A stretch of DNA of 64,000 nt from Eubacterium sp. (GTDB lineage Bacteria > Bacillota > Clostridia > Lachnospirales > Lachnospiraceae): the NCBI GenBank assembly GCA_024681515.1, contig JAILAR010000097.1, forward strand, positions 1 through 64,000, read 5' to 3'. This document shows, one piece after another, positions 1 to 64,000 of this stretch; position 1 is the first letter of the stretch, and every line of letters starts with the position of its first letter. The position numbers and the translations under genes are program-made. The notes under the pieces are model-generated. The model was not told the DNA's origin. It made no database searches and worked only from the letters and a program-made list of their open reading frames with translations.

Positions 1-25
1 TAAAAGCATTATTAGAATAGATTAA

Positions 26-41
26 TGTTTCACGTGAAACA
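26..41. promoter_or_regulatory. parS: parS site (TGTTTCACGTGAAACA)
   Basis: Perfect 16-bp palindrome matching the canonical ParB/Spo0J parS, upstream of parA. Confidence 0.95.
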
Positions 42-277
42 TACGTAACAATATAATAGTAAATTACAACTATAAACATCCTCCCTAAAAATATTATAAC
101 TAAGCATACATCATACAAACAAAATTACTCTTTAAAAAAACAAAATGTTTCAAATGTAAGTAAAATTAATTCAGAGGAATACCAACAATTCCCCTCAAAA
201 CAATATTCAAATAATGTGAGTAAAGCTCACCCCATTCTATAGATATTAAACGAATAGAAGCCTGAGACAAAGTACAA

Positions 278-293
278 TGTTTCACGTGAAACA
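278..293. promoter_or_regulatory. parS: parS site (TGTTTCACGTGAAACA)
   Basis: Perfect 16-bp palindrome. Confidence 0.95.
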
Positions 294-425
294 ATGTATG
301 ATATAAAATAACTCCCGAAGCAAGCGTATTCATGATAATACTCAAAAGCTCAGTTAACGGGAATATTAAATCAACAATATAAATAGCTAAATAAAATACA
401 TAATTAGAACCATACATGCAATACA

Positions 426-441
426 TGTTTCACGTGAAACA
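426..441. promoter_or_regulatory. parS: parS site (TGTTTCACGTGAAACA)
   Basis: Perfect 16-bp palindrome. Confidence 0.95.
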
Positions 442-675
442 TCATATGAAAGGATTATTATATTAAGATAATTAGAAGAATAAAAGCATATAAAAACCAA
501 AGGAAAAATCCAGGACAATATAAAAACAAAATATCTTGTGCTTTGTAAATGACAATACGCTATATCTAGTTATGGTAGAGAACATAAAAAAGTGATATAA
601 TACAGCATGTATGTGCAAAAAGAAGCACTATTTTAGACTCAGAAAACAGGAAACATATCCGATTTGGAGAAGAAA

Positions 676-1461
676 ATGGGAAGAATCATAGCTGTAGCAA
701 ATCAAAAAGGAGGAGTAGGTAAAACCACAACCTCCATAAATCTGGCAGCCTGTCTTGCTGAGAAAGGCAAGAAAGTTCTGGCAATTGACATGGATCCCCA
801 GGGAAACATGACAAGCGGACTCGGAGTAGACAAGAACAATTTAGGGTATTCCATCTATGATGTCATGTGTGGAAACTGTAATCTTGGCGAAGCTCTTCAT
901 ATTAACATCTTTGCCAACCAGAATCTTCAGATAAGTTTACTTCCTTCCAGTCGAGAACTGGCAGGTGCAGAGATTGATTTTTTGGAAACAGAAGATAAAC
1001 AATTTATCTTAAAGAAACTGATCCGTCCTCTCAGAAAGAAATATGACTTTATCATTATTGACTGTCCTCCGGCATTGGGTATTCTGACGATCAACTCCAT
1101 GACCGCAGCAGATACGATCATCGTCCCGATCCAATGCGAGTTTTACGCATTGGATGGATTAACTCAGCTAATGTATACCATCGATCGTATCAAAAAGAAG
1201 CTGAACAAAACACTTGAAATCGAAGGCGTTGTCTTTACCATGTATGATTCCAGAAATAATCTTTCTCAGCAGGTAGTTGATAACGTAAAATCGAATCTGA
1301 ACGAGATCATATATAACACTTTGGTACCGAGAAATGTCCGTCTTGCAGAAGCACCCAGTTTTGGTCTCCCGATCAATCTGTATGACAGTAGATCTGCCGG
1401 TGCGGAAGCATATCGTGCTCTTGCGGAAGAAGTTATCCACAACAAACTGTTTTTAACTTAG
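676..1461 (+). CDS. parA: ParA/Soj chromosome partitioning ATPase
   Basis: MGRIIAVANQKGGVGKTTTSINLAA deviant Walker A; DMDPQGN; ATG at 676 preceded by GGAG (ORF track uses TTG at 664). Confidence 0.96.
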   Translation: MGRIIAVANQKGGVGKTTTSINLAACLAEKGKKVLAIDMDPQGNMTSGLGVDKNNLGYSIYDVMCGNCNLGEALHINIFANQNLQISLLPSSRELAGAEIDFLETEDKQFILKKLIRPLRKKYDFIIIDCPPALGILTINSMTAADTIIVPIQCEFYALDGLTQLMYTIDRIKKKLNKTLEIEGVVFTMYDSRNNLSQQVVDNVKSNLNEIIYNTLVPRNVRLAEAPSFGLPINLYDSRSAGAEAYRALAEEVIHNKLFLT

Positions 1462-1686
1462 TTTCTACTTATTTATAGATAGATCCGCATAATAACACGG
1501 AAAAGAAAGAGATATTTCGAAACATACATCTGATTTACATAAAAGTTATAAACAGTACAAGTAGACATTATGTAAACCATGTGGATAACTCCGTGTTCAT
1601 TATATATACGAATGATCCGTGGTTTTGATTTAGAATAATATCATCCTATATATAGATAGCAACCAGATATCAGCAAGGAGGACCCT

Positions 1687-2622
1687 ATGGCAGTAAAGAG
1701 AGGTCTCGGACGTGGAATTAACGAACTTATTCCGACCGATGAGAAAAAGCCGGGAAAAGAAAAGCCGGAGACAAAAACGGTAACAAAAACCGTTACGAAA
1801 ACAGTTACAAAAGAAGTCGAAAAAACTCTGAAGATTTCCGACATCGAACCAAATAAAAATCAGCCACGAAAGCATTTTAATGAAGATGCGTTAAATGAAC
1901 TGGCAGATTCTATCAAACAGATGGGAATGATCGAACCCATTGTTGTTGTTAAGAAGGCGAAGTACTACGAGATCATAGCTGGTGAGCGTCGTTGGCGCGC
2001 TGCACGATTGGCTGGACTGAAAGAAGTTCCTGTTGTGATCCGTGATTATACCAAACAACAGCAGGTTGAGATCGCACTGATTGAAAACCTTCAGCGTGAG
2101 GATCTCAATCCCATTGAAGAGGCACAAGCCTATCAACGACTGATCGAAGAATTTCATTTGAAGCAGGATGAAGTTGCCGATCGTGTTTCCAAGGGGCGTA
2201 CTACAATTACAAACTCCCTTCGTCTTCTGAAGCTCTGCGAGAAAGTACAGCAGATGGTGATTGATGAAATGATCACCACCGGACATGCCCGGTCTCTGAT
2301 CATGATCGAAGATCCCGAGCTTCAGTATGAAACCGCAATGAAGATATTTGATCAGGGAATGACGGTTCGTGAGACCGAGGTATATGTAAAGAAGGTTTTA
2401 GCTCATGCAGCTGAGAAACCGGAAGAGAAATCCTCGGAAACTGAAGAAAAGGATCTCACACCGATCTATAAAGAGATCGAAGAAAATCTGAAAAATGTTC
2501 TGGGAACAAAAACTTCCGTTAAAGCCAAGTCAAAAGGCCGCGGAAAGATCGAGATCGAATATTATTCCACGGATGACATGGAACGGATCCTGCATCTTCT
2601 GTACAGCATTCCACGAAACTGA
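1687..2622 (+). CDS. parB: ParB/Spo0J chromosome partitioning protein
   Basis: GLGRGINELIP start, NKNQPRKHFNEDALNELADSI, GERRWRAARLAG, ENLQREDLNPIEEA. Confidence 0.96.
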   Translation: MAVKRGLGRGINELIPTDEKKPGKEKPETKTVTKTVTKTVTKEVEKTLKISDIEPNKNQPRKHFNEDALNELADSIKQMGMIEPIVVVKKAKYYEIIAGERRWRAARLAGLKEVPVVIRDYTKQQQVEIALIENLQREDLNPIEEAQAYQRLIEEFHLKQDEVADRVSKGRTTITNSLRLLKLCEKVQQMVIDEMITTGHARSLIMIEDPELQYETAMKIFDQGMTVRETEVYVKKVLAHAAEKPEEKSSETEEKDLTPIYKEIEENLKNVLGTKTSVKAKSKGRGKIEIEYYSTDDMERILHLLYSIPRN

Positions 2623-2744
2623 TCCATTCCGGCTTATTGTATAGGTCAGATTCAAATTACCGCAAACAATCTGACGAACCCGTTTTTATCAAACGAATAC
2701 TTTCGTTACGATCAACGAAACAAATCCTGACATAGGAGATAACC

Positions 2745-3293
2745 ATGAATGAAAAAATCACCGTTTTCGGAATCCGGATCGAGATCCTTCTGATCCTCCT
2801 TCTGATCCTGATCATCATTCTGGCCGTTGCCCTCTTTTTTACGATCCGACGTCTGGAATATATTAACCGGAAATACGCCGCCGTCATGGGTGGAAAAAAA
2901 GGGAAAGACCTGGAGAAGATCATACTGACACGGTTCAAGGAAATGGACAAAGTCAAAAACAATGCCCGCCGTGTCACCTCTGAACATAAGCAATTTAAGG
3001 GTCATCTGGATTCCTGTATTAATAAGGTAGGTCTTGTGAAATACGACGCCTTTGAAAATGTAACGGGAGGACTCAGTTTTTCCCTTGCACTTTTGGATCA
3101 GGAGAATTCCGGAGTTGTACTGAACACCATGCATTCCAGAGATGGGTGCTACACCTACGCAAAAGAGATCATTAAAGGTGAATCCTTTATCACTCTTTCT
3201 TCCGAAGAAAAGGAAGCACTCAAAAAAGCGCAAACGGTAGAAGAGGAGATTGAAGAACTTACTTCACCGGATGAAACTTTTGATATCGACTGA
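2745..3293 (+). CDS. DUF4446 family membrane protein
   Basis: N-terminal TM helix; CINKVGLVKYDAFENVTGGLSFSLALLD.NSGVVLN typical of DUF4446; located next to parB. Confidence 0.8.
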   Translation: MNEKITVFGIRIEILLILLLILIIILAVALFFTIRRLEYINRKYAAVMGGKKGKDLEKIILTRFKEMDKVKNNARRVTSEHKQFKGHLDSCINKVGLVKYDAFENVTGGLSFSLALLDQENSGVVLNTMHSRDGCYTYAKEIIKGESFITLSSEEKEALKKAQTVEEEIEELTSPDETFDID

Positions 3294-3406
3294 AATTATC
3301 AAACTGAGAACCAACGACATAACAAATTACAAAAATAAATTCAGACATAATAATCAAATATCATCAATAAACTATCACCTAATCATCAACCGGAGGACAT
3401 ACGATC

Positions 3407-4696
3407 ATGTTAGACATTAAATTTCTCAGAGAGAATCCCGACATTGTAAAGAAGAACATTCAGAATAAATTCCAGGACCGAAAGCTTCCCATGGTAGACG
3501 AAGCCATCGAACTGGATCAGAAACGCAGAGACAATCAGGCCGAAGCCGATCAGCTCCGTGCAGACAAGAATAAGATTTCCAAAGAGATCGGTAAGTTCAT
3601 GGCACAGGGAGATAGAGAAGCTGCCGAAGAAGCAAAGAAGAAGGTTGCCGAATTCTCCAAGCGTCTGGCTGACCTGGAAGCAGAGGCTCCGCAAATTGAG
3701 GAAGCTCTTCGTAAGATCATGCTGGTTATTCCGAACATTATTGATTCGTCCGTTCCCATCGGAAAAGATGACAGTGAAAATGTTGAAGTGGAAAAATTCG
3801 GTGATCCGGTGGTTCCTGATTTTGAAATTCCCTATCACACAGAGATCATGGAGCGCCTGGCAGGCATTGATCTGGACGCAGCCAGAAAGGTTGCCGGAAA
3901 CGGTTTCTATTATCTGATCGGTGATATCGCACGCCTGCATTCCGCGATCCTGTCCTATGCACGAGACTTCATGATTGGAAAAGGATTTACCTACTGCATT
4001 CCTCCTTTCATGATCCGCAGTGATGTGGTGACCGGTGTTATGAGCTTTGATGAAATGGAATCCATGATGTACAAGATCGAAGGAGAGGATCTCTATCTGA
4101 TCGGTACCAGTGAACATTCCATGATCGGTCGTTTTATCGACTCCATGATCGACGCACCGACTCTGCCGCTTACGCTCACCAGCTATTCTCCCTGCTTCCG
4201 TAAAGAGAAGGGAGCTCATGGTATCGAAGAACGCGGCGTATACCGTATCCATCAGTTTGAAAAGCAGGAAATGATCGTGATCTGCAAGCCCGAAGAATCC
4301 ATGGACTGGTTCCACAAGCTGTATAGCTACACCGTGGAATTGTTCCGCAGTCTGGATGTTCCGGTACGTACACTGGAATGCTGCTCCGGCGATCTGGCAG
4401 ACCTGAAGGTAAAATCCATCGACGTCGAAGCATGGTCTCCGCGCCAGCAGAAATATTTTGAAGTCGGAAGCTGTTCCAATCTGGGTGACGCACAGGCAAG
4501 ACGTCTCCGCATCCGTGTAAAAGACGAAGACGGAAAGAAGTACCTGGCACATACTCTGAACAATACCGTAGTTGCACCTCCGCGTATGCTCATCGCATTT
4601 TTGGAGAACAACTTAAATGCCGACGGTTCCGTAAAGATTCCGGAGGCACTGCGTCCGTACATGGGAGGAACCGAGCTGCTCGTCCCGAAGAACTGA
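3407..4696 (+). CDS. serS: Seryl-tRNA synthetase
   Basis: MLDIKFLRENPDIVKKN start; class II motifs; RVKDEDGKKYLAHTLNNTVVAPPRMLIAFLENN. Confidence 0.97.
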   Translation: MLDIKFLRENPDIVKKNIQNKFQDRKLPMVDEAIELDQKRRDNQAEADQLRADKNKISKEIGKFMAQGDREAAEEAKKKVAEFSKRLADLEAEAPQIEEALRKIMLVIPNIIDSSVPIGKDDSENVEVEKFGDPVVPDFEIPYHTEIMERLAGIDLDAARKVAGNGFYYLIGDIARLHSAILSYARDFMIGKGFTYCIPPFMIRSDVVTGVMSFDEMESMMYKIEGEDLYLIGTSEHSMIGRFIDSMIDAPTLPLTLTSYSPCFRKEKGAHGIEERGVYRIHQFEKQEMIVICKPEESMDWFHKLYSYTVELFRSLDVPVRTLECCSGDLADLKVKSIDVEAWSPRQQKYFEVGSCSNLGDAQARRLRIRVKDEDGKKYLAHTLNNTVVAPPRMLIAFLENNLNADGSVKIPEALRPYMGGTELLVPKN

Positions 4697-4750
4697 TATT
4701 AAAAGCGTGAAGAGCACGAGACTAATAACAGAGAAATAAGGGTTTTGACC

Positions 4751-5620
4751 ATGCATCAGTATTTTCGAGCCGTTGGCTTCAGTAATTTAAAATCGCTCCA
4801 CCAACTGGACCAGGTTCAAAAGGAACTGAGGCACAATCCTGACCGACGGATCGTTGTCAGCCGGTCTCTTTTTACCTCCCTTGTTCAGCTGGACAAGGAA
4901 TACGGAGACGGGATCGGCATTTCCGTTATCGGAGAAATGAATGCAGAAGGAGAATTTCTGATCGAACATAGTTTTCCTTTTGTAACTCCCGGAAACTATG
5001 TTTATTCGGATGAGGTTCACGTTGATCAGCTGAATGATCGAAGCGGCTATTACGGAATGATCGATAATATCAATCTCTCCGTGATCTTTTCCCTGATCAA
5101 CATTGCGACGCTCACGGATCATCAGTGGCGGCAGCCGCTGCCGGCCACCCTTTCCGTTCGTCTGTCCGGTCTCTGTCTGGGAGCGGACATCCTGCTTCCT
5201 CTTATGAAAACAGAGCAGGATCTGCAATATGAATCCGATCGAATGCGGGATGAGCTTGCCACGATCCATCTGATCCGTCACGGAAATCAGGAATTGCTCA
5301 ATAAAATGATGATGCGGGAAATGGATATGAAGGATACCATCGACCACCGCATTGATACGGAGGACGTTCTTTCCATCGTCGACAGCAGTATGATTCCCTC
5401 CGGTCTGCAAAGTGATGTTTATGATATCATCGGTACCATACTGAACGTCAATTTAGTTCAGAATCGGAAGACCGGTGAGGAAGTATATCTCCTTGATGTA
5501 GCATGTCTGTACTACGTGATCCGGATTGCCGTAAACAAGCAGGACCTGCTCGGAAAGCCGGAGATCGGCCGTCGTTTCCGCGGAGTTACCTGGCTGCAGG
5601 GCGAAGCGATTCTTCGTTAA
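4751..5620 (+). CDS. Conserved hypothetical protein (possibly DUF3881-like)
   Basis: Long ORF MHQYFRAVGFSNLKSLHQLDQVQKEL..; family assignment from memory, not searched. Confidence 0.6.
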   Translation: MHQYFRAVGFSNLKSLHQLDQVQKELRHNPDRRIVVSRSLFTSLVQLDKEYGDGIGISVIGEMNAEGEFLIEHSFPFVTPGNYVYSDEVHVDQLNDRSGYYGMIDNINLSVIFSLINIATLTDHQWRQPLPATLSVRLSGLCLGADILLPLMKTEQDLQYESDRMRDELATIHLIRHGNQELLNKMMMREMDMKDTIDHRIDTEDVLSIVDSSMIPSGLQSDVYDIIGTILNVNLVQNRKTGEEVYLLDVACLYYVIRIAVNKQDLLGKPEIGRRFRGVTWLQGEAILR

Positions 5621-5655
5621 AAATCCTGCCTTAAAAGGCAACTCCTGATTCATTA

Positions 5656-5684
5656 TTGACAGTCCCATGTGTTTCATATAAAAT
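5656..5684 (+). promoter_or_regulatory. SigA-type promoter for tRNA-Arg
   Basis: TTGACA - 17 nt - TAAAAT. Confidence 0.65.
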
Positions 5685-5711
5685 CGAGTATGTAATTACA
5701 ATATTCGATCG

Positions 5712-5783
5712 GTTCTCGTAGTTTAACGGATAAAACAAGCGCCTCCTAAGCGCTAGCTCCGGGTTCGATTCCCGGCGGGAGCA
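5712..5783 (+). tRNA. tRNA-Arg (anticodon CCU)
   Basis: Cloverleaf: GTTCTCG/CGGGAGC acceptor, AGCGC-CTCCTAA-GCGCT anticodon arm, CCGGG-TTCGATT-CCCGG T arm; no encoded CCA. Confidence 0.93.
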
Positions 5784-5837
5784 CTCATTTATCATTGATC
5801 CTGAATCTTAAATCTAAATCTACTGGAGGTATCCTTT

Positions 5838-6440
5838 ATGAAATCAGATGTGATCCATGTAACCAGTTTCGGTGAAGGAACCGAAGAAGCACTTGCCCAG
5901 GCAGATGCATCCGCGGCATTCAAAGGATTATCAAAGAAAGAATCTCTTCATCTCCGGTTGCTGACCGAAGAGATGATGAGTCTTGTCAGAGCACTCACCG
6001 GAGAAAAGGAAGCAGACTTCTGGATTGAGGAAAATGGCGGAACCTTCTGTCTGAACCTGAAGACTCTGACGGTCATGAATTCCAAAATGCGTGAACAGCT
6101 TTTGAAGAGCTCTACCTCCGGTAAGAACACCGCTGCAAAGGGACTTCTCGGAAAGATCCGCGATCTTCTGGAGCGCTGCATGGAACCGGCAGACGATTCA
6201 CTGACGAACTATTATCCGGGCGGCTGGATGTATGCAGGTACCGATCCCTCTTCCATGTCCATGGCTTCCGCAGATGTATGGTCCTTCAATCGTTATCGTG
6301 AAGCCATAAAGAAGGATTCGGACGCGCTGGAAGAGTGGGATGAACTGGAAAAATCCATCCTTGCAAAGATAGCGGATGAGATCAAGGTTAATATCCAGAA
6401 TGATATCGTATATGTATCTATCTACAAAACCTTTAAATAA
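5838..6440 (+). CDS. Hypothetical protein, possible degenerate anti-sigma/GHKL-type N-terminal region
   Basis: ORF with RBS (ctggaggtatcctttatg); LSKKESLHLRLLTEEMMSLVRAL resembles helix 1 of RsbW-like kinases. Confidence 0.6.
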   Translation: MKSDVIHVTSFGEGTEEALAQADASAAFKGLSKKESLHLRLLTEEMMSLVRALTGEKEADFWIEENGGTFCLNLKTLTVMNSKMREQLLKSSTSGKNTAAKGLLGKIRDLLERCMEPADDSLTNYYPGGWMYAGTDPSSMSMASADVWSFNRYREAIKKDSDALEEWDELEKSILAKIADEIKVNIQNDIVYVSIYKTFK

Positions 6441-6459
6441 GAATCATAATAACCAATAA

Positions 6460-6497
6460 CAAAACGATCCGGATTTCAGATTCCGGATCGTTTTGTT
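6460..6497. terminator. Bidirectional rho-independent terminator between convergent genes
   Basis: CAAAACGATCCGG..CCGGATCGTTTTG. Confidence 0.85.
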
Positions 6498-6508
6498 TAT
6501 ATAATGCC

Positions 6509-7321
6509 TTAGTTTTCGCGGCTGCCGTACTTTTCGTTCTTCTTCAGATATACAACAACCTTTCTGTACGGCTCTTCACCTTCACTTTTTGTTGCTACGA
6601 ACTTATCGTTCTGCAGCGTGGAGTGAATGATCCGACGCTCATAGGGATTCATAGGCTCCAGTGTGAAGGATCTTCTGGACCTCTTTACCTTGAAAGCAAT
6701 GTTCTTAGCCAGATTCTCAAGTGTTTCCTTCCGGCGCTCACGGTAGTTTTCCGTATCAAGCTTTACACGGATGTACTTGTCCTTGCTCTTCTTATTCACA
6801 TACAGACTGATCAGATACTGAAGCGCATCCAGAGTCTGTCCGCGCTTTCCGATCAGAACGCCCATATCCGGACCTTCCACATCTACGGAAAGAACGTTTT
6901 CCGTCTCATCCATTTCTACGGAAATGACTGCTTCCAGCTCCATCGCTTCAAACAGCCTGGTCAGATAAGTCTTTGTGTCTTCGATCAGATCCTTGCTTTC
7001 CTCGGTTAATTCAGCAGCCGGTTTTGCTTCTGATCCATCTTCGGCAGTACCGGAAACCGAATTCTTTGCAGACTCTTTAACTTCTTCTTTAACAACTTCT
7101 TTTGAAGACTCTTTCGCAGATTCCTTAATTGCAGAACCCTCGGTTGCCGTGTCCTTTACCTTTGCGCGGATCACTGCCTGCTTAGCACGCAGACCGAGAA
7201 ATCCGCTGCTGCCTTTTTCAACAACCTCAATATCAAGGTCTGCCGTTACGACACCGAACAGTCTGGCTGCATCAATTTCCGCATCCTCAACTGTCTTTGC
7301 GCGAAATTCTTTATAATCCAT
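6509..7321 (-). CDS. jag: Jag/KhpB RNA-binding protein (Jag-N, KH, R3H)
   Basis: GVLIGKRGQTLDALQYLISLYVN KH motif; EPMNPYERRIIHSTLQ R3H motif; adjacent to yidC. Confidence 0.93.
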   Translation of the reverse strand: MDYKEFRAKTVEDAEIDAARLFGVVTADLDIEVVEKGSSGFLGLRAKQAVIRAKVKDTATEGSAIKESAKESSKEVVKEEVKESAKNSVSGTAEDGSEAKPAAELTEESKDLIEDTKTYLTRLFEAMELEAVISVEMDETENVLSVDVEGPDMGVLIGKRGQTLDALQYLISLYVNKKSKDKYIRVKLDTENYRERRKETLENLAKNIAFKVKRSRRSFTLEPMNPYERRIIHSTLQNDKFVATKSEGEEPYRKVVVYLKKNEKYGSREN

Positions 7322-7390
7322 TTCGAACATACCTCTTTTATATCAATTCGTATAACTGTTTTTAACTGTTTCCTGATGAACAACGGACTA

Positions 7391-8692
7391 TCAGTCCTTA
7401 TTGTTCTTTTCGTAATAATCCCGAAGTGCATTTGCCTTGGAAGCGATACTTCCTTCCTTGTACTTCACGTTCTTTTTCTCTTCAACGTCATTCTTATAGG
7501 AAGTAGAGGAAGTATAACTCTTCAGTCTTGCACTGCCGAAGTTCCTCATGCCTTCTGAATCCTGTGATTTCTGTTCCGCCGTATTCTGACCGGTGGCTGC
7601 TTCCTGCATTCGATCCAGGAAACCTTTCTTTTCTACACCGCCGTTTCTTGCTTTCTTTCTTTCCGCCTTTGCTTCTGCCTTCAGCCTTGCCTTTTCCGTA
7701 ATGGCCTGCATATCCGCATGCTTGTAGTAGAAATTCTGGGACAGTGTGATGATCACACTTACCATGGCGCTGACTGCCCAGTACAGACCGAGACCGGCCG
7801 GTACGCTGATGGTTACAAAGAAAGACATGATGGGCATAACCATCATAAAACGACGCATGGACTTCATCTGAGCATCCTGCTGTGGATCTCCGGAAGACTG
7901 CTGCGGTGTTACGATCATGGACAGTAACTGGAAAGCAAAAGCAGCGATCGGGATGATAAGCGCCCAGGTCCATGCCCAGCCGGGAACCTCTGACAGGTTG
8001 ATTCCAAGAATGAAATCGTTGGATGCAATGATCTTATCTTTATTTGCCGCGATCGATGATGCAACCTCGGAATTACTGCTGAATACAGTTCCGATCTTAT
8101 CTAATGCATCTCCGTTACATTTAGCAAGTACGTCAATGACGTAATTGGAAGTCAGTTCAGAAACCTTTGACAGATCCGGTGCTCTCTGGATCGCATTTTC
8201 CGTAACAAAGGTAGTCAGTGTCTCCTTTGCGCCGGATACCTTCATAATGGCATCTGCAATCGGCTGATAAAGTGCCTTGATCCTGTCTACGTAGGCCGGA
8301 ATATTCTGGATCACGTTATAGAGAGACAGGAAGATCGGGAGCTGAATGAGTGCGGTGATACAACCGGTACTCATTTTGATACCGTACTTTTTCTGCAGCG
8401 CGCTGGTTTCCTTCTGCTTTGCAAGGATGGAAGCCTGATCCTTCTTTCCTCTGTACTTCTTGTTGATCTTCTGGAACTCCGGCTGCAGATATGCCTGAAT
8501 CTTGGAAGACCTTGTGGATTTGATGGAAAGAGGGAACATGAGAAGTCTTACTATCACCGTGAATACGATGATACTCAGGGCGATGGTTAAAACCCCCATG
8601 TTATTGAACAGGTTATAGATCCCGTTCATGATCCATCCAAGCAGCTTTGACAGACCACCCAGCAAAAAGCTGCTTGACTGTGTTAATATCAT
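7391..8692 (-). CDS. yidC: YidC/OxaI membrane protein insertase
   Basis: YidC core region (KSTRSSKIQAYLQPEFQKINKKY..), GLGLYWAVSAMVSVIITLSQ; between yidD and jag. Confidence 0.95.
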   Translation of the reverse strand: MILTQSSSFLLGGLSKLLGWIMNGIYNLFNNMGVLTIALSIIVFTVIVRLLMFPLSIKSTRSSKIQAYLQPEFQKINKKYRGKKDQASILAKQKETSALQKKYGIKMSTGCITALIQLPIFLSLYNVIQNIPAYVDRIKALYQPIADAIMKVSGAKETLTTFVTENAIQRAPDLSKVSELTSNYVIDVLAKCNGDALDKIGTVFSSNSEVASSIAANKDKIIASNDFILGINLSEVPGWAWTWALIIPIAAFAFQLLSMIVTPQQSSGDPQQDAQMKSMRRFMMVMPIMSFFVTISVPAGLGLYWAVSAMVSVIITLSQNFYYKHADMQAITEKARLKAEAKAERKKARNGGVEKKGFLDRMQEAATGQNTAEQKSQDSEGMRNFGSARLKSYTSSTSYKNDVEEKKNVKYKEGSIASKANALRDYYEKNNKD

Positions 8693-8823
8693 TTTTTTTC
8701 TCCAATTTTCGGATTATCGGCAAGTTATCTTCAGGATATCCACAGGTTTTTTCCAACTTATCAACAAATTCACAACAATTATAGACAACCTGAATTTAAA
8801 AATATTATTTTTGCCGACAAATG

Positions 8824-9036
8824 CTAGGGAACCGGATCATATCCACCTTCGCTGAAAGGATTGCAACGCAGAATTCTCCAAATGGTAAGCCCTGTTGCCT
8901 TGAAAAATCCATATTTCTCATATGCCTGCAGGGCATACTCCGAGCAGGTGGGATAAAAGATACAGGTTCCGTGCCCCTTCAGAGGGGACAACCTTTTTCT
9001 GTAAAATCTGATCAGTCTGATGCATATTTTCTTCAT
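8824..9036 (-). CDS. yidD: Membrane protein insertion efficiency factor YidD
   Basis: [60 protein letters not shown]. Confidence 0.95.
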
Positions 9037-9071
9037 ATGATAACCCTTTAATAAACCCAAAAAAGCTATTA

Positions 9072-9419
9072 TTATCCTATAATATGATGCAGCCGGCAGA
9101 GATGAAGAAAGGCACTCTCTATCTCCTGATAGCCGGTTCCCTTTGCGCTTGCTCTTGCAACAACAACGAGATCCATGCCTTTCTCCAGTTTCATCTCAAT
9201 CTCATTTTTATGAAGCCGGTAGCTTTCCCTGATCAAACGTGTAACTCTGTGCCTTACGACACTGTTTCCAACCTTTTTACTTACAGAGATTCCGATTCTA
9301 CTGCACGTTGTCTGGTTGGGGGCAACGTACATCACTAAATACTTATTGGCAAACGATTCTCTGTGGGCATACACCCTGCCAAACTCTCTGTAATTTTTCA
9401 GTGAAATAATGTTTCTCAT
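9072..9419 (-). CDS. rnpA: Ribonuclease P protein component
   Basis: [55 protein letters not shown]. Confidence 0.95.
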
Positions 9420-9440
9420 CTGAATTAAAATAAAATCTGA

Positions 9441-9575
9441 TTACGCGGAAAGTACTTTTCTTCCCTTAGCTCTTCTTGCAGACAGAACCTTGCGGCCGTT
9501 TGTCGTGCTCATCCTCTTTCTGAAGCCGTGTACTTTGGATCTGGAACGCTTCTTCGGCTGAAATGTCATCTTCAT
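9441..9575 (-). CDS. rpmH: 50S ribosomal protein L34 (absent from supplied ORF track)
   Basis: Manual translation: [44 protein letters not shown]. Confidence 0.97.
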
Positions 9576-9716
9576 GGGTATTCACTCCTTTCCTTATTAA
9601 AGATAATAAAAATTATAAAACTATATGGTTTGTTCCCACTTTTGAGGGAAAACCTACAATATTCTATTAGAAACGACCGAAAAAGTCAAGTATTTCATTT
9701 TTCTTAGTTAACGTAA

Positions 9717-9770
9717 TTATCCACATTTTGTTTATAATATGTGGATAACTTACTGCTAATCTGTGGATAG
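9717..9770. promoter_or_regulatory. DnaA-box cluster upstream of dnaA
   Basis: TTATCCACA (9717-9725), TGTGGATAA (9740-9748), TGTGGATAG (9762-9770). Confidence 0.85.
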
Positions 9771-10017
9771 TATGTTTTTAAAAAATATAAAGTACGCTTT
9801 TACAGGCTCTTTCAGCGATTTTTCTATCAACAGTTATTTTTTTTCATTTTTCATAATATAGGCGGCTGTAATCGCCATAAAACCTTGTTATTTGAGCCAT
9901 TTTGTAGTATTATTATTACTGTGTGTTTTTATGCCTGTTTATACTTATATAATGCATATTTATGTTATTTCAGATAATATTTCAGACAGGGCTTTAGACT
10001 TAGATAGGAAAACTAAT

Positions 10018-11454
10018 ATGAGTGAAACATTAAATACCAATAAAACAATAAATGATGAATCCATAAAAGAAGCGATCATTGAAAACTGGGACAGTATCAT
10101 GAATGTGATGGAAACACAATATGACGTTCCAAATGTGATCATCGCTACCTGGATTCGTTCCATAAGTATTTATGACGTGCATGATAAAACCGTTTATTTT
10201 TATGTGGACGAGAAATTAGGTCTGCACGGAGTCGAGTATATTCACAGGAAAGGGTATCATGATTTTCTTCTTGCCTCCGTCCGTGAAGTTCTGAATGATC
10301 TGGATATTGAGATCCAGATCAATGAAAAAGACTTCTATATAAAGTCAGAACAGGAAAAGCTGGCCGAGAAGAATGAAAAAAAGCCGGAGCATAATGCCTC
10401 CGGTTCGGAAGAAAAGGAAAATCTCAATAAGAATTATACCTTTGAAAACTTCGTTGTGGGAGATAACAACAAACATGCCTTTGCAACCTGCGTTGCGGTT
10501 GCGGATGCACCCTGTCAGGATAATTTTAATCCTCTGTTCCTCTACGGGGGTCCGGGACTCGGCAAGACCCACCTGATTCAGGCGATCGCTCATTACATTA
10601 TAGACCACCATTCGGATATGAAAGTCCTGTATGTATCTTCCGAAGTATTTACAAATGATATCATTACTTCTATTAAAAGTAATCAGATGGAAGACTTCAG
10701 AGACCGGTACCGTCAGGTTGATGTTCTGATCATTGACGATATTCAGGAGATCATAGGAAGAGATCAGACGCAGAGAGAGTTTTTCAACACATTTAACTTC
10801 CTTTATGATCATGGGAAACAGATTGTTCTTTCTTCCGATCGTCCTCCAAAGGAACTTTCCACTCTGGAAGAACGACTTCGTTCCCGGTTTGAATGGGGTC
10901 TTCCCATCGATATCCATGCTCCTGACTATGAAACCCGTATGGCAATCCTGAAAAACAAGGCAAAGCTGATGGGAATCGTAAACATTTCGGAAGATATCTA
11001 TGTTTACATTGCAGAGAATATCGTCTCTAATGTAAGGGAACTGGAAGGTGCACTGAAGAAGTTTAATTTATACTCCACCATGCAGCATACTGCCATCGAT
11101 CTGAATCTGGCAAAGGAAATATTAAAGGATCTGATCTCCAAGGATTCAAATATATCCATTACGCCGGAATATATCCTGGAAGTTGTTGCAAAACAGATGA
11201 ACATCTCCATCGATGACATCAAATCCAAAAAGAGAAGCGCTGATATCGCCCTTGCCAGACAGCTGGTTATGTATCTTTCCAGGGAAATGACAGACAAGAG
11301 CCTGGCTTCCATCGGTGCTGTGGTCGGTGGAAAGGATCACTCCACCGTATTCAGCGGAATCAACCGCATTACCGAAAAGCTGGATAAGGATCCTGAATTC
11401 CGTCTCCGGGTATCTGCGATCAAAAAACAGATCAATCCGAACCAGGAATCTTAA
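10018..11454 (+). CDS. dnaA: Chromosomal replication initiator DnaA
   Basis: NPLFLYGGPGLGKTHLIQAI Walker A, LIIDDIQEIIGRDQTQREFFNTFN, C-terminal GGKDHSTVFSGI; start at ATG 10018 after aggaaaactaat. Confidence 0.97.
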   Translation: MSETLNTNKTINDESIKEAIIENWDSIMNVMETQYDVPNVIIATWIRSISIYDVHDKTVYFYVDEKLGLHGVEYIHRKGYHDFLLASVREVLNDLDIEIQINEKDFYIKSEQEKLAEKNEKKPEHNASGSEEKENLNKNYTFENFVVGDNNKHAFATCVAVADAPCQDNFNPLFLYGGPGLGKTHLIQAIAHYIIDHHSDMKVLYVSSEVFTNDIITSIKSNQMEDFRDRYRQVDVLIIDDIQEIIGRDQTQREFFNTFNFLYDHGKQIVLSSDRPPKELSTLEERLRSRFEWGLPIDIHAPDYETRMAILKNKAKLMGIVNISEDIYVYIAENIVSNVRELEGALKKFNLYSTMQHTAIDLNLAKEILKDLISKDSNISITPEYILEVVAKQMNISIDDIKSKKRSADIALARQLVMYLSREMTDKSLASIGAVVGGKDHSTVFSGINRITEKLDKDPEFRLRVSAIKKQINPNQES

Positions 11455-11460
11455 TATAAA

Positions 11461-11745
11461 AGCCTGATTTATCCACATAGTTTTTATAACTGCGTGTTAG
11501 TAATCTATGGATAACCTTTATTTGAACTTTTTAAACAGATACAGTAACGATCTGAAACGGCATTGATAAAACTGAATCTGATGCTTTACAGATCTGAGAA
11601 AGGAATTTATCAAATACCTGTATCCACGTTATCCTAAGTGATACAAACATCAGAGAAGCCTTAATTTATAAGGACCCGGGGCTCTTTTCAACAAATCCAC
11701 AGCCCCTACTACTACTACGATATATTATATTTATTTATTATACAG
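11461..11745. other. oriC: oriC with DnaA boxes and DNA unwinding element
   Basis: TTATCCACA (11469-11477), TATGGATAA (11506-11514), AAATCCACA (11693-11701) + GCCCC + TACTACTACTAC (DnaA-trio) + AT-rich tract, between dnaA and dnaN. Confidence 0.88.
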
Positions 11746-11774
11746 CCGCGAAGGCAGGAGGCACGAAACATACC

Positions 11775-12893
11775 ATGATCATCAAATGCAAGAAAAATCT
11801 GCTCACCTCTGCAATCAATATCGTATCCAAGGCAGTATCTACAAAAACGACCATGCCTATTCTGGAATGCATTCTTCTGAAAGCAGAAGGAGGAAAAGTA
11901 TATCTGACTGCAAATAATCTGGAACTTGGTATCGAGACAGTGATCGATGCAACGGTTTTGGAGGAAGGACAGGTTGCACTGGAAGCAAAGATCTTCTCGG
12001 ATATCATCCGAAAGCTGCCGGACAGTGAGATCGATCTTGAAACAACTTCGGATATACGCGTAGATATTCGATGCGAAAAATCCAAATTTACGATTCCCTG
12101 CAGATCCGGAGATGAGTTTTCACCGCTTCCTTCCATCGAGAAGGAGAACAGTATCCGCATCTCTCAGATGGCACTTCGCGATATCATCCGTCAGACGATC
12201 TTCTCGGTATCGGATAATGAAAGCACGAAGATGATGACCGGTGAATACTTTGAAGTAAAGGATAACCAGCTGATCGTCATTTCTTTGGACGGACATCGTA
12301 TCTCCAGAAGAAAGATAAACCTTGCAGGAGAAAATAAAGATGTTAAGGTTGTAGTTCCGGGCAAGACGCTGCAGGAACTCAGCAAGATCATCAACGGTGA
12401 TGCAGAAGATATGGTGGATATCTTCTTCTCAGACAGACATCTTCTTTTTGAATTTGAGGATACAAGGGTGGTATCCCGTCTGATCGAGGGTGAGTATTTT
12501 AAGATTACCAACATGATGACCATGGGTCATAGTCTGGCCGTTAAGGCGAATAAGAAAGAATTTATGGGAATCATCGATCGTGCCAGCCCACTGATCCAGG
12601 AGACGGATAAGAAGCCCATCATTGTCAGCGTAAAGAATGACAATAATCTTTATGTGAGACTGGATACAAATCTCGGTTCCATGAAGGAAGAGATGGAGAT
12701 AGAGAAAGAAGGAGACGAGATCATTATCGGCTTCAACCCGAAATTCCTCATGGATGCAATGCGCGTGATCGATGATGATGACGTTAATATTTATATGATG
12801 GATTCCAAGAATCCCTGTATCATCAAGGATGCAGAGGAGAGCTACGTATATATCATCCTGCCCATCAATATCAATACGGATGTATATGCTTGA
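11775..12893 (+). CDS. dnaN: DNA polymerase III beta clamp
   Basis: MIIKCKKNLLTSAINIVSKAVSTKTTMPILECILL; clamp family throughout. Confidence 0.97.
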   Translation: MIIKCKKNLLTSAINIVSKAVSTKTTMPILECILLKAEGGKVYLTANNLELGIETVIDATVLEEGQVALEAKIFSDIIRKLPDSEIDLETTSDIRVDIRCEKSKFTIPCRSGDEFSPLPSIEKENSIRISQMALRDIIRQTIFSVSDNESTKMMTGEYFEVKDNQLIVISLDGHRISRRKINLAGENKDVKVVVPGKTLQELSKIINGDAEDMVDIFFSDRHLLFEFEDTRVVSRLIEGEYFKITNMMTMGHSLAVKANKKEFMGIIDRASPLIQETDKKPIIVSVKNDNNLYVRLDTNLGSMKEEMEIEKEGDEIIIGFNPKFLMDAMRVIDDDDVNIYMMDSKNPCIIKDAEESYVYIILPININTDVYA

Positions 12894-12949
12894 TCTGTCC
12901 GGAAAAAATCCGGAGTCAAATATAATGAGATTTAAAAAGGAATCGACCC

Positions 12950-13159
12950 ATGAACAGTATTAAGATCAAAGATGAATTTATAAAACTCGGACAGGCTCTG
13001 AAGCTGGCCGGGCTGGTGGATTCCGGGCTGGAAGCAAAGGAAGTCATTCAAAACGGAGAAGTAAAGGTAAACGGTGAAACAGACACCCGGCGAGGAAGAA
13101 AGCTGATGAATGGAGATACCTTTACCTATCGTGATCAGACTGTAAAAGTAGAGGCATAG
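12950..13159 (+). CDS. yaaA: S4-domain protein YaaA
   Basis: FIKLGQALKLAGLVDSGLEAKEVIQNGEVKVNGETDTRRGRKL; between dnaN and recF. Confidence 0.93.
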   Translation: MNSIKIKDEFIKLGQALKLAGLVDSGLEAKEVIQNGEVKVNGETDTRRGRKLMNGDTFTYRDQTVKVEA

Positions 13160-13169
13160 ATGTAAATAG

Positions 13170-14279
13170 ATGTATATAGAGTCCATCACATTAACGAATT
13201 TCAGAAATTACGAAAGCCTGGAACTCGGCTTCAGTGATAAGACAAACATCCTCTATGGAGAAAATGCCCAGGGCAAGACCAATGTTCTGGAGGCGGCATA
13301 TGTGGGTGCTACGACGCGTTCGCACCGAATGGCACGGGATAAGGATATGATCCGTTTCGGAGCCGAAGAAGCACATATCCGTCTGAATGTAAAAAAGAGA
13401 AATGTGGGGCATCGCATCGATATGCAGCTCCGAAAGACAAACGGAAAGACCGTAAATATCGACGGTCTGCCGATCCGCAGGAGCTCGGAACTGTTTGGAC
13501 TCATCAATATCATTTTCTTCTCACCGGAGGATCTGTCCATCGTTAAGGAAGGACCGGCGGAAAGAAGAAGATTCATGGATTCGGAGATCTGTCAGCTCAG
13601 CAGGATTTATTATTCGAATCTGGCTGACTATAACAAGGTTCTGAATCAGAGAAATAACCTTCTCAGAGAGATTCTTTCTCGAAGAAGCAGGCACAGCTCC
13701 TGCGAAGAACTTCTTGAAACGCTGGATATATGGGATATGCAGTTGGTTCAATACGGAAAAAGGATCATAGAAGAACGTCAGAATTTTATTCACATGCTTT
13801 ATGAGGTTGTGGAGCGTGTGCATGAGAAGATCACCGGAGGAAGGGAGAAAGTCGAACTTCGGTATGAACCAAGCGTTTCCGCTGACCGGTTGGAAGAGCA
13901 GCTGAAAGCAAGGAGAGAATCCGATCTTCGATATGCCGCTACTTCGGTCGGACCCCAGAGAGATGACATCGGGATCTACATCAATGAAAATGATGTAAGA
14001 GTGTTTGGCTCCCAGGGACAGCAGAGAACTGCGGCACTTACGCTGAAGCTGGCGGAGATCGAGTTGGTAAAAGAGATGATCAGTGATACTCCGATCCTGC
14101 TTCTGGATGATGTGATGTCTGAGCTGGACGAACGGCGAAGGGATGCACTTCTCGGAAGTATCGACGGGATACAAACCATCATTACCTGCACGGGATATGG
14201 TGATTTTATCCGAGAGAGAATGCAGCAGGACCGGGTCTATCAGGTGATACAGGGAAAAATAACTGAAACAAAAGCGTGA
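13170..14279 (+). CDS. recF: DNA replication/repair protein RecF
   Basis: [26 protein letters not shown] Walker [29 protein letters not shown]. Confidence 0.97.
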
Positions 14280-14305
14280 AATTTATAACAAAAAAAGGAG
14301 ACGAC

Positions 14306-16255
14306 ATGGCTGAAAATCAGGAGAATCAGGTGAATCAGGAAAACCAGAATTATGGCGCAGAACAGATTCAGATCCTGGAAGGACTGGAAGCAGTGCGGCT
14401 TCGTCCGGGCATGTACATCGGAAGTACATCTTCCAGAGGTCTGCATCATCTGGTTTACGAGATCGTAGACAATGCGGTGGATGAGGCTCTGGCCGGTTAT
14501 TGCAGCGAGATCAATGTATATATCAACGAAGATAATTCTATTACGGTTGTGGATAACGGACGAGGAATTCCGGTAGATATTCAGAAAAAAGCCGGTCGTC
14601 CGGCAGTAGAAGTCGTATTTACCGTACTGCATGCCGGCGGAAAGTTCGGCGGTGGGGGATATAAGGTATCCGGCGGTCTTCACGGAGTAGGTTCCTCTGT
14701 TGTAAACGCTCTGTCTGACTGGCTGGAAGTAGAGGTTTCCCGAGACGGAAAGATCTATAAGCAGCGGTATGAACGCGGAACGGTCATGTATGATCTGAAG
14801 GTGGTGGGTGAGACGGAAGGTACCGGAACCAAGGTTACCTTTAAACCGGATGCAACCATCTTTGATGATGTGATCTATGATTACGATACCCTTCGGATCC
14901 GTCTCAGAGAGACGGCATTTCTGACAAAGAATCTGAAGATCACACTGGAGGATCTTCGCGGACCGGAGGAAGAACGCCGCAAGGATTCCTTCCACTACGA
15001 GGGTGGTATCAAGGAATTCGTGGCTTATCTGAACCGTCACAAGAATGCGCTTTACGATAAGACTATTTACTGCGAAGGCAGCAGGGACAACATCTATGTG
15101 GAAGTTGCGCTGCAGCACAATGATTCCTACAATGAGACCATTTACAGCTTTGTAAATAACATCGTTACACCGGAGGGCGGTATGCACCTGACGGGCTTCC
15201 GTTCGGCCATCACAAAGGTGTTCAACGATTATGCGAGAAATAACAAGTTCCTGAAGGAGAAGGATGAGAATCTGATGGGAGAGGACCTTCGGGAAGGTCT
15301 GACTGCTATCATTTCCATTAAGATCGAGAATCCGCAGTTTGAGGGACAGACCAAGCAGAAGCTCGGAAATGCCACCGCCCGTACGGCAGTGGAATCCATT
15401 ATGAATGAGCAGCTGGTTTATTTCCTGGAGCAGAATCCGGCGGTTGCCAGAACCATCATCGAGAAGGCACTGCAGGCACAGAAGGCCCGGAATGCGGCCC
15501 GGAAGGCCAAGGAAATGATACGGAAGACAGAGCTTTCCCAGGGTATGGCTTTGCCCGGAAAGCTGGCAGACTGCTCGGATAAAAATCCGAAAAATTGCGA
15601 GATCTATATCGTCGAGGGAGATTCCGCAGGCGGTTCCGCCAAGACCGCAAGAAACCGTGCGACTCAGGCCATCCTGCCGCTTCGTGGCAAGATCCTGAAT
15701 GTGGAGAAGGCACGTCTGGATCACATTTTGGAGAACAAAGAAATCCAGGCCATGATCACAGCCTTCGGCACGGGGATCCATGATAATTTTGATATCGAGA
15801 AGCTGCGTTATGACAAGATCATCATCATGACGGATGCCGACGTGGACGGTGCGCACATTGCGACGTTATTGCTTACGTTCTTCTACCGGTTCATGCCGGA
15901 GCTGATCCGTCAGGGACATGTTTATCTGGCTCAGCCGCCGCTGTACCGACTGGAGAAAAATAAGAAGTTCTGGTACGCATACAGCGATGATGAACTGGCG
16001 AAGATCATCGAGGAAGTCGGCCGTGATCAGCAGAACAAAGTGCAGCGATACAAGGGACTCGGTGAGATGGATGCTGACCAGCTTTGGGATACGACCATGG
16101 ATCCAGAGAAGCGGATACTGCTCAGAGTCGGTATCGAAGATATGGATGAATCCGAGGTAGATGTGACCTTTAATATCCTGATGGGAGACAAGGTAGAGCC
16201 GAGAAAGAAATTCATCGAAGAAAATGCGAAATTTGTGAAGAATCTCGATATATAG
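14306..16255 (+). CDS. gyrB: DNA gyrase subunit B
   Basis: [58 protein letters not shown]. Confidence 0.98.
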
Positions 16256-16326
16256 TTGAGGGATGTGTCGGGCAAAGAAACGCCGAATTATCACAAAAAT
16301 ATAGGCACAAAAATTAAAGGATAGGT

Positions 16327-18891
16327 ATGAATATGGATGACGATAAGATCTTTGACGATGTGCGAGAAGTAGATCTGAAAAAGACGATGGAGAATTCCTA
16401 TATAGACTACGCCATGAGCGTAATTGCGGCCCGTGCCCTGCCGGATGTAAGAGACGGTCTGAAACCGGTACAGCGCCGGATCCTGTTCTCCATGATCGAA
16501 CTGAACAACGGTCCCGACAAGCCGCACCGTAAATGTGCGCGTATCGTCGGTGATACCATGGGTAAATATCATCCCCACGGTGACAGCTCCATTTACGATG
16601 CATTGGTAAAACTTGCGCAGGAATGGAATACCCGATATCCGTTGGTAGACGGCCATGGAAACTTCGGTTCCGTGGACGGTGACGGCGCGGCTGCCATGCG
16701 TTATACGGAAGCAAGACTTACCAGAATGTCCATCGAGATGCTGACGGACATCAACAAGGACACGGTGGATTTTATCCCGAACTTTGACGAGACAGAGAAG
16801 GAACCTACCGTTCTGCCCAGTCGGTATCCGAATCTGTTGGTAAACGGAACCACAGGTATCGCCGTCGGAATGGCAACCAACATTCCGCCGCATAACCTGA
16901 AAGAAGTTATCGACGCAGTTGTTAAGATCATCAACAACCGGATCGATGAAGACCGTGAGACACAGATCGAAGAGCTGCTGGAGATCGTCAAGGGACCGGA
17001 TTTCCCCACAGGTGCGGAGATCCTGGGACGGGCAGGCATCGAGGAAGCATACCGGACAGGACACGGCAAGATCAAAGTGCGTGCCATCTCCGATATCGAA
17101 GCCATGGCCGGCGGAAAGCAGCGCATCGTTGTGACCGAGCTTCCTTATATGGTGAACAAGGCCATGCTGATCGCAAAGATCGCGGAGCTGGTCAAGACCA
17201 AGAGGGTGGACGGTATCACGGATCTTCGTGATGAATCCAACCGCGAAGGTATGCGGATCGTTATCGAGCTTCGTAAGGACTGCAATGCAAATGTGATGCT
17301 GAACAATCTGTACCGGCATACCCAGCTGGAGGATACCTTCGGCGTAAATATGCTGGCACTGGTAAATAATGAACCGAAGGTGCTGTCCCTTCTGGATATG
17401 CTGAAGTACTATCTGAAGCATCAGGAGGAAGTCGTTACCAGACGTACAAGGTATGATCTGGACAAGGCGGAAAAACGTGCCCATATCGTAGAAGGCCTGC
17501 TGATCGCCATTGATAATATCGATGAGGTCATCAAGATCATTCGCGGATCCGAAAATGTTTCCGTAGCCAAGACTTCCCTGATGGAGCGTTTCGGTCTGTC
17601 GGAAGAGCAGGCAAGTGCCATCGTTGAAATGAAACTCCGCCAGCTGACCGGTCTGGAAAGAGAAAAGCTGGAAGATGAGTACAGAGAACTGATGGAGAAG
17701 ATCGCCGAATATAAGGCAATCCTGGCTGATCCGAAGAAGCTTCTGGCAGTGATCCGGGAAGAGCTTCTGATCATTGCCACAAAGTTCGGTGATGAGCGGC
17801 GGACAAGGATCGGTGCCGCAGTCGGCGAGATCATGGACGAGGATCTGATCAAGCGGGAGAATACCGTGATCGCCATGACTCATCTCGGATATATCAAACG
17901 GATGAGCGTGTCCAATTTCCGTGCGCAGGGACGCGGCGGAAGAGGGATCAAGGGAATGCAGACCATCGAAGATGACTACATCGAGGATCTGCTGATGACC
18001 ACAACGCTGCATTACATCCTGTTCTTTACGAACAAGGGCAGATGCTACCGGCTCCGTGCATACCAGATCCCGGAGGCGGGCAGACAGGCACGCGGAACAG
18101 CCGTTGTCAACCTGATGCAGCTGGACGGCGACGAGAAGATCACCGCCATCATTCCCATCAAGGAATACACGGATAAGAAGTACCTGCTGATGGTAACCAA
18201 ACACGGTATGATAAAGAAGACACCGGAATCCGAGTATGCGAATATCCGGAAGAACGGTCTGATCGCGATCACACTGAAGGATGATGATGAGCTGATCGAA
18301 GTAAAGACCACGGATAATACCCGTGACATTTTCATGGTATCCAAAAACGGTATGTGCATCCGATTCAATGACCGGGATGTACGTAGCACCGGACGGAGTT
18401 CCATGGGCGTACGGGGCATGAATCTGACTCCGGGTGACGAAGTGATCGGTATGCAGATGAATACCCAGGGTGAGTCCCTGCTGATCGTGTCGGAAAAAGG
18501 CATGGGCAAGCGGACGAAGATCGATGAATTCACGGTACAGAAGCGCGGCGGCAAGGGTCTGAAGTGTTATAAGATCACGGGCAAGACCGGTGATATCATC
18601 GGCGTAAAGGCCGTGAACGATGATCATGAGATCATGATGATCACTACGCAGGGTATCATCATTCAGCTGAAATGCAGTGATATCTCTACCTACAGCCGGA
18701 TCACCTCCGGTGTGAAGCTGATCCGACTGGATCAGGGCGAGGATATCACGGTTGCAAGCATCGCAAAGGTCAGAGATGCCGTTGCACAGACCGAAGAGCA
18801 GCTTCGGAAGCTGGAAGAGGAAGAAGGCAGCGAAGAACCTGCAGCTGACAGTGCAGAAGATAGTGCAGAAGAAAGCACGAAAGAGGATTAG
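16327..18891 (+). CDS. gyrA: DNA gyrase subunit A
   Basis: YIDYAMSVIAARALPDVRDGLKPVQRRIL; KCARIVGDTMGKYHPHGDSSIYDALV; GyrA box QGRGGRG. Confidence 0.98.
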   Translation: MNMDDDKIFDDVREVDLKKTMENSYIDYAMSVIAARALPDVRDGLKPVQRRILFSMIELNNGPDKPHRKCARIVGDTMGKYHPHGDSSIYDALVKLAQEWNTRYPLVDGHGNFGSVDGDGAAAMRYTEARLTRMSIEMLTDINKDTVDFIPNFDETEKEPTVLPSRYPNLLVNGTTGIAVGMATNIPPHNLKEVIDAVVKIINNRIDEDRETQIEELLEIVKGPDFPTGAEILGRAGIEEAYRTGHGKIKVRAISDIEAMAGGKQRIVVTELPYMVNKAMLIAKIAELVKTKRVDGITDLRDESNREGMRIVIELRKDCNANVMLNNLYRHTQLEDTFGVNMLALVNNEPKVLSLLDMLKYYLKHQEEVVTRRTRYDLDKAEKRAHIVEGLLIAIDNIDEVIKIIRGSENVSVAKTSLMERFGLSEEQASAIVEMKLRQLTGLEREKLEDEYRELMEKIAEYKAILADPKKLLAVIREELLIIATKFGDERRTRIGAAVGEIMDEDLIKRENTVIAMTHLGYIKRMSVSNFRAQGRGGRGIKGMQTIEDDYIEDLLMTTTLHYILFFTNKGRCYRLRAYQIPEAGRQARGTAVVNLMQLDGDEKITAIIPIKEYTDKKYLLMVTKHGMIKKTPESEYANIRKNGLIAITLKDDDELIEVKTTDNTRDIFMVSKNGMCIRFNDRDVRSTGRSSMGVRGMNLTPGDEVIGMQMNTQGESLLIVSEKGMGKRTKIDEFTVQKRGGKGLKCYKITGKTGDIIGVKAVNDDHEIMMITTQGIIIQLKCSDISTYSRITSGVKLIRLDQGEDITVASIAKVRDAVAQTEEQLRKLEEEEGSEEPAADSAEDSAEESTKED

Positions 18892-18894
18892 CCT

Positions 18895-19092
18895 ATGGAC
18901 GGATTAAAGGAAAATATTGAAAACCTCACGAATACGAAGGGCATAGAAGATTTTCTGATCGGAATCTCCTACTGGCTTGCCGTGATCGTTGTTGTACTTC
19001 TGATCTTTTATGTCTGTATCAAGATCTATAATTATTCCCAGCAGAAGAAGGTGAAGAAGCCTTTCAAGGGAAGAGATGACTTTCTGTCGTAG
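18895..19092 (+). CDS. Small single-TM hypothetical protein
   Basis: 65-aa ORF directly after gyrA, hydrophobic helix LAVIVVVLLIFYVCI. Confidence 0.55.
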   Translation: MDGLKENIENLTNTKGIEDFLIGISYWLAVIVVVLLIFYVCIKIYNYSQQKKVKKPFKGRDDFLS

Positions 19093-19101
19093 ATTTAGGA
19101 A

Positions 19102-19148
19102 GGGCGCGGAATACGGGGGCGGTTCTATGCTTTCCGTGTTCCGCGTCT
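19102..19148 (+). terminator. Probable terminator/long hairpin after gyrA operon
   Basis: GCGCGGAATACGG..CCGTGTTCCGCGTC; weak U tract. Confidence 0.5.
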
Positions 19149-19240
19149 TATAACGTGAATACTTTTTCGAAATATCTGATCATGTTTCGGAACTACCGGG
19201 CAAAAACGCCCGGTATCATTGTGAAATAAAGGGGAACACT

Positions 19241-20080
19241 ATGCGTGAGATCATAGCGCAGGAGATCACTGCTGCGGTAAAAACGATGTGCATTGAGGCG
19301 AATCTGACTCTTGCACCGGATATGGCAAGAGCACTGGACCTGGCGAAGGACAGTGAGAACTCTTCTCTTGGAAAGAAGATCCTGGGACAGCTGCAGGAAA
19401 ATCTGAAACTGGCAAAAGAGGAGCAGATCCCCATTTGTCAGGACACGGGAATGGCAGTCTTTTTTGTGCGTCTCGGACAGGAGGTGCATGTGGAAGGCGG
19501 ATTGACGGAGGCCATCAATGAGGGTGTCCGGCAGGGATATACGGAAGGATATCTCAGAAAATCCGTTGTCGGAGATCCGCTCCAGCGGATAAATACAAGG
19601 GACAACACCCCGGCCATCATCCATTACGATGTGGTTCCGGGAGACGAACTGTCCATTACCATAGCTCCGAAGGGATTCGGAAGCGAAAATATGAGCAAAC
19701 AGTATATGCTGAAACCCGCAGACGGCGTTGAAGGTGTGAAGAATGCGGTGATAAAGACAGTCAGTGAAGCAGGTCCGAATGCCTGTCCGCCGTTTGTGGT
19801 CGGTGTCGGCATCGGCGGCGATTTTGAACTGTCGGCTATTCTTGCAAAGAAGGCCCTGACCCGCTCCGCAGCACAGCGAAGCAATCTGCCGCATATACGG
19901 CTGCTGGAGGAGGAACTGCTCGCGTCCATTAACCGTCTGGGTATCGGCCCTGCCGGTCTGGGCGGAAAGAATACCGCCCTTGCCGTGAACATCGAGACCT
20001 ATGCAACCCATATCGCAGGACTTCCGGTGGCCGTGAACATGTGCTGCCATGTAAACCGTCATAAAACGGTGAAACTGTGA
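19241..20080 (+). CDS. Class I fumarate hydratase alpha subunit (TtdA/FumA type)
   Basis: QICQDTGMAVFFV-type motif (IPICQDTGMAVFF), GIGGDFELSAILAKKAL, GPAGLGGKNTALAVNIE. Confidence 0.9.
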   Translation: MREIIAQEITAAVKTMCIEANLTLAPDMARALDLAKDSENSSLGKKILGQLQENLKLAKEEQIPICQDTGMAVFFVRLGQEVHVEGGLTEAINEGVRQGYTEGYLRKSVVGDPLQRINTRDNTPAIIHYDVVPGDELSITIAPKGFGSENMSKQYMLKPADGVEGVKNAVIKTVSEAGPNACPPFVVGVGIGGDFELSAILAKKALTRSAAQRSNLPHIRLLEEELLASINRLGIGPAGLGGKNTALAVNIETYATHIAGLPVAVNMCCHVNRHKTVKL

Positions 20081-20114
20081 CGGATCATAACCAGTCTGAA
20101 AAAAAGGAGACAAT

Positions 20115-20681
20115 ATGGAAACATCACTCCACGTCCCTGCTTCGAGAGAAGAACTGACCGAGCTTCGGGCAGGGGATTATGTATATATAACCGGAACCAT
20201 TTACACTGCCAGGGATGCGGCACATAAGCGGCTGTATGAAAGCCTGACCCAGGGAGAGGATATCCCCATCTCGCTGGATGGGACATTTCTGTATTACCTG
20301 GGTCCCACACCTGCGCGGGAGGGCCGGGTGATCGGTTCTGCGGGACCGACGACCTCCAGCCGTATGGACAAATACACGCCGCTCCTTCTTCGGAAGGGTC
20401 TGGCCGGTATGATCGGCAAGGGCAAGCGCTCCGAGGAGGTACGCAGGACCATCGTAGAGCAGCAGGCGGTATATTTTGCGGCAGTTGGCGGTGCCGGAGC
20501 GCTGCTTTCCAAATGCATTACCTCCGCGGAGGTCGTTGCCTACGAGGATCTCGGAACCGAGGCCATCCGGAAACTGACGGTAGAGCGGCTTCCGGTGATC
20601 GTGATCATTGACAGTCAGGGAAATAATCTGTATGAGTCCGCAGTGCAGGGGTATCTTGCGAAGCACTCCGGAGATAATTAA
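20115..20681 (+). CDS. Class I fumarate hydratase beta subunit (TtdB type)
   Basis: YITGTIYTARDAAHKR, GPTTSSRMDKYTPLLL, IGKGKRSEEV, YFAAVGGAGALLSKCI. Confidence 0.9.
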   Translation: METSLHVPASREELTELRAGDYVYITGTIYTARDAAHKRLYESLTQGEDIPISLDGTFLYYLGPTPAREGRVIGSAGPTTSSRMDKYTPLLLRKGLAGMIGKGKRSEEVRRTIVEQQAVYFAAVGGAGALLSKCITSAEVVAYEDLGTEAIRKLTVERLPVIVIIDSQGNNLYESAVQGYLAKHSGDN

Positions 20682-20789
20682 GATACAGATATTTCGGAAT
20701 TCTTATGCATCAAGGTACCGTCAATTCGAAACCCGGTGATCATACACTTAACAAACAGGTTTTAGTTTTGAACAGATTTATTAAGAAAA

Positions 20790-21419
20790 ATGGCAGAACA
20801 AGAGAACGTAAAAAAGAAAGTTAATAACGCAAAAAAAACGGCACATAAGAAACCGGCGAAGAAAAAGAAGATAAACAAGAAAAAGCTGGCACTGATCCTC
20901 AGTATTCTGGGGGTTTTTGTGCTGGCCGGTATCGGATATGCCGTTTTTGCTTTTACCGGGCGGGGCAGCATCACCATCGGCGGTGCGATCCGTGGATATT
21001 TCAAGTCCATTGAGGCGGAGGATGTGGATAAATATATCCGTACCTGTTATCCCTCCGCCTGGTCGGATCACTATGTGCCCCGCGGATATGATGTGGATAT
21101 AACGCTTCTTACGGAAGCAGTGTTTGCGCGTCAGACCGGCATTTCTGTGAAGGAAGTAAATGTTCAGCGCGAAGAAAAACTGGAAGAGGTTTTTGTAAAA
21201 AGGTTTCACGATAAGATCCAGGAGATCTATGACGTGGATCTCGGGATCTCCGAGGTGTATCGTGTCTACTTCTCGCTGAAGGTCAGCTACATCGATAACG
21301 GAGAAGAAGTAACGTATGACAGTGATACCCGTGCCCGGTACATTTACAAGTACAAGGGAAAATGGTATTACATGGCGGATACGCTTCTGCTGGTCGACAT
21401 GGATCTGGAGGACCAGTAG
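20790..21419 (+). CDS. Hypothetical single-TM protein, Lys-rich N-terminus
   Basis: Lys-rich N-terminus, TM LALILSILGVFVLAGIGYAVFAF. Confidence 0.55.
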   Translation: MAEQENVKKKVNNAKKTAHKKPAKKKKINKKKLALILSILGVFVLAGIGYAVFAFTGRGSITIGGAIRGYFKSIEAEDVDKYIRTCYPSAWSDHYVPRGYDVDITLLTEAVFARQTGISVKEVNVQREEKLEEVFVKRFHDKIQEIYDVDLGISEVYRVYFSLKVSYIDNGEEVTYDSDTRARYIYKYKGKWYYMADTLLLVDMDLEDQ

Positions 21420-21421
21420 GC

Positions 21422-22069
21422 CTATTTCGTTCCGAAGATACGGTCGCCGGCATCGCCGAGACCCGGGCAGATGTAAGCCTGCTCATTCAGGCAGCGGTCC
21501 AGATTTCCCACATAGATTTCGATATCCGGATGCGCCTCGGCCAGGCGCTCCAGACCTTCCGGTGCGGCAATGATGCACATGAATTTGATATGTTCTCCGC
21601 CGCGTTCTTTTATGGAATTCACGGCTTCCACGGCAGATCCGCCGGTTGCCAGCATGGGATCGAGAATAACGACCAGACGTTCCTCGATCGGGCTGGGAAG
21701 CTTACAGAAATATTCATGCGGCTCATGGGTCTCCGGATCCCGGTAGAGTCCGATGTGTCCGACCTTCGCGGAGGGAACCAGTGCATGGATGCCGTTCACC
21801 ATACCAAGTCCTGCACGCAGGATGGGAACGATGGCCAGTTTCTTTCCGTCGATGACCGGTGACATGCAGGTCTCGATGGGAGTTTCCACCTCCTGATCGC
21901 GGAGGGGCAGATCCCGCAGTGCTTCGAAGGCCTCCAGCATGGCGATCTCTTCCACCAGACTGCGGAATTCGGATGTGGCGGTATTCCTGTCCCGAAGCAG
22001 AGTGATCTTGTGTTTGATCAGAGGATGCTCCAGGATGGTGACATTTTTATAGTTTTTGTAATTCATCAA
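21422..22069 (-). CDS. upp: Uracil phosphoribosyltransferase
   Basis: [46 protein letters not shown]. Confidence 0.96.
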
Positions 22070-22167
22070 TTTAACCCCCTTATTCTATAATCAAGTAAGT
22101 CTGCATACATTTTAACACAGCAAAGATGGTTATTCAAAACAATCGGGATATAAAGAGAGGAAAAATT

Positions 22168-23112
22168 GTGTCCACAAATGATACTTTCAAGGAAAAAATA
22201 GATAATCTGAAAGAGAACATCCGGAGGATCTATGCAGGAAAGGATGCGGTGGTGAAGAATCTGATCATCGCCCTTCTGGCAGGTGGGCATGTGCTTCTGG
22301 AGGACGTGCCGGGAGTCGGAAAAACCACGCTGGCAAAGGCTTTTGCGGCGTCCGTTACCATGGATTTCTCGCGCGTGCAGTTTACGCCGGACACCCTTCC
22401 GACAGATCTGTTGGGAACCACGGTCTTTGAACCGGAGACGAAGACCTTTCGTCTGATCAAAGGACCGGTATTTCACCGTTTCCTGCTGGCAGATGAGATC
22501 AATCGTACTTCTCCGAAGACCCAGTCAGCGCTTCTGGAGGTGATGGAGGAACATCAGGTGACCATCGACGGAACCAGCTATCCGCTTCCGGAGCCGTTCC
22601 TGGTGGTAGCGACCCAGAACCCGGTGGAGCAGCTGGGAACCTACCCGCTGCCGGAAGCAGAACTGGACCGGTTTCTTATGAAGCTGACCCTGGGCTATCC
22701 TGGCAAGAAGGAGCAGATGACTCTGGCACAGCGGTTCCTGACAGGTGAACTTCAGCAGCCCCTGTCTGCAGTCATTTCCGTAGAGGAGCTTGTGGAAATG
22801 ATGTCGGCCGTGAAGCAGGTGATCTTCTCCGAGGAACTGGTGGAATATGCACTGGCGATCGTGGAGGCTACACGGACAAAAACCGAGGTACGATGCGGCC
22901 TGTCCCCCCGTGCCGGTCTGGATCTTCTTCGTGCTTCCCGCGCCGCAGCCTTTGTGCATGGCAGAGATTTTGTTACGCCGGAGGATATACTGGATATGGC
23001 AAAAGTGGTGCTGCCGCACCGCATCGTGCTGACCACGGAAGCAAGGATCAATCATTTCACGGGGTATCAGGTGATCCTGGATGTACTGGAGAGTGTGAAA
23101 CGTCCGAAATAA
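22168..23112 (+). CDS. MoxR-family AAA+ ATPase
   Basis: LLEDVPGVGKTTLAKAFA, LLADEINRTSPKTQSALLEVMEE, ATQNPVEQLGTYPLPEAELDRF; GTG start after AGAGGA. Confidence 0.95.
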   Translation: MSTNDTFKEKIDNLKENIRRIYAGKDAVVKNLIIALLAGGHVLLEDVPGVGKTTLAKAFAASVTMDFSRVQFTPDTLPTDLLGTTVFEPETKTFRLIKGPVFHRFLLADEINRTSPKTQSALLEVMEEHQVTIDGTSYPLPEPFLVVATQNPVEQLGTYPLPEAELDRFLMKLTLGYPGKKEQMTLAQRFLTGELQQPLSAVISVEELVEMMSAVKQVIFSEELVEYALAIVEATRTKTEVRCGLSPRAGLDLLRASRAAAFVHGRDFVTPEDILDMAKVVLPHRIVLTTEARINHFTGYQVILDVLESVKRPK

Positions 23113-23142
23113 TAAGAGCGTGCGAGCGCAAAGTGTAGAATC

Positions 23143-24201
23143 ATGAGCAACAAAACCGTTAAACGCAGACGCCGGTGGATACCGCGCGGGATCTATCTGC
23201 TCTTCCTCATTGCAACCATTGTTTTTGTAAGCAATCGGGGAGGAGCTTTTTCGTATGTCCTGTTTTACGCAACCGTCCTGTATCCTCCGCTGGCATTTCT
23301 GTACCTCCTGTATATCCGGGCTACGGTGCGGATCTACCAGGAGATGCCGCTGAGGGAAGTACGCAAGGGCAAGGAAGAGTCCTACTACCTGACGGTGGAG
23401 AATGCCGGCTGGCTTCCGGCTTCGGGTCTGATCCTTTCTCTTGAGACAGGAACCGAATTCCGGGAGGATATGACAGGTCAGCCCCTGTCCTTCTTTCCCC
23501 GGGAGAAAAAGGAATTCCGGACCCGGATGCGTTGTGTTTATGCAGGCAGTTACATAGCCGGCATCGAAGGCATCATTTTCCGTGACTGTTTCGGTCTGAT
23601 CAGACTGACGCTTCGAAATCCCAATCCCCTGCGGCTGCAGGTGCTTCCGATGGTGACCGGGATGGCGGGAGAGGATATGAGCCGCGTGATCTGGGAAATG
23701 GTCCACGGTGCCCCGGGTCGTAAACGGGAGTATGAAAACACGCTGGGGGTAGACCTTGCAAAATATTCAGCCGGGGATCCCCTGAAAAGGATCCACTGGA
23801 AGAACTATGCCCGAAGCGGGGAACTGTTTGTCAGGCTTCCGGAGGAGCGGGAATATGACCTGCTGTCAGTCGCTCTTATCGCTAGGGCGGGAGAAGAGAA
23901 AGAATCCGCGGAGGATCGGCTGATCCGAAGAGACCGGTTTTTGGAGTATGCAGTGTCTGTGGCCGGGATCCTTGCGGAGCAGCGGCAGCCCGTACAGTTT
24001 CATTTTTACAGTTCAGACGTGAAGCGGGTTCTGGTGGAAGATCTGGAGGGCATGGAGTCCCTTTGCCGGGAGCTCTCAAAGGAGATCATCCTGCGGGATA
24101 AGGCAGATGCCATCGAAGAACGTGTAAGACAGTCGGTGCGTCAGACGGATGCGGTGGCACTGTATATCAAAGAGGGAGAAGAGCAGCTATGCCTGATGTG
24201 A
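23143..24201 (+). CDS. DUF58 domain protein
   Basis: Two N-terminal TMs; VDLAKYSAGDPLKRIHWKNYARSGELFVR. Confidence 0.9.
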   Translation: MSNKTVKRRRRWIPRGIYLLFLIATIVFVSNRGGAFSYVLFYATVLYPPLAFLYLLYIRATVRIYQEMPLREVRKGKEESYYLTVENAGWLPASGLILSLETGTEFREDMTGQPLSFFPREKKEFRTRMRCVYAGSYIAGIEGIIFRDCFGLIRLTLRNPNPLRLQVLPMVTGMAGEDMSRVIWEMVHGAPGRKREYENTLGVDLAKYSAGDPLKRIHWKNYARSGELFVRLPEEREYDLLSVALIARAGEEKESAEDRLIRRDRFLEYAVSVAGILAEQRQPVQFHFYSSDVKRVLVEDLEGMESLCRELSKEIILRDKADAIEERVRQSVRQTDAVALYIKEGEEQLCLM

Positions 24202-24223
24202 GGCAGGTCATGGAATGTAAACA

Positions 24224-26500
24224 ATGAAAGAAAAAACGGTTCGCAGAAAACAGAATAAAGAAACACCCTCCGTCGCAGCGGCCCGAAACGCGATCTGGAC
24301 GTACATCCTGGAAGGACTTCCGGTCATCGCTCTGGCAGCGGCGGGAGCAGGCCTGCTGGAGGAGATTCCATACCTTTCACTGGAGGCGGGCTTTCTCCTG
24401 CTGTATTTTGCTGCGTTCTTTTTTGCAGGCCTGATCTTTTTATGCATGGATCGCCGGACACTTATGTTTCGGCTCCTGCCGGCCATTCCCCTTACGGTGC
24501 TGCTCATTTCCAGAGATCTGCCTCTGTTTTTCAATGCTGCAGCGGCCCTTTTACTTTTTGCCCTGGTGCATCTGATCCGTCATTGCAGCGCATGGAAATG
24601 GTGTCTCTCCGGTCTGTTTCTGCTTTGCACGGTTCTCTGGTTTATCTTCGGCGGCATGCCCGGATATGCAGCGGTGAGTCTTGTCTTTCTTTTTACGGCC
24701 GCGGTTTCGGAATTTTGGAACCGTCAGTCCCGCTATTGGGGTGTGCTTCTCGCCATCGTCGCGGGGATTGCACTGGCGATCCCGAATTCGGAGGATCCCA
24801 TGCGCTGGGAAGGTGTCCGCAGATTTTTCTCCAGAGTAGGAGATTATATTGTCACGGCCTATCGGGATGTGTCCTACTTTTTTGAAGGACTGTTTGATAC
24901 CGACGATACGGCGTACACCGGTTATTCCGAGGCAGGCCGTCTCAGCGGCGGACTATCGGATTCCGGAAGGGAAGCCATTTTCTTTGATACAAATGAGAGC
25001 GGCCGCGGCGTATACCTTGCGGGAGCGGAGTATGCCAAACTCGGGCCGGAGGGCTTTACGGAGCGGGTAAACTCCGGGCTTCCGGTAAATGCCTGGCTGG
25101 CCATGTATCTGTCCGCGCTCGCAGAAAGTGATGTGACAAAGGCAGAGGCGTCCTGCTTTTCCGGCACGCAGAAAGGCACGGTGACCTATCACTATATCCG
25201 AACTTCGGATCTTCTGCTTCCGTCCACGGTCTACCGGATCGATAAAGGACTGGAGTACGGCAGCGGGGAGCAGAGAAAGAAAGGCTTTTCCTACGGGTTT
25301 AATTACATAGCGCTGGATCAGGCAAATCCGTATTTTGCTCGGCTGGCGGAGCAGTCGGAGCGCCGCGCGGCGTCCGGCATGGGTGAACTCCCGGATAAGG
25401 GGAAGGATGAAGTATACGGCTCTGCCGCGACCTACGAGGACGCAGCAAAGGTTGCAAAAGAATATTACGGCCTGAATCTGTCGGATTATATGTCTGAGGA
25501 GGAATATCAAACCTGCATCCGGGCTTATCAGTCCATCGAAGAAAATGACGAATATCTGGATACGTCCATGTCCACAAAGCGGATAAAGGAGCTGGCGGCG
25601 CAGCTGACGGAAGGCTGTGAGACCTCGTTTGAGAAAGCAAAGCAGATCGAGGCATATCTAAGGCAGTATACGTATGATGCATCCACCGACCTTCGCGGAC
25701 GGGATAATTATGTGGACGCATTTCTCTTTGAGGTGGAACGGGGCTATTGTGTTCACTATGCATCGGCCATGGTCCTGCTGCTCCGGGAAAACGGGATACC
25801 GGCCCGATTTGTACAGGGCTTCCTCTATCTTCCGTCGGATGAGGATGCTGAGAAAGACAAAAACAAAGGGGAAGCAGTCTATGACCGGAACGCTCATGCG
25901 TGGGTGGAAGCTTACATCTCCGGTCTTGGATGGATCCGGTTTGAACCCACGGCGGTGTACGAAAATGCAGAAGATACCGCCTGGGGGCTCACGGTTTCGG
26001 AGGCCGGTCCTTCCGGTTCATCCGGAACTGAAAAGAACCCGTCCGGGCAGGCCGATATTCCGAAACCGCCGGAGATCCCGATCCCTCAGGGACAGACGGA
26101 TCCGGAGGCTTTGAAACAGGGACATTCCGTATGGCAGATCCTGCGGACCGTGGGCTTATATCTGCTTTCGGTGGTTGCTGCATCCGGGATTCTTCTGCTG
26201 ATCACGCTTTTGGTCCGCAGGATCCGATACGCACGGCTGTCTCCGGAGCGCAGATTAATGACGGATATGCAGGTACTTCGAAAACGTCTGGATGCGGGAC
26301 TTCCGGACGGCGTAACGGCAGAATCGGTCTATGATTATCTTCCCTATGTTAAGGAAATGCAGGTGCGCGAGAAACTGGAGACGGTGTTCCGAGGCTATTA
26401 CCGTGTACGTTTCCGCGGAGATGCAGCGAAGCCGGATTTTGTGGAGCAGGTGCGGAAGATCTCGCGAGAGATCCGTCGGGACTGCCTGGGAGAGATATAA
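24224..26500 (+). CDS. Transglutaminase-like membrane protein
   Basis: Multiple TMs; RGYCVHYASAMVLLLRENGIPARFVQGF and RNAHAWVEAYISGLGWIRFEPT (Cys-His-Asp motif); C-terminal TM. Confidence 0.93.
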   Translation: MKEKTVRRKQNKETPSVAAARNAIWTYILEGLPVIALAAAGAGLLEEIPYLSLEAGFLLLYFAAFFFAGLIFLCMDRRTLMFRLLPAIPLTVLLISRDLPLFFNAAAALLLFALVHLIRHCSAWKWCLSGLFLLCTVLWFIFGGMPGYAAVSLVFLFTAAVSEFWNRQSRYWGVLLAIVAGIALAIPNSEDPMRWEGVRRFFSRVGDYIVTAYRDVSYFFEGLFDTDDTAYTGYSEAGRLSGGLSDSGREAIFFDTNESGRGVYLAGAEYAKLGPEGFTERVNSGLPVNAWLAMYLSALAESDVTKAEASCFSGTQKGTVTYHYIRTSDLLLPSTVYRIDKGLEYGSGEQRKKGFSYGFNYIALDQANPYFARLAEQSERRAASGMGELPDKGKDEVYGSAATYEDAAKVAKEYYGLNLSDYMSEEEYQTCIRAYQSIEENDEYLDTSMSTKRIKELAAQLTEGCETSFEKAKQIEAYLRQYTYDASTDLRGRDNYVDAFLFEVERGYCVHYASAMVLLLRENGIPARFVQGFLYLPSDEDAEKDKNKGEAVYDRNAHAWVEAYISGLGWIRFEPTAVYENAEDTAWGLTVSEAGPSGSSGTEKNPSGQADIPKPPEIPIPQGQTDPEALKQGHSVWQILRTVGLYLLSVVAASGILLLITLLVRRIRYARLSPERRLMTDMQVLRKRLDAGLPDGVTAESVYDYLPYVKEMQVREKLETVFRGYYRVRFRGDAAKPDFVEQVRKISREIRRDCLGEI

Positions 26501-26662
26501 ATCGTGGTTTTTGTTGTATGCAGGCCGATTTTGTGGTATTCTGTGGGCAGATGTTGAACGTTCATCAAAGGAAGGTATTCAACGTTTTGCAGTTTGCAAA
26601 ACTGCCGGAAACCAATAATAACCATTAAAAGTACTGGAGAGGGTAAAAAGGAGGGTTTGATT

Positions 26663-27454
26663 ATGAATTGTCCGAATTGTGGAACTCCGCTTCCGGATGG
26701 AGCGATGTTCTGTGGCAGCTGTGGGACCCCGCTGGGTCAGCAGGCACAGCAGATGCAGTATCAGCCGGGGATGCAGCCGCAGGGTCAGCCGGGAATGCAG
26801 CCGCAGGGTCAGCCAGGAATGCAGCCACAGGGTCAGCCGGGAATGCAGCCGCAGGGCCAGCCGGAGATGTATGGCCAGTCGCAGCAGGGAATGTACGGCC
26901 AGCCGCAGCAGGGGATGTACGGCCAGCCGCAGCAGGGCATGTACGGTCAGCCGCAGCAGGGCATGTATGGCCAGCCGCAGCAGCAGGGTATGTATCCCCC
27001 GGGATACATGGCACCGAAGCCGAAAATGATACGTGTCCCCAAATATGTAAAGCCTTCGATCTGCCGGATCGTCGGAGCCGTCCTGATCCTGATCGCGTCT
27101 ATCGTACCGGTCTGGTTTGGACAGAGTTACGGCGGTGGATATGCAGGTGCCGGTTTCTTTGTATCCGGCGGCGGTATCCTGGGTCTCTGGGGTGTCCTCC
27201 TTATGCTGACGGCAGTTGCGCTGCTCTTCTTTGAAGTGGATGTAACCGCATTCCGAAATGCACAGGGCAAGTTCCATGCACTGCCATTTGCACGTTTCTA
27301 TCTTCCTGGATTTGCACTGTTCCTTCTGCTGATGGGAACCTTCGCACATTCCGCAGGAACTCACGACATCGGCTGGGGCTGGTGGCTGTGCCTGATCGGC
27401 ATTCTGCTTTCCTGCATCTCTCCGGTGATGGACATCATCCAGGCGAAGAAATGA
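26663..27454 (+). CDS. Zinc-ribbon membrane protein with GQPGMQPQ / QPQQGMYG repeats
   Basis: MNCPNCGTPLPDGAMFCGSCGTPL N-terminus, 8-aa repeats, then TM helices; RBS AAGGAGGG. Confidence 0.85.
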   Translation: MNCPNCGTPLPDGAMFCGSCGTPLGQQAQQMQYQPGMQPQGQPGMQPQGQPGMQPQGQPGMQPQGQPEMYGQSQQGMYGQPQQGMYGQPQQGMYGQPQQGMYGQPQQQGMYPPGYMAPKPKMIRVPKYVKPSICRIVGAVLILIASIVPVWFGQSYGGGYAGAGFFVSGGGILGLWGVLLMLTAVALLFFEVDVTAFRNAQGKFHALPFARFYLPGFALFLLLMGTFAHSAGTHDIGWGWWLCLIGILLSCISPVMDIIQAKK

Positions 27455-27494
27455 TCGCGGAGCGTTTGCGCGAAGTGTGGAATCGCATATATCA

Positions 27495-27519
27495 TAAAAA
27501 AGGCCTTCGGGCCTTTTTT
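27495..27519 (+). terminator. Rho-independent terminator
   Basis: AAAAAAGGCCTTCGGGCCTTTTTT. Confidence 0.9.
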
Positions 27520-27683
27520 ATGTTTATCGACTATTGCAAAAAAATGGTTTTTATGTTAAGTTTTATTGTGGTAAAGGATTGTCTATATTTTTCGGACAAT
27601 CATAAAAGGGGATCCGGCGCGAGCCGGAAATGTGTCCGGCAGGGGACTCTCTGCGGACAGGGTAATCAAAAGGAGGAATCGTT

Positions 27684-28448
27684 ATGAATTGTCCAAATTG
27701 TGGTGCACCGCTTGCTGAAGGTGCAGCATTCTGCGGAACCTGCGGAATGCCGATTCAGCAGCCACAGCAGCCTGGAATGCAGCAGCCGAACATGCAGTAT
27801 CAGCAGCCCGGAATGCAGCAGCCGAACATGCAGTACCAGCAGCCCGGAATGCAGCAGCCGAACATGCAGTATCAGCAGCCCGGAATGCAGCAGCCGAATA
27901 TGCAGTATCAGCAGCCCGCCGGTATGCAGCAACAGTGGCAGGCACAGCAGCCCACCGGTTCATATGCGCCGAAGGGAAACATCATTGAAATGATCAAGAG
28001 CAAGCCTATTCTGATCGTTACATATGTCGGCTTCTTCTTTATCTTAATCACATCCTTCCTGAAGGGATGGGTAACGGCAAACATATACGGTATCACCAGC
28101 AGTGAAGGTCTGCTTGTTACAGGCGGCGGAATCCTGAAGCTGTATGCACTGTTGTTTGCGTTGATCGCGATCTGGGGAATCCTTGTAGAGTTTGGTTCCT
28201 TCATTCCTGCGATCAACGGAATCGTTGATAAGTTTAAGAAGCTTCCGTATTCACAGTTTTATCTTCCGTGCCTTGCGCTTCTCGTATGGCTCCTTTCCAT
28301 CCTGAACGGCGAGTTCCGGGATCTGGTGAAGATCAGCGGTATCCATTACGGAATCTGCATGTACCTCAACATTATCGGTATCCTGATGATCGCGGCTCGT
28401 CCGGTAATTGCACTGATCCAGAAGAAGAATTACTGGGAAGAGGGATAA
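27684..28448 (+). CDS. Zinc-ribbon membrane protein with QQPGMQQPNMQY repeats
   Basis: MNCPNCGAPLAEGAAFCGTCGMPI, four 12-aa repeats, then TMs; RBS AAAAGGAGG. Confidence 0.85.
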   Translation: MNCPNCGAPLAEGAAFCGTCGMPIQQPQQPGMQQPNMQYQQPGMQQPNMQYQQPGMQQPNMQYQQPGMQQPNMQYQQPAGMQQQWQAQQPTGSYAPKGNIIEMIKSKPILIVTYVGFFFILITSFLKGWVTANIYGITSSEGLLVTGGGILKLYALLFALIAIWGILVEFGSFIPAINGIVDKFKKLPYSQFYLPCLALLVWLLSILNGEFRDLVKISGIHYGICMYLNIIGILMIAARPVIALIQKKNYWEEG

Positions 28449-28477
28449 TAAAAAATATAATAAAGATTAAAATAATT

Positions 28478-28516
28478 AAAAGGTGTGTCTGAGCGTATGG
28501 GCACACCTTTTATTTT
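28478..28516 (+). terminator. Rho-independent terminator
   Basis: AAAAGGTGTG..CACACCTTTTATTTTT. Confidence 0.8.
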
Positions 28517-28717
28517 TGCATGAGTAATGAGACATGCAGGACGAATGTATGAATTGCTAACGTATGAAAAATGAACGAAAAAACAAATATCCATGGAAGC
28601 TCCCTCTTTACATCTAATCTCAAATCGTGTAACTTATTATTCATACGGAGGGTCCCATAACCTCGGCAAAGCTCCGGTATGGTCCGGATGTTACACTGAA
28701 GGGGAGGGATAAAAACA

Positions 28718-30052
28718 ATGAGAGGACAGGATCCTTTGGGAACGGGAGGAACCCCGAACCTTTATGATCGAAATAAATATTCGGCAGTGCTGGATGCCAA
28801 TAGTGGGGCACCACCCGGTGGACGGGGAGTGCCCCCGGGAGCATCGATGAACGGTTACGCCGGTTCACCGATGGGCTATCCCGGAGCGCCGACGAACGGT
28901 TACGGAGGATCGCCGATGGGTTATCCAAAAGCGCCGACGAACGGTTATGTCGGTTCACCAATGGGCTATCCCGGAAACCCGATGAACGGCTATGCGGGAG
29001 CACCCGGAAACCCGATGAATGGATATCCGGGAAATCCCACCGGAGGTTACGGTGGTGAGTTCCGGAAGAATTTTATGGGTATGCCGTCCGGAGGTATGAA
29101 CCGCGGAATGGGTACGCCGCAGAACGGTTCGCAGCCACCCGTGAATGCGCAGAGCATTTCCGCAACCCTTGCGGAAATGGAGGAACTCCGGAAAAAGATA
29201 AACTCCCAGACCTTCTGGGCAGTCTTTTCCATGGTTGCGATGTTTATCGTGATCTTCATCCTTCGGATGAATCGAGGAAATCTGAGAAACAATGCGCTGG
29301 TACCGTTGCTTCCTTTTTTCATCATTGCATGTGCGATCGTCTTTGTTTTTGCGTTGAAGGGCGAAAGCGGAAAAAAGAAGAGGCTGAAATATCTTTACAA
29401 GGAAACCTTTGTACGGCAGATGCTGAACCAGCATTTCCAGGATGTGTATTATAACTGGGAACAGGGGATGGATCAGATGCTGATCAAGGCCAGCGGCGTA
29501 TGCAGGTTGGGAAACAGGTATCATTCGGAGGATTATCTGAATGCGGTATATCGTGGAATCCGGTTCCAGCAGGCGGATGTGACGATCCAGTATCACACCA
29601 GCAACGGAAAGAATTCCCATACCACCACCTATTTTCAGGGACGGATGTTCTGCTTTGAATATCCGACGAAGCGAAGCCTGGCGGTGCAGGTTTTCTCGAA
29701 GAATTTCCTGTATGCAGGAGAACCCGGGGGCCGGATCCGAAAGGACAAGCTGCAGATGGAGAGTGTGGAATTCAATAAAGAATTCACGGTGCGCTCGGAA
29801 ATGGAGCATGATGCATTTTACATCCTGACGCCGCAGATGATGGAGCGGCTGATGGCGCTGAAACGGAAGTACGGAAATGTAACGTTGGTTTTTGATCGTG
29901 GGTATCTGATGGTAGGTCTCAATTCGAGGATGGATTCCTTCGATGCGAACCTGCACAAACCCATTGATTATCAAAATGAGATGATGAGGATGCGCGCGGA
30001 TGTGGCTGTGATCGAGGAACTGATCCAGCTGCTGAACTGCATTCCGAACTGA
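28718..30052 (+). CDS. DUF3137-domain membrane protein with Gly/Pro/Tyr/Asn-rich N-terminus
   Basis: MNGYAGSPMGYPGAPTNGYGG repeats, two TMs, then FYILTPQMMERLMALKRKY; adjacent to lemA. Confidence 0.75.
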   Translation: MRGQDPLGTGGTPNLYDRNKYSAVLDANSGAPPGGRGVPPGASMNGYAGSPMGYPGAPTNGYGGSPMGYPKAPTNGYVGSPMGYPGNPMNGYAGAPGNPMNGYPGNPTGGYGGEFRKNFMGMPSGGMNRGMGTPQNGSQPPVNAQSISATLAEMEELRKKINSQTFWAVFSMVAMFIVIFILRMNRGNLRNNALVPLLPFFIIACAIVFVFALKGESGKKKRLKYLYKETFVRQMLNQHFQDVYYNWEQGMDQMLIKASGVCRLGNRYHSEDYLNAVYRGIRFQQADVTIQYHTSNGKNSHTTTYFQGRMFCFEYPTKRSLAVQVFSKNFLYAGEPGGRIRKDKLQMESVEFNKEFTVRSEMEHDAFYILTPQMMERLMALKRKYGNVTLVFDRGYLMVGLNSRMDSFDANLHKPIDYQNEMMRMRADVAVIEELIQLLNCIPN

Positions 30053-30172
30053 TGGAGCGCGAACTCAAATCGAAAAATAAAAGCAGATAGTCGCCAAATA
30101 CGCGCTTCGTGATGATTCACGGAGCGCCGGAAGGTGCGAAGTATTGAATAAAATAATTAGGAGGATAAAACT

Positions 30173-30718
30173 ATGTTGTGGGCAATAATCGGAACAATAG
30201 TAGGTTTGATTCTGATCTTTGTGATCGCATGGATCAGCATGGCAAACGGAATCAAAGTGGCAGGTCTGAAATGCAATGAGGCACTGTCCGGGATCGACAT
30301 TGCGTTGACAAAGCGTTATGACGTTCTGACAAAAATGGTAGACGTTGTGAAGGGTTATCAGAAGCATGAGGTTGAGACCCTGACAAAGATCGTACAGATG
30401 AGAAGCAACATGTCCATGCCGGAGCGGCAGGATGCCAGCAATCGGATGGACCAGCTGTCCGGTCAGATCCGGATCCTGGCAGAGCATTATCCGGAACTTC
30501 GTTCCAGCCAGAATTTTCTGGGGCTGCAGAGTGCCATCGTGGATGTGGAAGAGCATCTGCAGGCAGCACGCAGACTGTATAATGCAAATGTGACTGCTTA
30601 CAATACCAAGCTCGTGACCTTCCCGAGCAGCATGGTGGCAGGCAGCATGGGCGCAACCCCGCGTCAGTTCTTTGAAGCAGATCCGACCAGACGGATGGAT
30701 GTGCCGATGAATTTCTGA
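30173..30718 (+). CDS. lemA: LemA family protein
   Basis: NxCNEALSGIDIALTKRYDVLTKMVDVVKGY, E..LTGQ-like core, YNTKLVTFPSSMVAG. Confidence 0.93.
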   Translation: MLWAIIGTIVGLILIFVIAWISMANGIKVAGLKCNEALSGIDIALTKRYDVLTKMVDVVKGYQKHEVETLTKIVQMRSNMSMPERQDASNRMDQLSGQIRILAEHYPELRSSQNFLGLQSAIVDVEEHLQAARRLYNANVTAYNTKLVTFPSSMVAGSMGATPRQFFEADPTRRMDVPMNF

Positions 30719-30770
30719 TCCGGTAACTTTTGATCTGATAACTTCTGATCCGATAGCTTCTGATCCGGTT
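30713..30770 (+). repeat. 15-bp tandem repeat at lemA 3' end
   Basis: TTCTGATCCGGTAAC / TTTTGATCTGATAAC / TTCTGATCCGATAGC / TTCTGATCCGG. Confidence 0.85.
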
Positions 30771-30810
30771 TTTCATGATCAACGAATTTAAAAGGTATCG
30801 AATAGCGAGG

Positions 30811-30843
30811 CGGCTCCGTGTGAAGAACACGGGGCCGTTTTTT
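30811..30843 (+). terminator. Rho-independent terminator
   Basis: CGGCTCCGTGT-gaag-AACACGGGGCCGTTTTTT. Confidence 0.85.
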
Positions 30844-30989
30844 GAGTGTCTTCGTCGGAAAAACGATGCTGCATAGCTGTGTGAAACCGCAAGAAACAGG
30901 TTCCATATTTGCAGATTTTCTGCTATACTATTCGATGGGGTAACAGACTATTTTCGTATGTTTGGGTTACAGGGATTTCAGGAATTTTA

Positions 30990-33128
30990 ATGAATAATAA
31001 AACTTTTCTTGAAAAAAATCGAATCCTGAAAATGCTTTTGATCGTTCTGGTCTGCATGGGGATCAACATCGCCGGAAGCCGGCTGATGGATGCGCTGGAC
31101 TGTCCGCTTTATCTGGACTGTGTCGGTACGGTGATCGCTGCAGCCATGTGCGGTTATCTTCCCGGGATCAGTGTCGGTATCTTTACCAATCTGATCAAGA
31201 GTCTTTTTGACGTGTCGTCCGTCTATTACTCCATTATCAATGCCATCATAGCAATCCTGGCCTTCTGGGTTGCAAAGAAGGGTTATCTGAAGAAGGTTTA
31301 CGGTGTCCTCGGACTGATCCTGATCATTACGGCCATCGGTGTCAGCTATGAACTGATGCTGGCTGCCATCATGGAAGGGACTATCAGTGATGTTCCCGTT
31401 GTCCATGATATCCTGATCGAACTGGCAGATAAATCCATCACTGTCGGGATCCTGATTCTTCTCCTTTGGCTGCTGCCTGAAAAACACCGGAAGTTCCTCC
31501 GGTGTGAAGGCTGGCAGCAGAACCCGCTTTCGGAAGAGGCAGCCAGGATAGTAAAAAAGGGCAAGAAGAATCGGGGACTTTCTCTTCGGATGAAGCTGGT
31601 CCTCGTTCTGGTTGTGGTCTTTGTTCTGATGGGGATCGCAGCCATGTCCATCAGTGTTCTGCTGTACCGGAGCTATACGATCGATGAACATACGGAGCTT
31701 GCGGAAGGAACCAGCAAACTGGTGGCGGAACTGATCGACGGGGACCTGGTGGATGACTATATCGAGCGGGGGTACGATGCTCCCGGATATAAGGAGGCGG
31801 AGACAAGGCTTTACAAGATCCTGGAGCAGAATAAGGAGATCAAATATCTCTATGTTTATAAAATGCTTCCGGACGGATGTCATGTGGTGCTGGATGTGGA
31901 GACGCCGGACGTTCCGTCGGAACCGCCGGGAACCGTCATGCCCTTTGATGAATCCTTTGAGGAGGAGCTTCCCCAGCTGCTGGAGGGGGAACCCATCGAC
32001 CCGAAGGTTACGGTGGATTCCTACGGATGGCTGGTTACCTCGTATGTACCGGTGAAGAATTCTGCCGGAGAGACGGTATGTTATGCCATCACGGATGTTA
32101 CACTGGAAATGATCACGGCCAAGGAACTGAACTTCCTGTCGCGGCTGCTGCTCATTTTCGTGAGTTTCCTGGTGCTGGCCATCGCCATCGGCCTATGGAT
32201 CTCGGAATACGATATCATCATTCCCATCAACTCCATGGCTCTCAGCGCCAGCAAGTTTGCTTACGATGAAGAGGATTCTCTGGAAGAGAACGTGGAACGG
32301 ATCCGCGGCCTGGACATCCATACCGGCGACGAGATCGAGAACATGTACAAGGCGCTGACCAAGACCACGGAAGACAGTGGAAATTACGTCAGTGCGCTGC
32401 GGACGAAGACCGAGACCATCGCCCGGATGCAGAACGCCCTGATCATGGTTCTGGCGGACATGGTGGAAAGCCGGGACGAGACCACGGGTGATCATGTACG
32501 GAAGACCGCTGCCTACACGCGGATCATCATGGATAAGCTGCGGGAGTTCGGTTACTATACGGACCAGCTGACGGATCAGTTTATCTTTGATGTGGAGCAT
32601 TCCGCACCGCTGCACGATATCGGAAAGATCGCGGTTTCGGATGTGATCTTGAACAAACCGGGCAGGCTGACGGAAGAAGAGTATAATATCATGAAGACGC
32701 ACACCGTTGCCGGTGCACAGCTGATCGATCAGGTTATCCAGACGGTTCCGGATTCCGGATACCTGAAGGAAGCAAAGAATCTGGCGGAGTTCCACCACGA
32801 GAAATGGAACGGCATGGGATATCCCCACGGTCTGGCGGGAGAGGCGATCCCCCTTTCCGCGCGGATCATGGCGGTAGCGGATGTCTTTGATGCATTGGTA
32901 TCCAGGCGCTGCTACAAAGAAGCATTTCCGTTTGAAAAAGCGATGCAGATCATTCGGGAGGATTCCGGCAAGCATTTCGACCCGAAGGTGGCGGAGGCAT
33001 TTCTGGCAGCAGAGGATGAGGTACGGCAGGTGGCGGAGCATTTTACGGTGAAGAAGGCTGCCCGCGAGGTGGGCATGACCGACCAGCTCCGCGCGGAGAT
33101 AAATGAAGAGCAGGGGACGCGCGTTTAA
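30990..33128 (+). CDS. HD-GYP domain protein with N-terminal multi-TM sensor region
   Basis: HSAPLHDIGKIAVSDVILNKPGRLTEEEYNIMKTHTVAGAQ, HHEKWNGMGYPHGL; N-terminal TMs resemble ECF-transporter S component; extracellular sensor domain. Confidence 0.92.
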   Translation: MNNKTFLEKNRILKMLLIVLVCMGINIAGSRLMDALDCPLYLDCVGTVIAAAMCGYLPGISVGIFTNLIKSLFDVSSVYYSIINAIIAILAFWVAKKGYLKKVYGVLGLILIITAIGVSYELMLAAIMEGTISDVPVVHDILIELADKSITVGILILLLWLLPEKHRKFLRCEGWQQNPLSEEAARIVKKGKKNRGLSLRMKLVLVLVVVFVLMGIAAMSISVLLYRSYTIDEHTELAEGTSKLVAELIDGDLVDDYIERGYDAPGYKEAETRLYKILEQNKEIKYLYVYKMLPDGCHVVLDVETPDVPSEPPGTVMPFDESFEEELPQLLEGEPIDPKVTVDSYGWLVTSYVPVKNSAGETVCYAITDVTLEMITAKELNFLSRLLLIFVSFLVLAIAIGLWISEYDIIIPINSMALSASKFAYDEEDSLEENVERIRGLDIHTGDEIENMYKALTKTTEDSGNYVSALRTKTETIARMQNALIMVLADMVESRDETTGDHVRKTAAYTRIIMDKLREFGYYTDQLTDQFIFDVEHSAPLHDIGKIAVSDVILNKPGRLTEEEYNIMKTHTVAGAQLIDQVIQTVPDSGYLKEAKNLAEFHHEKWNGMGYPHGLAGEAIPLSARIMAVADVFDALVSRRCYKEAFPFEKAMQIIREDSGKHFDPKVAEAFLAAEDEVRQVAEHFTVKKAAREVGMTDQLRAEINEEQGTRV

Positions 33129-33158
33129 GCGCGAAGTATGGAATAGGAGGAGTGTAAA

Positions 33159-34091
33159 ATGGGAGACAAGAAGCGACTGGTAACGAGAAGTGACTTTGAT
33201 GGGCTGGTATGCGCCATGCTTCTGAAGGAGATCGATCTGATCGATGATATCAAGTTCGTACATCCGAAAGATGTGCAGGACGGCAAGGTGGATATTACGG
33301 AAAATGATATCACCACGAACCTGCCCTTTGACAAGCGGGTGGGACTGGCCTTCGACCATCATGAGAGTGAGCTGATCCGAAACAAGAAAGAGGATTATGA
33401 GGGCAAGTATATCATCGACGGAGACGCAAAATCCGCTGCCCGGGTGGTATATGATTATTACGGTGGTGCTAAGACCTTTACCCGCGTGTCCGAGGAGATC
33501 ATGTGGGCCGTGGATAAGGGCGACAGCGCGGATTTCACCGAGGACGAGATCCTGCATCCGACGGACTGGGTGCTGATGAATTTCCTGATGGATGCAAGAA
33601 CCGGACTGGGACGTTTCCATGATTTCCGGATCTCCAACTATGCCCTGATGATGGAGCTGATCGACTACTGCGTGGATCATGACATCAAGCAGGTTCTGGA
33701 ACTGCCGGATGTAAAGGAACGCGTGGATATGTATTTTGATCAGCAGGAGAAGTTTATCGCGCAGCTGAAGGAGGTTACCACCATCCATGACAAGGTTGCG
33801 GTGATCGATCTTCGGGAGCTGGAGACCATTTATACAGGCAACCGCTTTATGGTTTATGCACTGTGGCCGGAGGTTGAGGTGTCCGTGCATGTGGCATGGG
33901 GCTTCCGCAAGCAGAACACGGCGGTCATGATCGGGCGGTCCATCATCAACAAGAGTTCCACCGTGGACATCGGCGAACTGTGCCTGTCCTATGGCGGCGG
34001 CGGACATCGCAAGGCCGGAACCTGCCAGCTGGACAATGACAAGGTGGACGGTGAGCTTCCGAATATCATCGAAAAATTAAATGGAAGATAA
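33159..34091 (+). CDS. DHH-family phosphoesterase-like protein
   Basis: RSDFDGLVCAMLL, FDHHESE, GGGGHRKAGTCQL C-terminal DHHA1-like. Confidence 0.85.
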   Translation: MGDKKRLVTRSDFDGLVCAMLLKEIDLIDDIKFVHPKDVQDGKVDITENDITTNLPFDKRVGLAFDHHESELIRNKKEDYEGKYIIDGDAKSAARVVYDYYGGAKTFTRVSEEIMWAVDKGDSADFTEDEILHPTDWVLMNFLMDARTGLGRFHDFRISNYALMMELIDYCVDHDIKQVLELPDVKERVDMYFDQQEKFIAQLKEVTTIHDKVAVIDLRELETIYTGNRFMVYALWPEVEVSVHVAWGFRKQNTAVMIGRSIINKSSTVDIGELCLSYGGGGHRKAGTCQLDNDKVDGELPNIIEKLNGR

Positions 34092-34211
34092 GCCGGTGAT
34101 ATACCGAAAACGGATCGATAATAAACCACAAATCGAATGATTGGAATGACTGGATAGACTGGATAGACTGGAATAATTGAATTTGTGTCGCGGTTTGACC
34201 GTGGCTTGGAG

Positions 34212-35876
34212 ATGAATATGAAAAAACAGGTGTTTAACCCGTTCCTTCCGCTGAATGTGTGCATTCCCGATGGGGAGCCGCATCTTTTTGACGGGCGGGT
34301 ATATCTTTACGGATCCCATGACCGCGAAGGCGGCTGGACCTTCTGTATGGAGGATTACGAGGTCTGGTCCGCACCGGAGGAGGATCTGTCGGACTGGCGG
34401 TGTGAGGGGATCACGTATCGGGCGTCGCAGGATCCGGCGTATCCGGAGCGGAAATACATGTACGCGCCGGATGTGGTGCGCGGAAATGACGGCCGCTATT
34501 ATCTCTATTACTGTATGTCCGGAGATTACGGTGTGGGCGGTTATACCCAGCCCATCAGTGTGGCGGTGTGTGACACTCCGGCCGGGAAGTACGAATTTCT
34601 GGGACATGTGAAGAATCCGGACGGATCGCTCATGATGCGGTATGTCTGTTTCGATCCGGCGGTGCTGAATGATAATGGTGTGATCCGTCTGTACTACGGC
34701 ACCCAGTATGGCTTTGAGGAGGATCACCCGGGGGAGGAATGGGTTCTCGAAACAGAGCAGGAAATGTTTGGCCGTACGCGGGAGGAAATTCTGTCCTATC
34801 CCGATTCCATTAACGGACCGGTTATGGCGGTTCTGGAGGATGACATGCTGACGGTGAAAGAGCCTGCGAAGCATATCATTCCCTATAAGGTGAAGGGAAC
34901 GTCCTTTGAGGAGCACCCCTTCTTTGAGGCTTCCTCCATGCGGAAGATGGGAGAGAAGTATTATTTTGTATACTCTTCCTGGCAGAACCATGAGCTCTGC
35001 TATGCGGTGTCCGATCATCCGGACCGGGATTTTTCTTTCGGAGGAACCATTGTCTCCAACGGGGATGTGGGGATCGATGGTCGGAAGATCGAAGACAAAC
35101 TGAACATGACCGGAACGACCCACGGAAGTATTATTCAGCTAAGCGGTCAGTGGTATGTGTTCTATCACCGGCTCACCCACAAATCCGATTACAGCCGTCA
35201 GGCCTGCGCCGAGAAGATCGAGATCGCAGAGGACGGAAGTATCAAACAGGTGGAGATCACCAGCTGCGGACTGAATGACGGTCCGCTACGGGCGGAGGGG
35301 ATTTATCCTGCGGGAATCTGCTGCAATCTGACCAACGGACGGATGCCCCACGGCTGCAACAGCGTGTATCCCATCGCATTTCCCAATATTACGAATCTGG
35401 GTGAGGAGCGTTTCATCGGGGAGATCGAGGACGGAACCCTGATCGGCTACAAGTATTTTGAATGTAAAGGTCTTTCGGAGATCGGGATCAAAGTACGGTA
35501 TGAAACACCGGAGAATCTGGTGACCTTTCACGGCCCTGCGCGGATCGACGAGCGAAGCGCAGACGAGATGAAGAAATATGAGAAACCGGAGAATGTGGCG
35601 GAAGACGAGTTGAAAAGCGGAGAAGATTTCGATGAAGGATACTTTGATGAAGGATATTTCGACATCTCAACATCCATCGACGGACCGGTGATCGCCCGGA
35701 TCGCGGTTCCGTTGACAGAGCCGGGAGTGACTGATGCGTCGGCTTTGGATCCTATGACCTGGCTGGACTGCTCGGGTCTGATCGATCCCGATACCCTGCC
35801 GGACGGAACGTATGCCTTCTTCCTTCGCTACCACGGGAAGAGGAAGACGCAGCTAAGGGAGATTTGGTTCCGATAA
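34212..35876 (+). CDS. Glycoside hydrolase family 43-like protein
   Basis: NPFLPLNVCIPDGEPHLFDGRVYLYGSHD; YMYAPDVVRGNDGRYYLYYCMSG; GTTHGSIIQLSGQWYVFYHRLTH. Confidence 0.9.
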   Translation: MNMKKQVFNPFLPLNVCIPDGEPHLFDGRVYLYGSHDREGGWTFCMEDYEVWSAPEEDLSDWRCEGITYRASQDPAYPERKYMYAPDVVRGNDGRYYLYYCMSGDYGVGGYTQPISVAVCDTPAGKYEFLGHVKNPDGSLMMRYVCFDPAVLNDNGVIRLYYGTQYGFEEDHPGEEWVLETEQEMFGRTREEILSYPDSINGPVMAVLEDDMLTVKEPAKHIIPYKVKGTSFEEHPFFEASSMRKMGEKYYFVYSSWQNHELCYAVSDHPDRDFSFGGTIVSNGDVGIDGRKIEDKLNMTGTTHGSIIQLSGQWYVFYHRLTHKSDYSRQACAEKIEIAEDGSIKQVEITSCGLNDGPLRAEGIYPAGICCNLTNGRMPHGCNSVYPIAFPNITNLGEERFIGEIEDGTLIGYKYFECKGLSEIGIKVRYETPENLVTFHGPARIDERSADEMKKYEKPENVAEDELKSGEDFDEGYFDEGYFDISTSIDGPVIARIAVPLTEPGVTDASALDPMTWLDCSGLIDPDTLPDGTYAFFLRYHGKRKTQLREIWFR

Positions 35877-35931
35877 AAAATCTGCAAAGTTTCGAATCGG
35901 AAGATTGCACCGCATTGGTAAAAAACAAAGA

Positions 35932-35975
35932 ACCCTCGAACGATACGTGAGTAACCATATCGTTCGAGGGTCTTA
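35932..35975. terminator. Terminator between convergent genes
   Basis: CCCTCGAACGATA..TATCGTTCGAGGG. Confidence 0.75.
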
Positions 35976-36013
35976 TTATGCAAAGAACGTCGTAGAGAAG
36001 ATTCTCCCACTGT

Positions 36014-37129
36014 TTATCCGGCGATATAGAAGCTGTCGTCCAGGGAACCGTCCTTCAGGAAGGTATATTCCACACCTTCGATGGTGAAGGTTCCGATGAC
36101 CATGGCACCGTCATTCAGGTAGTAGATCTTTCCTCCTTCTTCCAGCCAGCCGCTCTGCATCTCTCCGTCCTCGTTAAAGAAGTACCAGATTCCGCCGATG
36201 CATTTCCAGCCGGTGATCATGGCGCCGCCGGAGAAATAATACCAGTTTCCGCTGAGCTTCTTCCAGCCGTTTACCATGGCGCCGCCGGCAAAGTAGTACC
36301 AGCTGTCATCGATCAGCTTCCAGCCCTTGGCCATCACACCGTTCTTCCCGAAGTAGTACCATTTCTTACCAATCTTTTTCCAATCGGTCTGCATCGCACC
36401 GCTTCCGGTGAAATAGTACCATTTATTTCCGATCTGCTGCCAGCCTGTCAGCATGTAGCCGTCATGTCCGAAATAGTACCATTTTCCGTTGATCCGGGAC
36501 CAGGAATCCTGAAGGTAGAAACCGTAGGAGTCCTCGTAGCGCCAGCCGCCTGAGGTATGCTTCCAGGCTTTGGCTCCCGTGTCCTCCGGCACGAAATGAT
36601 AACCGCGCTCAAATTTGTGGCGGCTGCCGGTGACGTTATCTTCCACGATCTCATAATGATAGAACGGGCAGATCCAGGTGTAATCGCCCCAGTTGCCCTC
36701 AGCGGTATAGAGCAGATTTCCCTCCCGCTTCAGGACTGCAAACCAGTGACCGGATTTCTCACTGGTCAGGTGGACGATATCACCGGCGCGGATCTCGTCC
36801 GGGTCCGTGTAGGAATCGCTGGTGGTCAGCGCACCGCTGTCAAAGCAGTACTTGGAGAAATCCACACAGTAGGAGGCGCAGCCCGTGGCACCGCCGTTGG
36901 TCAGCTTCGGCGTCTGATGGATGTCCCAGTATACGTCATCCGTATGCTCAGGATCGTGGATGAAATCATCGAAGAAGCTGTTGCCGGTAGGCGGCAGATA
37001 GTCGTCCTCGTCATAGGCGTAGCTGCGGATCGGGAACAGGCAGATCGCCAGTCCCGCGGCGAGCACCAGAAGGAGAGATGCCAGCCGGAGGGGAAGCCCT
37101 GTGAGGGATCGTTTTTGTTCTTTGATCAT
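36014..37129 (-). CDS. Secreted amidase-like/CHAP-like protein with choline/glucan-binding repeats
   Basis: Signal peptide; GGATGCASYCVDFSKY, GHWFAVLKRE; six or more WYYF-type repeats (GKWYYFGHDGYMLTGWQQIG). Confidence 0.85.
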   Translation of the reverse strand: MIKEQKRSLTGLPLRLASLLLVLAAGLAICLFPIRSYAYDEDDYLPPTGNSFFDDFIHDPEHTDDVYWDIHQTPKLTNGGATGCASYCVDFSKYCFDSGALTTSDSYTDPDEIRAGDIVHLTSEKSGHWFAVLKREGNLLYTAEGNWGDYTWICPFYHYEIVEDNVTGSRHKFERGYHFVPEDTGAKAWKHTSGGWRYEDSYGFYLQDSWSRINGKWYYFGHDGYMLTGWQQIGNKWYYFTGSGAMQTDWKKIGKKWYYFGKNGVMAKGWKLIDDSWYYFAGGAMVNGWKKLSGNWYYFSGGAMITGWKCIGGIWYFFNEDGEMQSGWLEEGGKIYYLNDGAMVIGTFTIEGVEYTFLKDGSLDDSFYIAG

Positions 37130-37386
37130 ATTCAGAGGTCCTTTCTATTTATTCAACATTTCATGCGCTCCGTGGATTATTGCGCGTAGTATCATAATAT
37201 ATCACCCTTCCCTGTTTTTCAATACGTTCACAAGTATAAAATCAACAGAAACAGGCAGTGTTTTTGTCAGACATTTTCCTATTTTTCGGTGGAGAAATGC
37301 ATGGATTCATGGTAAAATAAAAGTAACTATGGCTGTGGGGGCGAAGCGGAGCGCTTTAGGCGCGAAGTGTGGAATAGGAGGGGCTT

Positions 37387-39018
37387 ATGGGATTATATGA
37401 GGCAGAACCTCAGGGAAAAATGAGCGAACCGGAACTGGTGGGCTGTTTTGAAGATGCCCTGCAGTTCGATCATATCTTTGCGGTGTATCAGCCGCAGATC
37501 AATCATTCCACCGGCCGCATGGTGGGGGCCGAAGCGCTGATGCGCTGGCGTCACCCAATCTATGGCGTTCAGATGCCGGGGGATTTCATTCCCGTGCTGG
37601 AGAAGAACAACCTGATCTATCGCGCGGATCTGCACATTTTCGAGACCGTGTGTAAGTTCCAGCGGAAATGTCTGGATCAGGGACTCTCTATCATACCCAT
37701 TTCGGTGAACATGTCCCGTTATGACATTTACAATACAAACTATGTGGAGGCGATCGAAGGGATCCGCGTGAAATACGACATCCCCGTGCAGTATCTGCGT
37801 CTGGAGATCACGGAGTCCTCGGCCATCGGCGGCCGGGAGATGATCACTCGGGTGCTCCGGCAGCTGCATGACCACGGATATACCGTGGAAATGGACGATT
37901 TCGGCAGCGGCTATTCTTCTCTGAACATCCTGAAGGATCTGGATGTGGACGTGATCAAGCTGGATATGGCCTTCCTGTCCGGAGACATCGGCGGCCGCGG
38001 CGGTACGATCCTGTCCTCCATCGTTCAGATGACCAAATGGCTGAACACGCCGGTCATCGCAGAGGGCGTGGAGACCATGGAGCAGGCGGACTACATGAAG
38101 AGCACCGGCTGCAACTACATCCAGGGGTATCTCTACTATAAGCCCATGCCTGAGGAGGAATTCCGGGAGAAGATGGTACAGCTGGACCACGAACCGCTGA
38201 CGCCGGCCATGCATCTGGTGAAGACACTGGATGCCGGGAAATTCTGGGATCCGAATTCCATGGAGACCCTCATTTTCAACAACTTTGTAGGCGGAGCAGC
38301 AATCTTCACGTACAATACCGATACGAAGGAGAAGAAGATCCTTCGCGTGAACCGGAAATATGTTAAGGAGCTCGGCATGAATATGAACGAGCACGACATC
38401 ATCGGCCACGACACCTGGAACAATTTTGATGAGGGTCAGGACGAAAAATATGAAGACATGCTGAAACGAGCTATCGAGAGCGGTGACGAGGAGATGTCCG
38501 AGACCTGGCGTACCGTAACCTCCGATTGCTGCGGCGAGGATCATATCTGTATCCGTACCTACGCCCGTATCATCGGAGAAGCCGACAATGAATATCTGGT
38601 CTATGCCATGGTGCAGAATGTGACCGCGGAGAAGAAGCGGGAGATCCAGGCAACGGCGGATGAGATCCGCTACAAGGCGGCCTTTGAACATGCAAATATC
38701 TATGCCTGGGAGTACACCATTGCTACGAAGGAGATGCGGCCCTGCTTCCGCTGCATGCGGGATCTGGGACTTCCGCCGCTGCTTAAGAATTATCCGGAAC
38801 CGGTGATCGAAAGCGGAGTCTTCCCGCCGGATTATGCGGATATGTACCGTGACTGGCATAAACAGCTGGAAAACGGTGTGGAGAGTCTGGAGGCGATCAT
38901 TCCGCTGACGGTGGGACGGGTACCCTTCCATGTGCGGTATACGCTGGTGAGGGATGAGAACGGACGGCCGCTGAAGGCACTGGGTTCCGCAACCCTGGTG
39001 GTGGACGGAGAGGCATGA
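37387..39018 (+). CDS. EAL-domain protein with C-terminal PAS-like region
   Basis: VYQPQINHSTGRMVGAEALMRWRHP, RLEITESSAI, MDDFGSGYSSLNILKDLDVDVIKLD, IAEGVETMEQADYMKSTGCNYIQGYLYYKPM. Confidence 0.95.
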   Translation: MGLYEAEPQGKMSEPELVGCFEDALQFDHIFAVYQPQINHSTGRMVGAEALMRWRHPIYGVQMPGDFIPVLEKNNLIYRADLHIFETVCKFQRKCLDQGLSIIPISVNMSRYDIYNTNYVEAIEGIRVKYDIPVQYLRLEITESSAIGGREMITRVLRQLHDHGYTVEMDDFGSGYSSLNILKDLDVDVIKLDMAFLSGDIGGRGGTILSSIVQMTKWLNTPVIAEGVETMEQADYMKSTGCNYIQGYLYYKPMPEEEFREKMVQLDHEPLTPAMHLVKTLDAGKFWDPNSMETLIFNNFVGGAAIFTYNTDTKEKKILRVNRKYVKELGMNMNEHDIIGHDTWNNFDEGQDEKYEDMLKRAIESGDEEMSETWRTVTSDCCGEDHICIRTYARIIGEADNEYLVYAMVQNVTAEKKREIQATADEIRYKAAFEHANIYAWEYTIATKEMRPCFRCMRDLGLPPLLKNYPEPVIESGVFPPDYADMYRDWHKQLENGVESLEAIIPLTVGRVPFHVRYTLVRDENGRPLKALGSATLVVDGEA

Positions 39019-39113
39019 TCGGGATTCCGGGATGACAGACATATGTCATTCGAGCCGTACGGAGTACGGTGAAGAATCCCATAACTCGCATAGATAACCG
39101 GAGGAAACACAGG

Positions 39114-39402
39114 ATGAAACGACTGATCGTGGACCGCCCCAACACCCGGGCAGATGTGCAGCAGGTGCTGGATTATATGAAAGAGAACAACACGGTGATC
39201 TTCGCCGTTCCGGCACTGGTTCTGACGGATGAGGAGAATGCAGAGAAGGATCTGGAATATCTTTCGGATCCATGGACAGAAGCTGTCGGTATCCTTCGGT
39301 ACTTCCACCATGCAGGCGAAGGAGGGGTCCTTCCGGGATGCCATCGAGCTGTCGGATGCGGAAATGTACCGTAACAAACAACGCAGAAAGTATCGCGCGT
39401 AA
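39114..39402 (+). pseudogene. Frameshifted small ORF; GGDEF-like C-terminal tail in alternate frame
   Basis: RBS + ATG 39114 frame runs to 39374; frame ending at TAA 39400-39402 encodes KLSVSFGTSTMQAKEGSFRDAIELSDAEMYRNKQRRKYRA. Confidence 0.55.
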
Positions 39403-39426
39403 GCGTGCGAAAGGGGGTGCCTACCT

Positions 39427-40536
39427 TTGGCATTTCGGATCGTAAGAAACGATATAACGAAAGTAAAGGCTGACGCCATTGTAAACTCGGCCAATCCCGA
39501 ACCGATCTATGCGGACGGAACGGATCGGGCCGTATATGAAGCGGCAGGTGCAGACCTGCTGCTGGCAGAGCGTGCGCGGATCGGACGTCTGAATATCGGG
39601 CAGGCAGCGGCCACACCGGCATTTGCCCTGCCGGCAAGATATATCATCCATGCAGTCGGACCTGTATGGGAAGACGGCGCCCATGGCGAGATCGATGCCC
39701 TCAGGCAGTGCTACGAGAACAGTCTTGCGGTAGCGGAGGAACTCGGATGCGAAAGCGTTGCATTTCCGCTGATCTCCACCGGCGTATACGGATTCCCGAA
39801 GGACGAGGCACTGAAGGTGGCGGTTTCCGTGTTCAGTGAGTATCTGCTGGAGCATGAGATAAAGATCGTTCTGGTGGTATTCGATTCCGAGGCCTTTGTG
39901 CTATCCGGCAAGATCTTCGATGAGATCGATGAGTATATCGATGAGAAGACGGCGGAGGCAAAGAAGAAGGAAGAGTACGGAGTATATGGAACGGGACGTA
40001 TCGCAGGCCGAGCAGCGGAAGCGGCCCGCATGAATTCATTTTCCTTTGGGATGGTTTGTGGGGACATGGCTGCGGAGAGACCCGAAGCGGATGTGCCATC
40101 TGAGGTTGTTTTGGAAGATGCGGCTCCCGAGGAGGCTGTATGCGCAGAGATTCCGGCTTCAAAGGAGGATACCCTCGAGGAGCGCATGAAGCATATCGCG
40201 GACACCTGGCAGGAGGCCCTGCTCTGGTGGATCGATGAAAAGGGCTACACGGACGTGGAGGTGTACAAGCGGGCCAACGTGGACCGCAAGCTCTTCTCCA
40301 AGATTCGCAGCAAGGAAGAATACCAGCCGAAGAAAATGACGGCGGTTGCCTTCGCATTGGCGCTCAGGCTCAACCTGGATGAAACTCAGGACCTTTTGCA
40401 ACGTGCCGGTTTCGCACTGTCCAAGAGCAACAAGTTTGACCTCATCATCGAGTATTTTATCGAGCACGAGGTGTATGATACCTATACCATCAACCTCGCA
40501 CTGTTTGATCACAAGCAGCCGCTGCTGGGAGAGTAG
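39427..40536 (+). CDS. Macro-domain protein with C-terminal HTH-like region
   Basis: DITKVKADAIVNSANPEP, YIIHAVGPVW, VAFPLISTGVYGFPKDEAL; TTG start after GGGGGTG. Confidence 0.88.
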   Translation: MAFRIVRNDITKVKADAIVNSANPEPIYADGTDRAVYEAAGADLLLAERARIGRLNIGQAAATPAFALPARYIIHAVGPVWEDGAHGEIDALRQCYENSLAVAEELGCESVAFPLISTGVYGFPKDEALKVAVSVFSEYLLEHEIKIVLVVFDSEAFVLSGKIFDEIDEYIDEKTAEAKKKEEYGVYGTGRIAGRAAEAARMNSFSFGMVCGDMAAERPEADVPSEVVLEDAAPEEAVCAEIPASKEDTLEERMKHIADTWQEALLWWIDEKGYTDVEVYKRANVDRKLFSKIRSKEEYQPKKMTAVAFALALRLNLDETQDLLQRAGFALSKSNKFDLIIEYFIEHEVYDTYTINLALFDHKQPLLGE

Positions 40537-40556
40537 CGATAAGGATGTGTCAACCA

Positions 40557-40591
40557 AAAGCTCCGACCATTTGCAGGATGGTCGGAGCTTT
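40557..40591. terminator. Bidirectional terminator between convergent genes
   Basis: AAAGCTCCGACCAT-ttgcagg-ATGGTCGGAGCTTT. Confidence 0.88.
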
Positions 40592-40614
40592 CTGGCTGTG
40601 TTGATGTTTTCGGA

Positions 40615-41298
40615 TCATTTCCGCTCTTTTTTATGTCTCCGTTTGTAATCCTCCTGAATCGGTGCGAGCATTGCGTCGCCTTCAAACGCTTCCTCCATGG
40701 CCTCTGCCGTAGAGGCGCTTCTTGCGCAGGAGACCATCTGGGACATTACTTTGAAATTCAGTGCGGTTCCTGCCTCATCGCATTCATATCGCACCGCGTG
40801 ATGCCGGTCCACGCCGAATCTTCCGGCCACTTCCACTGCGTCGATGTTCGCACCCAGGAAGACAAACTCCCAGTGGTACCGCTCCTTCTGACGCTCTACC
40901 ATCTTCTTCACCTTGTCGTAGCTGTACTGACGACTGGCATTTTCCATACCGTCCGTGGTGATGATGAAGAGTGTCTTCTCCGGTACATCTTCTTCCCTTG
41001 CGTACTTATGGACATTTCCGATGTGGTGAATGGCTCCGCCCACCGCATCCAGCAGCGCCGTGCAGCCGCGTACAAAATACTCCTTGTCGGTGATGGGTTT
41101 CACCTCGGCCAGCGGCTTCCGGTCATGCAGGACTTCTGTCTTGTCATCGAAAAGCACCGTGGAAATGATGGCCTCACCCTCTTCCTTCTGCTGCTTCTTC
41201 AGCATGGAGTTGTAGCCGCCGATGGTGTCTGCTTCCAATCCGCCCATGGATCCGCTGCGATCCAGGATAAAAACGATCTCTGTAAGTCCTTTCTTCAT
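40615..41298 (-). CDS. VWA-domain protein
   Basis: MKKGLTEIVFILDRSGSMGGLEADTIGGYNSML MIDAS motif; start ATG 41298 preceded by AAGGAGG. Confidence 0.9.
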   Translation of the reverse strand: MKKGLTEIVFILDRSGSMGGLEADTIGGYNSMLKKQQKEEGEAIISTVLFDDKTEVLHDRKPLAEVKPITDKEYFVRGCTALLDAVGGAIHHIGNVHKYAREEDVPEKTLFIITTDGMENASRQYSYDKVKKMVERQKERYHWEFVFLGANIDAVEVAGRFGVDRHHAVRYECDEAGTALNFKVMSQMVSCARSASTAEAMEEAFEGDAMLAPIQEDYKRRHKKERK

Positions 41299-41640
41299 AT
41301 GTCGGTTCCTCCTTATCTCACTCTTCGCGTTGACGCGTGTTTTTTTTGTTTCTAATGAAAGTGTACCGTAAATGCAGATTCTTTTGGTCGCTTCCCATGC
41401 GACATTGCAGGCAGACTCGGGGCGGGTCGTTCTGTGACTGTTTCGGTGTCGGTCAATTTCCGTCGACATCAAGAAAATTATGGGAAAATCTGTCCCTTTC
41501 GGCTATAATGATAATTGGAATTCGTGTCATCCGCATATATGCAGGCCCGGGGTTCTGCGGGAGCGGACGCGAATACCCTGTTATGAGAAAAATACTGCAA
41601 TGAACATGATGTAAATACTTCAGTGGAGGAAAGGTTGTCT

Positions 41641-42456
41641 ATGAATTTATCATCTCTGAAAGATAAAACCGTATTTATCACGGGCGCGTCCAGCGGTATC
41701 GGAAAGGCCTGTGCACTGGCATTTGCGCACTGCGGCTGTCAGGTGATCGGCGTATCCCGCCACTGCCCCGAGGGGACAAAACAGTTTCCGGGAGGCGGAA
41801 GTCTGACCCTGCGAAGGATGGACGTAACAAAGAAAACGTCGATCCAGCATGTCATCCGTGATCTGCCGAAGATCGATATCGCCATCCTGGCTGCCGGAAT
41901 GGGTGTGGCAGGTTCCATCGAAGATACACCGCTGGAATATGCACATCAGCAGATGGAAGTCAATTATTTCGGTGTACTTCGCTCCTGTCAGGCGATCCTG
42001 CCGGTGATGCGGGCTGCAGGCGAGGGACGGATCATCGTGATCGGCTCTGTGGCCGGACGGATCTCCATTCCCATGCAGAGTCATTATTCCTCCAGCAAAT
42101 ACGCGTTGGAGGCGTTGGTGGATGCGCTGCGCATGGAGATCGCGCCTTACGGTCTTTCTGCCTGCATTATCGAACCGGGAGATACGAAGACCGGCTTCAC
42201 CGACTGTCGCAAAACCTACTACAAAGAGGGCTCTCCCTACAACGAAGCTATAGAGAAGGCCGTTGGACAGATGGAAGGGGATGAAAGGAACGGGGACAGT
42301 CCCTACAGCATCGCCCGTCTGGCACTGCGGATGGCAGTGAAGAAGAACCCGCCTGCAAGAGTGACTGCGGGGATTAAGTACAAAGCTGCCGTACAACTGA
42401 CACGACATCTGCCGGACAGAGTACGGGAGAGTATCGTAAAAATGATTTATATGTAA
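41641..42456 (+). CDS. Short-chain dehydrogenase/reductase
   Basis: KDKTVFITGASSGIGKACALAFA; SHYSSSKYALEALVDALRMEI. Confidence 0.93.
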   Translation: MNLSSLKDKTVFITGASSGIGKACALAFAHCGCQVIGVSRHCPEGTKQFPGGGSLTLRRMDVTKKTSIQHVIRDLPKIDIAILAAGMGVAGSIEDTPLEYAHQQMEVNYFGVLRSCQAILPVMRAAGEGRIIVIGSVAGRISIPMQSHYSSSKYALEALVDALRMEIAPYGLSACIIEPGDTKTGFTDCRKTYYKEGSPYNEAIEKAVGQMEGDERNGDSPYSIARLALRMAVKKNPPARVTAGIKYKAAVQLTRHLPDRVRESIVKMIYM

Positions 42457-42470
42457 TTTAATACGATCGC

Positions 42471-42516
42471 AAAAAAACATCCGGCCGGGCTATCCGCACG
42501 CCCTGCCGGATGTTTT
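42471..42516 (+). terminator. Rho-independent terminator
   Basis: ACATCCGGCcGGGC..GCCCtGCCGGATGTTTTT. Confidence 0.88.
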
Positions 42517-42790
42517 TCATCTTTATCCTCAGCAATCTGCTGTTTAGCTGTTCTCCACGACCTTCTTGATCGCATCCATCTGCTTTTCTTTTTATGATTT
42601 TGTTTTTGTTAGTGTTTTTTGTTATTGCTTTGTTTCAAGTTCATGTGTAGTATATCAGGCCAATCCTTGTAACTTCTTTGCAGACTTTTGTACAAATCTA
42701 ATATTTTCTGTTCAGAAGCATGTGGATGTGATAAGATTGTATCATCGGGGTTTGCTCCGATAATGAGATCATGTGAGGGCGGAGGATTCC

Positions 42791-43969
42791 ATGTCAGAAG
42801 AAAAAAAATGTCGAAGACATCGAAGATACTGGCGTATCCTCTTGCCGACCATGGGGAAGTTGATCTGGCGTAAATTTCGGTTTTCCGCAGAGCCGATCCC
42901 CTGCGAAGGTGCGTACCTTCTGATCACCAATCATGTCACATCCTATGACCCGATCCTTCTGGGAAAAAGCTCGCGGAAGCAGCAGATCTATTATGTTTCC
43001 AGTGAGCATCTGTTTCGACTGGGCTGGATCTCTAAGGTGATCTCGCATATCGTGGATCCGATCCCGCGGATGAAAGCGGCATCGGGTGCGGACAGTGTGC
43101 GTCTGATGCTGAAGAGGCTGAAGGATGGTCAGGCGATCTGTCTTTTTGCAGAAGGTGAACAAAGCTGGGACGGACGAAGCATCGGAATCGTGCCCTCCAC
43201 AGGAAAGATGGTTCGTCTCTCCGGCGTACCGCTGGTGACCTACCGGATCGAGGGCGGATATCTCGCGCTTCCCCGCTGGCGGAAGAAGATTTGTAAAGGT
43301 AAGGTGTATGGACATCCGGTAAAGGTGTATCAGCCGGAAGAATTAAAGCGGATGAAACCGGAGGAGATCACGGAATGCATCAACCGGGACATTTATGAGG
43401 ATGCCTGGGAGAGACAAAAGCAGGAGTCTGTGATCTTTAAGGGAAGGAAACGTGCCGAAGGTATGGAGACCGCGGTTTATCTCTGCCCGGCCTGCCGGAA
43501 GATAGGGACCTTGCATTCAAAGAAAAGCAGAGTGTTCTGTGACTGCGGTTTTTCGCTGGAGTACACGGAGACATGTCGGTTCGAGCCTGCGGAGCTCTTT
43601 GAAAATGTCGGCGAATGGATCGCCTGGCAGAAGACTGCGCTGGGGGAACTGGTGAATCCCAGGGGCGCCGGGGATGTGAATCATGCAGATGCCATTTTCA
43701 GTGACGAAGGGATCACACTTTCGATTCTTGACACCGGTCATGAGGAGAAGCAGCTGGGAGAAGGCCGGCTGATCCTGTATGCCGATCGGCTTGAAGCGGC
43801 AGGACATACATTTCCCTGCGCGGAGATCGAGGATATGGCTATGGTAATGAACCGAAGGCTGCTGATCTCAACGGCGAAGGAATACTATGAGATCCGTGCC
43901 CCGAAGGGTTCGAATCTGAAGAAATATCTGGATTTTTATGAATTGAACGCGGATCATGGAAAAAATTGA
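42791..43969 (+). CDS. 1-acyl-sn-glycerol-3-phosphate acyltransferase-like protein with C-terminal extension
   Basis: LLITNHVTSYDPILLG (NHxxxxD), CLFAEGEQSWDG; Zn-ribbon-like CPACRKIGTLHSKKSRVFCDCG. Confidence 0.85.
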   Translation: MSEEKKCRRHRRYWRILLPTMGKLIWRKFRFSAEPIPCEGAYLLITNHVTSYDPILLGKSSRKQQIYYVSSEHLFRLGWISKVISHIVDPIPRMKAASGADSVRLMLKRLKDGQAICLFAEGEQSWDGRSIGIVPSTGKMVRLSGVPLVTYRIEGGYLALPRWRKKICKGKVYGHPVKVYQPEELKRMKPEEITECINRDIYEDAWERQKQESVIFKGRKRAEGMETAVYLCPACRKIGTLHSKKSRVFCDCGFSLEYTETCRFEPAELFENVGEWIAWQKTALGELVNPRGAGDVNHADAIFSDEGITLSILDTGHEEKQLGEGRLILYADRLEAAGHTFPCAEIEDMAMVMNRRLLISTAKEYYEIRAPKGSNLKKYLDFYELNADHGKN

Positions 43970-44016
43970 TCGTATCTGTATCTTTGAGACTGAGAAAGCA
44001 GAAGGAGTTTATCCCC

Positions 44017-45387
44017 ATGGATTATTCGGCAGCAAATAAAGATCTCTGGAATATCATCATCCAGCTCGGAATGATAGCGGGTGTGCTGTTGGTGGCGAAT
44101 TTTCTCCGGCAGAAGCTTTCTTTCGTGCGCCGAAGCATGATGCCCATCGCCGTGCTGGGCGGGTTCCTGATGCTGGGACTGAAATACACGGGGCTGGTCA
44201 CCATCGACCAGACACTGATGGAGACTCTGGTCTATCACGGCATTGCGCTGGGATTTATCGCCATGAGTCTGCGTGTACCCATGCAGAAAGCATCAAAAGG
44301 AGATCTGACCGGCTTTAAGTCCGGGGCGGTGATCGTGTCTACCTATCTGGTGCAGGGCACGGTGGGACTTCTTCTTACGATTCTTTTGTCACTCACGGTA
44401 TTTCCGGAGCTTTTTTCGGCAGCGGGCATGCTCCTTCCCATGGGCTACGGACAGGGACCCGGGCAGGCCAACAATGTAGGCGGTACCTATGAATCTCTGG
44501 GCTTTGTCGGTGGGCGGAGCTTCGGTCTGGCCATTGCGGCAGCGGGATATATCGTTGCCTGCGTTGTGGGCGTGATCATTTTAAATGTCCTTCGGGCAAA
44601 TGGAAAACTGAAGAAGGCGGAGGCATCCGCGGAGGCTCGTCCGGCTGCGGACTTCTTCCAGAGCGAAAATGAGATCCCCATTTCCGATTCCATCGACAAG
44701 CTGTCGGTGCAGCTGGCCATGGTGCTGCTCACCTATCTGGTAACGTATCTCGTCACCTGGGGTATCACCTCCGGGATCTCGGCGGCCTCTCCGGGCGTTG
44801 CAAATACGATAAATCCGCTGCTCTGGGGCTTTAATTTCATCATCGGTTCGGCCCTTGCCATTCTGCTTAGGGTTTCCCTGGAAAAAGGGAAGAAGATGGG
44901 GATCGTTCATCGGCAGTACCAGAACAACTATCTGCTGAATCGCATCTCCGGGTTCTTCTTTGATATCATGATCGTAGCAGGTATTGCTTCGATTAACGTG
45001 GAGGATATCAGTGTGCACTGGATTCCGTTCCTTCTGCTGGCGGTGGTGGGTGCGATCGTAACCTGGGTGCATTTAGCGGTGATCTGCAAGGTCGTTTATC
45101 CGGATTATTATTACGAAGGCCTGATCTCCATGTACGGCATGCTGACCGGAACCATCAGCTCCGGCGTCCTGCTTCTTCGGGAGATCGATCCGGGTCTCTC
45201 TACACCTGCCGCAAATAATCTGGTCTCCGGCTCCGGTTTCGGTATCATTCTCGGTGCGCCGGTGCTGATCCTGGTGGGCTTGGCTCCGAAATCCCTGACG
45301 TTCTGCTGGATCGTGGCAGGGCTGGCTGCACTATACTGTGTGATCCTCTGCATCGTGATCCGGAAAGTACATGGCAGGTCTAAATGA
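44017..45387 (+). CDS. Sodium/glutamate symporter family (GltS-like)
   Basis: MPMGYGQGPGQANNVGGTYES; multiple TMs; two-repeat symmetry. Confidence 0.82.
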   Translation: MDYSAANKDLWNIIIQLGMIAGVLLVANFLRQKLSFVRRSMMPIAVLGGFLMLGLKYTGLVTIDQTLMETLVYHGIALGFIAMSLRVPMQKASKGDLTGFKSGAVIVSTYLVQGTVGLLLTILLSLTVFPELFSAAGMLLPMGYGQGPGQANNVGGTYESLGFVGGRSFGLAIAAAGYIVACVVGVIILNVLRANGKLKKAEASAEARPAADFFQSENEIPISDSIDKLSVQLAMVLLTYLVTYLVTWGITSGISAASPGVANTINPLLWGFNFIIGSALAILLRVSLEKGKKMGIVHRQYQNNYLLNRISGFFFDIMIVAGIASINVEDISVHWIPFLLLAVVGAIVTWVHLAVICKVVYPDYYYEGLISMYGMLTGTISSGVLLLREIDPGLSTPAANNLVSGSGFGIILGAPVLILVGLAPKSLTFCWIVAGLAALYCVILCIVIRKVHGRSK

Positions 45388-45476
45388 TCCGAAAAGCGCA
45401 CCGTTGACCTAAATGAGAGACTGTAAAGCGGCGGCTGGTCTTCGTATGTGGCTTTGAGATTGAATCAATTCTTTTC

Positions 45477-45508
45477 ACTCCCGAGCGTTTTGCGCTTCGG
45501 GAGTTCTT
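45477..45508 (+). terminator. Rho-independent terminator
   Basis: ACTCCCGAGCG-TTTT-GCGCTTCGGGAGTTCTTTATTTT. Confidence 0.8.
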
Positions 45509-45860
45509 TATTTTGGGAGTTTTTACTTTCGGAGCATTTTCTATCAAAACTGCACAAAAAATCCGCGCATCTTCATGCATCTTGTACATGCGTTTTTTTC
45601 CACCGATTTAAGGCCAAATAAACTCCAACTGAATATCAATTATCTTCACATGAAGGTTGCTTATCTCCATCTGAATGCCGATCTGAAAATGTGGCTTTTT
45701 GGGGGTTCTTTGGAGGCCTGAAAACGGTATGGACACATGGGTTTTGCTGTGTTATTCTGCAAGCAGAAAAAGCAGGAAGAATGAACACAGTCCGATTTAT
45801 AGGACACTATTCAAGAGACACCGTAAGAGCGAAGTGTGGAATTGAGAGGAGGCACAGGAT

Positions 45861-46559
45861 ATGAAGGAAATGAATGATCAGGAAAACACTCAGCAGGCGA
45901 ACACGGAGGAAGGCAGCATGATTGGAAAGATCATTCAGTTTGGACGTTATCCCCAGAGCAATGTGAATGAGGACTTTAGCGAACCCATTCTTTGGGTGGT
46001 TGTTGAAGAGCAGCGGGATCGGATCCGGCTTCTTGCCACGCAGGGATTGGATGCGGTGTATTATTTCCAGCCTCTGAAGGCAGGCAGCTACGGATGTCTG
46101 CCTTCCGGGACATGGCGGGATTCCCATATCCGGGATTGGCTGAATTCGGATTTTGCTGAAAAGGCATTTAATCGGTATGAGTTTGAAAGGATTTTAGATA
46201 CCGTGACAACGATAAAGGATGCGGGTGGATGTACATTTTTCGGAGAGAAATATACCTGGGAGCCAACGGTTACGGATAAGGTATCGCTTCTTTCCATTCA
46301 GGATGTCTGCAAGTATGTAAAAGAGGCGGCCGGGAAGTGGATACGCACTTGCGATGCAACGGAGTATGCCGTGCGCAGAGGAGTTATAGCGGATAGGGAT
46401 CGGGGTTGCAGATGGTGGCTCACGGATAATGCTCCCGGGGATCTTATCTTTGCGGCAGTTGCAAAGGACGCGCACATTCAAGCCTATGCTGCGACAAATG
46501 TGGTTGACCGCCCGGCTGTCCGCCCGTCCATCTGGATCCGCAAGGAAGGCATCTGCTGA
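45861..46559 (+). CDS. DUF6273-like domain protein
   Basis: IIQFGRYPQSN..EPILWVVVEEQ.DRIRLLA; SHIRDWLNSDFAEKAFN; RWWLTDNAPGD; RPAVRPSIWI. Confidence 0.75.
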   Translation: MKEMNDQENTQQANTEEGSMIGKIIQFGRYPQSNVNEDFSEPILWVVVEEQRDRIRLLATQGLDAVYYFQPLKAGSYGCLPSGTWRDSHIRDWLNSDFAEKAFNRYEFERILDTVTTIKDAGGCTFFGEKYTWEPTVTDKVSLLSIQDVCKYVKEAAGKWIRTCDATEYAVRRGVIADRDRGCRWWLTDNAPGDLIFAAVAKDAHIQAYAATNVVDRPAVRPSIWIRKEGIC

Positions 46560-46663
46560 TGCAGGGAGCGGCGGGAGCCGCGAAGTATGGAATAGGATTC
46601 GATTCTCCATCGGGAGAATTGAATCCGTATACAGCCACAAACACCGAAGGGAGGATTTGTGAC

Positions 46664-46691
46664 CGCCCACAATAGGCGGTCACAAAGGCAG
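46664..46691 (+). repeat. Hairpin repeat CGCCCACAATAGGCGG..CAAAGGCAG, copy 1
   Basis: 26/28 identical to 60073-60100. Confidence 0.8.
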
Positions 46692-46904
46692 GCGAGCAGG
46701 ATGCGAAGCAAGGAGACCGACTATGAAAAAAACGAATGACAACAGCCAAACAAATAAAGAAAACGCAGTCGCAAAAAGAAGTATCACGAACGGTACCGCT
46801 GATGAGGACGTGGCTGCATCTGATAATGCTCCTGCGCGTATGGAACAGCTCTGTCATTGGGTGATCGAACATGTGGCCTATGCAAAACTCCAAATAAATG
46901 TTAG

Positions 46905-46942
46905 ACGAGCCCTTGTTTTACAGAGCAAAGGCTCGTTTTTTT
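46905..46942 (+). terminator. Rho-independent terminator
   Basis: ACGAGCCCTTG..CAAAGGCTCGTTTTTTT. Confidence 0.85.
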
Positions 46943-47087
46943 AATTGCCAAATTGAGTTTTGATATCGAAGGAAACATCAGCTGGGGGCAAAATACCTTT
47001 TGACCCCAGCATCATTAATATTCGGATCTGATCATTTCGTTCGGAATGATCACACTCATTTTTAAAAGAAAGTTGTAATTGAATGCA

Positions 47088-47711
47088 ATATGATCGGAAT
47101 GAACACATTTAATCTGAAATATCCGAAGAGGAAGCTGAAGCTTTCCGGCTTTATCCGTGTGGCACATTCTTTACCGTGGGTGCGTTGCTCTGGTTCTTTG
47201 TTTTTGTCAGGGGATTGCACGCAACTTCTTTTGATGGGCTTTCGAAGGAACCGCATTTTACCTGCCGCGGAAAGGAATTTGTCCTGGGAAAAACCACGGT
47301 GGATGAGCTGACGGCAGCGGGTGTCGAACTGGATTTTCGCCCGCTGGATACACCGAACAGGTACAAAACTGCGCCTCCGCCGGGAGGGGAGGAAGAGCTT
47401 CTGGCTGCCGGAGGAGCGGTGACTGTACAGTGGTGGAGATCTGGGCAAATAGCGAAGATCGAAAGACGGAAGAAAAAAGGAAAAAGAAGGGCAACTCATT
47501 TGATGATATGATCCAACTGGAGATCCCCATGAATATCAGCCGGTGGAATGTGCGTAAATATGCCGGTAAGCCGGATGCGATCGAGGACCTGCTTCATGGC
47601 GTGGATGAGGAGTTGTGGTATTACGGTGAAGAATGGACCGGAGAGGCGTGCTATTTTCTCCAGTTTGAACGGGATGAGCTGCGGACGATCCATATCGATA
47701 TGGATTATTAA
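47088..47711 (+). pseudogene. Decayed membrane-protein gene in multiple frames
   Basis: Frame 47176 includes FRLYPCGTFFTVGALLWFFVFVRG upstream without start; coding continues as VEIWANSEDRKTEEKRKKKG in frame of 47430 ORF. Confidence 0.6.
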
Positions 47712-47757
47712 TAATCGTAAAGCAAGCAAACACGAAGTGTGAGGCAAGAGGGGATAA

Positions 47758-48414
47758 ATGATGCGTGATCAGGTGTGGGCATGTCTGACAAATGATCGAA
47801 AAAAGATGGACCGCTTCGGACGGGCACTTTCATATACGTGCCGTCTGGGGTGTGTTTTTGTTGTGCTGCCCTTTCTTGCGCTGGGTATTTCAACGTTTAT
47901 CGACGGAATTTACTACACAGTGCACAGCCTTGCGTTTTGGTCTTTTCTGCTGGCGGCGGTCTGCTTCGGACTCTGGATCTGGGGCAGCATCGCGCGGCAT
48001 AACGGGTATACCACGGAAAAACTCTACCGCTGGTGTCCGATCACGAAAATGGAACAGCTGTATCTTCTGGACCTGACGGATCCGGAGGTTTTGAAAATGA
48101 TCGGCGAGAAACCGATCGAGGAGGATAATTATGTGGTGCGTCTTCACGCGCTGCATCAGAGGCTGACGGATTCGGCTTTTGCAGAGCGGCTCCTGAGATC
48201 TGATGTAGTGGAACGCTTTGGGATTCATGTATTTGGAGTGCCGGCCGGGCCATCCGGACTCTTCTGCACCAAATGCGATTTCTGGTTCGGGCTGGACGGA
48301 GAAGGAAAGGATATCCGACAGACCTTTCGATTTGGAGAGAATCGTCCGGATCCAAAGGCCTTCCGGGATATGCTGCAGGTGATGTATCAAAAGACCGGCA
48401 GGGTAATCGGATGA
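47758..48414 (+). CDS. Hypothetical two-TM membrane protein
   Basis: RBS AGAGGGG; two TM helices. Confidence 0.65.
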   Translation: MMRDQVWACLTNDRKKMDRFGRALSYTCRLGCVFVVLPFLALGISTFIDGIYYTVHSLAFWSFLLAAVCFGLWIWGSIARHNGYTTEKLYRWCPITKMEQLYLLDLTDPEVLKMIGEKPIEEDNYVVRLHALHQRLTDSAFAERLLRSDVVERFGIHVFGVPAGPSGLFCTKCDFWFGLDGEGKDIRQTFRFGENRPDPKAFRDMLQVMYQKTGRVIG

Positions 48415-48513
48415 CAGGAGCGACGATTATTATTCCTAATCGGTCGGAATCAAAGGAGCGTATGAGCACAGAGTAAAAGTTGCTTAAAACTTGCTCAAAT
48501 TATTGTTTGTGCT

Positions 48514-48542
48514 TGACAGTTCGCATGCGATTTGATATTATA
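48514..48542 (+). promoter_or_regulatory. SigA-type promoter upstream of tRNA cluster
   Basis: TTGACA - 17 nt - TATTAT. Confidence 0.75.
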
Positions 48543-48632
48543 TTTAAGCGTTTGAAATCATATGAAAACGCAAAAGCTGATGAAGTCACTGGTTTCGTGG
48601 CATGCGAAGCCTTGGTGAGGGATTCAGGCACT

Positions 48633-48720
48633 GGAGATGTACTCAAGTGGCTGAAGAGGCGCCCCTGCTAAGGGTGTAGGTCGGGGAACCGGCGCGAGGG
48701 TTCAAATCCCTCCATCTCCG
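48633..48720 (+). tRNA. tRNA-Ser (anticodon GCU)
   Basis: GGAGATG/CATCTCC acceptor, CGCCC-CTGCTAA-GGGTG anticodon arm, long variable arm. Confidence 0.95.
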
Positions 48721-48723
48721 TGG

Positions 48724-48835
48724 GTCGTGTTTTTCGAAGAAAAACACGACGAAGACAATTCACGAAGTGAATTGTCACAGTGAAGCTTGACAGCCGCAGC
48801 TGCTGAAAGCAGCGGAGGGTGGCAAGCGGAACTTG
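48724..48835 (+). repeat. tRNA-intergenic structured repeat, copy 1
   Basis: Three consecutive hairpins, homologous to 48945-49056. Confidence 0.85.
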
Positions 48836-48869
48836 CGCAGCTCATCTATGTATGAGTATCAGCGTATAT

Positions 48870-48941
48870 TCCTCGATAGCTCAATGGTAGAGCACGCGGC
48901 TGTTAACCGCGGGGTTGTAGGTTCGAGCCCTACTCGGGGAG
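48870..48941 (+). tRNA. tRNA-Asn (anticodon GUU)
   Basis: TCCTCGA/TCGGGGA acceptor, CGCGG-CTGTTAA-CCGCG anticodon arm. Confidence 0.95.
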
Positions 48942-48944
48942 CAT

Positions 48945-49056
48945 GTCGTGATTTTCAAAGAAAATCACGACGAAGACAATCCGCGCAGTGGATTGTCACA
49001 GTGAAGCTTGACAGCCGCAGCTGCTGAAGGCAGCGGAGGGTGGCAAGCGGAACCTG
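48945..49056 (+). repeat. tRNA-intergenic structured repeat, copy 2
   Basis: Homologous to 48724-48835 with compensatory stem changes. Confidence 0.85.
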
Positions 49057-49086
49057 GCCATTTGGATGGTCGGGATTCACAAACCA

Positions 49087-49157
49087 GGTGCTGTAGCCAA
49101 GTGGTAAGGCGTGGGACTGCAACTCCCTGATCATCGGTTCAAATCCGTTCAGCACCT
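49087..49157 (+). tRNA. tRNA-Cys (anticodon GCA)
   Basis: GGTGCTG/CAGCACC acceptor, TGGGA-CTGCAAC-TCCCT anticodon arm. Confidence 0.94.
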
Positions 49158-49160
49158 CTG

Positions 49161-49197
49161 AAAAGCCTTTCGGTTGAATGCCGGAAGGCTTTTTTTG
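49161..49197 (+). terminator. Rho-independent terminator of tRNA operon
   Basis: AAAAGCCTTTCGG..CCGGAAGGCTTTTTTT. Confidence 0.88.
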
Positions 49198-49236
49198 TTT
49201 GTATTTACGGTATACAGATGGTAGAATAATCATCAC

Positions 49237-49327
49237 GAAGCATGGAATTGAAGCGTGGAATTGAAGCGTGGATTTGAAGCGTGGAATCGAAGTGTGGATT
49301 CGAATCGTGGATCTGAAACGTGGAATC
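49237..49327 (+). repeat. Seven tandem 13-bp units GAAGYGTGGAWTY
   Basis: GAAGCATGGAATT, GAAGCGTGGAATT, GAAGCGTGGATTT, GAAGCGTGGAATC, GAAGTGTGGATTC, GAATCGTGGATCT, GAAACGTGGAATC. Confidence 0.95.
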
Positions 49328-49356
49328 AAAACGAGCGGCTCAAAAGTTTGAAAGGG

Positions 49357-50466
49357 ATGGAAACCATGCATGAATGGGTCACGGTAAAAAAGAAACAAAT
49401 GAATCTCTGGATCCTGATCGGAAGTGGCGCAGCCATCGTGCCGATGTTTCTTCTGGCGAAGACAGTCGTCCAAAAATATCTGCTGGCGAGGATCGTGGAT
49501 GATCTGTCTCTCGGAGGCAGGATCGGGTATTTCTGCCTGTGTGCCGTACTGTATCTGGCAAATATGTGGCTGGTGGAGATCTTTTTTTCCGGGCTGAGCA
49601 AATGGCTGCTGGATCGGGAGAGCTATGTGGTTCTCCGGAAAAGCTCGACGGAGAATCCTGCCGCGGTACATTTCTATGAGGAATACCAGAGGAAGATGCA
49701 CAGGATCGCATTTCTCAATCAGGTGCTCTTAAATGTCCTGATGGTGGGCCTGCTGATGTTTTATCTGCTGAAGGGAGGCAGCGCGGGACAGTTTTCCCTG
49801 GTGATCTGGCTGGTATGCTTTCTCGCGATCCTGAATCCGGTGGATCGGAAGAAGAGACGGGCGGAAATGGAGAGGCGGACAAGGATCCTGTATCATGACT
49901 GTGATCCGGTGTTGTCATTTGATGTCTATGAACTCTTTCTGCAGGAGCCCATGGCCCGGCAGGAAAAGAATATGCATCTGCTTCAGCAGGCGCTGTCCTG
50001 CTATTATCTCTGCGATTATCCCGAAATGCGCCGCAAACTGGACGGAATGCAGAAGATCCTGCTGCAGAATATCCTTGCGGTACGGATCGAGCTGAAAGGG
50101 ATGGCGGCCATAGATGAGAACCGGCCGGATCTCTTTCAGCAGTATTCCGAAGAATTGGCCGAACTGGAGGGGAAGCTTCGGATGACGGAAGCAACGCGGA
50201 AGGTATTCCTGAATGTCCGGAAGGATTGGCAGGGACGGATCGATCTGGCGAGCCCGGATCCCTCCAGGGCTGAAGCGTATGTGAATGAAGAGCTTGCGAA
50301 AGGAAAGCACCCTGTTGAATGGATGGACAGTACCTTCCAGATGGCCTGGATCCAGCTCTGCCGTGGTGAAAAAGAGCAGGCCAGAGCAAATCTGCAATTG
50401 GTGGCGGAACGCGCCGGGACCATGGCGATCAAAAAGAAAGCGGTGGAAATGCTGAAAACTATATGA
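49357..50466 (+). CDS. Hypothetical membrane protein
   Basis: METMHEWVTVKKKQMNLW start after AAAGGG; several TM helices; upstream ORF extension is repeat DNA. Confidence 0.65.
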   Translation: METMHEWVTVKKKQMNLWILIGSGAAIVPMFLLAKTVVQKYLLARIVDDLSLGGRIGYFCLCAVLYLANMWLVEIFFSGLSKWLLDRESYVVLRKSSTENPAAVHFYEEYQRKMHRIAFLNQVLLNVLMVGLLMFYLLKGGSAGQFSLVIWLVCFLAILNPVDRKKRRAEMERRTRILYHDCDPVLSFDVYELFLQEPMARQEKNMHLLQQALSCYYLCDYPEMRRKLDGMQKILLQNILAVRIELKGMAAIDENRPDLFQQYSEELAELEGKLRMTEATRKVFLNVRKDWQGRIDLASPDPSRAEAYVNEELAKGKHPVEWMDSTFQMAWIQLCRGEKEQARANLQLVAERAGTMAIKKKAVEMLKTI

Positions 50467-50578
50467 TTTATATGACAGTTGCGTGTTTTTGATTGATTTT
50501 CTGAAATAAAATGCTACAATATCGATACTGTTAATACCAGCACTGCCAAAAGAGCGGCAGATTCGGAGGTGTATTTTC

Positions 50579-51322
50579 ATGAAGAAAAGCGGCAGAAAGT
50601 TTGTTGCTGTAATAAGTGCGGTCTGCCTTCTGTCCATGGCCGGTTGTGGCTTTGAGGACGGAAGAAATGTGAAATCCAAGAACGCCGTAGAAGATGCGAT
50701 CCAGGGGCAGATCGCTGTAGAGGAACAAAAAACCTCAGCGGCGACAGAAGCAGTAACGGAATCGACCACCATTGAGGTGGATACCGGATCCGTACAGGAA
50801 TCGATCAGTACGGAAGAACCGCTGACGGAATCTGAAACAGAGAAGAAGGCGGAGCGAACACCGGAAGATGACAGGAAATTGCTGGATGAGATTCATGCGG
50901 CTTATCAGGATACGGCGGATATGTCGGTGGATATTGACCTTACCGCCATGGATGGTGATATGGTCTATGCTACGGTATACCAGATGATCTATGGGGATCC
51001 GGATGCTTATGTCGGGAAGACCTTCAAAGCCGCAGGCACACTTACGATAGCGACCTCCAACGTCACGAATCTCTATTATCCTTACGTTTTGATCAAGGAT
51101 GCGCTGGCTTGCTGTCAGCAGGGTGTGGAGTTTCAGTGGGGAGAAGGAGATCACACCACGCCGGAGGATTTTGCAGAGGAAGGATCCGAGATCGAGGTGA
51201 TCGGTACCTTTGAAACCTACCGGGAAGAAGGAGATCCGTCCCTGTATACCAGACTGAAAGACACAAATGTCAAGGTTATCAGTGAACCGGAGAAGCATAA
51301 GATCACATTTACCTATGACTAA
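50579..51322 (+). CDS. Putative lipoprotein
   Basis: MKKSGRKFVAVISAVCLLSMAGCG lipobox; RBS GGAGGTG. Confidence 0.75.
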   Translation: MKKSGRKFVAVISAVCLLSMAGCGFEDGRNVKSKNAVEDAIQGQIAVEEQKTSAATEAVTESTTIEVDTGSVQESISTEEPLTESETEKKAERTPEDDRKLLDEIHAAYQDTADMSVDIDLTAMDGDMVYATVYQMIYGDPDAYVGKTFKAAGTLTIATSNVTNLYYPYVLIKDALACCQQGVEFQWGEGDHTTPEDFAEEGSEIEVIGTFETYREEGDPSLYTRLKDTNVKVISEPEKHKITFTYD

Positions 51323-51346
51323 ATAAAGAATATACTATGCAGTGGG

Positions 51347-51395
51347 GGAGCATACACCGGCAGCGCAAGGCTTTGAGACGGCGTATGCTTCTTTG
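51347..51395 (+). terminator. Possible terminator
   Basis: AGCATACACCG..CGGCGTATGCTTCTTT. Confidence 0.45.
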
Positions 51396-51581
51396 CTTTC
51401 TGTGGAAGAATTACCATAATATCGATGATGAGAGACGTATTTTTAACAGAAGTGTCTGTCAATAATGTACAAATCGTAAAAAGATTTACATAAAATCTTG
51501 TGGTTGCTATTGCAAAGCCACAAAATGTAGTGTAAACTGTACAAGTTAAAGTCTACCTATTTCAGATATGGAGAATATAAC

Positions 51582-54500
51582 ATGAGTGATGAAATGAGAG
51601 TGAATTCCGAAACAGAGGAAGATCTGGACTTCATCCGTGAATTGGAGGAAGAGGAAGAGGAGCTTCTGTCAGGAAAGCGCAGACCCGAGCGGACACTATA
51701 TGGTTACGGCGGAACGGCGGAACGGTATGGCGTGAGCAGAAGCTACGCGGCAACCGGAACCGACGGCACATCTTCTTATGCCCGAACCGGATCTGCTGAG
51801 GCTGATGAGTCGAGGCGTCCATGGCGTACGAACGGGCAGGATCGGCGGGAGAAGACGGTTGCTAAACCATCCAGTCAGGGAATCTTTGACGAGACGGAAA
51901 CGGGCCATACGGCTCCGAAAGCGCGGAATATCCGAATGTCAGCGCTGCAGGCAGAGACAAGTGTTCCGACGGAGAGAACTGTGGGAGTGGCCGCAGGACC
52001 CGTAGCAGGGTTAGCCGCGCCTGTGAGGTCTTCCAAAGGAACGACCGCAGATTTGTCCGGAAGTTCTCTGCAGCTGCCGCCGGGCGGACGGAACCGTCAG
52101 AGGATCTATGCGGATGCGGAAGGGGAGCGCCCTATGCGTCAGCCGGGAAGTATGCAGAGACCAGGAACATCCCAGTCTTCCGGATATCGGTCTGAGGGAA
52201 ATCCTGAACGAAGAAGATCCGGCGGCGGAGGCAATGGCGGCGGTGGAAACCGTGGCGGCGGGGGCGGAAACCGCGGAAATGGCGGTGGCGGCAATGGCCG
52301 TGATGGTGGAAGCCGCGGAAATCGCGGAAACAGTGGAAAGAAGACGCTTCAGGCAAAGTTCGAGACGTCATTCCAGAATAATAAACAGCTCTTCTTCTTT
52401 ATTTCAAGGGCGATGATTCCTTTCTCGATCTTTTATTATGAGCTGGTATTCAGTCTCGGGACAAAAAAGGAATTTTTTGGATGGCATACCGTCTACATTT
52501 TGCTCTTCTCCATCGCATATGGAATGATCGGATCGGTACTTTCGTCCATTTCCAAGAATCGAAAAGTGAACATGATCGTGAAGGCAGTGCTGATCTTCCT
52601 TCCGGTGATCCTGTTCATAGTAGAGTTCTTTGTGTTCTTCCAGTTTGGTGTATTCTATGATCTGAATACCGTTACGGAAGGTGCGGGCGGTGTTGTAAAG
52701 CAGTTCATGGGTGACGTCATGGATATGGTATTCTCCTTCAAGGGAATCTTCCATATCATCCTGTTCCTGCTGCCGACGGTGGCCTTCCTGATCTTCGAGC
52801 TGAAGATCGATAAGAAACATCTGATGTCCCTGAAGACCGGATGGCGACGAAAGGTGAAGATGGGCATCGTGATCGCAGCTACCTGGATCGGAGCACTTCT
52901 TCTGATCCTGATCGCGAAGACGTATCGGGAGACCTACTGGTCCAAGTATACATTTGAGCCGAATGTCGTTAATTTCGGTCTGCTGACCGGTGTTCGTCAG
53001 GAAGTCCAGCGAAAGATCACCAATGCGGATAAAAATCGAGGGTTTGATATTGATGCCGATGATGATACAACGGCAACGGAACCGTCCAGCGGCAGCCCTG
53101 TTCCGGGAAGTACGGATACAGGTGTGACCCCGGGAAGCGAGCAGGCTACCACGGAGAAGCCGAAGGAATACAAGATGGCGACCTATGCCGTGGATTATTC
53201 GCAGCTTGCGGATGAAGAAACCAGCGATACCTATGCGGATCTGGATACCTATGTCGGCTCCGTGAAGCCGTATAAGACAAATGATTATACCGGCATGTTC
53301 AAGGGCAAGAACCTGATCTTCATTTCAGCAGAGGCCTTCAGCGGTGATATCATTGATCCGGAACTGACACCGACGTTATACCGTATGGCAACCAAGGGTA
53401 TCAATTTCACTGATTACTATCAGCCGGCAACGGCAGGTACTACGGGCGGTGAGTTTGAGAACCTGATGGGCTTCTTCCCCACTATGGGTGGTAAGTCCAT
53501 GAAGCAGACGGCAAGCTACAACAACTATTTCACCATGGGAAGTCAGCTGGATCGGCTGGGTTACTATGGAAAGATGTTCCATAACAACGATTATACCTAT
53601 TACAGCCGTGATCTGACACATGTGAACCTGGGTTACTGCGACGGGTTTGAGGGTGTCGGAAATGGTGCTGAGGCGTACATCAGCGGCGGCTGGCCGGAAA
53701 GTGATCTGGAGATGATGGAAGGAACACTTCCGCAGTACATCAACAAACAGCCGTTCAATATTTACTACATGTCCGTCAGCGGACATTCCTCCTACAGTTA
53801 CAACTCCAATGCCATGTCCAGAAAACATTGGGATAAGGTGGAGAACCTTCCGTATTCGGAAGATGTTAAAGCGTATATCGCATGTAATCTGGAGCTGGAG
53901 GCGGCGCTGACATACCTGATCGATCAGCTGGAGAAGGCCGGAATCGCAGATGAAACCGTAATCTGTATTTCAGCGGATCATTTCCCGTACGGTCTGGATG
54001 ATGATGCGGCGTTGGGCGAGATGCCGCTGTTGTCAGAACTGTACGGATACACCGTAACCAACTATCTGCAGCGTGACCATAACCGACTGATCCTCTGGAG
54101 CGGTTGTCTGGAGAAGATGGAACCGATCATCGTGGATGATCCGGTCTGCTCCATCGATATCCTGCCGACGCTGTCGAATCTGTTCGGAACGGAATGGGAT
54201 TGTCGGTTGCTTCCGGGTAGAGATGTATTCTCGGATACGGATCCGATCATGTTCAATCTGTGGTACAACTGGAAGACAGACAAGGGTACTTATATCGGTG
54301 GTGAGTTTACACCGGCAAATGCAGCTGAAAAGCTTCCGGATGATTATGTGGACAAGATCAACCGGATCGTAAGCAACAAGATCAATTACTGCTATGGCGT
54401 TCTTGAAACCGATTACTTCGGACATTTGTACAATAAGGGCGTCTTCCCCGAGATTAAGAAGGAATACGACTATACGAAGAACATGGGAAGAGCAGCCTAT

Positions 54501-54677
54501 ACACCGACGCCAAGCAGCGGCGGAACGGACTCTGGAACCGGAACGGGGACAGGTGATGGAACCGGCAACGGAACCGGTACAGGTACAGGTACAGGTGACA
54601 ATGCCGGCACCGGCGATAATGCGGGTACCGGAAATGACACAAATAACGCCGGAAACGGCGATGGGATGACACCATAA
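51582..54677 (+). CDS. LTA synthase/sulfatase-family membrane protein with disordered N- and C-termini
   Basis: Five-TM-like region; NLIFISAEAFSGDIIDPELTPTLYRMATKGINFTDYYQPATAGTTGGEFENLMG; CISADHFPYG. Confidence 0.9.
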   Translation: MSDEMRVNSETEEDLDFIRELEEEEEELLSGKRRPERTLYGYGGTAERYGVSRSYAATGTDGTSSYARTGSAEADESRRPWRTNGQDRREKTVAKPSSQGIFDETETGHTAPKARNIRMSALQAETSVPTERTVGVAAGPVAGLAAPVRSSKGTTADLSGSSLQLPPGGRNRQRIYADAEGERPMRQPGSMQRPGTSQSSGYRSEGNPERRRSGGGGNGGGGNRGGGGGNRGNGGGGNGRDGGSRGNRGNSGKKTLQAKFETSFQNNKQLFFFISRAMIPFSIFYYELVFSLGTKKEFFGWHTVYILLFSIAYGMIGSVLSSISKNRKVNMIVKAVLIFLPVILFIVEFFVFFQFGVFYDLNTVTEGAGGVVKQFMGDVMDMVFSFKGIFHIILFLLPTVAFLIFELKIDKKHLMSLKTGWRRKVKMGIVIAATWIGALLLILIAKTYRETYWSKYTFEPNVVNFGLLTGVRQEVQRKITNADKNRGFDIDADDDTTATEPSSGSPVPGSTDTGVTPGSEQATTEKPKEYKMATYAVDYSQLADEETSDTYADLDTYVGSVKPYKTNDYTGMFKGKNLIFISAEAFSGDIIDPELTPTLYRMATKGINFTDYYQPATAGTTGGEFENLMGFFPTMGGKSMKQTASYNNYFTMGSQLDRLGYYGKMFHNNDYTYYSRDLTHVNLGYCDGFEGVGNGAEAYISGGWPESDLEMMEGTLPQYINKQPFNIYYMSVSGHSSYSYNSNAMSRKHWDKVENLPYSEDVKAYIACNLELEAALTYLIDQLEKAGIADETVICISADHFPYGLDDDAALGEMPLLSELYGYTVTNYLQRDHNRLILWSGCLEKMEPIIVDDPVCSIDILPTLSNLFGTEWDCRLLPGRDVFSDTDPIMFNLWYNWKTDKGTYIGGEFTPANAAEKLPDDYVDKINRIVSNKINYCYGVLETDYFGHLYNKGVFPEIKKEYDYTKNMGRAAYTPTPSSGGTDSGTGTGTGDGTGNGTGTGTGTGDNAGTGDNAGTGNDTNNAGNGDGMTP

Positions 54678-54720
54678 TCGGTCCCGAAATCTAACAAGGG
54701 ATCTGAAAATGATCTGCAAA

Positions 54721-54756
54721 AAAGAACCGGCGTGGGCATGGCCCACGCCGGTTTTG
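54721..54756 (+). terminator. Rho-independent terminator
   Basis: ACCGGCGTGGGC-atg-GCCCACGCCGGTTTTG. Confidence 0.9.
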
Positions 54757-54817
54757 CTGTTATCATATTATTGCCGTTTTTATGACGGTGGTTAGAATGG
54801 ATACTGATACTGTCCGA

Positions 54818-55873
54818 TCAGCTTCGTGTATAAGAATCCGAATTATACGAATCCGAGGTTGCAGAGTCCGGTGCAACGAGAACGGTTGTGTCATCCTCGG
54901 AGGATGAAGCGCCCGGGAAGCTTGCTCCCTGTGCCTGCGGATCCTGGACCTGAGTATCTGTGCCGTAGGGGGCTGCGCCTGTGTTTGCATACGGATTTGC
55001 AGGAGCTTCTGTACCGGCGGCGCCGTATGGGTTCGTGCCTGCTGTGTATGGGTTCGGTGTTTCAGCCTGGCTTCCTGCCGCGTAGGGGTTCGTGCTATCC
55101 GGAGCATTCATGCTTGCCGCATAGGGATTCGCAGTAGCACTTGCTCCGTTCAGAAACGGATTCAGGGACGGATCCGCTGCATTTTCACGGGCGATGGCCT
55201 GGATATCTTCCACGTTCTTCATCTGCTTCCGGCTGCCAAAAGCACCGAGGATACAGAAGAATGCCAGGAGCAGGAAGAATCCGAGATACAGGAACTTTGA
55301 GAGGCGGGATTCCGTTGCGTCCAGTGTGAGTTCGTAGATCTGTTTGAAATACTCCGTTGTAACACCGGCCTGAGAGAGCTGTTGCTTGTAGAAACCGAGG
55401 ATCTGGGAATCCATGGTGGTGATCTTGCCGGTCAGCTCCACCGTGTCGTCGGGCCACTGCTCGGATTCACCGGTCAGAAGAGCCCAGGAGGCGTCAACCA
55501 TTTTTTCCAGACGATCGATATCGCTCTTGTTCTTTACGGTTGCGGAAATGACATAGAGCGCATCTTCATCGAAGAGGACGATGGCGTAGTGCTGGTCGGT
55601 ACCGATGGGGATGATCCCGTTGATCCGGTGCTTTGTCTCCGCATAATTTCCGAGAACCAGCTTGACATTCAGTGTGGCGTAGTCTCCTTTTTGGGGAGCG
55701 TTGCCCATCATGATCTCGGTGTTCAGCTGCGTGGTTTTGCCCAGGATCATATAATTCCAGTGGATTGCAATCCAGATCCCGGCGACGGCGAGGAAGATGC
55801 CTGCCAGGACGAAGCAGAGGATCATCGACTTTCTGTATTCGTTTTTGGTTTTCTTTTTGGTTGGCTTTGCCAT
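54818..55873 (-). CDS. Hypothetical membrane protein with NPYA-repeat C-terminus
   Basis: Two TM helices; C-terminal NPYAASMN/NPYAAGSQ/NPYTAGTNPYG repeats. Confidence 0.7.
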   Translation of the reverse strand: MAKPTKKKTKNEYRKSMILCFVLAGIFLAVAGIWIAIHWNYMILGKTTQLNTEIMMGNAPQKGDYATLNVKLVLGNYAETKHRINGIIPIGTDQHYAIVLFDEDALYVISATVKNKSDIDRLEKMVDASWALLTGESEQWPDDTVELTGKITTMDSQILGFYKQQLSQAGVTTEYFKQIYELTLDATESRLSKFLYLGFFLLLAFFCILGAFGSRKQMKNVEDIQAIARENAADPSLNPFLNGASATANPYAASMNAPDSTNPYAAGSQAETPNPYTAGTNPYGAAGTEAPANPYANTGAAPYGTDTQVQDPQAQGASFPGASSSEDDTTVLVAPDSATSDSYNSDSYTRS

Positions 55874-55991
55874 TGATATACCTCCGGTGATGCATTATCT
55901 TTTTGCATGCTGAAACCTGTGCTATAATAGGCTTTGAAACATACAGACACTGAAACATTATATATAACGAGATTGAAAAAGGCAACGGGAA

Positions 55992-57953
55992 ATGAAACGA
56001 TATATTAAAGAAATGCTGGAAACCTATACAGGGCGGGATCTGTCCCCCTGGCATATGCCCGGCCATAAACGCAGGCCCGTGCTGGGCGGACTGTGGGACG
56101 ATGTGTTCCGATTGGATGTAACGGAGGTTCCGGGAACGGACGATCTGCATCGTGCAACGGGTCCGATCCTGGAATCCGAACAGGCGGCAGCAGATATGGT
56201 GGGAGCGGCCTATGCCCATTATCTGGTGGGCGGATCCACGGCAGGGATCCTTGCTGCGATAGGAGCGACCGCAATGCTGTGGAGAGAGGACCTGTACCGA
56301 AATCATGCTTGGAGACCTGCCTGGATGACTGATTCGGAAGACACTCAGGAACCTGCTTCGGAATCCGATTCAAGTTCAGCTTCGGAAGACGATCCGACGG
56401 AGCAACTCTTTGACTGGATGGCCCCGGGTGCGGCGAAGAAAGAGGTTTCCTTTGAAAAGATACGGACGGAGCTGGATGCGCTTACTCCGATCTTCCTGGT
56501 GGGTGCGAACTGCCATCTCTCCGTTCATCATGGTCTGAGGCTCGCGGGAGCGGAAATGATAATGCTGAGGACAGAAAATGATTCGGACTATGGACCGATC
56601 TCTTCGGAGGAATTGCTTCGTGTTCTTTCTGAGGAAGTGAAGGATCTGCGACGGGTCGCAGGATGTATCATTACCTCACCGACTTACGGCGGAAGTCTGT
56701 CTCCTTTGGGGGAACTGCATGCGGTTCTTGAAGTGTACGGCATTCGTATGATCGTGGATGAAGCCCATGGGGCACATTTGCCGTTTTCCTCGGAGCTTGC
56801 GGGTTTCAGCGGCATATCTTGCGGAGCGGATTATGTGATCGCAAGTCTGCACAAGACCCTGCCGGCCCTGACACAGACAGCGGTTCTCTATGTGGGAGGG
56901 GATCGAAGAGAGGAACCGGATCCGAATGAAGATTACCATGTCAGTATGATAGATGAGCAGGGAAAGGTGATGGCGAGGCGGGAGATTTGTATCCACTCGG
57001 AGCTGTCGGTGTTTCAGAGCAGTTCCCCTTCCTACATCCTGATGCTTTCTGCGGAAGAGGCGCTGGCCTGGGCGGATGAAAATCGTGAGAAGATAGATAC
57101 ATATGTCCGGAGGATGTGGGATTTCCGGGAGGAATTAAGAGAGGCGTTGTCTGCGCTGAAACTTGTTCAATACGGCGCGGACCAGGATCCTTCGCGTATG
57201 GTCCTGACCGTGGCTCCGGAATTTTTTGCCGGTTGGCAGGCGGTGATCGAGGAGTCGAGGAACCTGGCGGATCGGCTGAAGGGAGGCTATGATAAAGAGG
57301 CCTATGACCGTTATTTTGAGCAGAACCATATTATGGAATCATGTTGCAGGGGGACGCAAATGGCTCGCTGGCTGGAGCAGGAAACCGGGATCGTTGTAGA
57401 GCTTGCCGGATTCAGTGAAATGATCCTGATCTCCACGGTATGTGATGAGGAGTCGGATCTGCAGCGGCTGAAAGAATCTCTGATCTCGCTAGACCGCTGG
57501 ATCATGGAGAAGAGGGATACCGAGTGTGCGGCTATACAGCGGCAGATCGAGAGTGTGCGTGCAGAGCTGGAAGCCAGGGAGACGGAACTTTTGTCTGAAA
57601 AAACGAAATTCTGCGAAGATAAGAGGAAATCTGTCGGAATCGGAAATGAAAAGAAACGCAGACGTCGCAGGAAAAGAGAGAGTGCTTCTGGCATGGAAGT
57701 TCGGAAGCGCCGGGAACCGAACGCGGACGTTGAAGAGCGACCTGAATCGAATGTCGAACAGGAGCGTGTGACCGGACCTGCGCCCGGAATCGGATCTCCG
57801 CGCCTGCCGAAGGTGGGGGACTTTGTGCAGCGAGATATTTATGTCTATCCGCCGGGAGTGCCCATCGTCCGGGCAGGGCAGCGGGTGACGGAGGAAGCGC
57901 TCAGAAGGCTGCAGGAAGAGCAGGCGGCAGGACGGCGGATCTACGGCCTGTGA
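55992..57953 (+). CDS. Orn/Lys/Arg decarboxylase-family PLP enzyme
   Basis: SPWHMPGHKRRP, DVTEVPGTDDLHRATGPI, VDEAHGAHLPF, ASLHKTLPALTQTAVL; upstream of tmk-holB as for B. subtilis yaaO. Confidence 0.92.
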   Translation: MKRYIKEMLETYTGRDLSPWHMPGHKRRPVLGGLWDDVFRLDVTEVPGTDDLHRATGPILESEQAAADMVGAAYAHYLVGGSTAGILAAIGATAMLWREDLYRNHAWRPAWMTDSEDTQEPASESDSSSASEDDPTEQLFDWMAPGAAKKEVSFEKIRTELDALTPIFLVGANCHLSVHHGLRLAGAEMIMLRTENDSDYGPISSEELLRVLSEEVKDLRRVAGCIITSPTYGGSLSPLGELHAVLEVYGIRMIVDEAHGAHLPFSSELAGFSGISCGADYVIASLHKTLPALTQTAVLYVGGDRREEPDPNEDYHVSMIDEQGKVMARREICIHSELSVFQSSSPSYILMLSAEEALAWADENREKIDTYVRRMWDFREELREALSALKLVQYGADQDPSRMVLTVAPEFFAGWQAVIEESRNLADRLKGGYDKEAYDRYFEQNHIMESCCRGTQMARWLEQETGIVVELAGFSEMILISTVCDEESDLQRLKESLISLDRWIMEKRDTECAAIQRQIESVRAELEARETELLSEKTKFCEDKRKSVGIGNEKKRRRRRKRESASGMEVRKRREPNADVEERPESNVEQERVTGPAPGIGSPRLPKVGDFVQRDIYVYPPGVPIVRAGQRVTEEALRRLQEEQAAGRRIYGL

Positions 57954-57977
57954 TTCTTCATTCTGACCATTCGACGA

Positions 57978-58061
57978 GGCACTATACAGGAATGGGCATG
58001 ATGCCGTTCGAGGGTCGCGCTGCCGGGCCGAGAAAGGCATCTGTGCCCATTCCATAGTGCC
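57978..58061. other. Long imperfect palindrome/structured RNA candidate
   Basis: GGCACTAT-aca-GGAATGGGCA-t-GATGCC..GGCATC-tg-TGCCCATTCC-ATAGTGCC. Confidence 0.85.
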
Positions 58062-58136
58062 GAGGACAATTTATGTGATAGAAATCCTGACTATTACCTG
58101 ACAGAGACTGACATAATTCGGTGGTTGATAATCCAT

Positions 58137-58191
58137 GTGGTTTGAAGTATGATAGAGACGGTGGTTTGAAGTATGATAGAGACGGTGGTTT
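58137..58191 (+). repeat. 24-bp tandem repeat, 2.3 units
   Basis: GTGGTTTGAAGTATGATAGAGACG x2 + GTGGTTT. Confidence 0.95.
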
Positions 58192-58260
58192 AAATCTGGC
58201 AAGGCAGCAATGGGGGCGGCTTTGCAGAACAAGGAAGATTATAGATGGGGGTGCAGCGAT

Positions 58261-58899
58261 ATGACGAAGGATATCGAGCTATTTACGCAAAACAGTATCA
58301 AGATCATGGAAGGCGATCGAAGGATCTACATCGATCCGTTTCAGATGCGCAGGGAGCCGCAGAATGCGGACTTTATCCTGATCACACATGATCATTATGA
58401 TCATTTTTCTCCGAAGGACATCGCAAAGGTGGCTTCTCCGTCAACGGTTCTGGTGGTTCCGGAGACCATGGCCGAGAAAGCGAAGGAAGTTGAATCGCTG
58501 GTTGCGAAGATCTGTACGGTGCGTCCCGGTGAGGAATATGTCTTTGACGGGCTTCGATTGGAGACGGTGGCCGCCTACAATATCGGAAAGGCGTTTCATC
58601 CGAAGGAAGCAGGATGGGTAGGCTATATCGTGATCATTGCCGGGCAGCGGATCTATATCGCAGGGGATACGGATGAGACCGCAGAGGCTCTGGATGTGAT
58701 CTGTGATATCGCCATGGTGCCCGTGGGAGGAACCTATACCATGGACGCCCGGGAGGCGGCGCGGTTGGTGAACAATATCAAGCCGAAGGCAGCGATCCCG
58801 ACACACTACGGGAATTCGGTCAGCTCCAAATCTGCAGCGGAGACCTTCCGTGAGCATGTGGATCTGTCAATTAAGGTTGAGATAAAAATGCTTTATTGA
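58261..58899 (+). CDS. MBL-fold metallo-hydrolase
   Basis: ILITHDHYDHFSPKDI, IAGDTDET, IPTHYG. Confidence 0.92.
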   Translation: MTKDIELFTQNSIKIMEGDRRIYIDPFQMRREPQNADFILITHDHYDHFSPKDIAKVASPSTVLVVPETMAEKAKEVESLVAKICTVRPGEEYVFDGLRLETVAAYNIGKAFHPKEAGWVGYIVIIAGQRIYIAGDTDETAEALDVICDIAMVPVGGTYTMDAREAARLVNNIKPKAAIPTHYGNSVSSKSAAETFREHVDLSIKVEIKMLY

Positions 58900-58915
58900 T
58901 CGGGATGATGAATGC

Positions 58916-58957
58916 AAAACGAGTAACCATTTTATATGTGGTTACTCGTTTTTGTTT
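58916..58957 (+). terminator. Rho-independent terminator
   Basis: AAAACGAGTAACCA..TGGTTACTCGTTTTTGTTTT. Confidence 0.85.
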
Positions 58958-58993
58958 TCGGGCCGGTTATTTATAAAGGTTTTCGTGGGATTA

Positions 58994-59022
58994 TTGAACG
59001 TATTTAAACAACATGTTATAAT
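58994..59022 (+). promoter_or_regulatory. SigA-type promoter upstream of ispE
   Basis: TTGAAC - 17 nt - TATAAT. Confidence 0.7.
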
Positions 59023-59137
59023 GATGAATACAGGCATACTGTATACAATGTGCACGATCATATTTTGCGGATGACGGAACATGGCTTAGAAAGATGTCGG
59101 TTGGACATATTAATTGATCGTTAACGGGGGATAGGAT

Positions 59138-60064
59138 ATGGGAGACAGGATCGAGCGGAGAGCGTATGCAAAGGTGAATCTGGGACTGGATATCATCGGA
59201 CGCAGAGAGGATGGGTATCATCTGGTCCGGATGGTGATGCAGCAGATCGGACTGTATGATGTGCTGATCTTTGAGAAAACTCCGGAACCCGGGGTTTTGT
59301 TGCAACTCGCCGAGGGGTGCAGCATCCCGGACATCGATGAGATGCCTCTGGATGACAGAAACCTGATCGTTCGGGCCGCGAAAGTCGTGTTGGAGAAGTA
59401 TGATATCCGCTGCGGGGTGAGCATCACGTTGGAGAAGCATATCCCCATGGCGGCGGGTATGGCCGGTGGCAGTACGGACTGTGCGGCAGTTCTTACCGGT
59501 GTTGCGGAATTGTTTGGCACCGGCAGTACGCCGGAGGAACTGGCGGAGCTGGGTGTCCGTCTCGGGGCGGACGTTCCCTACTGTCTGATGGGGGGAACCG
59601 CTCTGGCGGAAGGGATCGGAGAGAAACTGTCGCGACTTCCGGATCTGCCGGAGTGTCAGTTCATTATCATCAAGCCCTCTTTCGGGGTTTCCACGAAGGA
59701 GGTATACACGGCCTATGACAGTCAGGCACCAGAGGAAGTGATCCATCCGGACATTGACGGGATGGTTGATGCTTTGAAGGAAGGAGACCTTTCCGGCGTT
59801 ACCGACCGCCTCGGAAATGTTCTGGAGCCTGTTACCGTGGCGCGATATCCGGAGATCACACGGATCGAGGAATGTCTGAGAAAGATGGGCATTACAGCGA
59901 CCATCATGACCGGCAGCGGACCGACGGTATTCGGGATCCTGCCCGGCGCAGCTGTGGATAACGAGGATGGAGAAACGGATCTTCAGTCGGATATTTCAGA
60001 GCTGCAGGAGCAGCTGGCGAAGGACGGAATTTCCGCGATGATCTTCCTGGTGGGAACCCGTTAA
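59138..60064 (+). CDS. ispE: 4-diphosphocytidyl-2-C-methyl-D-erythritol kinase
   Basis: AYAKVNLGLDIIGRREDGYHLVRMVMQ; IPMAAGMAGGSTDCAAVL; MTGSGPTVFGI. Confidence 0.96.
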   Translation: MGDRIERRAYAKVNLGLDIIGRREDGYHLVRMVMQQIGLYDVLIFEKTPEPGVLLQLAEGCSIPDIDEMPLDDRNLIVRAAKVVLEKYDIRCGVSITLEKHIPMAAGMAGGSTDCAAVLTGVAELFGTGSTPEELAELGVRLGADVPYCLMGGTALAEGIGEKLSRLPDLPECQFIIIKPSFGVSTKEVYTAYDSQAPEEVIHPDIDGMVDALKEGDLSGVTDRLGNVLEPVTVARYPEITRIEECLRKMGITATIMTGSGPTVFGILPGAAVDNEDGETDLQSDISELQEQLAKDGISAMIFLVGTR

Positions 60065-60072
60065 TCTGTATT

Positions 60073-60100
60073 CGCCCACAATAGGCGGGCGCAAAGGCAG
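60073..60100 (+). repeat. Hairpin repeat CGCCCACAATAGGCGG..CAAAGGCAG, copy 2
   Basis: 26/28 identical to 46664-46691. Confidence 0.8.
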
Positions 60101-60169
60101 TTGAACACGAAATGATAATCTCACGGAGCACGCCTGCGTGCGAAGTATGATAATAACAAGGAGGCACAT

Positions 60170-60850
60170 ATGAAACTGGAATTCGATCCGGCAGAATATC
60201 TGCCACTCAGAGAAGTCGTTTTTAAAACATTACGAAATGCCATCATTCGCGGGGAGATGAAGCCCGGAGAGCGATTGATGGAGGAGAAGCTGGCCAAGAG
60301 TCTGGAGGTCAGCCGGACGCCGGTAAGAGAAGCCATCCGCATGCTGGAGCTGGAGGGACTGGTCGTCATGCTGCCGCGGAAGGGTGCGGAAGTGGCGAGG
60401 ATCACGGTGGAGGATCTGCAGGAAACTCTGGAGGTCCGTATGGCGGTGGAAGATCTGGCCGTGCGCCTGGCCAGCCTGCGGATCGATGAAGAAGGAAAGG
60501 CTAAACTCCGAAAGGCGGCGGAGGCATTTGATGCGGCCCTGGAGAAGAAGGATGTGGTGAAGATCGTGGAGAAGGACGAGAGGTTCCACGATGTCATTTT
60601 TGAAGCCACAAAAAACCGGCGGCTGGTGAGTCTGGCCCACAGTCTGCGGGAGCAGGCTTACCGTTATCGCTATGAATATGTGAAGGATTTCAGTTCCCAT
60701 GACAAGCTTTCCCGTGAGCATGCCCGTATCATGGAAGCGATCCTGGAAGGGGACGTTGTGAAAGCACAGCAGGCCATGCGCGGACACATTTCCGATCAGC
60801 TGCAGCGCGTCATCGAGATCATCCAGCTGGAGACGGGAGGACAGTTTTGA
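60170..60850 (+). CDS. GntR-family (FCD) transcriptional regulator
   Basis: LRNAIIRGEMKPGERLMEEKLAKSLEVSRTPVREAIRMLELEGLV. Confidence 0.94.
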   Translation: MKLEFDPAEYLPLREVVFKTLRNAIIRGEMKPGERLMEEKLAKSLEVSRTPVREAIRMLELEGLVVMLPRKGAEVARITVEDLQETLEVRMAVEDLAVRLASLRIDEEGKAKLRKAAEAFDAALEKKDVVKIVEKDERFHDVIFEATKNRRLVSLAHSLREQAYRYRYEYVKDFSSHDKLSREHARIMEAILEGDVVKAQQAMRGHISDQLQRVIEIIQLETGGQF

Positions 60851-60990
60851 GCGTGCCGGCGGTACGTTATATCTGACGGGAGTACGCAGCGGATGATCAA
60901 CTGGAAAATCCGTTTTTCATATTTCGTGAACAGTGTTTGGACATGTGAGGAATTCGAAGAGATCCTCGCAGCATAATCGGAGGTTTTGTG

Positions 60991-61614
60991 ATGAGAGGAT
61001 TATTCATTACGATGGAGGGTCCGGACGGGGCCGGAAAGACCACGCAGATCGAATGCCTGAAGGCCTATCTTACAAAGCAGGGCTACGATGTTCTGCTGAC
61101 CCGGGAGCCGGGAGGAACGGTGATCAGTGAGGCGGTTCGTGAGCTGCTGCTGGATCCTGCCCATAAGGAAATGAAACCGGCTACGGAGCTTCTTCTTTAT
61201 GCGGCTGCCCGCGCCCAGCTGGTGGGGGAAGTCATCGGACCCGCGGTAGAAGCCGGAAAGGCCGTGATCAGCGACAGGTTTGTGGATTCCTCGGTGGTTT
61301 ATCAGGGCATCGCACGCGGCCTGGGTGTGGAGACGGTGTATGCCGTGAACAAGCCGGCTATCGGGGAGTATATGCCGGACGTGACATTTCTGCTGGACCT
61401 GCCGGCAGAGATCGGAATCGCCCGGAAGAAGAATCAGGCCGAACTGGACCGGATGGAGCAGGAATCCATCGACTTTCATAAGAAGGTGGCAGAGGGGTAT
61501 CGCACCCTGGCGGCCAGAGATCCGGAGCGGATCCTCAAAGTAGATGCCACTTTACCAATCGACACCATCTGTGATATGATTAAAGGTAGGGTTAATGAGC
61601 TGCTCGCGCGCTAA
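60991..61614 (+). CDS. tmk: Thymidylate kinase
   Basis: GLFITMEGPDGAGKTTQIECLKAYL; LLTREPGGTVISEAVRELLLD; DRFVDSSVVYQG. Confidence 0.97.
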   Translation: MRGLFITMEGPDGAGKTTQIECLKAYLTKQGYDVLLTREPGGTVISEAVRELLLDPAHKEMKPATELLLYAAARAQLVGEVIGPAVEAGKAVISDRFVDSSVVYQGIARGLGVETVYAVNKPAIGEYMPDVTFLLDLPAEIGIARKKNQAELDRMEQESIDFHKKVAEGYRTLAARDPERILKVDATLPIDTICDMIKGRVNELLAR

Positions 61615-61635
61615 TTGGAGAATAAGGGGGGCTAT

Positions 61636-62622
61636 ATGGACTTTCAGCATATCATCGGACATGAAGATATCATCCGGCATTTTAAAAGCAGTATCGAGCA
61701 AAACCGGGTAGGTCACGCATATATCATCTGCGGTGAAGATGAGAGCGGACGCAGTTCTCTGGCCTTTTCCTTTGCGAAGACACTGCAGTGTGAGAAGGGC
61801 GGGGCGGATCCATGCAACGAATGTCCCTCCTGCAAGAAAGCGGATTCCGGGAATCATCCGGATATCATTATGGTGCAGCACGAAAAGCCGAACCTGATCT
61901 CTGTGGATGAGGTCCGGGATCAGCTGGTGAACACCATGGATATCCGTCCCTACAGCGGAAAATACAAGATCTATATCATTAATGATGCGCAGCTGATGAA
62001 TCCCGCAGCACAGAATGCGATCCTGAAGACCATCGAGGAGCCGCCGGAGTACGGTATCGTGATCCTGATCACAAACTCACTGGAAAAACTTCTTCCGACG
62101 ATCATTTCCAGATGCATCTCCCTCAGTACGAAGCCGGTGAAGGAGCGTGACGTGGAAGAATATCTGAAGGAGCATTATAATCTGGATGATAAAACGGCGC
62201 GGTTCTGTACGGAGTATGCACAGGGCAATCTCGGCAAGGCAATCCTGCTGGCGACCAATGAAGACTACGAGGCATTGGTACGGTCCGTGATCCGACTGGA
62301 AAAACAGATCTATGATATGGATATGGAAGATATTGCAGATGCCATTGAATCCTGTGTGAATTACAAGATGAGCATCGGGGAGTACCTGGATCTTATGATG
62401 GTATGGTATCGTGATATCCTGATGCTGAAGGTGACGGGAAAACCCGACAAGATCATTTTCCGGGAGGAATACAGTACCATCCGGAATCAGGCGCAGTACC
62501 TGTCCTATAACGAGCTGGAGGACAAGGCGAAGGCCATCGAAAATGCAAAAAAGCGGATCGCCGCAAATGCCAGACTGGAGGACGTAATGCGTCTTCTGAT
62601 CCTGACTCTGAAAGAGTTATAA
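61636..62622 (+). CDS. holB: DNA polymerase III delta' subunit
   Basis: FQHIIGHEDIIRHFKSSIEQNRVGHAYIICGEDESGR; CNECPSCKKADSGNHPDI; IINDAQLMNPAAQNAILKTIEEPPEYGIVILIT. Confidence 0.95.
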   Translation: MDFQHIIGHEDIIRHFKSSIEQNRVGHAYIICGEDESGRSSLAFSFAKTLQCEKGGADPCNECPSCKKADSGNHPDIIMVQHEKPNLISVDEVRDQLVNTMDIRPYSGKYKIYIINDAQLMNPAAQNAILKTIEEPPEYGIVILITNSLEKLLPTIISRCISLSTKPVKERDVEEYLKEHYNLDDKTARFCTEYAQGNLGKAILLATNEDYEALVRSVIRLEKQIYDMDMEDIADAIESCVNYKMSIGEYLDLMMVWYRDILMLKVTGKPDKIIFREEYSTIRNQAQYLSYNELEDKAKAIENAKKRIAANARLEDVMRLLILTLKEL

Positions 62623-62645
62623 AGAAAATAGGAGTAATATTTGAT

Positions 62646-64000
62646 ATGAAGGAAGTGATCGGCGTCCGGTTCAGGACGAATGGACGAATCTATTATTTTG
62701 ACCCGAAGGACAAGGAAGTCCCTCTCGGTACGAAGGTAGTGGTAGAGACTACCAAAGGCATCGAGCTGGGGTGGGTCGTTCTGGGACGCCACGAAGTAGA
62801 TGAATCGAGGGTACAGAACCTGCGGCCGATCCAGCGGCTGGCAACGGAGCAGGATCTGGCCAGGTATGAGGCAAATAAGGAAAAGGCAGACAAGGCCTTT
62901 GAGGTATGTGTTCAGAAGATCAGAGAACGTGATCTGAAAATGAAGCTGATCTCCACGGAGTGTTCATTTGATAACAACAAGATCATGTTTTATTTTACTG
63001 CGGACGGCAGAGTGGATTTCCGGGAACTGGTCAAGGATCTGGCTTCCGTGTTCCGCACACGCATCGAGCTTCGGCAGGTAGGTGTTCGGGACGAGGCAAA
63101 GATCCGCGGCGGGATCGGCATGTGCGGAAGAGAGCTCTGCTGCCATTCTTATCTGGCGGACTTTATTCCGGTGTCCATAAAAATGGCGAAAGAACAGAGC
63201 CTGTCGCTGAACCCGACAAAGATCTCCGGTGTTTGCGGGAGACTGATGTGCTGCCTGAAGCACGAGCAGGATACCTACGAGTATCTGAATTCCAAACTTC
63301 CGAATGTCGGTGACCGCGTAACGGCGTATGACGGGGTGACCGGTGAAGTGGCATCTCTGAATGTGCTCCGCCAGAAGGTAAAGATCTATGTAACGGATGA
63401 AGAAGGCAATAAAGAACTGGTGGAATATCGCGTAGAGGAACTGGTATCCGGCCCCCGTGGAAGAAAGTTCGATACGGATCTTTCTTTACTGGATCCGGAG
63501 CTGTCTCAGCTGGAAGATGGCGATGAGGAAGGAGAAGCCGGTGAAATGACGGCTTCGGAGGGCGGTCAGCGCAGGCGTGAGGCCCAAAAGGGCGGACGGA
63601 ATTCCCGCGGCCGTGGCGGCAGAGATGCGGGCGGTGATAACCAGGGCAGAAATCAGGAGAATAAGTTTGATCGAAATCAGGACAAAAAGTCGTCAAGATC
63701 AGATAGATCGGACAGAAATGAAGAATCCCGGGATCGGAAAGACCGTCCTCAGAAGGATCGCCAGGACCGGAGACAGGATCGGGAAGGAGCCGGAAAGGAT
63801 CGTCCGGAAGGCGAAAAGAGAAGCCATGGCCGTCAGGAGGGCGGAAACGCTGAGGGCGAAAAGTGGGATCGAAGAAATAATCGGGATCAAAACCGAGGAA
63901 AAAGGCAGGGTCAGCAGACGAAAGCTGACGGGACGCAGGGCGGAAACCAGGGTGAAAACCAAAACGGAAACCAAAGCGGAAATAAGGGACAAAGGTTTCA
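62646..64000 (+). CDS. ricT: PSP1-domain protein RicT/YaaT, truncated by window end (absent from supplied ORF track)
   Basis: MKEVIGVRFRTNGRIYYFDP; CSFDNNKIMFYFTADGRVDFRELVKDLASVFRTRIELRQVGVRDEAKIRGGIGMCGRELCCHSYL; frame open through 64000. Confidence 0.93.
   Translation, partial: MKEVIGVRFRTNGRIYYFDPKDKEVPLGTKVVVETTKGIELGWVVLGRHEVDESRVQNLRPIQRLATEQDLARYEANKEKADKAFEVCVQKIRERDLKMKLISTECSFDNNKIMFYFTADGRVDFRELVKDLASVFRTRIELRQVGVRDEAKIRGGIGMCGRELCCHSYLADFIPVSIKMAKEQSLSLNPTKISGVCGRLMCCLKHEQDTYEYLNSKLPNVGDRVTAYDGVTGEVASLNVLRQKVKIYVTDEEGNKELVEYRVEELVSGPRGRKFDTDLSLLDPELSQLEDGDEEGEAGEMTASEGGQRRREAQKGGRNSRGRGGRDAGGDNQGRNQENKFDRNQDKKSSRSDRSDRNEESRDRKDRPQKDRQDRRQDREGAGKDRPEGEKRSHGRQEGGNAEGEKWDRRNNRDQNRGKRQGQQTKADGTQGGNQGENQNGNQSGNKGQRF

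Follow-up and report, generated by a model that had tools for sequence, protein, structure and literature searches.

ERIC/IRU, BOX, and NEMIS-type repeats are structured intergenic repeats of about 100–150 bp that occur in both orientations in gamma-/betaproteobacteria or streptococci; they are transcribed with their neighbours and can be targets of RNase III or alter mRNA decay. RPE-1 is a palindromic repeat similar in size to the element analyzed in the present work, whose closest described kinds are REPs and the Rickettsia palindromic elements. REPs lie mostly between unidirectional or convergent genes, show frequent G-T pairs, are thought to act as RNA, encode 20–30 residues when a copy falls inside an ORF, and owe their mobility to hairpin-reading RAYT transposases; Rickettsia palindromic elements, too, occur inside ORFs (PMC3733652).

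The DNA considered here (the window) is a stretch of 64,000 nucleotides from Eubacterium sp. harboring a tRNA-Ser/Asn/Cys cluster, which is probably one operon, since a single promoter-like site lies upstream and a single terminator-like site downstream of it (Table 1). Both internal spacers are occupied by a copy of the same repeat, located directly 3' of tRNA-Ser and tRNA-Asn, respectively. The two copies (112 nt each, 221 nt apart) are 92% identical and are found where the original prediction, made from the window alone, had placed them; the three stems that it described, together with the compensatory and wobble differences between the copies, are all present. Two details needed revision. 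The pairing of the third stem is real, but its 6 bp form only the tip of a 43-nt hairpin (P3), and the segment between the second and third stems, although invariant between the copies as stated, is itself paired (GCTTG.CA.CC with GG.TG.CAAGC beyond the third stem).

Table 1. Features of the tRNA operon and of the two repeat copies in the window.
Feature	Positions	Strand	Remarks
Promoter-like site of the tRNA operon, TTGACA-17-TATTAT	48513..48541	+	consensus match only
tRNA-Ser(GCT), flanking gene	48632..48721	+	
Repeat copy 1, tRNA Ser-Asn spacer	48724..48835	+	R1 E 1.6e-31, R2 E 2.5e-19
Copy 1, hairpin P1	48724..48750	+	12 bp, GAA loop
Copy 1, hairpin P2	48754..48776	+	10 bp, GAA loop
Copy 1, irregular hairpin P3	48785..48827	+	R.R, G.G, GNA/GNA internal loops; tip is the third stem of the original prediction
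tRNA-Asn(GTT), flanking gene	48870..48942	+	
Repeat copy 2, tRNA Asn-Cys spacer	48945..49056	+	R1 E 5.6e-31, R2 E 2e-19
Copy 2, hairpin P1	48945..48971	+	
Copy 2, hairpin P2	48975..48997	+	
Copy 2, irregular hairpin P3	49006..49048	+	
tRNA-Cys(GCA), flanking gene	49087..49158	+	
Terminator-like hairpin with T-run after tRNA-Cys	49160..49194	+	consensus match only

Other repetitive sequences were observed in the window: a 13-nt unit (GAAGCGTGGAATT) in seven tandem copies just past the terminator of the tRNA operon (49237–49327), and a cluster of in-phase tandem repeats of 24, 36, and 45 nt (26729–29032), Gln/Pro/Met-rich if translated, which is probably a repetitive coding region.

The folding energy is −63.7 kcal/mol for the Ser-Asn spacer and −69.6 kcal/mol for the Asn-Cys spacer, compared to −38.7 and −41.3 kcal/mol for their dinucleotide shuffles (z −6.8 and −7.5; none of 200 shuffles was equally good). 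Such stable hairpins within an operon might terminate or attenuate transcription between the tRNA genes; however, this candidate was rejected because a T-run is absent after every hairpin of both copies, the sole terminator-like site being the one past tRNA-Cys, and we regard it as exceedingly unlikely.

Taken by themselves, the two window copies offer thin covariation (two two-sided pairs), which the wider family makes strong. A BLASTN search with the repeat retrieved no copy beyond the window pair from its own genome and, across 99 relatives, matches in G002 only (a congeneric complete genome), where one copy follows tRNA-Asn and another two (one truncated) separate ORFs reading as fumarase alpha/beta. 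Covariance models were thus needed. The first model (R1), built on the two window and the three G002 copies, found about 20 copies in 10 out of 61 genomes of the genus, among them a pair retrieved by weak matches only; two weak R1 matches (L045 and L046) lacked the architecture and were discarded. The second (R2), a core model from 19 copies, found eight strong copies on six contigs of the window's own genome and, at E ≤ 0.001, matched 16 of the 61 genomes. Seven of these had weak matches of a different structure (L077–L083, E about 1e-5 to 1e-4), without the P3 hallmarks and in four cases in or beside glmS ribozymes; their exclusion leaves nine carriers with about 29 copies, that is, about 27 beyond the window pair. 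PrfB identity to the G036 protein separates 12 genomes (≥91%) from the remaining ones (≤76%), and each of the nine carriers falls into the first group; therefore, the repeat belongs to one clade of the genus.

When 295 genomes were sampled evenly from the order, the window's own genome was the sole one that scored, and the 391 genomes sampled from the class gave no credible copy, one further weak match (L185, E 1.4e-5) lacking the architecture; with samples of this size, only a few candidates are scored in each genome, and weak distant copies could therefore escape. A scan of 257 Gb for exact 18-mer matches returned four, close to the chance number, with neither the structure nor tRNAs nearby. 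Nothing in Rfam 15 reached the gathering threshold except the tRNAs, the best sub-threshold score within the repeat (c-di-GMP-I-GGC, 12.9 bits vs. a cut-off of 59) being at chance level, and no description of the repeat was found in the open-access literature; the family is apparently undescribed.

The glmS-related matches were observed to harbor a different three-hairpin insert (AGGAAAACTGC..GCAGTTTTCCGTAGTAAGC...), located inside or next to the glmS ribozyme (RF00234) on the minus strand, at about 1295–1640, in L079, L081, L082, and L083 (G045, G050, G016, and G006, respectively). The ribozyme match extends over about 280 nt in L082 and L083, the model having 167 positions, and a related sequence lies outside glmS in L077. 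This insert is possibly a sister repeat family tolerating insertion into a ribozyme loop. The glmS ribozymes of relatives, together with the secA-prfB gene order, suggest that the host is a clostridial Firmicute.

The element measures about 85–110 nt; its core is formed by P2 and P3, to which hairpin P1 may be added. In an alignment of 20 distinct copies, which was fitted to the covariance model, 33 out of 37 pairs show two-sided changes and 97.1% of the cells are paired, with a covariation score of 0.66, compared to 0.23 when shuffled and ≤0.15 when slid. From a sequence-only MAFFT alignment of the core, RNAalifold gave the identical structure unprompted, with 17 of 23 pairs compensatory, 96.9% of the cells paired, and 104 two-sided cells against 30 in shuffled alignments. 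P3 comprises, in order, 5 bp, a purine-purine mismatch, 2 bp, a G.G, 2 bp, a GNA/GNA internal loop, 5–6 bp, and a small loop. The mismatch at position 42/74 is A.G in nine and G.A in seven of 19 copies and almost never A.A or G.G, and the internal loop has G.A in 17/19 and A.G in 15/19; this conservation favours a specific three-dimensional fold over the simple correction of a palindrome. A closing helix below P3 (AGN/NCT), compensatory by eye, was left uncounted because its register shifts between subgroups.

Furthermore, G-U exceeds A-C in the stems by 20 to 6 (p 0.009, an optimistic value since the sequences are related), and the sense RNA is stabler than the antisense in 24 out of 25 copies, by a mean of 7.4 kcal/mol where composition alone would give about 3.7. 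These data point to the sense strand, as RNA or single-stranded DNA, as the one carrying the fold. The two-sided pairs, the conserved non-canonical positions, and the excess of G-U over A-C together strongly support selection on the sense-strand fold, including its non-canonical purine pairs; apart from the fold, the sequence varies widely. Of the selection on RNA structure proposed from just two copies, selection on a sense-strand structure is thus strongly supported, and the covariation does extend to the further copies of the family.

Four of the 11 distinct sites are tRNA spacers (Ser-Asn, Asn-Cys, Gln-Lys, and Arg-His, the latter being Arg-Gln in G017). The others lie in protein operons (secA-prfB, rpmD-rplO, fumarase alpha-beta, and rfbF-rfbG), in front of a cobB-like gene, in the gap separating a sugar-transporter permease from a co-directional gene, and inside an iorB-like ORF, the protein gene names being read from the translations. 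All 11 are in the sense orientation and have co-directional neighbours; the two-sided p is about 0.001 on the assumption of independent sites, an assumption that may not fully hold for the tRNA sites. Tandem and truncated copies are present in G002, whose secA-prfB spacer harbors four copies head to tail. The iorB-like ORF (L065 991–1776, minus strand, contig C88 of G000) contains one in-frame copy, and the corresponding extra residues, about 30, are missing from all the relatives compared.

This distribution bears on the proposal that the repeat is a tRNA-processing spacer, i.e., a landing or cleavage site helping RNases to free tRNA-Ser, -Asn, and -Cys from their precursor. The four tRNA spacers, all in sense, and the strong hairpins directly 3' of tRNAs would fit it, but the element is also found in protein operons and in an ORF. 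Moreover, a tRNA role would predict that the element is kept in homologous spacers, whereas the Ser-Asn spacer of 148 nt in the window measures 11 nt in G002, the Ser-Asn and Asn-Cys spacers are of 11 and 3 nt in G009 and of 18 and 20 nt in G028, and unrelated sequences fill them elsewhere (other short hairpins in G036 and G060, a different long repeat in G011, G020, and G013). The proposal is therefore unsupported, and we consider it highly unlikely. As for these other fillings, the Ser-Asn-Cys spacers of L128 (G002), L129 (G011), L130 (G020), and L141 (G013) were seen to hold further long hairpin-rich families, partly tandem (e.g., GGCACGAAGCCCGC...CCCCTCCTTATACC).

A compact conserved fold present in multiple copies might also represent a discrete trans-acting small RNA produced from several loci. 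However, no promoter or terminator belonging to the window copies themselves was found, the sequence outside the fold is widely variable, and the scatter of sites through the inside of operons suits an interspersed repeat better, so that a trans-acting role appears very improbable.

The comparison of homologous sites revealed both filled and empty ones. The secA-prfB spacer is 142–491 nt long with the repeat (G036, G017, G000, G025, G060, and G002) and 15–36 nt when empty (G011, G020, G058, G047, G041, and G018), and the rpmD-rplO spacer is 103–106 nt long in G017, G020, and G011 vs. 19 nt, empty, in G025 and G002. Dispersed copies, filled and empty homologous sites, and covariation assign the element to the general kind of small interspersed palindromic repeats. 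In our opinion, it is likely a clade-specific repeat of the REP/RPE/ERIC kind that resides inside operon RNAs, in folded form, and whose sense-strand fold is under selection. The element would have been copied, by a putative mobiliser, into short spacers separating genes transcribed together, whether in tRNA or in protein operons, and in a single case in frame into an ORF; judging from its position, it would travel as part of the operon RNA, where it would adopt the compact three-hairpin fold. This fold may be kept because the mobilising agent requires it, because only a fully folded, inert insert would be tolerated in an operon RNA (a tolerance that would account for the intra-operon placement), or for both reasons; the decay or cleavage of the cistrons on either side may be affected as a side effect.

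Some observations do not sit easily with an interspersed repeat. The copy number is low (eight in the window's own genome), unlike that of classic REPs, and target-site duplications, sought at the iorB-like ORF and at rpmD-rplO, amounted to short A/G-rich similarities, which are not convincing. Mobilisation by RAYTs, tested through Y1-type transposases (PF01797), is unsupported since none tracks the element: in this non-exhaustive survey of draft genomes they were absent from the carriers G017 and G036 and frequent in non-carriers, with none detected in G017 (100% complete, four element copies) and eight in G009, which lacks the element. The same result weighs on a purely DNA-level explanation, in which template switching at quasi-palindromes or single-stranded DNA transposition keeps the hairpins matched and RNA plays no part. 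The small GNA-type loops, the near-perfect P1 and P2 stems, and the mobility of REPs through hairpin-reading RAYTs (PMC3733652) would agree with it, and a single-stranded DNA fold of the sense strand would yield an equal G-T bias. However, the P3 mismatches are conserved rather than corrected, and the sense orientation in operons would be left unexplained; we judge this explanation quite unlikely.

At the shared sites (secA-prfB and Arg-His), the copies diverge down to 54% identity with the pairs kept, many two-sided changes, and few disruptions, which may reflect maintenance in place, repeated insertion, or a combination of the two. This pattern, a further point against a mere interspersed repeat, also suits a domesticated operon element acting post-transcriptionally at many sites, as an RNase cleavage site or a decay barrier that sets the ratio of the flanking cistrons, and so do the intra-operonic placement, always in sense, and the G-U excess. 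Nevertheless, the presence of the element at a given site is erratic among close relatives and some copies are decayed or truncated, and domestication seems unlikely. A separate observation concerns the Gln-Lys copy, which is 100% identical in L049 951–1180 (G036) and L052 994–1100 (G000), the Arg-His copies of the same two species being 75% identical, hinting at a recent exchange or conversion of that stretch.

An orientation-locked element that spreads via RNA, the folded RNA entering operon transcripts in sense and becoming fixed by way of an RNA intermediate, is improbable; if true, it would explain the uniformly sense insertions in transcription units, the tolerance inside an ORF, and the selected sense fold with its swapped non-canonical pairs.

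Compared to the REPs (GTAG/CGTC), the element shares the dispersal of palindromic repeats between unidirectional genes, the G-T pairs, and the occasional location in ORFs. However, REPs are single palindromes of 20–40 bp, whereas two to three hairpins with internal loops span 85–110 nt here; the constant unpaired GTAG/CGTC tag at the REP hairpin foot is absent from the window copies, which have CACAGTGAAG, a GTAG preceding P3 in some subgroups (e.g., CGTAGGTGAG); and the RAYT association of the GTAG superfamily is missing from the two draft carrier genomes mentioned above. The window's own genome, moreover, has eight copies, and the element shows one orientation only. Differing in size, tag, and transposase, the repeat falls outside the REP definition. 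With the Rickettsia palindromic elements, likened here by description, it shares the in-frame insertion in protein genes, exemplified by one ORF; nevertheless, it belongs to a different bacterial group and nearly all of its copies lie between operon genes. The likeness to the ERIC/IRU, BOX, and NEMIS-type repeats likewise concerns their general description, and the sense-only orientation sets the element apart from them.

According to these data, the repeats represent a well-supported and apparently undescribed structured family that can be searched for with covariance models, and they reveal that strong covariation between tRNA genes can stem from an interspersed repeat rather than from a tRNA-linked function. 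Sites with and without the element (tRNA operons, secA-prfB, rpmD-rplO, and a single ORF) offer a natural comparison for the effects of folded inserts on operon RNA, and the same comparison bears on the cause of the uniform orientation of the copies.
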